From NCBI GenBank assembly GCA_032358165.1, contig JAALGY010000049.1, positions 186,001 to 250,000 of the forward strand: DNA of 64,000 nucleotides, given 5' to 3'. The notes under the pieces were generated by a model. That model was not told the DNA's origin. It ran no database searches and worked only from the letters and a program-made list of their open reading frames with translations. A program made the position numbers and the translations under genes. Positions 1 to 64,000 of the stretch are shown here, piece after piece (the first letter of the stretch is position 1; each line of letters opens with the position of its first letter). The DNA comes from Diplosphaera chodatii. Its lineage: Eukaryota > Chlorophyta > Trebouxiophyceae > Prasiolales > Stichococcaceae.

Positions 1-58
1 ATCATAGAATTCGTAGAGAGGGGCGGACTCAGTCATACCATGCTGTGCCTGCCCGCAG

Positions 59-210
59 GGCTGCCGCCGCCGCCGGAGCCAGACACAGAGGCGGCAGGCG
101 CCGCTGAGGCCGAGGACCTGTCGGGCGTGATGACGGGGCGGGACCAGCTCAGGGCGGACGACTACATTCGGCCATACATTGATGAGACCGACTCGGATGT
201 GGAGGTTTAG
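59..210 (+). CDS. 3' terminal exon of an unidentified gene (5' partial)
   Basis: The exon follows an acceptor (CCCGCAG, ending at 58) and enters with two bases of a split codon, so the gene starts left of the window. It encodes about 50 residues: a short proline run, an Ala/Glu/Asp-rich stretch, then GRDQLRADDYIRPYIDETD and the end SDVEV before TAG at 208-210. The acidic, charged C-terminus suggests a soluble protein tail. I recognise no family from this fragment. The frame is supported by the splice site, the acidic composition and the normal stop. Confidence 0.55.
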
Positions 211-873
211 GCCTGGTGGGCGGGTGGAGAGCCAGCCGTTAAAAGGTGTACAGCCAGTGATCAACAATCTGCACCGCCCAGCGGCAAAGTTGATTGCGCT
301 GACCGCAAAGGTTGTGCGCACAACTTGTGAAGGGAATAGCCTGTGCATTTTGTGTTTGCGATACTCCCTCCTCAGCATGAAACTGACGCACTGCGTGCGA
401 GACCAGTGATGATCCAACCAGAGCTGCAGCTCGCCATCAACCCGCTGCCCTGCCCTTCACTTCCGGGGAAGTGACCGTCGAAGCGTGTGACTATTCATCG
501 TACACACGCCGCATGCACCCACAGCGATGTACCTTAGCCCACAGTATTTGTCAGACAGATGCCTCGTGCCACATGCAAGTGCAGCAGGGCTGCCGCGTGA
601 TCGAGGGGCTTTGCGTAGTCTCAATCTTCATTGTTCAGCCAGGCCAATCACGCTGTACATGCACATGGTCGATGTAGGAGCATTTGATTCGCTAAGATGC
701 GTTTTGCTGCGGGATCACAATCGATTGCCAGCCTCGACGGCATGGCATGCCGTGCAAAGGCTTGCAGCTGCATGAGCAGCAGATGCTTGTCTACGTCATG
801 ATCCACGTGATGGACAAACATGGCGCATCATCGTGATCTCTATCTGTGGGCTAAGTGATCGGCACAGGGTGCA
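211..873. other. intergenic, probable 3' UTR and promoter
   Basis: 663 bp between the stop of the first partial gene and the start of the SET-domain gene, both on the + strand. Only short unsupported reading frames are present, and I see no repeat or RNA gene. Confidence 0.5.
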
Positions 874-3800
874 ATGACGCAGATTTGCAACAGCGGCGCT
901 GCATACGTCCGTCTGATTGCAGCATGCCTCGCCGTCCTCAGCTGCACACAGTGCACTCCAGGTGCACCTGACGTCACAACTGCAAATGGGGACCTGATCC
1001 AGCACACCATGATCTCGCTGTGCCTGCAGCGTCGGCGCATGTGTAGCCGTGCTGCACCTCATGAGAACGACGACGGACCTGTGCAGCACATCGTTGGCAA
1101 GCAGACATTCGTTGTCACAATGCAGCACAAGGCGCTGCCGCGGGCCTGGGCGGCGCACCGGCTTCAGCGGGGTTGTTCCAGGGCGGCGGCGACCCGGATG
1201 CGGTCATTGAATGGGTGCGGGAGCACGGCGGTGAGGTGAGAGCGCCTGGTACTTGCACCCTGCAACCGCTGCGGGACTGAAGTCCTGACGTAAAGGTTTT
1301 GCAACTGGAGCTGAGCCATGCAATATTTGCGCTGAAGGGCGGGTCGGTGACATGCAGGTTCATGCGGAAGTGGGCGAGGTCTGCCCAGGCTGCATGCGTG
1401 GCCTGCTCGCCACAAAGGACATCAAGGTGGTGCCAGGCCGAGCAGTGCTCTGGTTGCTTCCTGCTGACTGCAAGCGCGGTGCCATTCGGTTGGAAGCACA
1501 ACAACGCTTGATCTGTTGAGTGAACATGTGAACAAGGCCAGCTGAACAAGCTACCTCAGTGTTGCAGGCCGGTGAGGTGGTGATATCGGTTCCGTTGACG
1601 GTCGTGATAGACTTGGGCCCCGAGCAACAGAGCCTGTCGGTAGGTCCCACTCCGGGGTATGCGTGACACAGGCATTGACTGCATGCACATCAGCCCGTTG
1701 CTGCAGCAGTCACAGCACGTGCAGCATCGCCCACTAGCTAGATCACACTCGTAAACTATCCGTTCTACAATCAGATGGCCTGTTGCAGGAGGCAGCAATA
1801 GCTTGGATCAGGCGCATGCATGCGGACCCAGCCTACAACGCCACCTTCCAGCTGTACCTGGACACCCTGCCCACTGCGCACGAGGTGCTGTCGCCGGAGA
1901 TGTGGACTCCGGACATGGTGGCAGCGCTGCAGTCCCCTGAGCTGGTGCGCGCTGCCAAGCGTATTCAGTGACAGCCAAGCGACATCGGCCTCACACCATA
2001 TCACAAGTTATCAGCTGCAGCACAGCGTCGTGGCCTCGGGCTTGTGACCCACTTGCCACACCGTGACTGGTGCCGCTCGCCGCAGGAAGATATGGTGAGC
2101 AGCCGCGTGGACGGCGCACAGGAGTGGTGGCGCTACGCAGGCTTTGCGGACGGCACCCCTAGCCAGGACGGCCTGTCCATCCAGCTGCCGCTGCCCGCCT
2201 TCCAGCACGTCATTGCCTGCGTGAGCAGGGTTTACGGTTCTGGGTCATGTGACAGCCGGCGCAGCGCCTGCTGCTGAGCACCTGCGGTCAAGTCGTTGGC
2301 ATGGGGTCGTGGCTGCTAGGTTCCAGGGTCTAGGCTCGCCACAAGCCGCTGCACAGCCATTGTGCACTGATGCTGATGCGAGGCAAGACTGCTGAGCGTG
2401 CTGCTGCACACGGCATGCAGGTCACTACACGCACGTTCGGGTACTCGTCACACGCGCACAACAGCACGCGCCACATTGTGCTGCTCCCGGTCGTGGACAT
2501 GGCCAACTGCGCAGACAGAGGTAGGCAGCGTGGCTGCACCTTCTTGCAAGACTCCTTTTGGAGGCGTCGCCGTGCAGTGGCACAATGGAGCCACAGAACC
2601 GAACCATGCCTGCCGCAGGGCTGCTGGGACCTGCCGACCTCGGCGCAAACAGCGGGGTGCAGTACCCGGCGCACGGCACCGACACCTTCAAGATGCTCGC
2701 GCTGCGGGACATCGCCCGGGGGGAAGAGGTGCGCGCTGCCGGTGCTTCCACCTTCCATTGCTCAAACGACTCTGACTGCATGTGAGCGCAGCTGCTGGTC
2801 GCTCTTGCGTCGGCTGCGCTGCTTCTCGTGACCATCTTGATGCTGGCTCAGCCTGCCGGTGAACATTGGTCACCCCCTCAACCTCTTGCGGGCGCAGGTC
2901 ACGGTCACCTACAGCAACAAGTACCTGCACCGCCCAGACCTTGCAATGCTCAGGTATACCCTCGAGGAGCCGCCCTTTCCTGACAGCAGGCTTGTGAGCA
3001 TGCGTGATCGCAGGGTGTCCCATGCATGTTCCTCCTGATGTGGGGATGCCAACCGTGGACCGTGTGCACCTCGGATGTGGTGCAGTTATGGGTTCACACC
3101 GCTGCGCGAGCCGCCCCTCATGTCGGCCGTGGACCTGCCAGAGGGTTTTGGCAACGTCCAGCCGCCGTTGCGGGGCTTCCCGCAGACACCCTTCAGCGAG
3201 CCAGACTACGGTGGGCGTCTCACGCTGCAACAGTAGTCGAAGTGCCATTCGGAGTTGCACAGCAGTGCGAGAAGAAGGGACATGCTTGTGTCTTCCCAGC
3301 AGGCAGTGTGGATGGGCTGTGGGCGACTGAAGCAGAGCTGCAGCGGCTGCTGCGGATCCAGGCGGCGCTGCCTACGACGCTGCAGCAGGACAGCCAGCTG
3401 CTGGCAGGTGATGCAGCCTGCATGGCTGGTCAGTGCCGCAGGCCTCTGCACAACTGTGGCTGATGGCTGCCAAAGCTGCCGCGGCAGGCAGGCGACATGT
3501 CACTGTGCCTGTTCATCAAATGTCTCAAGTCAGCTTTGCACGTAGGCTTGGATTGCTCAAGGGAAACAGTAGTGATGCAGAAAGTCAGATATGCAGAAGA
3601 GCTGGCTGCAGCCTGAGCGTACCATAATCATGCTTCAACTGCAGGAACGCAGCAGCCGGGTTTGGCTGCAGTGCTAAAGTGGCGGATCGGCAGGAAGCGA
3701 GCGCTGTTGGCGGCCATTGCGCAGCTGTCGACCTCGCTTGCTGCCCGGCACAAGGTGTGCAGGATGCAACTCACATGTGTCGTGCATGTTTCTACCGGCA

Positions 3801-4076
3801 CCACCAGAATAATACAGGTGGTCATCTTGCGGGTCATCAACAGCGTGCTGCGCTGTTCATGCCGACTCTATAACCCAGCCTGTGAGGGCCGAGCCGCCGA
3901 TCTCCAATGTTTGCCTGACTGGCTGCTAGCAGGCAGCGTTGCTCCGTGAACGTCCTTCTCACACACTGGTGCTGCCGTCTGCGCAGACATGGCCATGCAA
4001 CCAGAATTACAGGCCTGTGGCGGGGGGCGGCCAAAACGGCACGTGTGACAGCAGCTGGGCTGGGCAAAGGGACTAG
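874..4076 (+). CDS. SET-domain protein, SETD3/Rubisco-LSMT-like, paralogue 1
   Basis: Probable protein-lysine methyltransferase of the SETD3/Rubisco-LSMT class, 441 aa. Exons: 874-961, 1126-1235, 1358-1426, 1568-1639, 1789-1944, 2086-2220, 2421-2520, 2619-2728, 2898-2953, 3086-3210, 3303-3407, 3645-3754, 3987-4076; all phases agree. The N-terminus has a hydrophobic segment (YVRLIAACLAVLSC), so it may enter the secretory pathway. The SET domain starts near residue 55 (AVIEWVREHGGE, then GCMRGLLATKDIKAGEVVIS). The insert region carries LSPEMW; the cofactor/catalytic part has LLPVVDMANC and RGEEVTVTYSNKYLHRPD. The C-terminal part (EAELQRLLRIQAALPTTL, then WRIGRKRALLAAIAQL) resembles the LSMT substrate-binding helices. 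The start is chosen because exon 1 splices in phase and aligns with the paralogue at 37678. The substrate is unknown. A TGTAA lies about 400 nt after the stop. Confidence 0.9.
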
Positions 4077-5237
4077 TGTGCTGCAGCAGCAGCAGCAGCG
4101 TCAGCGACAGCGTCCACCAGCGCCGCGGCGACACACACCATAAGCACAGGCAGCAACTGCAAAAGCAATTGTACCATGTCTGCAGAATGGCGGCTTGTTG
4201 GTGGTGCGTTGGGTCAGACCTGTGCCACGTGCAGCTGCAACGAACACCGGCGGACTGGGAAGACTGTGATCTCGTTTCAGCAGTCCACGTTTCGGAGAAT
4301 GGCAGCAAGCTCATCTTTCACACGTATATCCTGCTGAGTCCCCTAGCTCTGTGGGCAAGCAAGCATGCACTGAAGATACACTCCGGTTATGATGCGGCAG
4401 TGCCCATGCATGGCTGGAGGATGGCAACCCCACTGCCATGCTGATCACGCTGCCACTCCTGCATGAAGTCCAGCGCCTGTAAAACGCACACGGACGTCGC
4501 AGGGCTCTCCAAGCAAGCATCAGCGTTGCCATACACGCAGCTGCTGATGACTTGCGGTCCACTATGACGGTGACCATGTACATACATATCATGCATGAGA
4601 CGGCAAAGTCTCAAGCAATGAAATTGCGCCGGAGGCGTGACATTCTGTGTGCTGCACCATACAGCTTCGACTGTAGTGCAACTGGGTGGGAGGGATGTAT
4701 TTGTATGACACATGCCTGCTGCTGTGCTTCTGGGTAGTCCAGATAGAAGTGCACACGGAATTCATGTAGTTGCGCCACCGGGCGTGAGGTGGCTCCACAG
4801 CCAGTCCATGCCAGCGTTGCAGCTTCACCGGGCGAACCAGCGATGGTGAGTATGGCCTGGGCTCAACAAATGACCGCAAGCAAGCTGTATGGCCAGGAAT
4901 CAATTCCTGGGGGTGGACTGCGCAGCCTGCATGGTGCCTGCAAGATGTGCAGCCAACACACAGTAGAAGACACAGGCAACCCGACGTGGAACAGCGACAA
5001 AATCATTGACTGATTGCATGTCCAATCAAACGCTGTTCGCAGTGCCCAGGCCCGATGTGTGCTGCTGTTCTTGGCAGAACGCCGCCGCTGCTTGACGCAG
5101 CGGCGGCCAACTACTTCCTCTGCATCCGTTGAACAGCATCTGTAAACTTACAGTCCACGCCGTTATACTATACCCTGTGCCATAGACATTGAACGTGCCC
5201 ACATGCACAACATCACGTTCGTTTGCACCGCAAGAGT
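4077..5237. other. intergenic between convergent genes
   Basis: 1.16 kb between two converging genes, presumably two 3' UTRs. It holds a short CAG run (about 4082-4099) and no supported gene. Confidence 0.5.
5148..5152 (-). promoter_or_regulatory. putative TGTAA polyadenylation signal
   Basis: TGTAA on the minus strand, about 85 nt after the stop codon of the FG-GAP gene. TGTAA is the common poly(A) signal of chlorophycean green algae. The motif is short and could be chance. Confidence 0.35.
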
Positions 5238-8200
5238 TCAGACACCAAATGCAACAACCACCGAGAAAGTCGCATCGCCATTGTTGAGCAGGACAATTGT
5301 GTCACCCTGGTAGCACGCTGCAACAATGTCAGCAGCGCCATCCAGGTTCAAGTCAGGCGCAGCAACTGCACTCCCGTCACTACCACATCCAGCACCGAGC
5401 AGAATGTCGCTGCCGTATTGAGCAGCAGGCCCATTGGCATCTCCTTGGTATAGCCTCAGAATGCTCGTAGTAGAGGCCAGCAACAGCACAGCATACCCTG
5501 GGAACTCGTTGTTCGGAATCCTAAAGTCGCCCACTGCAATGTGACTAGGCTGTATGTAGCCGCTGGATATGCTCAACGACCTCAGAGGGGATAGCGCCCC
5601 AGTCATGGAGCTGAATGCAAGTACCTTCAAGTACCCAGTAGGTCCATAAGAGGCCGCGACCACCAGCACGGCGTTGTCCGGGGATAGCACCAAGGCAGTG
5701 GGAATTGCGCTGACATCGGTGTCCGTCTGTGTCCCAAGCGCACCAGTGGTTTGGTCGATTGCGTGCACAGCAATCATGCCGCTGCCCTCCGCCGCTCCTA
5801 GCAGCCAGCCCCCCGAGGCGTCGACCACCAGTTGGCGGACGGCCCTTCCTGAATCTTGTGTGTTGATTGCAGAGGCTCCGCCATCTTGATCGAAGCTGAA
5901 CCCAGCTACTCGATTGGATCCGGCCGCATACACACGGTTGGTCCCAGGCATAGCAACCACATGTTGTTGGAATGGCAGGCCATTGCCAAGCGTGCCGGGC
6001 GCAAATGTCCCATCCCCTCCTCCAATCAAGGGCACGAACTCCGTGTTAGCAGAAAAGTAGCTGCCCACTATATCCTGTTCCAGCACAAAAGCAAGGCAAT
6101 GTTGCTGAGTGGACGTGAAGGCATATATATGCACATCCGTATATCAAAGCATCAACGGATCATTTATGCATTGGCGGCAAACCATGATTGCGTTGTTTGT
6201 GCAGGATCTTCTCACAGCAGCTGTTGATGTTGCCTGGTGTTGCAGTGTACGTGGTTGCGCAACGTGAGACTTTGCTTACCTGATTGGGATCGCTGTTGAA
6301 GTCCAACACTGTGAGATCCTGGAGCAGTGCAGGTGTGCTGATGGTGGACCCCGCTCGGAAGGTGCCGTCTCGATTCCCGAGGCAGATGCTGATCTGTCGG
6401 GAGCCCTGCAAGCCCCCACGCCACCCATGATAAGAACTGCAATCTACAGTGGGTCTTTAAGACTGCTGCAATGCACACGAGTCGGTGCCGATGCTGGCTA
6501 TGATGCGGTTGCTGTCGGCATGCTGAGGCTGCTTACTTGGTAGGCAGTGGCAATGTCTGGCACGTTGTCATTGTTTGCCTGCATACCCAGACACATTTCT
6601 CGAGCTCACGTGTGGCGCGGCGCAAATGATCAGAATTCCATCAACAGACACAGCACAATGATCCTGCGCAGCTGCAGCACCATGACTCACGACAACACCA
6701 TGACTTACATCAAGTATGGCCAATGCCACCAGGCCGGTACCGCTCTGGCATGGAAGCACCACTGCAAACAGCTCAAAGGCCGTCACGCTGGCTCACTGTG
6801 CCTTGCTGAAGCAGCCGTGGCCCAATACATGTATACATACCTTGCAAGCACCAAAGGCTCTACCACTGCTCACCAGGTGGAGGCGCAGGCGGCGGCTGTG
6901 GCGGAGGGCTGGGCGGGGGCCTTGGCGGTGGGGATGGCGGCGGTTGTGACGGCGGAGGCGGTGGGGGATTCGGAGGCGGTGCTGGAGGTGGTGATGGTGG
7001 CGGCTGTGGCGGTGGGCTTGGCGGGGGCACTGGCGGCGGGGACGGCGGCGGCTGTGGTGGGGGGTTCGGCGGCAGTGCTGGAGGTGGTGATGGCGGCGGC
7101 CGTGGCGGCGGGCTTGGTGGGGGAGCTGGTGGTGGGCTTGGCGGGGAAACTGGCGGCGGGGATGGCGGCGGCTGTGGTGGGGGGTTCGGCGGCGGTGCTG
7201 GAGGTGGTGATGGCGGCGGCCGTAGCGGCGGGCTTGGTGGCGGAGCTGGTGGCGGGCTTGGCAGCAGATGTGGGGGGGGCCTTGACGACGCTTGTGACGG
7301 AGGGCTTCGTGGGGCCTGTGGGGCTGGACTTGGCAGAGGCTTTAGTGGCAGGCTGGGCGGTGGCCTCGGTGGCGGGCTGCGTTGTGGCATCGGTGGTGGA
7401 GACGGAGTGGGCAGGCCTGCAAACAGTGGCCACTGCAATGTCCACCAGAGTCGCACTGCACAGCTGTAACATGCACCCTGCTTGCTATCGGAACAGATGA
7501 TCATGTTCGTCATGGAGGCAGGCCTTCGAGTCATCTCAGCGCCTCAGCCTCTGCAATTATGCAACATGTGTGCTCAATGGAAAGGACACGAGGAGCACTC
7601 ACTGCAAGAGGTCCTGGCTCGATTCACAGTCCCGCCAGCTGGGCAAACACTGCAGAGTAGCGGGGCATGTGACCACGACACTGGCGTGTAAAGCGCTGCT
7701 ACGCAATGTACTACATGTTGATGTGTCAACGAGCAACCATGAGGTGCGTGACCATGTACTGCAGAGTGGCAGGCTGATCTTGCAGGTGCAACCGTTGCAG
7801 GACTCACACCTGCAGGTTGTGGCTCCGACGTGGCTGGAATACCGCTGGCCGCCATGCTGCGTGCCAATGCATGCGCTGCAGAGGAAGTCTCCACTTCCAG
7901 CCTTGGCAGTACCTGCATCCCACGGGCACGTTCCTGCCAGACAGCTGACAGGCTAGGCGTAGAACATGCAGGCATAATGCCACACGCCGTCGGCCTATAC
8001 AGCACTGTGTGTGTGTGCGGGCATCTGCAAAGCTGCTTGTAGCACAAGTAGACAGCAGGGCACAGCTCACCTGCCGGGCAGCGTGTGCGGCTTCCATCGC
8101 GACCCGGCTCTGTGCCGGGCGGGTAGGAGAAGCAGGAGGTATGTGCGGCGTTCACTCTGCTGCCTCGAGGGCACGCCAGGCACATGCGGGCGCGGTATTT

Positions 8201-8719
8201 GGGCTGATACGTGCGCCCGCTGCACTTGGCGCACTTGCCACTGGCAGCTGCAGGTTTGGCGCTGCCAGGAGAGCAAGGCTGCGCCTTGCCGGACCTGTCC
8301 AACTGATAGCCTGGCCCAGGCACGACTCGGCAGCGCTGAATGGCGTACGCTTTGGCATCGCGCACCGCCGTGCAGCAAGAGTCCCTGGCGCTGACCTTGC
8401 GCACGGTCGAGTAAGTGCACCGCAGGCACTGCGCCCCGTGTACCTTGACGCAATTTGTCATGTAGCGCTCCAGCTCGCTGCAGCGGCCCTTGCCAGCTGC
8501 AGACTGCGCCTCACACCGCTTGATGACAGCCTCAATGTCAGCAGAGGGCGGGCCGCCGATGCTGTGCAGCTGCCGCGACTGCCGTGCGCCGTTGGCCACT
8601 GCTGACCAAGGCGACCTGATGACGGGGGCCATACCAGAGACCCCGCCGCCGGCGGTGTCGACTGTGGAAGCACTGTTGCCGCCGGTCGTGAGCAGGGCAA
8701 TCACCAGCGCCAGCGCCAT
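5238..8719 (-). CDS. secreted Cys-rich / hydroxyproline-rich / FG-GAP repeat protein
   Basis: Predicted extracellular matrix protein, 799 aa, eight exons (high to low): 8719-8071, 7912-7810, 7649-7603, 7416-6874, 6761-6709, 6578-6537, 6405-6280, 6074-5238. All phases agree and the total is 2400 nt. Residues 1-20 form a signal peptide (MALALVIALLTTGGNSAS). Residues about 35-266 are Cys-rich, with GCC2/GCC3 (ephrin-receptor-like) modules: CLACPRGSRVNAAHTSC, CPAGTAKAGSGDFLC, CSVCP then GGTVNRARTSC. Residues about 267-447 are an almost pure SPPP/PPP spacer, expected to be hydroxyprolinated and O-glycosylated as in algal cell-wall HRGPs. Residues about 448-799 are FG-GAP/VCBS-like repeats (LAILDANNDNVPDIATAYQ, LGNRDGTFRAG, APDLNLDGAADIVAACYQGD), which usually form a calcium-binding beta-propeller. 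The Met at 8719 is chosen because it starts the signal peptide; the frame stays open upstream without homology. It shares a divergent promoter with the deacetylase gene. Confidence 0.88.
6874..7416 (-). repeat. proline-rich low-complexity exon (SPPP)n
   Basis: A single exon of 543 nt made of degenerate GGCGG[CT]-type units on the + strand, encoding SPPP, APPP, NPPP, QPPP and RPPP units on the minus strand. It joins the Cys-rich and FG-GAP parts of the protein. A similar block recurs around 7160-7050 and 7290-7160, indicating internal duplication. Confidence 0.8.
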
Positions 8720-9637
8720 GGTGCTCGATGCCGTCAGGCCCTGGGCCACGTGGCCCAACCTGCAGGAGCGCCCGCACGACGATCTTGCAGTGCAGGGTCT
8801 TTGTGAGCGGTGCAAAGCATAGCGTTGTTGAAGCACGGTCTGTGCACCGCAGGCGTGGGCTCGGCTGAGATGTGGCTCGGCGCGTTGCAGCGGTCGATGC
8901 ACCAACCCGGCCTGGTTTGAGAGGGGCACCTACCGCTGAGGCATTCCCGCCAGGCACCCTCTTTTCTGGAACCACCTTGTTGCAAAGTATGTAATGTCAC
9001 TCCGAAGAGTGAATACGAACATACCCATGATTCCCAGCGTGCAGTACACCACGCACCCACCCAAGCACTTCAAGCATAATTTTACCACAGGGTGCAGGGC
9101 TGCAATCCTGCCCTCAGAATTACAGCAGCTACAGCCAGCCCTGCCTGAGAGTTGACAGGCTCGTTGTTGACCGGCATCAGACTGCGTTCAGCGCACAACG
9201 ATTGTGTTGAAGCCGATCTAAGTAGGGCGAGTCGATCTGAAAGAGTCTGCATCCCCCTGTGCAACTTGCTTGGACGTCACAAAAGTAGGCCTGGCCTTGG
9301 TCGACCGGTCCAGATGCAAGCTTGGCGATGTCTACAGCAACAAAAAGCTGTGCAAGGTAAACGACAGTTAGCTGTCGATGCAGCGTCATCTTTGGTCAGC
9401 ATGTCTGCTGCTGCGGCTCCGTCATGCATGTCACAGCGATGTCCCTGGGGCGTTGGCAAAGGTGCTGCCACACAGCGAGCTGACCATCGTTCAGGCGGCG
9501 GTGCAGCAGCACCCTGCGTTCCAGCGACATCTCATGCTAGCAGTAGCTCCAGGCAGCAGGATGCCGTGTGGCGCCACTGGCAGCTCGGCAACCATTGGCA
9601 GACACCACTGAGCACAGCGGTGGGGCTTGCAGTGCCG
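8720..9637. promoter_or_regulatory. divergent promoter region
   Basis: 918 bp between the starts of the FG-GAP gene (-) and the deacetylase gene (+). Both promoters and 5' UTRs should lie here. The deacetylase frame stays open back to 9152, so part of this stretch could be coding. No TATA-like element stands out. Confidence 0.45.
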
Positions 9638-12478
9638 ATGGCTGCCAGCACCTGCAGGCTGCCACCCATATCAGCCACGGCAGGGTTGGTACCGTGTGTC
9701 GCAGCGAGGTCTGCCAGCTCTGGTCCGGCTGCAGCTGCCGGAACGCAGACGAAGGATGCAGATGCACCTCAACAGGCTCAGGAGCCTCCCTGGCGACGTC
9801 CCTCGGAACCCCAGCGGCCCTGGGACCGGCCGTCGGACAAGCGGAGGCTGCTGGTGTACTACTCGGACCACTACCAAGTGGTGCGCCTACACTGAAGGGC
9901 AGATGCGGGCCGTGGGGCACATCAGCAAGACATCGACAGCTGATACAGGCAGTGGATCACACACGCCTGCGTGGCCGGCCAAGCACCATCTCAGGTGCAT
10001 GCACCTGATGACTGCAGGAGCTGCCTGCAGAGCACCGCTACCCAATGCGCAAGTATGCAGCAGCGCATGAGCTGCTGCGGGGCGATGGCGCATTGCACAA
10101 GTCGATCAACTTTCAGCCGGTGAGGCCAGCAGTGACTGTCCGGTGTTCGTTTCATTACACATTGTGTGTGCAGGGGGCAGAAATCTTTAAAGACCGCAGG
10201 CACTTGTCATGCCTGACTCTTGATTGCACCCACCGCCTGCTTTGGGCCACTCAGTTTGAGGAGCCAGTAGCATGCTTCCACCAGTCAGCAACAGGTGCCT
10301 TCCTCAATTTGCACGCAGGCGCCTCTGGCGACGGAGGCAGAGCTCAGCAGCGTCCATGACGACAGCTACGTACGCCGTTGCCTGTCGGGCCAGCTGTCAG
10401 CTTCCGAGCAGCGGGCGATCGGGCTGCCGTGGACGCCCAGCCTTGCAACCTACGCGCAGTGAGGTTTGCAATAAATCCAGAAAACTCTCCATGGTCGGCA
10501 TGGCCTGCAGCGCTGTGCAGAGGTGCTGCCGCTGATATGTCGGCAGCTGATACAGGCCGTGACACGAGTGATGCCCAGCCAAAGCGCTGTGTAGCATGCT
10601 GGTTCAAGCGAAGGGGTGCTCGATGGCATATCGTGCAGCCTGCAGAGACAACGCTGGCAGAAACTTGGGCTCCTGACCAAGCAGTGGCTTGCTGTCTGCA
10701 GGGGCTCAGCAGGGGGTGGACTGGCGGCGACTCGCGCCGTGCTGCAGTATGGCCTGCCGGCAGCCGCCAGCCTGGCCGGGGGAACGCACCACGCCTTTGC
10801 GGTAGGGGTGCTACCACATATTGCAATCAGTCATCGTTCATGTCATCACTGCACCCAGCTCTTGCTAAGGGAGACGGGCCTGCTGCCTGCAAGCTCTGAG
10901 CAGCTGCGGGGCAGCTCAGATGCTGGATGCAGCACAGCGCTCTGGCACGGCGGTGCAGACCCGGCACCAGATGCACGGTGGGCGCATTCGCGACACACTG
11001 CAGCAGAGATGCACTGGCATCTGGGGGTCATTGCTGGCAGTCGGCAGGGGCGACTTGCTGCAGGGCGGCATGCAGTAGCCAGACAGGTGGCTTCTTCAGA
11101 ATTTCCTTTTTCAGGTGTATGAGCTGAGCACCCTGACTGCCTGGCCGCAGGACCGCGGCGAGGGCTTCTGCATCTTCAACGACATCGCGGTGGCGGCTGC
11201 GGCGGCGCTCGCAGAGCATGCCCTGGAGCGAATCCTGGTCATCGACCTTGACGTCCACCAGGTGGACACCTCCATGTGGTCTCTAGTCGGCTCATTACCG
11301 CTTGCACACTGCCTCCGACATTCAGAAACAGAAGACTGAAGAGGACCGCAGGCAGCTCCATGTGCTTGGACGTAGAGTGTGCAGCATGCTCACACAGAGT
11401 GTGCCACTGCAGGGCAATGGCACGGCGGCGATTTTTCACGATGAACCACGCATCACAACCTTCGACATGCACGGTGCGCATGCGATTGCCATTCGAGCTG
11501 GTGCTGCCAGGACTTCTGGCAACAGCCTTCTCCACTGGCACTGCGCAGCTCTCTCCCGATACGCATGGCCACATGACAGCAGGTGGTAACCCCTGAGCCT
11601 GCAGCCCTTTGTGGTGCAGGCGCCAACAATTACCCCTGGAAGACCCGGCAGCAGTGCACCCACGACGTGGCGCTGCCTGACGGCACCCAGGACGAGGAAT
11701 ACATGAAGGTGAGGTCCATGCGGCTGCACAGTATTGGGGACCGCCCACTAACCTCACGCCTGCGGTGTTTACCAGTCTGATGCGGTAGGTGGCCTCTCTG
11801 TGCCCTGCCCATTGGCGGTCTCCTGCAATGGTACGCAAGGCCAACAGCACTGGCTGCTTTGGCCGCGGCCGAAACAGGGCACACAATCACCCATGAGTCT
11901 CCTCTCAACCCCGGAGTTGAGCTGAGGTGAGTCGGGTCGCTGCAGGTGCTGGAGGAGTGGCTGCCGCGGCTGTGGCGGGAGCATCAACCGCAGCTGGTCA
12001 TCTTCCAGGCTGGGGTGGATGCCCTGAAGCAGGACGCCTTTGGCAGGTGAGTTGCTGCTGCTGGCACTGGGGAGTCCTGCTGGCTGCAATGTGGCAAGGG
12101 TGCTTGGGCCGGGTGCCGTGACACGAGGCAGCATGGGGTTTCAAGCAGCAAGACTGCTGATCCTCCATGTGGCATGACTGAACAGTGTTGCGCATCCAGA
12201 ACGGCCAGCTATTGCAAATCCTCAGGCCTGCCAGCAGCATCTTTGGCCTCTCCAATCGCAGGCTGGCGCTGACACGGCAGGGGCTGCTACGGCGTAACAA
12301 TGCGGTGTACAGCGCCGCCTTCGCCGCCGGCACGCCGCTCGTGATCGTGTTTGGCGGCGGCTACAGCCGCCCTATGGATGCGTCGGTGGCGGCGCATGCG
12401 GACGTCTTTCGCACGGCGGCGCTGCGCCTGGCAGCGCTGGCGCAGCGCTGTGATCGTGAACAAGCGAGGTTGATGTGA
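9638..12478 (+). CDS. histone deacetylase family protein, possibly organelle-targeted
   Basis: Zinc-dependent deacetylase of the arginase/HDAC fold, 387 aa, nine exons: 9638-9880, 10018-10119, 10319-10458, 10702-10801, 11151-11261, 11413-11473, 11620-11708, 11946-12046, 12262-12478; all in phase. It carries the family motifs in order: YYSDHYQVELPAEHRYPMRK, GGGLAATRAVLQYGLP, GGTHHAFADRGEGFCIFND (tandem His), LVIDLDVHQGNGTAAIF (metal-binding Asp and His), FDMHGANNYPW, LVIFQAGVDAL (metal Asp) and VFGGGYSRPM (active-site Tyr). Residues 1-40 (MAASTCRLPPISATAGLVP, Ala/Ser/Arg-rich, no acidic residues) look like a plastid or mitochondrial transit peptide, so it may be an HDAC14-type enzyme acting outside the nucleus. 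In-frame Met codons at 9401 and 9152 are alternative starts. Confidence 0.92.
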
Positions 12479-12921
12479 TGGTGTGTGGACCATTTTACCT
12501 TGCTGAAGCCAGGTGTTGAGCCACCTGGCACACACGGCAAACACCGTCACCGATTTGAGTTGCCATTGGGTCATAGACCTGCCTGCCACTGCTCCTGCAG
12601 AACTGCGCGCTGCACCCAGCTGCCCAGCTGCCTGAAGATCAGTCATCACACCAGCGGTTGCGTGAGTGCTGATGCGGACATGACTGTTGACCCAGCTCCC
12701 AACAGCTGGTCATGACTCAGCTGCCGCTCAGCTGCCGGATGATGTCTTGGATCACCCCCTCGACTGTCAGGACGGGCAGCTGGGCGCCCCATATTGCGTT
12801 CTCGCTGCTCTCATCAGCTTCTATCAACGCTCCCAACATTGAAGGCTACAACTATCCCCCTGCCGACGTTGTCACCGCTTTTGAATCGACGCGCCAGCAC
12901 TCCGAAAGCCTCGAGCACATC
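12479..12921. other. intergenic, 3' UTR and promoter
   Basis: 443 bp between two + strand genes. An in-frame stretch upstream of the next Met (12712-12921) is open but shows no homology and is read here as 5' UTR. Confidence 0.45.
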
Positions 12922-15689
12922 ATGAAGATCACGCTCTACAACATCCAGGTGCGATCCGCCTCCCAACCAGCGCCTACGCTGCAGATCGTCTGTGTCGTCT
13001 GTTGAGGCTGCTGGAAGTGCAGTTTGCAACATGTATCAAGCCCAGCACTCATCTCGTACAGCTTCGCAACCGGTCATGCTGCAATCAGGATGCTGGTTTG
13101 CAAGTCAACAGCATGTCTGCGCGTTCGACCTGGTCTTGAAGGCATGTGAGACGTGTCATCAGACTGTTGGTGGCTTCCAAGTGCTCGGTAGTCATTGTCA
13201 GATCAGCCGCACACTTCATGTGCGACCCCGCAAATCATCGGCCTGTGGAGTGCTTGCAGCTCAAGAAGGACAGCAGTTGATGATGCGTATGCTTGTGGCA
13301 GCCTGCATGGGTCCACGTGTGGCTTTGAAGCCAGATGCGCAGCTGATCTGCTTCAGGTCAGGTGTAAGCTGCATGTTCTTCCCGAGGCCGATGTCATGTT
13401 GCGGGATCCGCTCATGCAGGCGAACTTCTACCATGATGCGTCGGCGATGGGGGAGATGTCGCCGTTCCTGCTCTTCGACGGCGATGACGACGAAAAGATG
13501 GACAAGCGCGGCATGCACTCTGGCAAGACCGATGTTGCCAAGAAGGTGTGCTTTTGAAGTCTGCTGGGCAGCGTGAAGGATCTGTGATGTAGAAGCACGT
13601 TCATGACTCTCGGCTTACATGCTGTGCCAGCTGCTGATGGCGAACCCGGTGTCGAGCGTGCATCTGCGTGTGCCTACCACACAAGCTCCACAGTCACGCA
13701 CGGCTGACGTTGCATATTCATACACACATCTCCGCACGTGCAGGCTGGCGCGGGACAGGTCAGCTGGGACGACCGTGTGGAGCTGCATCTGAAGGGCAAC
13801 ATGATCAAGTGCGCCCCGTTGTTGCTGCCCAGTGCATCTGACCCAGCAGCTCTGCACCTGCCGATCCTCATACACGAGAGCTCTGCTGATCATGATCACC
13901 GGAATGCACAGCAGCAGCTTTGTGCAGCACACGATGTCAATCGCTGTCGGCTGTCGACTGTATGCAACACGCACTATGGTGCTGTCAGCTTGTGCCCAGT
14001 GTGACATGCCTTGCTTGGTGCCACAGGGTGCAGGGCAAGGCCAGCAAGCCGCTGCTGCCCGACAAGGTCCTGGGCGAGGGCCAGGTGTGTGACAATTAAC
14101 AATGCCTGTGTATGAATGAAAGCATTGGCCTCATAGCTGCCCATGTGCCATGCTCCAGCGTTGGCGCTGTCAGCTCGCTGCCTGCGCGCCACCATCAGAG
14201 CCATGCCTCACGGCTGACCTGCTGCAGTAGCGGGAACATTGGGTATGTGCTGGTGTCCTGACGCACGATGTGGTTTCTCGTCTGCAGGTGTCAGTGTCCG
14301 GCGGCGGCCGCCAGCAGTGCCAGCTGACGGACCCCAAGACCGGCACCACCGTCGGCGAGGTGTCCTTCGAGGTGTCCCAGGTGCGGGCCAGAGATCAGCG
14401 GTCATGCGGCATGCATGACAGTCAGCGCGCATGCATGCAGCATGCATGTGCAGTCCATCAAGGCCACGCTGTGCATGCTGTGTTTACCAGCGCCAGCACC
14501 TGCGCCAACACGCTGCGAGGGAGCTGCATGTAGTTGTCGCTCAAGCGTCACCTTAGAAATGCGACCTCCGAATCTCTTCCACTGCTGGCGGTGACACTAT
14601 GGACTGTCTGCTCTGTAGGGCGGCGGCGGCATGATGGGCGGCACTGGCGGCGGCATGGCGGGTGGCATGACGAGCGGCATGGGCGGCAACCAGCAGGTAC
14701 GTAGAGGTCCATGCTGTCAAGGGTGCTCGACTTGATAACACATGCTCTGTCACACATGCTGCCGATGCAGGATCGCCCAAGGCGTTTTATTTGTGTGCGA
14801 TCGGCTGCAAATGGCTAGTGCACCCAGCAACTGGTCGCATGCAAGCTGGCGATGTCCCGTCTCAAGCGGATACCTGCACTTGCCACCCTGCAGGGCTACA
14901 GCACCAGCGGCCAGCAGGGAGGCCAGGGCTACAACACCATGGGCGGCCAGGGCATGCAGGGTGGCCAGGGCATGCAGAGCGGCCAGGGCTACAACAACGG
15001 CCAGGGCATGCAGAGCGGCCAGGTGAGAATCACACCGCACTAAGCAGGCGATCTGCCTGGCCAGCTGCTGACATGAAACACCGAGGTGCACATCGAGGCC
15101 TGATGCGTGAGCATCTTGACAAGCGCTGCATGACGCTTGTCATGTGTCTGCACGCTGATACTGGAATGGTGTGTTGCCCTGGCCTCACCTGGTGGTGGTG
15201 CTGCTGCCTGCAGATGACGACGGGCGGCAACCAGGGCTACGGCAACCAGCAGCAGGGCAACACTGGCGGCATGAGGTGGCTGTCTGATTCCTCCCAATTC
15301 CAATTTGTGTTGCAGCTTGCAACGAGCATAGGCATGTGCTGTCTAGGCAATATCCAGCAGCCCGGATGGTTCATTGTTACGCAGCTGGAAATCCAGCAGC
15401 GTCACTCGTTGGAAACTGCGTGTGCGTGCTGTCAATCGTGCTGCCTTGCCCTTGATGCACAAGCTGCAAGGGACTGCCCCAAGGATGGGAGCAGATGGCG
15501 ACAGCACCCAGCACGCCTGCGCTTGTTGTTGACTGGCTGCCAACTTCTCTGTGCAGCGGCATGGGCGGCGGCATGGGCGGTGGCATGGGCGGCGGCATGG
15601 GCCGGCCCCAGGAGCAGTTCGAGAAGACGACCCACAACAAGCACGACCACGACGAGTCGGAGTCCCACGAGCACCGCACCGTCCGCTGA
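12922..15689 (+). CDS. C2-like domain protein with Gly/Gln/Met-rich tail
   Basis: 277 aa, nine exons: 12922-12948, 13357-13545, 13744-13808, 14027-14084, 14288-14380, 14619-14696, 14894-15022, 15214-15275, 15557-15689; phases agree. Residues 1-155 look like a C2 domain: MKITLYNIQ, then QVSWDDRVELHLKGNMIKVQ, LLPDKVLGEGQVSVSGGG and TGTTVGEVSFEVSQ. C2 domains bind membranes or partners, often with calcium; the ligand aspartates cannot be confirmed here. Residues 156-255 are low-complexity (GGTGGGMAGGMTSGMGG; repeats of GQGMQSGQ and GQGYN). The C-terminus reads PQEQFEKTTHNKHDHDESES then HEHRTVR. It is the first of three head-to-tail genes sharing that end. The exon layout (C2 first, then small repetitive exons) matches the larger C2 gene at 56138. 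Function is unknown; stress-protein or scaffold roles are inference. Confidence 0.83.
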
Positions 15690-16182
15690 ATTAGGTTCTG
15701 ATCCGTTTCAGTGCCAACCCCAAAAGTTCAGCGATCAGATGGTAGCGTCACATTGGCTGCGCACCAGCGACGAAGCACCGCATCAGCATGCACATTTTTG
15801 GTCAGTTCAGCGCTGTATGTGTCGGAAGGCATGTAAGCAATCAGAGCAACAGGTCAGGCACGACCCCCTGATGTGCCGAGATCATACAGCAATCAAAGTA
15901 TAAGACGGCATTGCATGCTCATGCTCACCTGGACTGCCCATCAGGCTGCGAAGGTGTGTCAGCCTGCAGTGGGGTCGACAACTGCTGTTGGCAGAAGCAT
16001 TTCTTCAGTTACCCCAGCTACTCACCAGCTGCTCCCGGCAGCTGATTGCACGGGTAGGGAAGCCAACGCGGTGCTCCTCACAACGCTACTGTCCACAATC
16101 AAACTATACACTGACAGCCCTAAAATCTTACAGCTCAGGAGTGCGGCTTGCACCCCTAGCCGTTTAAACGCAACCGCGCAAC
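15690..16182. other. intergenic within the tandem gene cluster
   Basis: 493 bp between the first and second genes of the cluster. It contains a TGTAA at 15832-15836, about 145 nt after the stop. No other gene is supported. Confidence 0.45.
15832..15836 (+). promoter_or_regulatory. putative TGTAA polyadenylation signal
   Basis: TGTAA about 145 nt after the stop of the C2/Gly-rich gene, a plausible distance for a chlorophycean 3' UTR. Confidence 0.35.
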
Positions 16183-18218
16183 ATGAGCTACCAGGTGCGG
16201 CAACCACGACCAGAACATGCAGTGGAGGGACGCCTCAGAACCGGCCATTTGCTGCGACTGCTGGTGTCTGCAGCCAACAGCTGTCTTTGGTGCATGGCGG
16301 TAGCTTGGGAGCGGCGCAGCGCCGGATCGCCGGGGTTAGCCACCTGCAGATCATGACATAGCCGGAGTCAGCCACGGGTGCAGGCGTCTAGATTAGATGC
16401 GTTGGCACGCTGTGCACCCTGATCGACATCAACCTTCTGTGCAAGAACATGCACGCGACCTGCATGAAGTCGCTGCACCTCAGAGGTGTCCGACATGCCT
16501 GGGCAGATGTGTCGAGTCAGCCTCAACCGGTGTCGGTGTTTGAAGCAGACACCGCGTGTCACTGCTGTGAAACAGGCCTGCAGAGCTCGTTTCGGCACGA
16601 CAGGCCCGCGATGTCTTACCTTCTGCATGTGCTGTCGCCATGCAAAGGCCACTGCACAACCCCTCTTGCTGACCTATCGCATGTGCCACTGTGCTGCAGC
16701 AACAGGCGCAGAACACCGGCCAGTCTGGCCTGCCCGGCGGCCAGCAAGGCCAGGGCCAGGGCCAGCCGGGGCACCAGGGCATCGGCACCAAGATCAAGAA
16801 CGCCATCACACGTGCGCCTGCGCTTCCCTCTGCACGGCACTGTGCCTAGTCCATGCACCAGCCCTTGCAGCAGCTTTTGGTGTCTTGCGCCTACAAGGAA
16901 GTTGACACGGCTTTGCTGTACACTCACATGCTGTGCAGCCGTTTTGACATGTGGCATGTGACACAGCCCATTGTATTGTGCCCAGCGGTGCGGTGCAAAC
17001 TCAAACAATGATGTGGCTGCACATGATCCCGCACCGACCTGTGTGGCTTGTGCTGCTGCAGCCGGGCAGCAGCCTGGCGAGAAGCCGCACGGCCAGCATG
17101 TGCGTCTGTTATCTTCCAACTTGTCTCAATGCACATGTCATCTCCGATGCATCTGCCAGCGTGAGTACAATGTCGGCTGGCATGCGCAGCCAGCATATCA
17201 CCTGTCTGGTAGTAGTAGATGGTCCACATGGCCGCCCAGCCGTCGCACTGACAAGCTTGTTGGGCATGCAGGGTGGCATGATGGGCGGCCAGCAGGGTGG
17301 CGGCATGATGGGCGGTCAGGTGAGCTGCAGCACTGTGCAGCATGTTCTTCCTGTGCCACCAGAGTTGCACTGAAACCAACAGACGATTCTGCCACACAGA
17401 GCGGTAGACAGCTAAAATTCGATGTGGTACTCGATGCAGGGCCAGCAGATGCCGGGCCAGCAGATGCAGGGTCAGCAGATGCCGGGCCAGCAGATGCAGG
17501 GCCAGCAGATGGGCCAGCAGGTCAGAAACTGTGTCCCATGAGGCTATCATATGCAGAACCGTGCACAGTTTCTGCTTCATTCCGTATGCAAACACGTTGT
17601 TCCAGCTGCATACAATAGCATCGGAATGGTGTGCCTACCTCAGCCGAGTGGTCTCCTCCACGAATGTGACTGCCCACACTGCTGCAACACCTTTGCACTG
17701 CGAATGCTCCAGGGTATGACGACCGGCGGCGGCATGGGCGGCGGTGCGCGAAATTGGTTTGCATGAAACCCTGTTTGCTTTGTGCCGTGGGTGCCCAGAC
17801 TCTGTGACAGCCACACCATCGCCATCGAACAACTTTCTGTTTGGTATGTGCATCTGAGGCACACGAGGTACACAGGCGGTGCTGCTGTTACACTGCTATC
17901 AGTGGGGAAGTGCCCAGGTGATCCTCTGGCAGGAAAACGTATTTTTCAGGCGTCCTGACTCAGCTGTATGTCCTGTTGCAGGGATGCGGCCCCAGGAGGA
18001 GTACGAGAAGAAGACGCACTCGACCCACGACCACGACGAGTCAGAGTCGCATGAGGTGCGGCTCCGTTGCCAATGTTGTCTCGTCCCCTTAGTGAGTTGT
18101 CATTCGAGTCGGCTTGTGCATCTCCTCCGCGAAGCATCTCAAGCAGCAGCCTGTCCTTGTCAGAGACGCCGCTCACCACCTGCATTGTGTGCTGCAGACG
18201 TCCACCAAGCGCCTGTAG
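16183..18218 (+). CDS. Gln/Gly/Met-rich low-complexity protein, tandem-family member 2
   Basis: 138 aa, eight exons: 16183-16194, 16700-16811, 17062-17099, 17272-17319, 17440-17520, 17713-17743, 17982-18055, 18198-18218. The total is 417 nt with every junction in phase. It starts MSYQ, followed by QQAQNTGQSGLPGGQQGQ, a short basic segment GTKIKNAIT, then GGMMGGQQGGGMMGG, four or five GQQM[PQ] units, and GMTTGGGMGGG. The end is RPQEEYEKKTHSTHDHDESE then SHETSTKRL. It has no C2 domain. Exon 1 is only 12 nt and was placed by phase and by analogy with the next gene, so the start is the weakest part. The last intron is supported by the seven-residue terminal exon, which gives a tail like its neighbours. 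I know no named family. Confidence 0.72.
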
Positions 18219-18964
18219 GCGAGGAGACATGGCCGCAGCCAGGCTGGGTTGAACAGGCAAGAGGTTGTGCATGTTGAGCACCATGTGGTTCGTGTACCCC
18301 CCTCAGATCAGCACTGCGCACAGTCCACGGGTGCCAGCAGCCGACCCTAGCAGTCGCTTGGATCGATGAGGGCCCTCGGGCAGTGGCCACTAACACTTCA
18401 GACGGCATGATTGTTGACGCTGCTCATTGATTGCCATTGATTTTGCACATGGGGTGCAACTACTTCACTTTGCCTCCTTTTGTTGCCTGTGACGCTGCCT
18501 CCTGCTTCTCAAACGTGAAACACGCATGCCGACCTGCAATACCACCCAGCACCCACGCCATTGTCCTGCACACATCCACCATTGATAGTAAGCTTGTGAC
18601 CCAGGGAGTAAGCTTCACACACACTACTGTAATGCTGCATAGTGCATCCATCATTTATCAAGTCACCTTCCAGAAAACCCAAGTTTATCACAGCAGTGTT
18701 ACAACACACACCGCCATCTCACTGTGTGGTTGTCGTGGGCAGTTCGTCATGAACGACACACGCACCCTGCCGCCCTGCAGCGCACGTCAGCTGCTCCCAG
18801 ATCGTGGTCAGCTTCGCAGCTACCCAATCCATTGCGTTCAAGAGCTTCACATTGCGCACAGTGGCAGTCGTGATACATTTCAAATCTCACAGATAATTGC
18901 CTTATACTCAGTGGCAGGACAGCAAGTCGCGACTCAGCAGCAGAGCGTGTGCAAACACACCAGG
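18219..18964. other. intergenic within the tandem gene cluster
   Basis: 746 bp, more AT-rich than the flanking exons, presumably the promoter of the third cluster gene. A TGTAA occurs at 18628-18632. No gene is supported. Confidence 0.45.
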
Positions 18965-21059
18965 ATGTCAGACTACAACAACCGCCAGGATGAGCAGGTG
19001 TGACACCAGCACGATCCACACCATTTTGCTTATCCTTCGCTTGGCTGTTATCAAGCGTACATGCCAACGTTGCAGATGCACTCATCGCCTGAGCGTACCG
19101 CCAGCTGCCTGCCGACTTCTTGAAGCTCAAACTTTCGCACTGCTGTCTGCTTGCATGGAATTCCGATGATGTGATATACCACCAGCTCACCTGCTCATAC
19201 ACACCGTGCGCTACGGCGCAATACTGCTGCCGCGGCCTTGCAAACAGCTTGCATGTCGTAATCCAGTAATGCGCAGCAGAGGAATTTCGCCTCCAGCATG
19301 ACACCGCCAGCATGACACCGTTACCAGTGGTGGCCTCGCTGCAGATCATGTTTGGATCTACTCTGTTGCCCACGCGGCTGCTCTTTGTCTGCAGGGAGGC
19401 CGCGACAACGCATCTGGCGGCGGCGGCAATGGCTACACCGGGACTGACTCTGGGTATGGCGGCACTGGCACCGGCGGGTACGCTCCTGTCTGATGCTGCT
19501 GCCACGATCTGCGAGTGCTGTTAGCGATTATGTGCCACTGCAGCCGCTTGCTGCTGCTGCTTCAGCTGCACCACTGGGTATATGGCGGTGCTTCTGTCCA
19601 TGTGTGCTCAGGCCATACATGCGGGTCTGACGCCAGGACCCGGTGCCTGACGGAGTTAACTGTGTGCTCAGGTACGCTGGCTCGGGCGCCGACCGCAACA
19701 CGGGGTACGGCCAGCACTCGGACTCGAAGTATGGCCAGGTGCGGCTTCAGCCTGCACGGGTATGTCTGCAACTTGCATGAACTGTCCAGACGTCTATGGA
19801 TAGCTGTCAGATGACCTGTAGATGTGCGTAGAACTGTTCACGGCTCGCCATCGACAGCAGTCGCAGCGATGAACAATGCAGGTTGGGTGCGCTGTGTTGT
19901 CTGTGAGGGATCCCGCACCGCAGATGGTTTAGCTCATGCTGCTGCTGGTCTGTATCGCAGAGCGCCGACAAGCAGGACGGCCGCGACAACCCCGCGTATG
20001 GCGGCAACGACGATGGCGGATCTGGCGGCGGTGGCCAGGCCCCCCGCAACACCGACTTCAACTCCGGCGGCGACCAGGGAAATGATTCGTACAACCAGGG
20101 CCCCCGCAATACCGACTTCGGCTCCGGCGGCAGCGGCGGGGATGGCGCCTTCAACCAGGTGCGAAGGACCGGGGCTACTCGCTGACAGCTGGCGTTCGTG
20201 CGACATACTTAGGTGCTTAACACGCAATGTGACATGGGAACAACAGTACAGTGCAACCTGCTAACGACTTTTGGTGCTGGGCATCCAGTCTGCATTGCAA
20301 AGCCTGCCTCTCGCCATGGACCTGCCACATCTTGGAGGACATGCTTGGAGGCAAGTGGATATCTTCATGTCTTTGCATGCAGGGCGGCAGCACTGGCGGC
20401 TCATATGGTGGTGGCTCGGGCGAGAGCGATCGCAACCGCATGGGCAGTGGCAGCAGCGACACTGGCTCGGACAACTCGTACGGGTCTGCCGAGGACGGCC
20501 GCAGCCGCATGAGCGGCGGCAGCAGCGACGACAACGAGGGCGGTGGCGGGAACAACACCCGTTCTGGCGGCTCCGACGGCGGCTTCCAAGGCGGCGACAA
20601 CGACAGCAACAACAGCGGCAGTGGCGCCGGCGGTTTTGGCGGCGACCAGGCCGGCATGCAGACTGGTGCGCTGGTTATAAAGCACTGCTCTGACTGCGGA
20701 AGCTACTTCTGAGCCCCAGCTGCGTCTGCTATGCCAGGCATGGTGGCAGACAGTGGACCTGGCTGCTCAGCTCAGCTGCAACCGTGCTGGACTCCTCTGC
20801 TATGCCACTCGAGACTGCATGCGTGCTGCCTTGGCACCGTTGGCGGCCTGCATAGCAGCAGGGGTGCATTGTGCCAGCAGTCATCACTGAAGTTGGGTGC
20901 ACTGGTATGCGCTCCCATCAACTGACATCACTGGAACTGAAACATGCCGCAGGCGGCGGCATGGGCGGCGGCGGCCAGCCGCAGGAGCACTTCCAGAAGA
21001 CGACGCACAGCACGTCGGACCACTCGTCGGAGGACAGCCACGAGGTCCGCACCTCCTGA
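18965..21059 (+). CDS. Gly/Ser/Asn/Asp-rich low-complexity protein, tandem-family member 3
   Basis: 256 aa, six exons: 18965-18997, 19395-19477, 19672-19738, 19961-20158, 20383-20665, 20953-21059; phases agree. It begins MSDYNNRQDEQ, so the first exon resembles that of member 2 in size and placement. The body is hydrophilic and disordered: GGRDNASGGGGNGYTG, YGQHSDSKYGQ, a repeat containing PRNTDFNSGG and PRNTDFGSGG, then a long Gly/Ser/Asp/Asn tract with SDRNRMGSGSSDTGSDNS and SRMSGGSSDDNEGGG. The end is GQPQEHFQKTTHSTSDHSSE then DSHEVRTS, the tail shared with the two genes upstream. The composition is typical of hydrophilins, LEA-like or phase-separating proteins; that role is inference. Confidence 0.8.
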
Positions 21060-21972
21060 AGACTTGCAGCTTCCAGCAATGCCCTTAGAGGCGCTGGCAC
21101 CTTGACCGGCAGGTCTGGGCACCACAGCAGAGCGGCTGGCTGCTGGCCGCAATTTTGGAGCAGCTTGCTTCTGATGGTCCCAGTATGCCATGTGCCCCAG
21201 CAACTTTGGTGGCACCAAGGGGAATGTGCCCCACAAGACACTTCTTAGTTACGTCAGCGTCACGACTTCTGACGGTCGTATGTTGTTTGCTCTAGGCATT
21301 TCGTTGACAGTTTGATGTTCTGCACAGTTTGCACTGCCTTGCCTGCCACTTAGTATTCAGTGTGCTTGTCTCTGAAATTCTATTGTGACAACTGAAGCTC
21401 GTGCAACAGCACCACAATGGAGATGCAGTCATGCACGGTCCCCTATCTGGTCAGCAGCGCAAAACTGCCGTCTTGTGCAACACCAACCCGGGACGTTGAT
21501 ATGCGCGCAGTGCCATTGATGTTTACATGCTCGCTTGTGCAGCAGTGCATGTCCGGTTCACTTCAACGAAGTGTCAATGTCCAGATGACCACCAAAACCG
21601 TTGCAATGACAAACAGCTGGCTGGCAGAGTGAAGTGCGCTATGTTGGGAGCACATGCCCTGCAATGGCAGAGTCTGTCGTTTGTGCAACACCCCGACAAA
21701 GAAACAAGCCTCCCTGTAAGCATGACCCCGATGCAAAACTGCATGTGCTGTGATCACTGCTGTGATCACGATGCCCCCGCATTGTGCCTGTTTGGTGCTG
21801 CCAATGACAGCAAGGGCGGGTGTGCTCCCAGTATGATCTTCGCCCATTCTGCTCCATGGGTCCCTTCCGCTTCTGCGCCCCGTTCACTGTCAGCACGTCA
21901 CCGCCAAACCAGCAGAGTGGAGCCCTCCAGCCGGGCAACGCCGCGTCGTCCAGCGCATCCTGCATCAAGCCC
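21060..21972. other. intergenic between convergent genes
   Basis: 913 bp of probable 3' UTRs. Possible TGTAA signals lie at 21715-21719 (+) and 21537-21533 (-). No gene is supported. Confidence 0.45.
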
Positions 21973-24900
21973 TCACGCGGCCAGCAGCAGCAGCGTGGCG
22001 GCCGCGGCGGACGCCAGCGGCAGCGCGAGCGTAGCGGCGAGGCCGGCCGCGGACTGGGGGGTGCCCCCCAGGTTGTCGATGACGTCGGCGGTGGGGCCCG
22101 CAGCGGCAGCGGAGTCGGAGTCCGGGCTGGCGGCAGAGGCGCCGCCACCGGCAGCAGCGCCGCCGGCACCGTCACCTATGCAGAAACAACAGGACTCGGG
22201 TGACCGCCATAGGAAGCGTCAGTAGGTGTCTAGGTGGAGAGGTCCAGGTGGCGGACGCTTGCCAGCATGCCAGAAGGCTTAATTGGCCGCTGAGCTGCAC
22301 CAATGCGATGCACCAATGCGATGCATAGCAGCACCCGGCCTTGTGCCAGGCGTGGCCTGTGACAGGTTGCAGCGAACCGCTGCAGGAGTGATCAGGAGGC
22401 GTGCGGCTGGTGCGGGCATGCCAGACAGAACGGCAACTGCGGCAGCTCACATAAAGCGAAAAACCCTAAACCCTAACCCTAGCAACTGCGGCAGCTCACC
22501 TTCCTCCCCGCCGGGGGCGCCGGCAGGGGCGCCGGCGGGAGAGCCCGAAGGGGATCCCGCGCCTCCCGCCGCAGCAGCGCCTGCGCCGGCCGCCGCGGCC
22601 GCCGCCCCGGCCGCCAGCCGCACCGGGACCCCCGTGCCGTTGAACGCCCTGCCCGACAGCGACGCATCTGCAGCATGCCAGAGACCCTGGGGATTGAGTT
22701 TTACGACACAGAACAACACAGCAACGACAACGCAGCACAACACAGCAAGAACTACAAGAATACAACACACGTTGCATGATGGCGCTGCAATGAGATCATG
22801 CATGCGCTGAGCTCGCTGCGTCACATGCTCGGCTACAAAGATGTGACCAACCTGTGATGTTGACACCGTTGTCTCGGTTGACGATGATGCCATTTGGTGT
22901 GACGGCCACCACCGGATACGCAGTGCCAGTCACGCCTGGAACAGTGCAGTACAGTGCCGTCAGTCACTCAGGGGCTCAGCAGTGTGAACCTGCAGCTGCA
23001 GGAAGCGTTACGCTCGATAGTGCGCTTGGCGTCAACGTGCTCAAGCGATCGGTGGTCGCCACCTGTGCCGGAGTTTGTGGTGCCGTTGACCAGAATCGCG
23101 CCAGGGCCCAGGTTCCCATTGGCGGCGGATCCAGTGGCGCCCGTCGCGTTGAGCGCCGTGCCATTGGTCACACGGCCATCCAGCAGCACCTGCAGCAAAT
23201 GAGACACTGCACTGTGTGACGCTGAGGATGCGCATGCCACCTGATGTGGCATCCTTTTGCCTCTGCATGTCGCCAGTCCTGAACTGACCGCATGGCCTGA
23301 ACTGAATGCATGGCGGTAGGTGAGGCCACCTAGCTTGGCAGCACAAAAGACAGGGACAAGCGAGACGATTCTGCTGAACACACGACCGCCAGCACAAAAA
23401 AGCTGATCTTGAGCTTTGGCAGCAGCCAGAGCTATTCTGTCACGAGATTTGGCCTCTCAGTGCAGCAGGGCTTCGCCAGCCACTCACCGGGCTGCCGGCG
23501 GTCGTGTTGAGCGTGCCGTCGGAGTTTGCTGCGATGGCGGCGCCGAAGCCGCCGGCGGCCACCACGGTGGACAGGATGCCGTTGGTGCCGTTGAGCTGGC
23601 GAGTATCGTTGGCGCCCGCCACGGCCGGCGTGGCAGTCACGTTGCCGGCGTCGAATGCGGTGCCATTGATGACGGCACCTGCAGGGGATGCGCAGATACT
23701 GGCATACTCAGCAGGAGCCTTGCGAGCCCTGTGATCCTGCTGGCATCCACGAGGCGCTTTGGTTGTTGCACACTGAACGTGCTGCGACAGCCGCTGGTGG
23801 CTGCCATCCATGGGCGTAAAATGCTGCCAGCAACAGGACTGCAGGACGGGCAGCTACAACTTGTGTGGCTGAACAACATGTGTCAGCAACAGGCAGGTGC
23901 GTCCTCGCCTTCCAGCGGCGTGGTGGCGTTGGTGAGCTGCGCGCCATTCGCGCCGAGGGAGCGCACCAGGGTGGCCGTGCCGTTCACACCACGTCCGTCC
24001 TGCAAATGGGACGGCATGAAAGTGGAGTGCAAAGGACAAAGCAGCAACAGACGTGTGCCTGGTTGTGATGGTAGCAATGCCAGCTAGAGCTGGCATCCGA
24101 AGCTCACCCAGAAGAGCAGCAGCAAGCACGGACAGCAGATAGCAACAGCACATAATAACGCTTGCTGGCAGAGCAGTGGGTGCCAGCCATCGTGCATGCA
24201 GCTGTGCTGGCTGTAGGACCATGCACCTGTGCGCTGCACATTCGGGCACCTGCACTGTACTGATTTTGGTCACCTGCACGGTGCCGTTCAGGAAGATGAG
24301 GCCCGGCCCCAGCGCGGGCGCAGTCTCGTTGCTGCTGCTGCCGGAGGTGGGCACCACGGTGCCTGTGTGAGAGACGCAGGTTTCTGAGTCAGTAGTGACT
24401 GAGTCATGTTGGAGAGACGCAGCTCGTTCAAGCTCAATTGCCCAGAAGCCCTGGAGCTGCTTTGCTAGTGACAGACAGTACGATGGAGTGTCAAAGCTGA
24501 GCATCTGCCACACATTGTCGGGGCAGAAACTCTGATCAGCGGACCTGCCAGCAGGACGGGCCCAGATGTCGACAGGGTGCCGCCGGTGCCATTGCCCGTC
24601 AGCGCTGCGCCAGCAACACTGCAGCAGCCATGATGCACACATGAGCTCAGTCTTGCACGTCACAGCACTGCCAAGCAGGGCTGTATACCCTGCAGGCTCC
24701 ATATGTGGTTCGGTTGTGCTGAAGCACAGTGGCAGTTCACCGGGGCAGCCTCTGGGGCCGAACCTGTAGAAGATTGTCATACATATGCAGCACATGACTC
24801 ATGGAGGATATAAGGCAATCAGCACTGCGCCGACCACAGGATTGCGGACACTCACGCAGCTGCCACGCCGGCTGCTGCGCCGGCCGCGCCTGCGGCAGCT

Positions 24901-27900
24901 GCGCCACCGGCCCCACCTAGCCGCGCTGGAATGCCGGTCGCGTTCAGGGGCGTGCCCGCCAGCGTCGCGCCTGCGCAGCGTGCAACACATGCCTTACAAG
25001 GCCCAGTTTGAAGAGACCATGTGGACGTGAGTCAGTGTGCATGCAGGTGAGGACACCATCACTGGTGGTGGAAACAGTCTGGGGTCATTTGAACGCTGTC
25101 AGGGCACCACCTGTGATATTGACGCCGTTGTTCCTGTTGACCACGACACCCCGCGGCGTCACGCTCACCACAGGGTAGGCTACGCCGCTCACCCCTACAA
25201 ACCACGCAATTCCAGTTGTGTGTTGCGGCACGGCGCACTGAAGATGTCGCCATAGGCATGGTGAGAGAACCAGAGTGTCTCAGTCGGCGCACAAGGCAGC
25301 CGACCTGCTCCAGAGTTGACGGTGCCATTCACAAGGAGGGTTCCGGGGCCTAGGCTCCCCCTGGCGGCAGCTCCAGTGGCGGCGGTCGCATTCAGCGCCG
25401 TGCCGTTGCTTACTGCGCCGTCCACCAGCAACACCTGCATTGATGGGCCACGAGCGTCAGCCTCCCTGAAGAAAACATCAACGCATCATCATGCAGGTGG
25501 CGTGGCAGCCCATGCCAACTGCTCCACCTACAGCACACCCACCGTAATCTAGCTGCCTTGCTTCCATTGGTCATGTCACTCGAGCTGTATACGTTCGCCA
25601 CACAAGCCTCTGACGATCACCGTTTGCTCATGACCCGCTCAGAGACTACAGCAAGACGAGCTTGCCGCCTGGCTCACCGGGGTGCCGGCAGTCGCATTGA
25701 GGTCGCCGCCGGCGCCCGTTGCGAGGGCGGAGCCGAAAGCGCCAGCGGCGGCGGCCGTCGACGGGCTGCCGTCGGCACCAGTGACTTGCCGTGTGCCGCC
25801 GGCGCCCGTCGCCGGCGTGGCCGTCAGGTTTGCGGCATCAAAGCCAGTGCCGTTGATCGTGGCGCCTGTGCAGTAGGGCTTGAACGCTTAGCTGTGACAG
25901 GCCGTGCGGTGACTGCCGCCAGCAGCATTTGGCACAATCCTTCGGGTACTGGTTGAAGTCGGCTCCTGGCGGTGAGGCGCTGGCAACCACTTCGGCATGC
26001 AGACATCACGTGGCAGGTGCTACACCCAGTGCCCAGCTGCAGGAGATGCCGTTGCTGATGTGTGCCGAGACAACAGAGCTGCAGGTCGTCACAGGTAGCC
26101 TATCCTCTAGCAGGACCAGTCCAACATAAAACGCGAGCGCTACAGCAGAGCCGTCAGAGCCCACCTGCCAGTGGTATTGTCACGTTGGTGAGCTGTGCGC
26201 CGCCTGCGCTGAGGGAGCGCACCAGGGTGGCCGTGCCGTTCACGCCGCGCCCACCCTGCAGTGTATGGGAGGTGCAGCCCATCACACTGCGGCACCATGG
26301 GTCTTTACTGCAAGGCGTGCAGCTGCACGGTGTGCTGCCGGGGCCGGAGACTGAGAGACGACAACCGTGATCGATAATCAAACCGGGCAGTTCTTTAGGC
26401 ACAGCCAGCTGTCATGTTGGCAGCGGCAGCAAGTCGCACACCGCGATGCAGGGCATCAAGGTCGCTATGAAACGCGCGGCTGCCGATGGGCCACGAGCCA
26501 AGAAGTCTGCCACACACCTGCACAGTGCCGTTTAGGTAGACGAGGCCCGGTCCCAGTGCGGGGTCGGTTGCATTGCCGCCGCCGCGGGGGGTCACGGTGC
26601 CTGCAGCAGTCGGCAGGCGCACACCGCTCAGCATCCCACGATGTGTCAGCAGTCGCTTCGAGCAGGCAGCGTGCAGCCAGTGCAAGCCGACACTGTGCAT
26701 GCAGCGAGATGAGCCTGCGGGTGGCGGACCTGCCACCAGCACGGGGCCAGTTGACGACAGAGAGGTGCCCCCGCCGAGTGCCTGGCCGGCAGCCCTGCAG
26801 TGAAGACAGCATATCTAGGTTTGCACACATCTTCTTGTCATACCCAACTCCACGTTTCGTCCTTTCAGTGGTGCGGTGAGATTGGGCAGCTGAGGCACGG
26901 CATGCCAGGCACATCTGCGCAGTGATTGATTGCGTATGCTGCACGCAGGCATGCACTGCGGCCGTGACTGAGCGCAGGACTGCAAGGTCTCACGCTGCTG
27001 CCGTCGCGGCGGCCGCGCCGGCAGCCGCGCCGGCTGCAGCGCCGGCAGCAGCGGTGCCGCCAGCCCCACCCTGTAGCCGCGCTGGGATGCCGGTCGCGTT
27101 CAGGGGTGTGCCCGCCAGCGTCGCGCCTGTGATATTGACGCCGTTGGTCCTGTTGACAATGACGCCCCGCGGCGTCACGGCCACCACAGGGTAGGCTGTG
27201 CCGCTCTCGCCTACGCACCACACATGTTCAGTCGCATGCGGCCACACGGCACGCTGAAGTTCTCCCACAGGCACGCTGAGAGCAACCGGAGTTGGCATGC
27301 AGCGCAGCAGGCAGCAACCTGCTCCGGAGTTGACGGTGCCGTTCACAAGGAGCAGCCCGGGGCCTAGGTTCCCCCTGGCGGCGGCGCCGGTGGCGGCGGT
27401 GGCGTTAAGTGCCGTCCCATTGGCCACACTGCCATCCACCAGCAGCACCTGAGCGGATGAGCAGCATGATTCTGAGATGGGGGCCATGGTAGGCAGCTGC
27501 CATGGCAATTGGCACGCTGCCGCCTGGCCTCCTGTGCAGGCTCTGCCGCGCCGTCAGCGGCCAATCGCCCCAGCTTCGCAGCACCGCGAGATGCATCCTC
27601 ATCGTGCGACCACACCGCCGTGGGCTCGCCAGTAGGATACAGTAGCTGACGAGGGTTCAGTCGTGCTTGACTCACTGGGGTGCCGGCAGTCGTGTTGAGA
27701 GTGCCGTCGGGGTTTGCGGTGAGGGCAGAGCCAAATGCTCCGGCGGCAGCGGCGGTCGACGGGCTGCCGTCAGTGCCATTGACCTGCCGGGTGCCACCCG
27801 CGCCCGTCGCCGGCGTGGCCGTCAGGTTCGCGGCGTCAAAGCCGGTGCCGTTGATTGTGGCACCTGCACGCCGGAGTCTGGATGCTGACATCTGTGCGCC

Positions 27901-30900
27901 TTGCAGACGGTTTGCCGCCAGCAGCGCTCGACACAACCTCGGGGCAATGGCTGAGGCTGGCGGCGAGGCGCTGTTGACCACGGCGGCATGCATACATGAC
28001 ACGACAGGTGCTGCACCCAGTGTCCAGCGGCAGGAGCTGGCATTGCTGATGTGTGCCCTTGACAACAAAGCGGCAGGTCGTCACAGGTAGCCGATCCTCC
28101 AGCAGGATATGGACACGGACATTCCAGCAGCGTGCACTCTAGCGCCACAGCAGCGCTGTCGGAGCCCCACCTGCCAGTGGGATTGTCACGTTGGTAAGCT
28201 GCGCGCCGCTCGGGCTGAGGGAGCGCACCAGGGTGGCCGTGCCGTTCACGCCACGCCCACCCTGCATTGATTGAGCTGTGCACTCCGGCGCACTGTCTAG
28301 AATCATGCGTCCTCTGCAGCACGGCATGCAGCCGCATGGTGTCCTGCCAGGCTTGCAAGCTGGCGGCGCGCCGGCTCAGCGAGACAGGGCAGAGACTGAG
28401 GCAGAGCCAGCTCCATGGTGGGGCAGCTGCTGCAGGCCACATGGTGGAAGGCTGAGCACCGAAGCTGGCTCTGAAACATGCGGAAATCGATGAGCCTCCA
28501 ACAGCCCTGTTGCACACCTGAACACTGCCGTTCAGGTAGACGAGGCCGGGCCCCAGCACGGGGTCGGTTGCGTTGCCGCCGCCGCGGGGAGTTACGGTGC
28601 CTGCAGCAGTCGGCAGGCGCAAATTGCGGTCCGTCCCAAGTCTTTGGTCAGCGCACTGTGCAGTCTCCAGTTCTGTCCGCCATATACGCATTGACACTTG
28701 TTTGAAGCAAGCAGCATGCAGCCAGTGCAAGCTGACAATGTGCATGCAGCGAGAGGAGCATGCGGCAGGCTGACCTGCCAGCAGCACGGGGCCGTTGGAT
28801 GATAGAGAGGTGCCACCGCCAAGGGCCTGGCCGAGAGCTCTGCATTTCAAGTGGAATCATACACTTGTATGCAGAGATGGTTCCTTCGTTCCACACTCCA
28901 CCTCATGCGTTAGTACCTTGAGTGACGCACGGCATGCAGGACATGTGCATGCTTTGAACGGCCAGTGCATGCTGGGCGCTCGGCCAGCCATTCAGGCTCA
29001 GCCGCTGACTGACATCAACTGCATCATGTGGCCAATGTGGCCAGCACACCCACCCTGCAGCGCCGGCGCTGGCGCCAGCGGCTTACCTCCGGGGGTACCA
29101 AACGCTGTGGCGTTGTTCGGCCACCTGCAGCCGCAGCAGCAGGGTGATGATGAGCCCTTAGGTGCACCACAGACGCCCTGCCTGCAACTGCGTTAGTGGT
29201 GCCTGCTCCTCATGCCCTTGCTTTACACAGGGGGAACGCCAAGAAGTGTGTGGTGCGAGCCTCATTCCTGATGCAGCCTCTGCACCTGCACGGTGCCGGC
29301 TGCAATCGCGGCAGCCAGGCCGCCGGGGGAAGTGGCAGTGGCGAGGTTGGTGGGAATGGTGCCACCAAAGACTGCACCCCACGGAGTCAGGTTTAGTCGG
29401 TCCACACTCATGGCATACCATAGGACAGCATCAGCAGCAGCTGCAGTGGTGCGGCGCCACAGCAGCTTGAGAGCATGGCGTCCTAGCACGGCAGAAGCAC
29501 TGCAGGGAGGCGCACATGCGGCGGCCTCGGGCGTCTGCGAGAATGGGGCTGCGCGCAGCAGCACGTCAATCTGCAGCCCCCGGCATTAGGCGTCAGCAGC
29601 GCCACTGCATGTGAGGGCCAAGTGACGGCCAAGATGCATGCCGGTGCTGCTTTTCAAGGCATTCCAACTTCGGTGAATGGCCAAATGGCAGTGAGCAGAC
29701 GTGGTGGACACCCCAACAGCGCACCTCATACAATGCCAGGCCGCAAACCCGAACCACGTTACGGACACGACCCACGTCCCGGGTGTAAAGCCCCTGGGCG
29801 ACTGTCTGCATGGGGCGAATATGTTGTGCACATTCAGCCGGATTGTAATCACATGACCAACAAGGTCCTCGCATTGCTACCATATGCCACGGAAGATCGA
29901 GAAAGTCCTGCTGTGACAACCCCCGGCTTGCACTGAGAGCACAACTGCTGCCAGCTCCCTCCAGCGCTGCAGGAATCAGCGCTGCAAAAAATCCCATACT
30001 CACAAACCTGCCCCTCCCAACCCAGATCGTGCCCGACCCTTTCCACCAGAATGACAGCTGCAGTGCCGGGCACTGGCGGGAGCCAGCACACTGAGTGCTG
30101 CCGCACGACTCTGCACACCAAGGGCGATCAGGACGCACCACCCCGTTGGTGTTGTTGACGAACACGGGTATCGTGATGTTGGTGCCGTTGCCCGCGGACA
30201 CAAGTGCTCCCAAATCACTCTGGAGCGGCGACGCCGCCAGCAGCTGCGGCACAGTGAACGCGGTCCCCTGCAGAAAGACGGAAACACACTCCCGATCTGC
30301 ACGGCAACCTCAGGGAGAACCTGCTGGCCAGTTTGGGCACTGCCTCCGCTGCCAGCGGCCACATGCAATGGCCCGTGAGCTCTGCGCGCAAGCCAGGGTG
30401 CGCATACCTGGTTGAGAAGCGAGTGGTATGCCAGAACGGACACCATGCGGGTGCCGTGCACGGCCACCAGGCGCTGCGGACTGACATCTGCAGTGAATCA
30501 GCAAGGCGCTCTCGCCAGCAGCAGCGCACACTAGGAGCATAGCAGCCGATATGGTGTGCAGAGGCCATGTCATCAGGAGACAGGCTGCAAGGTTTCGAGA
30601 AGGTCAGTCCTGGCATTCCGGCAGATTGCTTCGATGTGCTTCGAAAGCCGCGACCAAACACAGTTTGGCAATGTGGTGGCGCGCATTCCAGCAACTCACG
30701 CAGGGACCGGAAGGCCCGGTTGGTGGGCAGCAGCAGTGTGCCCGGTGTAGTGGAGTCCGGCAGCAGGTAGGTGGCGTTCAGCAGGTTGATCAGCGCCAAG
30801 GTGCCGCTCCAGTTGGGGTTGTCAGCGATGGCAGACACGATGTCGGCCCGGGTGCAGTTGCTCGGCTGCGTGCAGCATATGGACAGCGTCAGACGACAGT

Positions 30901-31593
30901 ACTAAGCCAATTAAAACGGGCTTCGAGGGTGATCGCCGCTCTAAGTGGGTTTGGAGCAGCTGCCATGCGTGGGAACCAGCTCTGAAGCCGGGGGCTCTGT
31001 AGCTACGGGCTTTCTGCGCATGTGCGCATGGCAGGTAGCACGCAAGAGAGCGCTGATCTACGAAAGGTGAAGCATGGACTGCAACGATCGGGTGTGCGCA
31101 ATATGCGTCTCAGATCAGACGCACGGGGCGTCAAGGCCTGCGCCTTGTATCGCGACACAAAAAGGAGATGCAGCCACAGTGTTACATTCGACGGTGGCAA
31201 GGCACGGTCACATCCGCTTGTCATGCGCTCTGAACAGCGATAGTCGTGACGTCCCGAGCCTAGACATGAGCGCTCGGCCCGGTCGATCGAGATATCCCAT
31301 GCATGCACCGTCAGCGGCCTCCCGAAAGCGCAGTCTACCACCGTACATCGTTTGGAGCTATGCATGCCAGGCTGCACTCGGTGGCAACTGTTGTTCGTTC
31401 CGTCGTGCTGTGGCCGAGGCCACTGAGCGCCCAAGTGACAGATTATCGCCGGACTAATCATGGGGTTCGGTAGCTCTACTTGAATCTTGATAAGCAGCCC
31501 TCTGACCTGAGACACTGGTGCATCCGGCTGCGCTAAGGCAGCTGACAACAGTAGCAGGGCTGCAAACGCGGCCGGCCACCCGCTGCGCGCCAT
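21973..31593 (-). CDS. secreted fasciclin-like glycoprotein with three tandem sequon-rich units
   Basis: About 1113 aa, 27 exons (high to low): 31593-31507, 30865-30700, 30487-30408, 30267-30139, 29570-29286, 29124-29087, 28839-28775, 28600-28518, 28261-28171, 27863-27676, 27448-27319, 27210-26994, 26794-26730, 26600-26518, 26255-26165, 25865-25678, 25434-25305, 25194-25111, 24970-24856, 24618-24545, 24362-24274, 23999-23909, 23678-23488, 23189-23063, 22935-22852, 22667-22500, 22175-21973; total 3342 nt. Signal peptide MARSGWPAAFAALLLLSAAL. Residues 30-180 resemble a FAS1 domain (ADIVSAIADNPNWSGTLALI, TLLLPTNRAFRSL, VFVNNTNGVIDVLL). Residues about 262-1046 are three copies of a ~255-aa unit rich in N-glycosylation sequons (VNGTATLVRSL, GPGLVYLNGTVQ, NGTALNATAATG, NGVNITGATLAGTPLNATG). 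The end (AAGLAATLALPLASAAAA then TLLLLAA) resembles a GPI signal or membrane anchor. A cell-surface adhesive role is inferred. Exon 6 frame is the weakest call. Confidence 0.85.
22433..22499. repeat. telomere-like insertion flanked by an 18-bp direct repeat
   Basis: Between two perfect copies of GCAACTGCGGCAGCTCAC (22433-22450 and 22482-22499) lies a 31-bp segment (22451-22481) ending in CCCTAAACCCTAACCCT. On the minus strand it reads AGGGTTAGGGTTTAGGG, close to the plant/algal telomeric unit. It sits at the donor end of the last intron of the fasciclin-like gene, so the splice donor is duplicated as well. Confidence 0.9.
22500..28839 (-). repeat. three tandem genomic repeats of ~2.1 kb (coding, six-exon unit)
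   Basis: Copy 1 spans 28839-26994, copy 2 26794-24856 and copy 3 24618-22500. Each copy contains the same series of exons A to F, with identical or near-identical exon lengths (65/83/91/188/130/217 nt in copy 1) and encodes 252-275 residues. Copies 1 and 2 are very similar and copy 3 has diverged. In copies 2 and 3 the last exon is split by an intron. The repeats include introns, so duplication happened at the DNA level. Confidence 0.88.
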
Positions 31594-32206
31594 GGAGACC
31601 TTTGCAAGCCGAGCTGCGTCTGATGTCCCTGGATAGAAAAGGTGCAGCTGCGCAGCAACAAGTCGTCACGTCTCGTCCGCCAGCGGTGGCCGGTTCAAAC
31701 CTAGAATCAGCCCAGACGCTGAAGATCTGCAAAGGCAGGTCCCCAAAGATAGCGCATTGTTTGGTCTGTCTTCTGGAGTACCACGTGTCATGACGTAGCA
31801 GATTTGCATCTACACAGCAGCTGCGCACGCACTTTCTGCCTCCTTACTAAACTGGCAGGCGACAATGTTGTTACTGGCGGCAGTCTGCGGTGCCACTGCA
31901 TGCTTCCATGCCTTAGTTGTTGTTGAGCTTTACATTACAGCACAGGGAGCAGCAACCTCAGCTTGACCACAAACCCCTCTCTGAAAGCGGCGCCTATGCT
32001 ACTTCATGCCGCCGGCTCCCGCCGCCACCAAGCTTCTGTGCCTCGCAAGCCGCTGTCAGTAGTAGTGTCAGGTCGAGACCTCCGTCTGCGACCAACGTGT
32101 CACACGTCGGTGATGCTGCTGACGCATGAGCATCTGCGCATATGCATAACTGCACATGGTCTCGAGCAAGCAGCAGGGGCCTCATGACCGCACTTGACCC
32201 AGTGCA
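31594..32206. other. intergenic, 3' UTR of DUF423 gene and promoter of fasciclin-like gene
   Basis: 613 bp between two minus-strand genes. A TTACA on the + strand (TGTAA on minus) overlaps the upstream stop codon, and another lies near 31930. No gene is supported. Confidence 0.45.
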
Positions 32207-32832
32207 TTACAGTGCCAGTGCCAGCCACGCCGCAATCAGGCTCATACCCCTGCGTTGACCACCCACACACGGCTCAATCCTGCCGTAGTGACATGTGCCA
32301 CTGCATTGCTGCACTGCTGTGGGTGTGCGCTGCTGTGATGCACTGCTCCACGGATGCCGGACCCCGCATGATGGCATGCGCACCCGTACGGCGCCAACCG
32401 GCCATAAGCCTTGTCCTCATTCAGGGCCACAAGGTAACAGCTGCCTGAGAAGGCCACGATGCCGGCGGCAGCAAGGCCGCCCACGATGGCTGGGCGCCTG
32501 CAATATCAGCATTCCGTCCCTCTCACGGAAACATGCAACATGCAGATGCCAACCTGTGGTACCTCCTACAGGCTTGCAGCAGCTCAGACATATGGCACAC
32601 ACAGGTGCTGCGGCTGTCCAGTGGCATGCATCTGCGGTGACCTGGTGTGGGGTGCCACAGCAAGTAGTAGCGAGTGGATCAGGTGGTATTTGTTGCCCCG
32701 GTCGAAGGTGTCCAGGAAGGCCGGGTTGGCCGGCTTAAAGGCGTGGGCGCCATAGGCTCCAAGGGCGACCGCACTGGCACCCGACAGCGCCGCCAGGCGC
32801 AGCCACACTGACGTGCCTGCGGCCGAAGCCAT
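32207..32832 (-). CDS. TMEM256: TMEM256/DUF423 family small membrane protein
   Basis: 115 aa in three exons: 32832-32642, 32497-32384, 32249-32207 (348 nt, phases agree). Family signature GAYGAHAFKPANPAFLDTFD followed by NKYHLIHSLLLAV matches the conserved GAFGAH and HYHxxHxL region of DUF423. About four membrane helices are predicted: LRLAALSGASAVALGAYGAH, IHSLLLAVAP, GGLAAAGIVAFSGSCYLVAL and MSLIAAWLALAL. The conserved LAPYGG precedes the last helix, as in TMEM256 (LAPxGG). The length is typical. Function is not established for the family; eukaryotic members are mitochondrial or other membrane proteins. The final 14-codon exon was placed by phase and homology. It is divergent to the CCDC47 gene. 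Confidence 0.93.
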
Positions 32833-33596
32833 GGGCAGGGGCGGCGTGCAGCTCGTGCTGCACAGTCGCTGAAAGTTGTGTGCTGCACGACTGTACGTGC
32901 CTGCTCAAACCGGGGACAGCACTTCCCTGTGCGGTTGCCAGCAAAGTGTGCCAAATGCAGCTTTGCGCTGTGTGATCTCCAGTACAGCAGCTGGGTGAAG
33001 AGGTGATCCGCCCAGTGCAAGCAGATGGCAGTGGTGGGTACCACGAACCGGCAGCGGGACAAAACGAAACGCAATCACTGCCTGCTGTCCATGCTCTGCA
33101 TGCTGTGCAGCGGGTCTGGACCCCAATTATGAGCAAGGCCAGGGTGGTAAGTGGCAGTTGAACAGCCGCAGCGCTGACAAACAAATCGTTGACTTGCACA
33201 AAGTGCTTATGGTGTGAAAATGGCTCATTATAAGCAACAACAGTGCCGTCGCATTCCAATCAGTCAACATTCACATTGGGGTGCTCGACTGACCTAATAA
33301 ATGCGGCTTCACCCCAAGTAGGTCATGAAGCGCACTTTCACTGACATTGCAGGTTTGCAGCATGCATGTGTGTTGTGGGAGCCAAGACTCCCATCAGATG
33401 ACGTGCAAAAGAGCCTATATAAGCTGACGGGCTGTGGGGCGATCAATAAACTCGTGCACTTTTGGCACCGTGATTGTGCGGGTTGCTTGCATGCATCGGA
33501 CGACCTTTCTGGCATCCGATTAGCGCTGACTGGATTCAGCTGTCCGCTGCTGCTGACGTTTGCACAGCAAGGGGGCTGGGCTTTGACTGAGGTTCG
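32833..33596. promoter_or_regulatory. divergent promoter region
   Basis: 764 bp between the starts of the TMEM256-like gene (-) and the CCDC47 gene (+). It should contain both promoters. No distinct motif was identified. Confidence 0.45.
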
Positions 33597-36500
33597 ATGG
33601 CTTGCCGAAGCGCATGGCTGGCCTTGCTGGCAGCGTGCTTGCTGCTGTCCGGCCTGGCAGCCGCGACGGAGCTGGAGGGCTTCGACGAGGTGGAGGACGA
33701 GCCGCCGGTGGTGCCGCCGGTGGTGGAGGACCCCGTCAAAGCGGTGCGACCGCCCGCCGCCGGGCCCCCGCAGCGTGGGGCGCATGCCTGGTGCACTGCC
33801 GCCGCCGGGTGCTAACCTTGAATCTGCTAAACAACCTCACGGGAGGATACAACTTTAATCCTATCGTGTTGATGTCAGCAGGCCGCCCATGAGCAGTCGG
33901 TGGCGCTGGAGCCAGCGGCGCCAGAGGCGGCCGAGCAGCAGTCGGCAGTCCCGGCAGCAGCGGACGCGCTGCTGAACGCCACGGCCGCGCAGCCACGGCC
34001 GCGAGGACTGTTCACGCTGCACGGCCGCAAGTTCCCCGCGACTTCAAGGGGGAGATTGCCCTGGCCATTGTTGCGGTGAGTGGTACTGTGCCTGAAGCGG
34101 CACTACAACTTGCCCGGGATCTCATACAATCTCAGGGCAGCTTCGGCGCTGGGAGTCGAGGTCTCAGGCAAGGCACGGCGGGTGCAGGTGCTCTACGCGA
34201 TCAACATATACATGGGGCGCAAGAGCAACGACGCTATTGCATTGGCATGGGCGGCGCAGTTCTGCGACGACGGTGCGGTGCTCGACCGCAACTTCTCGCT
34301 GCTGGGCACCGGCAACAACAGCGGCGAGGTAGGCGCGACTCTGTCTGCGTCCTCTCAGCCAGCATGACTATCACACAAGTGCAAGCCTGCTGATGCGGCT
34401 TGCAGGCTCTCAGATGACTGCAGCTGCAGCAGCTTCGGTTGCTTTGCTGCACAGTGGCAGCTGACATCGCAGCGCTGGTTGCACTTGTGATGCACGCGCT
34501 GCAGTGCCCAAGTCCGTCGACCTTTGCAGACCGCTGCCGCAATGTGCTCAGGCGCCTGAAGGGTCTCCGCCAGCTGCGCGCAGGTGATCATGCGGCAGTC
34601 CAACAACAGCTTCCTGTTCTACGCCAGCGGCCGCCGCTTCTGCAGCGCGCTGCGCGCGGAGCTGGAGCTGCGGCGGCGGCAGGACATCTTTGCGCAGGTG
34701 GGTTCGCTGACCCCGGTCCAGCACCCACGTGATCGCGTGCTGATGGTTGGCAGCCCAATGCTGAGCTGGCTTGCTGGTGTAAACACAGTTTCCGGCTGCC
34801 ACTGCATGTTGGTTTTGTGGCACGCGCCCATGGCTGCAAGCTGGCTTTCCCGGCTGCCTCTGGCCACTTTCAGCCTGGTGCGTTTGTCAGGGTTTGCCAT
34901 GACGGCGTCGTGTGCTGCGCAGGTCTGGTACCGCATCAGCCCGCGGCCCGACTTCGTGGACATCGAGGTCGCCATGCACGAGAGCGCGATGCCGCCCATG
35001 GTGCGCCCAGGATCAGCCGAAGGGTTCTGGCACTGACAGCAGCCTGTAGTCTGCACAATCACCCGCTTTGCAGAGGGATGCCCAAGTGGAAGGGCCATCA
35101 GCTTGCAGCATGCGCTGACATGGGCCTGCCAGCAGCAAAATGAGCAACCGCCGCACCCGCACAGGTTGTGGCGCACTGTCGTGCACACCCTGTGACCTGT
35201 ATCGCATAGCGGTGCAGGTGCTGTTCATCGGGCAGCCGCGGTATGCGAAGGAGCGCCTTGCCGAGGAGGACGACCTCAAAAAGTTCGCCAAAAAGGTGGG
35301 CAGAGCTTTGTAGCAATGAGCCTGAAAGCAGCTACCGTCTTTGGATCGCAGGCAGAATCTTAAAAGGGCCGCCAACAAGGCAAGAGGTGGTGCACATACA
35401 TGATGCTGAAGTAAATACCATGACGGCGCCACAAGCCAGAGGCATCTCGCGTAACCCATGCCTATCTTCTGCCAACCCCAGATCGAGGTGGGGCGCGACC
35501 GCATTGCGCAGTGGCCCAGCCCCCGTCAGCTGACCGTCCTGGCAGAGCAGGCGACTATGTTTTACGACATCATGACAGAGGGCATGGTCAACCAGGTAGG
35601 AGGCGCAAACCAAAGAGATGTGTGCTGTGCATCAGGGACATGCTGCGACTTTGTAGTCTGTTGCAGCTTGCTGTATTGAGTTGTCTGGGCTGGACACCTG
35701 TGGCATCCCTTGCTAGGTGCAAGCAATCATCAGAGCATCATCCTGCCGCCACATGCAGGTGTTTGGGCAGGCGGCATGGGACTCCAGCGACATGCGGAAG
35801 TACTTCCGCTTCCTGCACTTCACCACGGAGGACACGCGCGCCAGCACCCCGCGCGTGCTGCGCTTCTCCTTCAACCTGCCGCCCATCAGCAAGGTGAGCT
35901 TGCCTGCTGATTGGCAGCTGTGGCCGACATGTCAGGTTGCCCCGAGCCCAAGATTAACATGCCTGGGTGGCCAGTGCTCTTGGTTCAGTGCTCTTGGTTC
36001 AGCAGCAAAGTCCGTGCAACACTGCACAGGTCTGTGCTGCCCCCCTCAAACCTCATGCACATGTCAGGCTGTGCGCTGGGCTGGGTGTTACTCCAAGTGC
36101 AACTGCGTTTCATGGTCAGTACAGGGCACACTGTATCTGGCGGTGTGCCCGTGTGCCATGACCGCACCACTGCAAAGCATATGCCTCCTGTGGCTGTGTG
36201 CCAGGCATCACAGACTGCCTTCTTGTCGCGTCCTGCAGATGCACGAGCTGGACACGCTGATGGCGGTGATGTGCCAGTTCATCGACATCGTGGGCTCCTA
36301 CCAGCTGCCGCCCGAGGCACGCAAGAAGGCCGAGAAGCGGCGGCAGGAGGTGAGAATTGAACCTTCATGCAGACAAGCAGGTGTTGTGTGAACGTTGGGC
36401 AAACAGCCTGCTGCTTCGAGCTGCTGAACCACCATGCCGTGCGAGCTTTGCAAGTGAAGAGGGTTTCTTTCTGTGCCAGATGGCTGCTACCGGGGATGTG

Positions 36501-37116
36501 CCCTCGGGGCTGCCTGAATCTTTGCCGTCACGTGCGGAGGTGCAAACTCTGATCCACCATAGGCACCTGTGATGCAGTCAGCTACACCGTGTGCTGCAGA
36601 TTGCTGCGGAGGACTACAAGGCAAAGGCGGAGGAGCGGGGGGACCGGGCGGCGGAGCTGCGGGAGAAGAAGTTCATGGAGGAGCAGGTGACTTTACTGTC
36701 TGCTGTACTTTGCTAAGCCACGACATTGCCACAAGGCTCTGCACTCCTGCCTGCCATGGCGGCACATGCAAGCTGCCAGAGATTGTGAGGGCAGCATGAC
36801 CTGCTCAAGTGGATGCTATCTGCACAGGTGTTGCCTGTGATTGTTAGTGTCCAGCAGTGTCCAGGGCGAATACACCACACAGACTGCCATCCTCGCAACC
36901 TGCGCAGTCTGCATTGAGTGCCTTGTAGCCACGCTGCTGCTGCTTTCCATAGTCCTCAGCAATGGTTGCCTGACTTCGGGGCGGGTGACTGAGCCATCCT
37001 GCAAAACCCTGCAGGAGAGGATGCGGCGGATGACGCCGGCGCAGCGGGAGAAGTACCAGGAGAAGCGGAAGCAGCTGATGCAGAAGCGGCAGATGAAGAC
37101 CAAGATGATCAAGTGA
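33597..37116 (+). CDS. CCDC47: CCDC47 homologue (ER membrane, PAT complex) with apparent frameshift
   Basis: ER membrane protein, in animals part of the PAT/multipass translocon and ER calcium handling. About 433 aa if one missing base is allowed. Exons: 33597-33743, 33882-34075, 34188-34328, 34584-34697, 34923-35000, 35218-35295, 35482-35595, 35759-35893, 36239-36349, 36600-36686, 37015-37116. Signal peptide MACRSAWLALLAACLLLSGL; acidic luminal segment ELEGFDEVEDEPP; membrane helix EIALAIVAVLYAINIYMG; cytosolic core FSLLGTGNN, NNSFLFYASGRRFCSALRAE, YRISPRPDFVDIEVAMHE; C-terminal basic coiled coil ERMRRMTPAQREKYQEKR ending KMKTK-type lysines, as in the family. Exon 2 is 194 nt although its flanking phases are both 0: the frame before GRKFP and the frame after DFKGEIALA differ by one base, at the C run near 34033-34036. 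Either a sequencing error or a recent lesion. Confidence 0.92.
35973..36000. repeat. 14-bp tandem duplication in an intron
   Basis: Two perfect adjacent copies of AGTGCTCTTGGTTC within intron 8 of the CCDC47 gene. A small replication-slippage type duplication. Confidence 0.8.
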
Positions 37117-37677
37117 TCAGCGCTGGTGGTGGTGCTGCTGCTGCTGTGGCAGCAACTGCGCTTCTGTGCTGTAGCCTGGCCGCCTTGGGGATGCTTCAGG
37201 CAGGGCCTGCTGAGGCTGGGCAACGACAGCAGGATCCATGACACCGCACAGCAGCAGTCTTCGTTGATCTGTTCTCTACCTTTGGACCGTGACCCACGAC
37301 CTCAAATTTTGGATATCACGACCTCTGGATATTCATACTTATGGTCTGACGTCATGCCAGTCTGGCAGGTGCTGCACGTGCCCCACACCGAATACGTTGA
37401 AACAGAACGATCCGACGCCGGACTGATCCTCAGTTGTGAGCTGTGTCATCATAGTGCAAGCTAGACTGTCTCCAAGAGCACAGTCCTGCGCTCCTGGCAG
37501 CTGACACGCCGACTGCCTCGCGATGTTTGTGCTGTTGGTCACAGAACATCGCTGAGTTTGTGCTACTGCATTGATCGAGGCATCGTCGCGACGTTGGCGG
37601 CAGCGCAGCAACTAGAGGAATACAGGCTAGCTATCGCTATTACACCCCACTTACGGTGTTTTGGATCAGCGTGGGGG
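37117..37677. other. intergenic, 3' UTR and promoter
   Basis: 561 bp between two + strand genes. No gene or repeat is supported. Confidence 0.45.
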
Positions 37678-40600
37678 ATGGAGCGACGCAGGCATGGTGC
37701 ATGGCAGCTCGCGGTGTTGTTGCTGCTGGCCTCTGGCTCAGCTGCAGCAGCACAGGCTGAGACACCAGGTACTGATGACGACACCATAGTGCTGTATCAT
37801 TGTGTTGCATGCAGTGATCAGCACAATCGGTGCAACAGCTCTGCGGCACAGCTCGCCATGCACGTTTCTTGATAGTGTATCTCATGTGCCAAGCAGATGC
37901 TGTAGCCGGGAACATGCTGTAGACGCAGCTCTGCCACAGCACAGGCAGTCCATGCCATAAACCCTCACCAACGCAGCAATGCCTGGGGACAGTCGTGTGG
38001 ATGCGCGAGTGCTGCCAGCACAGGTACTGCCGGTGCAACGGCTGCAGCTGACCCACCCGAGTCGCCGCCGTCGACGCCGCCGCCGCCGCCTTATGTGCCG
38101 ACGGACTCCAGCGGGGACCCGGGCTACTTTGCGGGCGGCGGCACACCCGAGCAGCTGCTGGACTGGCTGCGGGCCCACGGCGGCGAGGTGGGTGTGCAGT
38201 AACAGCACCGTTTCGTGCAGCCATGGCATCTTGCCTGATCAGTGCGGCAGCCTGCCGCCCATCTTGATGTGTCTCTGGGCCCGGCGCAGCAGTAGCAAGG
38301 CCTGCTCACCCTGCCCACGTGAGGATGTCCTGAAGAGCAGCGCCTCTTCAGGAGTGTACTAGTAACAATAACAATAGTAGACATTGCTTGTGGGCAGGCG
38401 CACCTGGAGGTGGGGCCGGTCTGCGAGGGCTGCATGCGCGGGACGCTGGCCACCAAAGACTTCCATGTGAGACCAGCCTGTGGGGTGCAGGGCTTGCTGT
38501 TGCATACAGTTGGTGCATCCAAGGTATTGCAGCAGAGGCCAGCCGTCAAGTGCCCACTCCACACCATGAGGAGTCCTCCTAGCTTCTTGAGGACAAGCAA
38601 TGACAATGCCCCACCCCGACAATCCTGTTCTGCTGGAGGTGTTCAGACGGTCCACAGCATTACTGGTGGTTCCCAGGTCGTTGGCACTAATGGCAGGCCG
38701 TGCCCGTGCAGCGGGGGCAGCTGGTTGCGCAGCACGGTCCCTGTACTGGCACCTCATCTTCTTGAATTGAATTTGGCGTTGTTTGATGCAGCGGGGGGAG
38801 CTGGTGGCACTGGTGCCGCCAGAGCTGGTGGTTGCTGTTGGCCCGCGCTCGATCGACATCTCAGTAAGCTGCCCACCTGCGCCAGCCAACACGTGCAACA
38901 ATGTGCTTACATGTGCGTAGATCTGCTGCACAGCATTGCAGGCGTTGTGTTGTGCATCACGCAGCACCGCTCTGCTCAGTTCTGGGCCAGCAGCCAAGTC
39001 TCAAAGGGCTCTACGCCTGCAGAAAGCGGCGGCGGCGTGGGTCAAGCGCATGCACACGGATGCGGAGGTCAACGCGACGCTGGGGCCCTTCCTGGACACG
39101 CTGCCGGCGCTGGGGGCTGTGCTGTCGCCGGAGATGTGGCCGCCGCACCTGATCCGCGAGCTGCAGGCGCCCGACACCCTGGTGACCCAGTGCTCCACAT
39201 GCTGCCAGAGGCTAGGGGTCTGGCCTGAACCCCTAGCTGCAACTGCGCATCCTGCTGCAGGTCGGATAGCCTGTCAGTTGTGGTCAAGCTGCAGTGATGG
39301 TATTGCTGGCGGTGCATGTTGTGGGGCGCCACGTCGACAACTGCATGGGCACACTGGTGCTGCGGCTTGCCAGGACAACGTGTCCAATCGCAGTCCACAA
39401 TGAGTCGTCCTACAGACAGCAGCCGCCAGCAACCGCCCTATCCTAGGTTGCCATGGCAGTGCAGGAGTCGATCGTGACAGGTCGCATCTGGGCGGCGGAG
39501 GCTGCGTGGGGGGAGGCAGGGTTCAATGACGGCCATCCGGATGAGAACGGCACCGCCATCCAAGTGCCGCTGGGTGCCTTCAAGCACGTCGTCGGCTGCG
39601 TGCGCACTCCAACTGCTGCTTTGTTTCCGGAACCCTGCTGTCAGGGTGCCGCAGCAAAACACTCCTCCACAGTCAGACTGACAGAGGGCAGGCTGCCGCC
39701 AGCTGTCAGATGGTATGCAGCGCCAGCCTGGCCTTCAGGTGGCCTGCATGCTGGGCCAGCCCTGACAGCTCCGTCTGGACCATGTCTGTGCTGCCGCTGC
39801 ACTCTGCAAATTGACGGAGTGCCTATCAGTTTACTCAGCGGTTGCCTCAGCCAAGTTCCAGCCAACGTGAGATGCCCCGGCTGACACTGCATGCAGATTG
39901 CAACGCGGATGTACGGCTACCCTTCCCGCCCCAACCACGGCGAGGACTACATGCAGCTGCTGCCCATCTTCGACATGGCCAACTGCGCCGACAAGGGTAA
40001 GTCGTAGCCTTGGCCTGGCCTTGGAGGTTAAGCTGCTGACATGAGTGTGAGGCACTGCTGTGCAGCGTACTAGCATATAGCAGCAGCACCCGCCATCGCA
40101 GCCTGCACTTGCGCAGTCCCCTCAGCAGTGCACTTTGCGCACACCGACTCTCCTCTGCAGGGCCAGCTTGCGGCTTGCCAGACGCGCAGCCGACAGAATT
40201 CAAGGGTTTGCTAGTAGTAAGACGCACATAGTATTGACACGGAATGGGGCCAGCAGCATGGCTTACCAATGGACACATCTGCAGTGCTGAGCTCTGATGT
40301 GCACTCCGTCTGCTACAGGGCTAGCGGGGCCGGACGACGCGGGCAGCAATGCGGAGGTGCAGTACCCCGACGCCGGCGGCACCTTCACCATGCTGGCCAA
40401 GCGCCGCATCCGCAGGGGGGAGGAGGTGCGCATTTGACATTCGGAATTTTGAATCGAATCATGCGGTGTCGGGGTACCCCAGTACCCCGACACCGGCGGT
40501 GCCTCCACCATGGTAGCCAACCGCCGCAGCCGCAGGGCGAGGTGGTGCGCTTACGAGGATTTGTTGCTACACGTCCACTAGACGGCTGCAAAGCTGCCTC

Positions 40601-41879
40601 GACGCTGACTTGCACGGCCAGCAGACGCTGGCAGCGCTGCCGCGTCAGAAGCAGGGTTCCACCCGCCTGCGCCTCTTGGTGAGATGTACCATCCGGTACG
40701 CGTCTTGATGTTGCGTGTCACAACAGAATGGGCCTGATGGCGGACTCTCCTGCCCGGCAGGTGACGAATAACTACGGGTCCGGCTACCTGCACCGCCCCG
40801 ACATGGCGATGCTGGTGTACGGGTTCGTGCCGCGGCGGGAGCCGCCGATCATGTCCACCTGCGACCTGCCGGACGGCTTTGGCGAGGTGCAGCAGCCGCA
40901 GCACGCATACCCCGTGACGCCCACCCTGGAGCCGGACTACGGTGAGGCCGCTGCGCCCTGCGAGGCGGGCTGCGGCCACGCTGGAGCACTTTTGCCGCAG
41001 TGCCATGCTGCCCGCACCCCCATCGCAGCTGTCGGACCTGCAGTCTGCCCGTCGCCGTAGAGCGGCAGCATGCTGGGTGCATGTGATGATGTCAGTAACA
41101 AGCACAGAGCTGCTGGTGGACCAACAGCTCGTGGATGTGACAATTCCAACCTCGGGAATGACGCTGGTGGGCAGGCAACCCCGAGGGCAACTGGACGACG
41201 GAGGCGGAGCTGCAGCGGCTGGCGGGAATCTACGCCGTGCTGCCGACGACGCTGGAGGAGGACCAGGCGCTGCTGGCGGACACAGGTGAAGCCGCCTCCA
41301 CATGACCGCTGCTCATCGTGCGCACTGCCGGCGCCGTGGCTTCGGCTAGGTCCGGCAGCGCAGAGCAGTGTGGTGAGGACGGCATGCTGCGGAGCACACT
41401 GATTGCTGCCAATTTGGCAACCGCCTGAAGAGGCATGGAGTTCTGTGGGCACGGATGGTACAGCACCTGCCGCACCGTAGTACCCTGTCCTGCAGATGAG
41501 GCGGCACAGGGGGGGCTGCACATGGTGCTGCAGTGGCGGGTCACCCGAAAGCGCGCACTGCTGGCGGCCATCGCGCAGCTGTCGGCCACCCTGGCAGCGC
41601 ACCACGACGTGCGTCAGCGTTGCACAAGCTTTGCAGCTTCAACCCTGTTGTTCATCACAAGACAGGTTCTTATTTCACGGTGTGATTTGTGGCATGCTGC
41701 CCCTGATGGCACTGCATGACATACATGGGGAAGTGTTTTGTTGGCATGCTTGCATGCAGGTCTGGCCAGTGAACCCTAACTACCGGCCGCCGTCGCCGGG
41801 AGGCCAGTCTCGGGATGGCAGCTCGGGGGCCAATGAGCCATCTGCAGGCGTTGATGGGGATGCGACGGCAGAGGTGTGA
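37678..41879 (+). CDS. SET-domain protein, SETD3/Rubisco-LSMT-like, paralogue 2
   Basis: 479 aa, 12 exons: 37678-37768, 38024-38187, 38398-38466, 38792-38863, 39023-39181, 39447-39599, 39897-39996, 40319-40425, 40761-40941, 41175-41285, 41496-41608, 41760-41879; total 1440 nt, all in phase. Signal peptide QLAVLLLLASGSAAAAQA, then a Pro-rich spacer (PPESPPSTPPPPPYVP). SET region: PEQLLDWLRAHGGE, CEGCMRGTLATKDFHRGELV, AVLSPEMWPPHLIRELQAPD, LLPIFDMANCADK, RRIRRGEEVTNNYGSGYLHR. C-terminal helices: EAELQRLAGIYAVLPTTL, WRVTRKRALLAAIAQLSATL. It is a paralogue of the gene at 874-4076: exons 3, 4 and 7 have identical lengths and equivalent junctions share phases. It lacks the intron that splits the corresponding exon in paralogue 1, and intron 8 contains a decayed copy of part of exon 8. 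The substrate is unknown. Confidence 0.92.
40464..40495. repeat. perfect 14-bp inverted repeat with 4-nt loop
   Basis: CGGTGTCGGGGTAC at 40464-40477 is the exact reverse complement of GTACCCCGACACCG at 40482-40495, with the loop CCCA between them. The right arm is the start of the exon 8 relic, so the hairpin formed where the duplicated exon fragment begins. Confidence 0.85.
40480..40550 (+). pseudogene. decayed duplicate of SET paralogue 2 exon 8 (relic exon)
   Basis: 71 nt in intron 8 align with the last 66 nt of exon 8 plus its GTGCGC donor (up to 40431). About ten substitutions and one net base deletion separate them, and the deletion breaks the frame. It keeps the donor-like GTGCGC end but has no good acceptor. 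It is best read as a non-functional duplicate. Confidence 0.8.
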
Positions 41880-43446
41880 TTTGACAGAACACGCAAGGAA
41901 AATCTCAGCGCTGCTGCTGCAGGCGGTTGCCAGAGGGCGCATGCTCATGAGAAGCAGTGTGTCCTGCAGTCGTCAGCATGCAGTTCATCTGACGACAAGG
42001 GCACTGGCCCTTGGCAGCCAGCAGCACAGCTGCCAAACTGGCCGAAACAGACTGTCTCCTGTTTCCAGTGTCCGGCGATGGTGTTAACACAACTGCACCT
42101 TGGCACTTCTGGTGGCGGTGCTGAAGTGGTAATTTGCACTTGCTCTGCAGGCGCCATCTGATGTACCAGACGGCAGCCAAGCAGCAGACGGCGGCGTAGC
42201 AGCCAGTGGCAGCAGCAATCCGCATGACGAGCTGTAGGCGTCTGCAGCTGGGCCGCAGCGCAGCAGCTGGTCTCTCGCCTGCTTGCTGCTCGTCTCAGCC
42301 TTGGCAAACAAAAGAGCAGAAATGCCATGGCAGCCTGCTTGGGAGATGCCAAGCAGAGATGCAAGCAGTGAAGTGGTGTACCATAGAGTCTTTCGCATCT
42401 GAAGTGCGCATGCATGCTACAGCGGGCAAGGTAGCGCATCGCTTGCTGCACTGCTGCTGCAGCATTCTGGGACATCTCTGCTGTGAGTCGTCCAGTCAGC
42501 ATACACAAGCAATACGTTGAAGCCATGCCGCACACTCAGAAGTAGAGCGTGTTAGAACAGTGATATCGTGTGTCCTCAGAGTGACCGTTGTCCAGGAAAC
42601 ACGACATACTGACAACATGATGGTTGCCTGAAGTCTGTTGCCAGCTGCTGATTACAGTTGCATCCACGCTACCAAACATACACACGTGGTCACCACACAG
42701 AAAGAGGCATCCGGCGAAGCAGTACTGCAGCAATGCTGCCAAAGCAAAAGCTGACGGGAAAACATGATAACATGTATGTGGCGGAAACACAATGAAGATG
42801 TGGTGTGCTTCAATATGCAACTAAGCAGTTGCCCAGCGGACCATCCCGCCATACTGAATGCCCCAATGGCAATCAAACAAAGAAAAGAATGTTCAGTCCT
42901 AACAGGGAAACCAGTGTCAGATCTACGATCAGCACAAACGTTTCCAAACATGTTTGTGCAGTGCAATGCTGCTCTGAAAGCCGCAGGGCGCTGAAAGCCT
43001 GCGGGCTTGTGGCGGTCGAACAATGTCCTGGTGGCAAGGCGGCGGTGATCTTGCTCGGGTGAGAGAAGCACTCGGCTTTGTGGTCAGGCTCAAAACGAGT
43101 TTCAGCTGCCCAGCCCGACAGCTGCTGCGCTGGCCGGCACTGCAGCACTGGCGCCAATGCACCAACGCCAAAATGTTGTATGTGGCGCTGGACCATCCTG
43201 CCTGCTGTGTTGCTGCATGCTGCTGGTGCTTTGTAGCGGGCTGCAAATGCTGCAGCGGCATGTCATTCCCGCGCTTGATGTTACAGCAACACAGCGTCTG
43301 CTGAGTCAAGCCTCGACGCCAGAGGCCATGCATTGCGGCGTAAGGAATGGGGTTCTGGCTCTCGGCTGCGCTGCTGCTGGGTACAGGGCCCAGCCAGGGG
43401 CGGCTATGCTGCTTCCTGCTGCTGCTGTTGCTGAGATCGCAACCCG
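41880..43446. other. intergenic between convergent genes
   Basis: 1.57 kb between converging genes. Reading frames of up to about 210 codons on the minus strand (43564-42929) and 196 codons (42535-41945) overlap here, but none shows domain signal or splice continuity. Taken as long 3' UTRs or spacer. Confidence 0.4.
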
Positions 43447-46400
43447 TCAGGCGGGCCGCACGAGCGCCTTCTTGACGATTGCTGCGCAGACAGAGCATCA
43501 GCAGGGTCAGGTTGCTGCACGCTGACTGAGTCATTGACAGGCCAGCCAAGTGCACTACGTGCACGTAGTGCTGACAGTGTGCTGCAGGTGCTGGATGTCT
43601 TAGTGTGTGCGTTCCTGACCAAACAAGTCAAGCGGTGCAGCCTATGCAGGCCTGTGGTGAAATCGGTCTGACCGTGCACCGCCTGAAATGCAGTCAGGAT
43701 CCGCACCAGCGATGTCGCCCTCTGTCTGCGACTTGTCTCGGCGGAAGGCGCTGAACAGGCCGCCGCTGCCGCTCTGCGACGCCCGCACGCTGGCGCTCGG
43801 CGAATCAGGCACCTATGGAGTCAAAGGGACACTTTGGAGGGGGACTGCCAACCAGCGCCAGTCCTTCCATATGTGCATAAAATGCACTACTTTCTTCTCC
43901 GCGACATGACTTCTCCTAGTGCCAACGTCAGAGCAGCTACCACCCTAGCTCCTGAGCTTGGGTTAGGTGATAGTGAAAGCCCTAGCATGTGCATAAGCAC
44001 CCACCTGCCCGAGGTCCGTGCTGGCGCCGCGGCCAAGGGGCGTCAGCATGCTGCCCGGCCAGTCCGCCGACGGGGCTCGCATGGCCCGCGGCGTGCCTGC
44101 AGCACATGGAGCATAGGCTGTGTTGCAGACTGCTGCCTGATATTGACGGACAATACGCTTGCCAAGCTTCCAACTCCTTGTAGCATCACCAAAGTTGCAA
44201 GCAAGGTGCACCACAGCGTGCCAGCAGGCGCAGGTTTTAGTAAAAATAATTAGCCAGGAAGAAGCGACCGACAGGGGCCAGGGAAGCGAGCCCCACCTGC
44301 TGGGGTCGAGACGACGGCGATGGGCGGCAGCGCCCCGTCGGCAGTCACCCAAGGGTGGGCCGCCAGCTCGGCCAGGCCGATGCGCGCCTCCCGCGACTTG
44401 ACGAACATCGACCGCAGCAGCTCCTTCAGCTGCGGGCTGACAGGCACGCTGGCGGGGAAGCGGTAGTCCAGCTGCACAGCACAGGGACAGCATGAGCACA
44501 CAGGTGAGCAGAGGCCCCTGCTGAGCATCCTGCCAGACAGGCAGCATTGACCAGAGTGATGTAGCAGTGGTGAACATCAGCAGGCAGCCCTGGAGGCGCT
44601 GATATCTCAGGGGTAAGTGTTGAGTCACCTGCCTGTCACTGCGAGCTCAGTCACATGGGCAACAAAATGGAGGCGGCAACACTGACAGTGGACACCTGCA
44701 GTAGTATCAGGGGTCACATGCCGGAAAGGTACACGGTGCGCACCCGCACGAGGCGTTTGATGATGTTGTGGTTGCGGCGCGGCGTGCTGCGGCTGGGCTC
44801 CTCGAAGGGGAAGCCGCCGAAGACCATGACTTACAGGATGACGCCAATCGCCCACACATCTGCAGTTCATCAGCTTGGAAGGGTTTGACACTACATTGGA
44901 GCAGCCTCCAGCGCTACAGCAAGCGCTGCCTTGGCAGCACAGCTGTGCATCAGAAGCAGCACGCATGGCAGACACGGTGCCGCTGTGCCATGGGCAGGGC
45001 ATCGACGACTTTCTAACAGCAGGGGCCAAGTTGAGGTACGGCAGATGGGGCCCGCACTCGATGTACAACAGCCGTGCAAGGCCAGCTTCGATAGTACAGC
45101 TTGCATGTAGTACACCAGTAATCAGGTCCCGTACCAGCTAGGCTTGCAGGGCATTTACCTGGGCATCGCAAGACTTCCGTTTGGGGGACCTTAGTGCAAC
45201 GCTCAGAAACTCACCCAGGGACTCGCCATCGTAGGAGGCGTTGACGATGCTGTGGCCCAGCAGCACTTCAGGGGGGGTGAAGGCGGGCGTCGCCGAGCGG
45301 TCTCGCACGTCCGCATGCTCCCCGCTGCCCGACAGCTTGGCGGCCCCGTAGCCAAAGTCCGTCAGCACCACCCCGCCGCACGCGTCCAGCCGCACCGCGC
45401 TCAGCTGCAGGTCCCGGTGGTACACACCCTGCAGCAGCAGAGTGGCCAGCGGTGAGCGCCCACGGATTGGAGGGGAGTGCGGAGGGGTCAGCACCGCTGC
45501 TGCTGCTGCTGCCTGTTGCCGCCACCGCCGCTGCTGAGGCCTGGTGCGCCCCAGCTGCCGGTGCGCCGCTGTGCAAAGGCTCCGTTGATGAGACGGCGCA
45601 CACACAGGGCGCCAGCCCGTTGATGACCAATTGCAGCCCTACTCGGCAACGTCATCAGCCTGCGCCGCCTGCTATCACGCCAGCATCGGAACCTGTGCAC
45701 GACAGCGCGGCCAGGCGTCCCCACCTGGCCGTGGCAGTGGGCGAGCGCCGCGACCAGCTGCCGGAAGTAGGTGCGCGCCTCGGCCTCGTGCAGCCGCCCG
45801 ACCTGCGCCACCTTGTGGTGCAGCGGCCCCCCTGGCGCGTGCTCCGTCACCACCGCCAGGTAGCTCTCCGTGAGGAAGGTCTGCGGCAGCGACCACATGC
45901 AAGCATGAGCGTCAGCAGCGGGTGCAGATCATGAAGCAGCAGGCGGCCTTCAACATGTGCAGGCGCATCAAACATGTTGTGGGCAGCGAGCATGCAGCAG
46001 ATATGCAGCGGCTATGCAGATCGCACACTACTGAGGGGTGCCGTGTGCTGAGACAGGTGCAGCCTGCAGGAATGTCCGCAGCCCCAAGCGGCTGTGGCGT
46101 GGGACATGCACAACGGCAGACACTGGACAGCCTGCTGACACGGGGGGTCTGCTACATGTGTAAGCAGCGCAGTAGTCTGTGCTTGGGACAGTCAACGCTG
46201 GTAGGGTCTGCTCGCAGCAGGCCCCACTGACCTCCTTCAGCCGGGCAACGTGCGCGCAGTGCAGGCGCCGGTGGTTCAGCAGCTCCCCCTGCGTGGCGGC
46301 ATCCACAGCGCCCCGCCGCCGGTCCAGGAACTTGACGCTGACCAGCTCCTCCGTCTTCCTGCGGGGTGACCAAACAAACTTGCAGGGTCACGTGACGTTG

Positions 46401-47306
46401 GCAGTTGCTGACGCTGAAACAGGACGGTCCGGCAGGCGCCTGGGCCGGAAGCAGCTGGTACGCGGGACGCTGGTGCACTGAGGATTGCAGTTCACAGCGC
46501 TGTCAGCGGCCGCGGCGCCTGAGTCAACGCAGCATGTCAGTCATGAGCGGTAACGGCTGTGGCACTTGATCGGAATGCGACGCGTACCGCTCCCCTGCTA
46601 TATCGGCGGTGATGAGCCTCCCTGCAGGACTGCCACTGTGCTATGCAGAGTACACAAAGTGGCAAGGCGCTGGTACAGAAGCAAGCCGGGCGAGGCGTCG
46701 TCAGCAGGGGGTGCCCCGGTTTTGGCGCTCGTACAGAGGCCCCCCACCCTCCGTTCTATCTGCAATGGAGCTGGGGACGCGGAGAGAGGACACGGGAGAG
46801 ACCGCCTCTCACCGATTGAGCATGAGCTTGGTGGTCGTGCCCGCCCCGGTGTTGCTGCAGATGTGGGACACGAAGGCGAAGCGCTTGAGCCGGTGCCAAT
46901 CTTCCACAGCCGCTTGATGGGGGCCGGTGCTGCCGGCCCAATCGCTGCTCCTGGGCGTGCTGATGCGCTGCCTGCTGCAGGGCTCCTGCTCTGGAGCAGC
47001 TGTAGCGACTCGACGGTCCGGCCGCGGCGCCTGTATGGACGCCGAGCGCGTGTAGCTGGTAGGATGCGAGGAAACAGGCTGAGCTGGGGGCTCAGACAGC
47101 GCCAGCCTTGCGAGGGGGCCGTCGCTGCTGGTCTCTGAGGAGGACTTGTCGCTAGTCTGCATGCCGCCGCCGCCGCCGTGCTGCTCGTGCGCCGAGTCCT
47201 CCCGCTGCACCGCCTGCGGCGATGGGGCGGGTGGCGAAGCCAGGGCCCTGTTGCCAAAGCAGGCAAACAGCTGCTGCGGCCACGGCATGGGAATAGCGGA
47301 CGCCAT
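43447..47306 (-). CDS. SnRK2-like protein kinase, probable pseudokinase, interrupted by in-frame TAA
   Basis: Nine exons (high to low): 47306-46813, 46358-46232, 45880-45725, 45428-45215, 44859-44744, 44471-44297, 44096-44005, 43812-43707, 43481-43447; total 1515 nt, all in phase. A 130-aa disordered Ser/Pro/Gln-rich N-terminus precedes the kinase domain: RLKRFAFVSHICSNTGAGTT (glycine loop degenerate), ELVSVKFLDRR (ATP Lys kept), YLAVVTEHAPGG (hinge), VYHRDLQLSAVRLD (HRD kept, but following Lys is Gln and the Asn is Ala), VLTDFGYGAAK (DFG kept), FTPPEVLLGHSI, DVWAIGVIL then TAA at 44833-44831, then VMVFGGFPFEEPSR, LDYRFPASVPVSPQLKELL and RIGLAELAAHPWV. The TAA replaces a codon that is usually Tyr (LYVM in SnRK2). 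It would stop the protein after about 339 residues, within the C-lobe. The gene is either a pseudokinase or a decaying or read-through gene. The last exon (IVKKALVRPA) was placed by phase. Confidence 0.83.
44831..44833 (-). other. in-frame TAA codon within kinase C-lobe
   Basis: On the minus strand the codons read GTC ATC CTG TAA GTC ATG GTC TTC. Homology continues in the same frame on both sides. TAA differs by one base from the Tyr codon TAC expected at this position. It also creates a GTAAGT that looks like a splice donor, but no acceptor at a reasonable distance would restore the domain. Confidence 0.8.
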
Positions 47307-49806
47307 CAGCTGCGCCTCTGCCGCCGCTGCGCCTGCCCGGCGTCAGCGGCGGAGCGCGCCTCGCACCTGCACGATTCATGAACTTGCCCCACGTGACTGA
47401 ATGTAACGGCTGCAGTGGCCTTTACAACGGCCTGGCGCATCATAGCGCAGGCAGTAGGCCAGCCCCCAGGCTACGAAGTTTCGCAAGAGCGCGCATCGTC
47501 ACATGGGATCCGTCCAAGCAACACAGCCGATCAGGCCAAACGGGCCAAGACATGCACGAACTGTGGGACAGCATCGCGCTGCACGGCATCGCACTGCAGG
47601 GGGGGCAGCCCACCGACAAAGCGGCGAGGCTGTTCAGCAGCGTGTGTGACCCCGCTGCAATGGCGGGGCGCCAAGCTGGGCCACTGTCTAGCCGTCCTCC
47701 CCGCTGACTGTTGACCAGGATGAGTAAGACGCGCAACGGCCTGGGATGTGTTTCCACGGCGTACACGCGGCAGGCAGTTATGACAGCAGCTGGTCTGCAC
47801 GAGCGCTCGGCCGCTTGCGCTGAGCGAAGCAATCGCTGTTGTGTGCGAGCTGGATCACCACCGCGTGGTAGCAAAGGTGCTTCCGCCGCTTCCGATGACC
47901 CCCTTTCAGTGGTTCCCGGTTCGCTCAAAAGGCAGACGCTGCAACAGGGCAGAGTCAGCAGAATACTGCTACCTCCCCCAGCAAGTGGGCCTCCCGCCCA
48001 GCCCTCGAGAGTATCGACCTCTCGCCATTGTTGTAGTGTGATGCATCGGAAGGGTGCTGCCAACGCTTCGGAGCTGCTGCTCACCTCAGGGTGGGGCAGC
48101 GGCAGCAAGGCTGCATGGCGGCGGTGCTCCCTTGCGCTGCGTGCCACCAGCCCGGCGGCCACCACCTGCATTGCAGCCACCCAGGGATCATTGCGTGGCG
48201 CACCTCACCAACGCAGCTGCTGGCCTGCTCAAGCTCGTTAGCGGCCTGCACTGCATGTGTGCATAGGGTGGCTGGTGGTGCTCAGCAAATCGCCCGTCTG
48301 CCTGCATCAGGCTATTGTAACGCGCTGCGCTTTCAGCTGCTGACCATCCGTCAAGCCTGCAGTCCGGCACCGGGCTCTGTGCCGGCCGGCCAGCTCAGCA
48401 GGCGATGCAGGAGGGCCAAATCTCGGACTGCACAGTACCGGAATGCAGGGGCCAGCGCCCCTGCCGTCTATCTGCAGGCTGGACTGGAAGGTCTAGGGCG
48501 GCCAGACAAGTATGTGCGTGGTAACACCCCTTGTGAGCAAGCTATATGCACAGTCCCCGAGCGGCATCTGTTGTCCCATGCCTGCCACCGGACACTGATC
48601 ACTCATGCAACCAACACCCAGTCGCGATAGCCCCATGGTGCCGGTCATAGGCGGCCGGCAAGTGCTGGTTGGCGTGCGATTGGGCCGTACGGATGCGATG
48701 GCTCGTGGCGGCGGCGGAGTGTAGTGCCTTAAAGGTCGGAAGATGTCACGCTATCCGCCATGCCGCACTGCACGGCCCCGGGCCTGGCGGGTCGAGCCCA
48801 CCGAGGCGAGCCTGAGACCATCAACCAACTGATCCGGTGACAGCGGGGCGCCGGCGGCCAACCAGTGGAACAGCGAATGTGTCCGACCAGCCGGCAGATT
48901 TGCTCCCGTAGAGTCTACGCCGAGTTTGACCCCACCTCTGACCTCCGTCCAGCACTCGGATCACATCTGATATACACGCGAAAGCACCTATGCTCAGCTG
49001 CAGGGCCCTGGCATCAGCTGGGGCAGACCTACCGACCGGGCTTGCTGTATGTGGGCGGGCCCAATTCCCCTAGTGCTGCGGCCCCCAGATTCCTCTGCCG
49101 TCGGCCTCACCTCTGAGCAGCCAGAAGATGGTGTCTGGCCTGCTGCGCCGTGGTGCGGGCGGGGTACTTTGGTGCAATGACCTCGGGGGCCCCCCGACGA
49201 CACGCTACTGCTGACGTCTGCCGCGTTCTTAGGGCGGCAGTGGCAGGGTACGGCGCGTGCTGCGTGGTGTGCCCCGACCCGGTGGCGCTGCCAGCTCGGC
49301 TCCCAGGCTGCGTTGTTGCCTCAAAAGCGCCTGTGGCGAATGTTGGGTTGTCGGCAGCCGGACAGCATCCTCCACTCCCGCCATTCGGCAGTACATTACT
49401 GTTTGGCACACTGCTGCAGGGCAGGGCCTCGCGGGGTGCACATTTGGATGGCCCCCCATTCTTTGCTTGCTCCGTGATGATGAGCCGCAAGCATCTGCAG
49501 CAAAATTAGTGGCGGTGCTGCGGTTCACGTTAATCCACATCTCTCAGCAGCCATGTGACGCTGTGCGCCCAAATCCATGCCTGCCGTCGGCAGTGGCATG
49601 TGTCTGCACTCCGCACAGACATGTCGCACAGGGCCTGCTCAGAAGCAGGCGCTGCTTGTCATGGTTTCAAGCCCGGTCGCTTACAACCGTGCCCAGACCG
49701 CGGCAGCTGTCGCTGCTTCTCTGGTTTGTCTGTGCCCGCTTGCTGGCGCAGCCGACACCAATTGCAGGCGCCGCAGGACAATCTAGTGCTGTCCCATGCT
49801 GCCGCG
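47307..49806. other. intergenic, kinase promoter and spacer
   Basis: 2.5 kb between the start of the kinase gene and the 3' end of the next minus-strand gene. The longest frame is 246 codons (48180-47440, minus), Ala/Leu/Arg-rich, with no recognisable domain. It is left unannotated as a probable GC-driven chance frame. No tRNA, repeat or mobile element was recognised. Confidence 0.4.
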
Positions 49807-52800
49807 TCACATGAAGCTGCAGGTCGCCCCGCCGCGGAGGGCTTCCAGCTGCCCCTGCAGCGTTGCCACCCGCTGCTGAGCCGCCGGCAGCGCATCGCCA
49901 GCCTGCATCCAACAGGGTTTCACATCACAAACAGTAGGTGAGCCACGTGGCACTGACAGCAGTGTCACAGTACGCAGCCCAGTAGGGCTGCGCATATAGG
50001 ACACCCCAAAAGCGGGGCATCATGATGGCTGACACAGCAGTCAGCTGCACGTGACAGCCGCTCAGCATTCGGCAGAGCCTCCTGGGCGTGCGGCTGTGCC
50101 ATGCACACGACCATGGTGCAGGTGTCCCGTGAAGAGCCGTGCGCCGCCAATGATTGCAAAAGAGGCGCCAAACGCAGGGCCACACCTAAAAGCACGCAGA
50201 TATGTGCAGCAACCAGAGGCGAAGTGGGGTACAGACACCAGTATTAGCACCTGCCCGGGGCTGGGCAGCTGCTGCGCCTCCAGCCGTGCCCACAGGTCGG
50301 CGACTTCCAGCTCCCGCGCCCTCAGCTCCCCCTGCAGCGACATCTCAAAGTGCCGTCAGGGGGTGCGATGCCGATGCGATGGCACTCGCCGTGGGTCATG
50401 CCCAGGCATGCTGCTGGCCGCGGCTTCGCAGCCGCTTCGACCCTGCTGCTAGTGCACAGTGTGCGCCTCCCGCAGCCATGCCCATCTGCTCAGCAGAGCC
50501 AGCTCAGCAAAGAGTTTGGCGTGGCATGCAGTTTCGGCTGCACTGTGCACCTGCGGGTGGTTCCAGGTTCTTGTGCAGACCAGCAAGCTCAACTAGCATA
50601 TATTTGCAAAGGGGCGCAGCACCCCAGCACGATTCAGCCTCGTTAGTGAAGCCCTTAGTAAGGATCCAGGTGCCACGTTTTGGGGTGTGCACTGGTTGTG
50701 ACCTGGTTGCGGTACAGCAGGCGGTACAGGTACAAGCCAAAAGTGCGGCGGGAGATCTGTACTGCCACACATGGCGCACCCGCCTGTGCGCTGCCGACAT
50801 CAGGTGCGGTTATGCTTATGCAACCCGGGCTGCTGACCGCCATGGCAGCTTAGGTCCTCAGGACGTGGCAGCAGTTGCGTGGCGAACCACCGCGGGGCCG
50901 GTCTAAGACTTCAGTCCCAGCAGTCAGGCGCCAGCACAGATGGTATGCAACAACAAAGCCACACTACAGGCCCTCCACACATATCCCCAAGATAGTGTGG
51001 CCCTGGGCCTGTACTGCCATGCGACTGCTGTCGCCAGCACAGCCAGACAAGATTGCAGCACCATCCTAAACTTCACTGACGCCTTATGAGCACAAGGCAT
51101 TCATCCTCTAAAGGTACAAGGCGCCAATGTACCTGCAGCGCAGTGGAGTGGGCGGCCAGGCAGCCCAGGGCGGCGCGCGCCACCAACACCGTGTTGCCAG
51201 CCGCCTGCACCGCCGCAGCCGCCCCCACAGCCAGCGCCGTTGCCGCCGCCGCCGCCACTTCAGGCCCCGCGGCGCCCGCAGCCAGTTGCAGCGCTCGCGC
51301 CGACGCCTGCAGAGGCAGAGGCGTGATGCATGGCGATATTAACGCCGATGCCAGAACAGCACCTTGAACATCAGCAAAGGGCCCAGCTATTGTGCCAAGC
51401 TGTGGCTAGCCTGTCTGCACATGGGCTCCCTGGGACCTTTGCACTTCACAAATGATGTATAGTCCGACAGACCTCTGCGCCATCAATGAAGCCCCGCAGC
51501 CGGTCTGCCTCAGCAGGGTTTAGCGCTGCGGCGGCGCCCGGCGTCGCGAGCTGCACCTGGTGCGCCGGTAGCAGCACCTGCGCCTGAAATACCACACGAA
51601 CTTCACCAGCAGCGCTTGTACTGAGCCACTGTCTTGTACCCAATGACAAAGCGACTCAACAGATCTCCAGCCCAGCCCAAGGGCAGGACGATGCACATGT
51701 GTTCCATGTACCAGGGGTGTTTGATGTACCAGTCAAGCTGTATCATACAGGCACAGGCAGCTGTCTTGGCTTCTAAACAGCAAGCCGAACCTGCATGCCA
51801 CACAGATGTGACCATGCTTCTGTCGTGTGACAGTTAGAGGCACATAGCCACCTGTGGGTGCTGTGGCGGCTGGCTGTTCAGCTCGCATTCTGCCACTAGC
51901 TGTGACAGGATGCCGCCGGCACTGCGGGCGGCGCCGTAGGCTGGTGTGGCGTCCAACAGGAGGCGCTGCAGCATGTGGCGGGTGCCTGGCTGCGCCGGCG
52001 CCGTGGCTGGCGGTGCCCACCGACGCTCAGGATCCACCTGTGACAGTCAAAGGTACACGGTGAGCACCAAACAGAGCATCAAGCGTCATTGCGCCGAGCC
52101 TTGCCGCTGCCATTGGTGCACGAGTAAAAGAGCAGCACCTCGCTCTCCCATCGCTGGGCGCAGCTGAACTGGAACAGATGCAGGACCCACCCTGGGGTGC
52201 TGTGGGGTGGCCGGCAACCACGCAGCCTGCTGCGCTGCCTGGCCGCCGTCCCTGCTGATGCTGTGTGTCCGGCTGAAGACGTGGCCGCTGCTATCAGGCT
52301 CTGCTGGCACACCAAATGCTGTGTCTGCTGCCTGCAAAGAATCAAACAAAGTACGGGTGACAGCATGGCAGATTGGTGCAAGCTGCATGAACAGGCTGGA
52401 ACACTCCTGCTCCGTGGACGCATGCCCAGAAAGCTGAAGCACCGCATGCAGTGTGACAGTCCTACAAAGATGCCAACGCAGCCTGCCTGGGTGGCCAGGT
52501 GCATGAGCGCCGTCAGCTCCGAGAGCAGGTCTGCCTCCAGGTCTGAGCGCAGCGCCAGCCCACCGCCTGCGGGAATATGTTTGCTATCGTATGTACCAAT
52601 GAGGTGGAAATGCTGCGCTGGCCATGTCAACACTACGAATCGGTTGAGATGTTGTCCCGTCTTGTGTGCCTGAAGAACAAGGGAGGCTGCGGTGGATACT
52701 GCACACCCGTCGAGGTCTGGACCCATGAAGCACTCGCCTGCCAACAGGATGGGCGAGGTCCCGTCGCCGCTACCGCTGCCGCCATTGCTGCTGCTGCCAA

Positions 52801-54994
52801 TGAGAAGGACCGCGGCGATGTCAGCGGCCGCCGCCGCCCGCGCCCGCAGCGCAGCCGCCAGGTGGCCCAGCTGCGGGGCCGGGGGCCCACCCAGCAGCGG
52901 CCCGGCCGCCACTGCAGGTGACGTGTGGCCGTCTGCACGTGCTGCTGCCGCTGCTGGTGATGGTGGGGATACCTCCTCTGCTGCTGGTGTCCCTTCCGTC
53001 GAAGCAGCGCAGGCATCTGGCATTGGCACAGTTCCCTGCATCCCTGCCAGCTCTGCTGCCGCAGATTCTGCTGCAGGAGCTGCGACAGCATCTGCTACAG
53101 CACCGCTGGCGGCATCGGACGCTGCGGTGTCCACTGTGGAGGTGCCGCTGCACGGGAAAGCCAAGCCAGAGGGCGCCAGCTCAGGCGTTGCCGGTGCAGA
53201 GTCCGCTTCATCGACCCCTGCAGCGCCTTCTGCCTCCTCTTTGCTCGCAGCAGCCGGCGCCACCGTTTGAGCTGGCAACGCGGTCGATGCAGCTGCTGAG
53301 CTGTCTCTGTCTGCACCTGACTCGATGGTCGTGGCTGCAGCCACGGCTGTGCTCGTGTCCGCGCCCAGGGGTCTGATGCTGCTGTCGCTGAGGTCCAGCC
53401 GCCGGACAACACAGGAGGCAGGACTGTGGCTGCATGTCATTCACCGACACCAGTGTCATGTCAGGGTTCCTTACAGCTACAGAGTTCCTCACAGCCACAG
53501 GCCACTAGAGGCCGGGCCGCCAGCACTGAGGCCGCTCATCTGGAAGCAAGCTCCTGATCAAGCTGGAAGGTGGTAGGCGAGCATCAGGCCCGTCCCACAG
53601 CACCCGCGCACGCAGGATGTGACACAGCCATACGTGAGAGCTGCTGCACTGGCAACACAGTGCTGTGCGAGGCAACTGTGCACTAGCATTCGCCCAGCCC
53701 TGCCGCGCACCTGCGGCGCAGGTCCTTGAGCCATCGCGCGGCGGCCTCGGCTTTGTGGGAGGAGGCCGGGCTGCGGGCGTGCGCCCAGGCCATGCGGGCC
53801 TGCGCCTGCTGCAGGGCCGCCCGCAGCTCCGCCACCCGCGCCTGAGCGGCGGCACCACGCAGCCATGGTTTGGAGTGAGCGTGTAGCCGTTGAAAGCACA
53901 CTCAGATCGGGACTGGCTGATCATACCATCTCTGAATGCACATATCATAGAGGGCCTCCGGTATGCAGCTCACCATAGCGACGCCCGCCAGAGGCTGTGG
54001 CGAAGTGCTGTGGGGCTTGGCCCCTGATGCGGCTTCCTGATTTGCTGCAGCCGCTGCTTTGTTTCCCGTGGCTGTTGTGTCACCAGCGGCAGCAAGGGGC
54101 GGTTGGTGAGTGCGCCACCACATCACAGCCGACAGCAACTGCCACATCAGCAGCGCCCACAGCAGCACAGTCTGTACCACGGACAAAGCTCCTGGAGCTC
54201 TAGAGCATCTTCTGCCTCGCTGCTGCATGCGCCGCTGCTGGTTGCTGTCGTCATCATAGGGCTCTGGTAGCCTGGCCGGCTCTTGCGCTGCCGCTGCCTC
54301 AGGTGGCGCTGCTGTGTGGCCTGCTGCCTGGCGCCGCTGCAGCGTCGTCGGCAGCTGCCGCTGCGCATCGTGCCGCACAGTGACAGCCCTTGCCGCTGCA
54401 AGCGCACCCTCTGCAGTACGTTCAGCATTGGTGCTGTTTCTGCTTCAGATCATGTCGCAGGCTTGGAGATTGTGCTGTCAGACCAATGATCGAACCTACA
54501 AGCGACCATACATGAGTATGTGCCCAGGCGAGCTTCAACAGAGAGCTGATTTGAATACCTGCCTTGTGACGTGCTGCCGCCCCTGCCGCCAGCTGGCCCT
54601 GCGCATCTGCCAGACGGGTCGCCAGCAGCTCGCAAGCACCGCCTGGGCTGGCCTCAGCTGGCAGGCCGGCCGCACCAGCAGCCGCTGCGCCTTGTGTGCC
54701 TGCCATACACTTACAGCCGCTGGCCTGCTCCACGTGCTCGCCCTGTTGTTGGTCTGCAGGAGCACCTGGCAGGCTGCTGAGCGCGGCACTGGCCCAGCCG
54801 GCTGAAGCGGCCAGTGCCACGCAGCATGCAAAGGTGAGCGCCGCCTGCAGCCGCCGCCGCAGCCGCCGCTGCGCGGTAGCCCAGGCGGCCAGCTGTGCGC
54901 TGCCATGGAGGCGATCCATTGCCCAGGCTGTCGTTGCATCCCGCCTGGTGACAGGGACCCAGCGGTCAGAACTGGGAGTCATGCATGCTGCCAT
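49807..54994 (-). CDS. Ala-rich membrane/coiled-coil protein of unknown function
   Basis: About 918 aa, ten exons (high to low): 54994-54559, 54410-53974, 53841-53711, 53429-52478, 52331-52191, 52037-51852, 51583-51473, 51306-51133, 50343-50251, 49902-49807; total 2757 nt with all junctions in phase. Two membrane helices: LTFACCVALAASAGWASAAL near residue 60 and VVQTVLLWALLMWQLLSAVM in exon 2. Helical, coiled-coil-like segments: LLATRLADAQGQLAAGAAAR, ARVAELRAALQQAQARMAWA, LRARELEVADLWARLEAQQL, AAQQRVATLQGQLEALRG. The large fourth exon is low-complexity Ala/Ser/Glu/Pro. It could be continuous or contain an unrecognised intron. I recognise no family. A tethering or golgin-like role is only a structural guess. 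The Met at 54994 is the first in frame. Confidence 0.6.
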
Positions 54995-56137
54995 CGCAAG
55001 GGTTGCCTAGGAAGTCGGTCACAAAGGCCGAAAACATATGCATGTGCTGATGAATGCTAGAGCTGTCTGACACGTGCACAGCAGCGTAAGGGATGCCATC
55101 CACACCTCGCTGTAAACTGGTGCTGCGTCAGCGTGATGCCATCATCAAATGGGCTCGGTTTGAACGTTGCCACAGGCATGCAGTCCTGCTCCGTCAGACC
55201 TCCAGAGCTCGGTTCTGGATGCACCACCACGGCGCTATGCTCTCAGTTCCCCCGACATCCTCACGCAACACGCCAGCTCAGCGGCGGCGGCGGCACTCAT
55301 CAGAACCCTGATTTACATGCGTGTCCAGCCGGCCATGCGCTGCTTATATCGATTGAAGCACAGACGAATGCATGAAGTCATTGCTGGTGAACAAAAGCTT
55401 GCATTTCAGTGACCTGATTGATAGAAATTGAAACACTCCGTTGAGGAACACGCGGGATCCAGGCTTTGATAGCACAGACGTACCAGCAAAGGAATCACAC
55501 TCGCTTGGCAGCAACTGCAGGCACGTCCTTGTGAAGCCTTCCCACATTCACTGTGCAGATGGTCCTGCCAATTGAATGAAGCTTTCGGGCAGGGGGCGGA
55601 TCCACCGCCAGCGTGTGGGGAAAGATTCCGCTGCAGAAGCTGAGCTGCAGCTGGGACTCGGCCGACTCAGCGAAGCCTCTGCTGTGCAGCGGGGGCGTAG
55701 ATACGCGAATTGCATACTGTCGATCATCCAGTCGAGCGATCTTCATCTGCGAGGATAACTGAAGCAACAGTCGCAAGCCTACATAGGAAAGGTCAAGGTC
55801 AAGATCGTCACTTAGTTTCGGACCGGCAACAAGGCTCAAGGTGCGAATGTGCTGCTGTACCCCATGCTCCAAGGCTGATGATGCGCTTCTGAACAGCCAC
55901 TCGTCGCACCGCCTGCATGTGGGACTGTCACGGACCGCGGTGCGGTCAGTCAAGACGTCAGTTCGTATGCATGCACGGTGTGATAAATGCCCGCCACCGA
56001 CGGATGCATGAACGAATGGAGTGGTTAGAGACACAAGTAGCGCTAGACATGACTGCGCTGAGCACATGCTTCATGTGCCATAGGCCAGATGACGCTTGCT
56101 TTCCAGACTTGACCTACAGTGTCCCCTGTGCATGCAG
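54995..56137. promoter_or_regulatory. divergent promoter region with an unsupported 190-codon frame
   Basis: 1.14 kb between the starts of the coiled-coil gene (-) and the large C2 gene (+). A single-exon frame of 190 codons (56067-55495, minus) begins with a hydrophobic, signal-like stretch (CLALLVSLTTPFVHAS). It has no domain I know, so it is not called as a gene. A CATGCAG acceptor directly before the C2 gene's ATG suggests an intron in its 5' UTR. Confidence 0.4.
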
Positions 56138-59100
56138 ATGGCTTCCGGAGCCAACGAGCTGCGCATCAGCGACCTGCAGGGCGCGGTGCAGAAGGACTCA
56201 CCGGACGTGTACGTCACGTTCCGCCTGGGCAATGAGCACGCCGAGACCCCGGTGCGTGCCGGCAACTCATCGACAAGCTGAAAACTCCGCAGCGATGCCC
56301 AGCAGCCTAAACGCATCACGTGTTCAGCATCAGTGAGCATTGTGCTGCTGTTGGCCGGCAATGTCGTACGATGTTAGCCACACCCTGCCGCGGCCATCCA
56401 CTGCAGGTCATCCAGAATGCGGGCGAGACGCTGCACTGGACCGAGCCCATCTCCATTCCCGCCAGCAGCGCTGGCAGGGACACTGACACCCTGATCGTGC
56501 GTCGCTCGCTTCCTCTGCTCACTTTCAAGGACTCCGTATGATGCACTGTTGGCAAGCTGCCAGCAGACAGCAAGCCCAATCCCTGTGCTTGCCACTTGCT
56601 GGCCATCGGGTCATGACCCTACTGGCATCGATCTAGCATTCGCTTTCATTTGAGATCCCGCCTGCACCTCCTACCTGTGCTACGTCCTGTCAGGCTACTT
56701 ACACACGTGACGTCACCCCGCTGTGCAGGTGCGCGCCTATAACAAGCAGTCGCTGATGCCGGACACGCTGCTGGGCGAGGCGCGCGTCAACCTGTCCGAG
56801 CAGTCCCTGGGCGACAGCACCGTCGCGGGATCCGGCGGCGGCTCCCATGTGCAGGTGCGCTTTGCCTGGTGTGGACTGCTACCTGGCAGAATGTTAGAGA
56901 GAGAGCCTGGAGCAGTCTCCGGCGCAAAAGCTGTGCGCTCCAGCTTTTGCTGCGTGGCGAGACCCTACAGCAGGACACCTGTGCTGTCTTGCGCATGTTC
57001 CAGGTGCAGCTGCTGGGCAAGGGGAGTGCGTTCGGCGGCGAGCTGCGCTTCACGTTGACCAGCACTGAGGGCCTGTCAGGTGCGTGCACTCTGTGCCTGC
57101 CTTCAGCAACAGCCCTGGGTAGGGCACACATCTGTGTGGTGCTCATGGTGTCAGCCGTTGACCAAGCCTCCACCTCAGTTTGACAGCTGCAGCAAAGCAC
57201 TGCATCGCAGCAGGGCTCATTGACTGTTGCCTTGACACACGTAGCGTGCAAACGATTTGGTGTGGACTGCATATGAGCTGGCCTGCAATCCTTTTGCCAT
57301 GCTGCATGCGCCTGTTCATCAAGTGCTGCTACTCCTATACCGCTGGGTGCCAGGCTGCACCATCACTCAGTCGGATAGGAACAGCTCCGTGCACTGGTTC
57401 CACTGCATTGCGACAGCCCTCATCAGGGTGCATGCCCTCTGTGTGCTGCAGTGCCGGGCGGCACGACGTGGGGCCCACAGGAGGTCCATGACAAGGTGAG
57501 CCTGGATCACTTGCCAACAGTCGCAGTGCACAGCAGTTGCACTGGCTGGCTGGTCTCGCCCTACAAACACACCTGCAAGGCATGCTGCTGCGCTGCCAGT
57601 GCCAGCAGCACGAGGGTTGCTTCAGCCTGGCACCTCGTCGACTTCCACAACCCCTGACCCGTCAACTGCAGGACACTGCGGGCGTGCACGGCACGACAGG
57701 GTTTGGCGGCGGCGGCGCGACGGCGCGGCCCGCCGAGGAGGCCGGGCGCGACCTGAAGGGCGAGCGCCTGTCGGACTTCGAAGGCGGCGCGCAGCAGGTG
57801 ACGCACCACCCCTGGGCACAATGCCCAGCTGACGCATGTTGGGTGGGGGACAGCGCCGAGTTGCCGGTGCTGCTGTATGCCTCACCATAGCGCATCCTTG
57901 ACCTGCACATGAGGGTTGTAGTAATTGATTTCAATTACTACAACCCTTTCATCACAGCCCAGTCTGCCTTGAGCTGTTGAAGTGCAGCATTGCTGGTCTG
58001 CATCCTGACACCTAGGCCCCTTGCCATCCCTCTGCTCGTTGGTATGGCGGGTCAGCTGACATTGGGACCAGCATGCTCCTGTGTACAGGGGCAGCAGGGC
58101 GGCATAGTCGGCATGCTGAAGAGCGCCGTCGGCTATGGCCCCGGCGACAGCAGCACCACCACCACGACCTCGACCACGGTGGGCATATAAAAATGTGTCA
58201 AAGGTCGAGCGTGCCTGCCTGCAGCCCTGCTCAGCGTGCGACAACAGCACAGAGGAACAGAGATGCAGGCATGGCATCTTAGGGCACGTCTCAAACTGAG
58301 GGGTGCAGCTGTGATTTGCGCAGAACCAGCCGACCATGGTTGACAGGCTGAAGGACACAGTTGGTATGGGCGGCCCAGCATCCACCACCGACCCGGTACC
58401 CACTTGACCTCCTCCCCATTACGCGCCCATGCTACCTGCAGATCTGCAGGCGCGGCATTTTGGGGCACATTACAAACTGAGGGGTGCGACTGTGATTTGC
58501 GCAGAACCAGCCAACCACGGTCGACAGGCTGAAGGGTGCAGTCGGCATGGGCGGCCCTGCATCCACCACTGACCCGGTAAGCACTTGAGCTCCTCCCCAC
58601 TGTGCACCATCGTACCTGCAGAGCTCTACTGCTAGCATGGCATCTTAGGGCACTATCTTGAACTGAAGGGTGCAATGCTATTCTGCAGAACCAGCCAACC
58701 ACGGTGGACAGGCTGAAGGGTGCAGTCGGCATGGGCGGCCCTGCATCCACCACTGACCCGGTAAGCACTTGAGCTCCTCCCCACTGTGCACCATCGTACC
58801 TGCAGAGCTCTACCGCTAGCATGGCATCTTAGGGCACTATCTTGAACTGAAGGGTGCAATGCTATTCTGCAGAACCAGCCAACCACGGTGGACAGGCTGA
58901 AGGGCGCAGTCGGCATGGGCGGCCCAGCATCCACCACTGACCCGGTAAGCACTTGAGCTCCTCCCCACTGTGCACCATCGTACCTGCAGAGCTCTACTGC
59001 TAGCATGGCATCTTAGGGCACTATCTTGAACTGAAGGGTGCAATGCTATTCTGCAGAACCAGCCAACCACGGTGGACAGGCTGAAGGGCGCAGTCGGCAT

Positions 59101-62100
59101 GGGCGGCCCAGCATCCACCACTGACCCGGTAAGCACTTGAGCTCCTCCCCACTGTGCACCATCGTACCTGCAGAGCTCTACTGCTAGCATGGCATCTTAG
59201 GGCACTATCTTGAACTGAAGGGTGCAATGCTATTCTGCAGAACCAGCCAACCACGGTGGACAGGCTGAAGGGTGCAGTCGGCATGGGCGGCCCTGCATCC
59301 ACCACTGACCCGGTAAGCACTTGAGCTCCTCCCCACTGTGCACCATCGTACCTGCAGAGCTCTACTGCTAGCATGGCATCTTAGGGCACTATCTTGAACT
59401 GAATGGTGCAATGCTATTCTGCAGAACCAGCCAACCACGGTGGACAGGCTGAAGGGCGCAGTCGGCATGGGCGGCCCAGCATCCACCACTGACCCGGTAA
59501 GCACTTGAGCTCCTCCCCATTGTGCGCCCATGGTACCTGCAGACCTGCTAGCATGGCATCTCAGGGCATGTCCCAAACTGAGGGCACGTTTTGAAATCAG
59601 GGTGCAAACGTGATATGCGCAGAATCAGCCAACCACGGTTGACAGACTGAAGGGCGCAGTCGGTATGGGCGGCCCTGCGACCACCACCACCACTGACCCG
59701 GTGACCACTCGAGCGCCTCCCCATTGTGCGCCCATGGTGCCTCAGACCCGCAGGTATGGCATCTTAGGCCACATCTCAAAACTGAGGGGTTCAATTGGGA
59801 CATGTGCAGAATCAGCCAACCACGGTGGACAGGCTGAAGGGCGCAGTCGGCATGGGCGGCCCTGCATACACCACTGACCCGGTAAGCACTTCAAGCTCCT
59901 CTTCATTGTGCGCCCATGGTACCTGCAGACCCTGCAGGCATGGCATCTTAGGCCCCAACTCAAACTGAGGGGTGCAGTTATGACATGCGCAGAATCAGCC
60001 AACCACGGTCGACAGGCTGAAGGGCGCAGTCGGCATGGGCGGCCCTGCGACCACCACCACCACTGACCCGGTAACCACTCGAGCGCCTCCCCATTGTGCG
60101 CCCATGGTACCTGCAAACCCTGCAGGCATGGCATCTTAGGCCCCAACTCAAACTGAGGGGTGAAGTTATGACATGTGCAGAACCAGCCAACCACGGTCGA
60201 CAGACTGAAGGGCGCAGTGGGCATGGGCGGCCCAGCATCCACCACCGACCCGGTAACCATGCGAGCTCCTCCCCATTGCGTGCCCATGGTACCTGCAGAC
60301 CTGCTAGCATGGCATCTGAGGGCACATCTCAACTTGAGGGGTGCGATTGTGATATGCACAGAATCAGCCAACCGTGGTGGACAGACTGAAGGGCGCAGTC
60401 GGCATGGGCGGCCCTGCATCCACCACTGATCAGGTGACTGTGCCAGTTCCTCCCCATTCTTTCTCTTCTTCTTCTTCTTCTTCTTCTGCTTCTTCCATCG
60501 TTCCGATAGATCTGATGTATGTGTCAAGGGTGCCGCTCTCTGGTCTGCTCACCTGAGACATGCTACTCCATCGCTGTGCCCAGCGTCAGCCTTAATTTCT
60601 GCTGACGGTTAACTGGCAGCTAATGGAATGTCACTGGAACAGGCATGGTTGTAGCAGCATGGTGGGTCCTGTACAAAGCAGCAGCACATGGCAACATTGC
60701 TCTGCTGCCTGCAGGGTGTGTCCAGCATGGACGAGCCGGGGCAGGGCCGCGCCGGATTCCCCAGCGAGTCGACCAGCGACCCAATGAGCACCGAGAGCGG
60801 CACCGGCTACACCGGGCAGCCAGAGAGCACGACTGGGTACCCCACCCAGCCTGATGTTGGCACTGGCTACACCGGGCAGCCAGAGGGCACCACTGGATAC
60901 AGCACTCAGCCTGACACCACGACAGACTACAACACCCAGTCTGACATCGGTACCCAGGTGCATCGATACACCAAACCATGCCAGTGTACGCCCGTTCAGA
61001 TACATAAGGTCCCAGGCTTCACTGCACAACCAGATGTGGACCTGGGCTGGCTAGTAGGACATGGCTTGCAAAGCCGCCACTGGTTGACACAAGCACTGGC
61101 ACATGCCACTTGCAATCAAATGGCACACCACCTGGCAGTCTTGGCACGTTGGGTTTCACTTCAGCAATGGGAATCTGGGATGCAGGGTATTGAGGGCGAG
61201 ACGGCAACGCTCCGCAAGGGCCCCACGACCGTCCGCAACACCGGCGACACAACCACGGAGCAGCCCATGACTGGGTACTCGACCGAGCCCCGCTCAACCG
61301 GCATGCAGGTGTGGCCGTCACCCATGCAGCAGCGGCCCTGGTGCACCCTTGGCATCGGGTTGCAGCGTTGCAGTTGCAGCACTGTACATTGTGTGCCGGG
61401 GAAAACCCAGACGGGCTCCTGACCAAGCCACCACCAGCCTGCAGCACAGATGCAGACGGCATGCTCTTCTCGGCCGCAGGGCACCACTGGAGAACTGACG
61501 ACGGGCACGCCGGTTGGTCTGGCGTCCGGCGACCCCCAGTACGAACGCGGCACCGGCGGCGACGAGATCCGGGGCGCTGGGCCCTACTCCGAGGGGGCGC
61601 CCGAGCACCACGGCAAGAAGGTAACTCTCCTCCCGATATTGCTGGCTTAGCCCTGTCAATTTTTTCAGATACAGGGGCGCTCCATCAGCTGCAGAGCGCC
61701 ATCCATGCCTGGCATACAGTGCTGTCTGCTGTGCAACGCTCAAGCCACGCCTGCTGCAAGAACATGACACTGTGGGTGGTCTGGTGCAGGGCGGCATCGG
61801 CGAAGCGGTTCGCAATGTGTACGGCTATGGTGGCGGCGACAGCGTGACCACTGACAAGGTGCTGCTCCCTCACCATCTCCCTCCCTGTTCTGGGCAACAG
61901 CTGTCGCCTTCGTCTGCCTCATCATAGTGGCAGCACAGATCTTATCACATGCATTCAACACTGACACTTGTCAGTTGCAACGGCTGCGTCTCGCTCATGA
62001 ACTATCCTCCTCGGGCACTACCTGGCACTCGCAGTCTGGCAAGTGAGACAGTGTGCCACCCTAAGCAGTGTGGACTACAGGGTGGGCTGGGCAAAATGGC

Positions 62101-64000
62101 CGGCGAGCGTGTGCATGAGGGCGCGGCCGGCACCGGGCCGTCCTCCAGCGAGGTGCGCTTCAGCCCACCAAACGTTGGGTTTCAGGGCCATGCTGTTTCG
62201 GGTGCATCTGCATCGGCACAGCTGTATCCATCATTGGCAGTCGCCAGTCACCGGTCATATGCATTCACCTGGCTCTGTGCTGTGGAGAGGCAGCAGTGCG
62301 GCCTCTTGTAGAGGCTGGTGCACCTGATCGCGGACTGTCGCGTGTCGATCTTGATGCTCAGCAGACTGCACAGGGGCGTGTGTGACAGCTGCTAGATGCC
62401 ATTTGCAGGACAAAAAGGGTGGCGGCATCGCTGAGAAGCTGCAAAAGGTTATCGGCTTTGGCCCCGGCGACAGCATTGTAAAGGATAAGGTGACAGCTCA
62501 CTGGGTCGAAATCAATGATGATGCAACATCACGTTCGTCAGCCCCTTATGTGCTGAGCACCTCATGCTGTTTGACCTGCGAACAAACAGCTGCATCGACA
62601 GACCCTGCGACTGCATCTTACTTGCAAATTGTTTGCAATGGCACCAGCTGCAGTCTAGTGCTGAATGTGTGGCATGGGCTCTTGCTGCAGGACGACAAAA
62701 GCACCGTGGTGGCAGGGGTGGATGTGACGAAGCAGCCCGGGACCGAGTACGGGTCTGACCGGCGCGGCACCGACACGCAGGTGTGGGAGCATCCTCATGT
62801 CGACCTGAGCTGGGAAACAGAGTTGTCAGCAGCGTCCACTTGTGATCTGATAGGCTCCTGAAACCCTGGACTACAGTAGATGTGACGACAGGGCCCCCAC
62901 TTGTGCCCGCCGCTTGCTGCAGGGTGAGGGTCTGGCGGACAAGTTCAAGAGCGCGGTGGGCCTCGGCCATGACCATGACCAGGTGTGTCGGCCACTTTCA
63001 GAGGCTGTTACTTATGTTCGCTTTCAGCGCTGCATGCCTGTGTGCACATCTGTGCACCTGTTTCAGTGCGTCTCAGATGTGGGCGTGGTGGCTGCTGCAG
63101 GGTGGCGCTGGCAGGACGGGTGAGCTGCGCACCGGCGGCTATGAGGTGGGGAAGCCTGCACTGAAGCTGCTGATTTTGTGGACAGAAGTCGGGCGCAGGG
63201 CAAGATGCATAGCTTCTCCAACATACTCCCTGGGGCCCGGAGTCTCCGGCTCGGAGACCAGTGAGGTACTGAACCGTCTGCAGCATTCGGTATCAGCATC
63301 TGACATGTCTTCTTGTGATGCCTGCTGCAGACGAGGGGCGATGTTGCGACGGCGCCGGGCGCTGCCCCGGGAGCCGCGTACACCACAGCCGGCTCCACGG
63401 CAAACACCGGCGCAATCGCAGCTGGCGGCAGCGGCTACGGCACCGCAGCATCCAAGGGCTACGGCGACGGCCAGACCGAGGAGCAGCGAAAGGTTCGGCG
63501 GCTTCTCTCCAGCACACGCTCATTCGGCCTGCAACACAGACATCTTGCCGTGCTCCGCAGCTGCCTGCCAGTGCAACTGATGGGAGCAGCACGTCCCATG
63601 TCAGCCAGCTGCAAAACCTGCACGTTTCATGACTACTGCGACCCGTTGCCGAGGGTGGCACTGAACATGCCCGCAGGGCGCGTCCTACCTGGCGGCTGGC
63701 GTGGCCGGCATCACCGGCGAGGGCGGCCGGGACACTGCTGGCGCCCCTGGCAGCGGCGGCACTGGCATTACTACCACCGAGACTGCCACAGGCACCGGTA
63801 CGGGTGGCATGACCCCAGGCGCAACCGCGACCGACGCAGGTGAACAGCTCACACCCCTTCTGGCTACAGTAGCTCAGGACATGGCACCTCCGTTAGGCAG
63901 TTGGCTGGTCCCAGCACACGTGCATTGCTCTCCTGTTCGTTCCACCCTCCGGCGTCACAACTTTGTGGCACTTCAGCGGGCAACAGGTGCACCGGCCAAG
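56138..64000 (+). CDS. C2-domain protein with long exon-modular repeat tail (3' partial)
   Basis: At least 930 aa. C2 and linker exons: 56138-56251, 56407-56496, 56729-56854, 57004-57079, 57452-57495, 57672-57797, 58089-58178. Then twelve tandem exons from 58324 to 60433 (listed under the repeat), then 60715-60957, 61186-61308, 61480-61620, 61790-61858, 62081-62152, 62409-62489, 62691-62780, 62923-62982, 63101-63145, 63331-63492, 63677-63839, leaving in phase 1 with the rest outside the window. Residues 1-135 are a C2 domain (PDVYVTFRLGNEHAETP, NAGETLHWTEPISIP, LIVVRAYNKQSLMPDTLLGE, GELRFTLTSTEGLS). The tail repeats an amphipathic motif: GMLKSAVGYGPGD, VDRLKGAVGMGGP, IGEAVRNVYGYGGGD, IAEKLQKVIGFGPGD, LADKFKSAVGLGHD. 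A TGYTGQPE/TGY[PS]TQPD repeat lies between. The modules recall LEA-type amphipathic helices; the function is inferred as membrane or stress related. Confidence 0.85.
58324..60433 (+). repeat. array of twelve tandem exon-intron units (~184 bp)
   Basis: Exons: 58324-58395, 58505-58576, 58689-58760, 58873-58944, 59057-59128, 59241-59312, 59425-59496, 59623-59700, 59810-59881, 59993-60070, 60181-60252, 60362-60433. Each is 72 nt (two are 78 nt) and begins and ends in phase 0. Each encodes NQPTTVDRLKGAVGMGGP plus a short ASTTDP-type end. Copies 3 to 7 are spaced exactly 184 bp apart and are almost identical, introns included (GTAAGCACTTGAGCTCCTCC ... TATTCTGCAG), so they are the most recent. The outer copies have diverged. 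Minus-strand reading frames of 117 codons across the array are shadows. Confidence 0.93.
60465..60487 (+). repeat. (CTT)n microsatellite in an intron
   Basis: About seven to eight CTT units just after the last tandem exon's donor, in a pyrimidine-rich stretch of the intron 60434-60714 of the large C2 gene. Confidence 0.85.

Follow-up and report, generated by a model that had tools for sequence, protein, structure and literature searches.

The collective evidence of this study establishes a tandem exon array of high copy number in one of two duplicated genes of the green alga Diplosphaera chodatii, with twelve copies in the gene on contig C42 and three in its homeologue, whose collinear block lies on contig C44 (54 kb, compared to 59 kb on C42). 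Established with it are the plan of the gene, the exon-level differences between the homeologues, the bias of the array copies towards synonymous change and a relative of the same plan (P0001). The window, the whole stretch of 64,000 nucleotides that was analysed, holds the array in full.

Gene plan and reading frame

Both gene models were built manually, using splice borders, reading frame and the comparison of the two genes, without a gene finder. The C42 gene is predicted to comprise 37 exons encoding 1256 amino acids, in the order C2 domain, linker of ~950 residues, C2 domain (Table 1). It runs on past the window end (64000) to 66814 and finishes in a second C2 domain, so that the part regarded as a tail in the first-pass annotation is in fact a linker. 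That annotation was right that nearly all exons after the C2 domain are multiples of three in phase 0: the rule applies to the length of 27 of the 30 exons in the window (exceptions are exons 4, 5 and 30, with 76, 44 and 163 nt), and 31 of the 36 introns of the full model are in phase 0, five in phase 1 and none in phase 2. Leaving out the 12 introns that follow array exons, phase 0 accounts for 19 of 24 as a raw count.

The frame given there is also correct, because the open reading frame of P0001 crosses several of the corresponding junctions and because the array copies differ mainly at synonymous sites. P0001 has 876 amino acids, encoded without interruption on a 3211-nt contig (cDNA or intron-poor DNA), and shows the same C2-linker-C2 plan with three motif units in series; as judged from sequence, it supports the reading frame and several exon junctions. 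It is the single relative recovered by protein search, where each search scored only the ~8000 candidates with the most shared words and one repeat recovery had P0001 in its query. A search for relatives with the N-terminal alignment gave no match, P0001 being absent because it was too long for the length range of that search. Among prokaryotes and viral contigs, the 73 and 37 pattern matches, respectively, included zero relatives.

The C2 domain noted originally upstream of the repeats was recovered on the spliced N-terminal piece (PF00168, E 2.3e-7, 31.4 bits), and the spliced C-terminal piece scored 33.4 bits (cut-off 22). A six-frame search of the genome with the C2 family lists 15 matches, and neither the C42 nor the C44 gene is one of them; division of their C2-coding sequence among short exons is the presumed cause, and the C2 calls therefore rest on the spliced models. 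In the PDB sequence search, the sole match of the second C2 domain was At3g55470 (PDB 5yq3; weak, E 0.032), and the first C2 domain had none. In the predicted model of P0001 both ends are beta-rich and match C2 structures, with 39 Foldseek matches at E <= 0.001 in a list headed by Itch, dysferlin C2A and CAR4. Confidence in the beta-sandwich fold there is moderate to low (pLDDT block means over both ends, 31-82); the pLDDT of the linker (residues 144-267 and 269-685) is below 50, a value that may stem from the seven-row alignment instead. The C2 fold usually binds membranes and, on the analogy of fold, membranes or anionic lipids are the most likely docking sites of both domains; their calcium ligands look incomplete by eye against the canonical pattern.

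Table 1. Features of the C42 gene, in window coordinates (position 1 is the first letter of the window)
Feature	Position	Strand	Basis
Exons 1-4, N-terminal C2	56138-56251, 56407-56496, 56729-56854, 57004-57079	+	PF00168 at residues 10-96; 4/4 exons one to one in C44; P0001 spans junctions
Exons 5, 6, linker start	57452-57495, 57672-57797	+	comparison with C44 and P0001
Exon 7, first divergent motif GIVGMLKSAVGYGPGD	58089..58178	+	gene model, motif analysis
Array copy 1	58324..58395	+	repeat and exon borders
Array copy 2, where the run of six at exact 184-bp spacing begins	58505..58576	+	borders, intron identity
Array copy 3	58689..58760	+	borders, intron identity
Array copy 4	58873..58944	+	borders, intron identity
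Array copy 5	59057..59128	+	borders, intron identity
Array copy 6	59241..59312	+	borders, intron identity
Array copy 7	59425..59496	+	borders, intron identity
Array copy 8 (78 nt)	59623..59700	+	exon borders
Array copy 9	59810..59881	+	exon borders
Array copy 10 (78 nt)	59993..60070	+	exon borders
Array copy 11	60181..60252	+	exon borders
Array copy 12	60362..60433	+	exon borders, grouping with C44
Exons 20, 21	60715-60957 (internal 30/60-nt repeats), 61186-61308	+	gene model, repeat search
Exons 22-24, missing in the C44 gene	61480-61620, 61790-61858, 62081-62152	+	corresponding C44 intron is 114 nt
Exons 25-28, divergent motifs in 25 and 27	62409-62489, 62691-62780, 62923-62982, 63101-63145	+	gene model, motif analysis
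Exons 29, 30	63331-63492, 63677-63839	+	gene model, continuing beyond the window
Exons 31-37	beyond the window, to 66814, on L010	+	second C2 in exons 34-36

The exon array and the sister gene

The twelve tandem copies of a 72-78 nt exon proposed at first reading were located with their starts, splice borders and phases. All are phase 0-0 exons between 58324 and 60433, preceded by AG and followed by GT in 12 of 12 cases, with a length of 72 nt in ten copies and 78 nt in copies 8 and 10. Tandem Repeats Finder describes the array as 11.7 copies of period 184 with a score of 2195 (2581 for the 368-bp double period), compared to 415 for the next-best array within the window. The starts of copies 2-7 (58505 to 59425) are spaced exactly 184 bp apart, which extends the period claimed for copies 3-7 by one copy, and the near identity of the central copies is confirmed in introns 2-6 of the array (98-100% identical). 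For 15 listed pairs among copies 1, 2 and 8-11, intron identity is 73-92%, and in 14 of them the exons are more alike than the introns. Counted after removal of two Thr codons from copies 8 and 10, pN/pS is 0.13 over all 66 pairs, which are not independent, and 0.17 for copies 1, 2 and 8-12. A genome search with the array unit gives twelve hits on C42 and a single exon on C44; copy 12 clusters with the last C44 array copy (support 0.99 for exon plus intron, 0.82 for the exon alone). Readings as an RNA gene and as an array unit of phage origin were rejected: within the window no Rfam family reached its gathering threshold, and the phage search of the unit gave no match.

A genome search with the C2B exon returns two loci, C42 and C44. 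The model of the C44 gene has 27 exons and 1014 amino acids, with the same C2-linker-C2 plan. From the C42 gene it departs by 14 whole-exon differences, composed of nine array copies, three other C42 exons and two exons found in C44 only, all of them multiples of three and all within the linker; whole phase 0 exons are thus gained or lost with the frame intact, as had been suggested. The two C44-only exons (93 and 75 nt) lie at the linker start, where C42 has an intron (57496-57671) of just 176 nt, and material of both is also present in P0001. The C2-coding exons pair one to one with zero exon differences, and the C2 domains are, at the level of sequence comparison, the part kept both in exon structure and in the alignment with P0001. 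By dN/dS between the homeologues, constraint on the C2 domains (0.29 and 0.35) is no stronger than on the alignable linker exons (0.34), though the dN of the C2 domains is lower (0.066 and 0.113, compared to 0.138). What these gene models document is length change between two copies that diverged long ago and one relative.

Linker properties and the proposed explanation of the array

The linkers, of ~540-950 residues, are rich in Gly, Thr, Ser, Pro, Ala and Gln (21-23% Gly; GRAVY -0.34 to -0.67). Charge-hydropathy analysis places those of C42 (0.426 vs 0.425) and C44 (0.430 vs 0.433) at the borderline and that of P0001 (0.462 vs 0.433) on the ordered side. Each array cassette encodes 24 residues with the short motif QPTxVDRLKGAVGMGGPA; the divergent versions that the first-pass annotation reported from other exons were located in exons 7, 23, 25 and 27, and motif versions recur in C42, C44 and P0001. 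The amphipathic character ascribed to the motif did not hold up well: the common array unit is weakly amphipathic (muH 0.253, reached by 31% of shuffles). All 10 motif versions have a muH above the mean of their shuffles, but just one of the ten beats 99% of shuffles, and a strong amphipathic helix is not supported.

The array is probably best understood as part of a C2-linker-C2 protein in which the C2 ends are kept and a flexible spacer of small, mostly symmetrical phase 0 cassettes would tune reach and avidity. With phase 0-0 in the majority of linker exons, whole cassettes could be gained or lost, through slippage or unequal crossing-over between repeated exon-intron units, without damage to the frame, and such turnover would have taken the C42 array to twelve, the homeologue having three. 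All twelve copies would be spliced into one mRNA, with the serial arrangement of three motif units in P0001 as indirect evidence. The 24-residue motif, apparently held by purifying selection, would probably make weak contact with lipid or a partner; with both C2 ends bridging membranes, spacer length and motif number together would tune reach and avidity between the two C2-bound surfaces. More speculatively, the proteins might represent an unnamed family of double-C2 tethers with a modular-ruler spacer, whose cassettes come and go as units, allowing distance and avidity to evolve rapidly, perhaps differing between strains or splice forms, with the ends fixed.

The same crossing-over between similar exon-intron units could have produced the array as a mere by-product, any linker length being tolerated. 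Expansion to twelve in one homeologue only, the recent turnover evident from near-identical copies 2-7 and the wide range of amino acid identity (0.50 to 1.00) among the 14 linker exons paired between C42 and C44 would all agree with neutral expansion, but it is made rather unlikely by motif residues that are held while introns and synonymous sites diverge, and by the recurrence of motif versions across the three proteins. Still less probable is a splicing device, in which regulated skipping would yield graded linker lengths or exons would be chosen singly. The interchangeable phase of 12/12 array exons would suit it, as would the in-frame stop encountered on read-through into 10 of the 12 following introns (at codon 4 in seven), which would make intron retention mostly unproductive and leave skipping harmless; the three motif units in series in P0001, however, argue against choice of one exon at a time and against mutually exclusive exons.

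We likewise see little chance that the linker protects against drying or freezing in the manner of dehydrin/LEA proteins and is tethered by C2, with the motif as a diverged K-segment folding on membranes. The Gly content and hydropathy of the linkers are compatible with this idea, and green algae are reported to possess K-segment proteins, among them one of K12 type in Myrmecia (PMC11763121). On an ad hoc matrix derived from four published K-segments, the exon 27 motif scores 18.2, a value reached by 6 of 86052 background windows, its own included. Yet the best K-segment score was attained by 10% (C44) and 39% (P0001) of shuffled linkers, the common array unit scores just 4.8, and a survey of seven green algal genomes reports an absence of K-segment matches (PMC5415607). 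PF00257 was without match in the four C42 pieces and in the genome, where 0 of 14 controls matched either. The LEA-likeness proposed initially is thus not sustained; dehydrin or K-segment identity is not significant by scoring and is kept merely as a rival to the spacer of tunable length.

Relation to known systems

The small plant proteins At3g55470, CAR4/CAR1 and PP16 are single C2 domains not known to carry a repeat-built linker. The proteins considered here share the C2 fold with them (PMC10931576), CAR1/CAR4 ranking near the top of the Foldseek list for P0001 and At3g55470 matching, weakly in sequence, the second C2 domain and not the first. Multi-C2 membrane tethers such as extended synaptotagmins and ferlins also have two or more C2 domains per chain; the Foldseek list of P0001 includes the C2A domains of plant E-Syt1 and of dysferlin. 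Pfam matches on four C42 pieces, which take in the smaller part of the linker, include neither an SMP nor a ferlin domain. With dehydrins there is likeness in a low-complexity, Gly/Thr-rich chain with repeated short Lys-containing segments (PMC5415607, PMC11763121), but not in the C2 domains at both ends, nor by any PF00257 match or significant K-segment score. Schistosome micro-exon genes (PMC10526429) also consist of series of short exons (3-81 bp), but are described as encoding secreted parasite proteins and having introns of up to 5 kbp, compared to 109-500 nt here. A further algal protein with a C2 domain is Parachlorella CDMT1, whose knockouts are reported near wild type in growth and lipid (PMC10916037).

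The nearest described parallel among the systems compared appears to be teleost Piccolo b (pclob), in which a zinc-finger exon was amplified to 8-16 copies in one ohnologue, with exons added or lost singly in a manner ascribed to unequal crossover (PMC3484663). In both systems one exon is amplified in one of two duplicated genes; here, however, the unit encodes not a zinc finger but a motif of 24 residues, within a linker that has no predicted structure, the organism is a photosynthetic eukaryote, and three copies are already present in the second homeologue. The author of that study was unaware of another teleost case of a domain extensively amplified in just one of two ohnologues (PMC3484663). 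The present gene pair constitutes a natural experiment, with one genome, one protein plan, matching C2 exons and twelve compared to three cassettes, and so makes it possible to test directly if the length of the linker or the number of motifs matters in a double-C2 protein. It looks like a case outside animals that is comparable to Piccolo b as described there (PMC3484663).

Gene plan, relative and predicted linker

The double-C2 gene on contig C42, modelled by hand across the window and L010, the stretch next to it, has 37 exons encoding 1256 aa, and Pfam places a C2 domain at both ends of the protein (2.3e-7 and 5.4e-8). Two linker pieces scanned with Pfam gave no convincing domain; a Cas_Csa5 match in them (25.7 bits, cut-off 23) covers 15 residues, no single stretch of it passes alone, and it was taken as chance. 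PDB sequence searches retrieved one entry with the second C2 (At3g55470, E 0.032) and none up to E 0.1 with the first. A six-frame search of the genome (85.57 Mb, 55 contigs) with the C2 family hit 15 places but missed both this gene and its sister on contig C44, whose C2 domains presumably escape it by being spread over short exons; a search with an exon of the second C2 (C2B) found these two loci only.

The sole homologue found in protein searches, P0001, comes from outside this genome (source code lgn) and is an uninterrupted 876-aa frame on a 3211-nt contig. Its alignment extends from one C2 across to the other, reading unbroken over junctions of the C42 or C44 gene model (e.g., TPYL/VFEV, ELH/II, EEQRK/GA, TGFQ/GGGATAF), and it carries three related units of the repeated motif, spaced 26 and 25 residues. 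Assuming that its contig is a cDNA, on which the record is silent, P0001 thus backs the reading frame, the predicted splicing and the use of motif units in series. The AlphaFold2 model of P0001, run together with six window stretches, has a mean pLDDT of 44.6, beta-rich ends that match C2 domains in the PDB, and neither helix nor strand between 142 and 687. Composition (G+T+S+P+A+Q = 63-67%) and the predicted model point to a disordered linker, which we call only likely, since charge-hydropathy values are borderline, with that of the P0001 linker falling among ordered chains. The motif shows weak amphipathicity and, scored for such resemblance, is not recognisable as a K-segment.

Coordinates of the gene and of other features
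Feature	Window	C44 counterpart
Double-C2 gene (+)	56138-66814	
Exon array	58324-60433	
Exon 20	60715-60957	
Collinear inverted block	7809-66858	158902-212487
End of collinearity	66858 (L010:4858)	158902
Region with additional related copies	6875-8445	151619-153022; 156400-157151
Putative local tandem duplication	22850-28627	
G-rich repeat	6899-7284	

Turnover and apparent constraint of the exon array

All 12 array exons are of 72 or 78 nt and phase 0-0. Copies 2-7 start at intervals of exactly 184 bp, and introns 2-6 are 98-100% identical. Two synonymous exon positions read T/T, C/A, C/A, T/T, C/A along copies 3-7, a run suggesting that the array grew by duplication of blocks of several units. 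The older copies are more divergent; the 21 pairs of copies 1, 2 and 8-12, summed, differ at 109 of 404 synonymous and 50 of 1108 nonsynonymous sites (ratio 0.17; 0.13 for all 66 copy pairs), the pairs being non-independent and the counts taking no account of gene conversion. Of the 15 pairs listed for copies 1, 2 and 8-11, 14 are more alike in the exon than in the intron; only copies 9 and 10 are not. With the low ratios, this suggests that purifying selection acts on the array peptide even as the array itself turns over. On a finer scale, exon 20 shows another repeat process, with internal 30/60-nt repeats of its own (GTGYTGQPE type).

The sister gene and its block

The C44 gene comprises 27 exons (1014 aa) with three array copies; the genome search with the array unit matched one exon there. 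Compared with it, the C42 gene has nine extra copies and exons 22-24 (141, 69 and 72 nt), and lacks a 93-nt and a 75-nt exon; all 14 differences are multiples of three within the linker. Since P0001 holds material of both C44-only exons, these were most likely lost from C42. Exons 22-24 align with nothing in the C44 gene or P0001, so they were either gained in C42 or lost elsewhere. Trees group the last copies, C42_12 and C44_3 (support 0.99 with exon plus intron, 0.82 with exons alone), and disagree on the position of the first copies. Outside the array, 19 of 24 C42 introns are of phase 0. Phase 0 symmetry makes cassette turnover harmless, and can itself result from duplicating a symmetrical exon.

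Synonymous divergence between the genes is 0.23 for the first C2 (4 exons), 0.41 for the linker (14 paired exons) and 0.33 for the second C2 (3 exons), with dN of 0.066, 0.138 and 0.113 and dN/dS of 0.29, 0.34 and 0.35, respectively. By dN/dS, the C2 domains show no stronger constraint than those linker exons that can be aligned; they stand apart through their unchanged exon set and alignment with P0001. The block around the gene (59 kb on C42, 54 kb on C44) shows long alignments near 70% identity. In the stretches compared, collinearity ends just past the 3' end of the gene, and downstream neighbours differ. Introns of the two genes are likewise ~70% identical, so the pair is either an old duplication or the two subgenomes of a hybrid rather than two alleles. 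The chlorophyll a/b-binding family has 56 six-frame matches in the genome, which together with gene style point to a green alga. Light-harvesting gene matches of near-equal score lie on contig pairs (e.g., C10/C37, C17/C45, C26/C27, C14/C24); with the collinear block, they make the genome look as if it consisted of two subgenomes that have diverged. For a green alga, Auxenochlorella, PMC12636532 mentions allodiploid hybridization.

Elsewhere in the window, a region in the left part has related copies beside the C44 double-C2 gene in addition to its collinear one. Inside the block, several related C42 stretches match a single C44 region, probably by local tandem duplication. The G-rich repeat has GGCGGN-type units with periods of 24, 48, 96 and 120.

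Interpretation and known parallels

As far as hand-drawn models allow, the gene plan and the comparison of the arrays are firm. In the cell, the product would be a tether or adaptor whose two C2 domains are joined by a modular spacer. No named family combining C2-linker-C2 with the motif was found in Pfam (four pieces), protein searches or open-licence literature; as only such papers were covered, we do not claim its absence from print. Exon arrays and the tandem duplication of exons are already known, and Piccolo b provides a described parallel in which only one ohnologue of a pair is strongly amplified.
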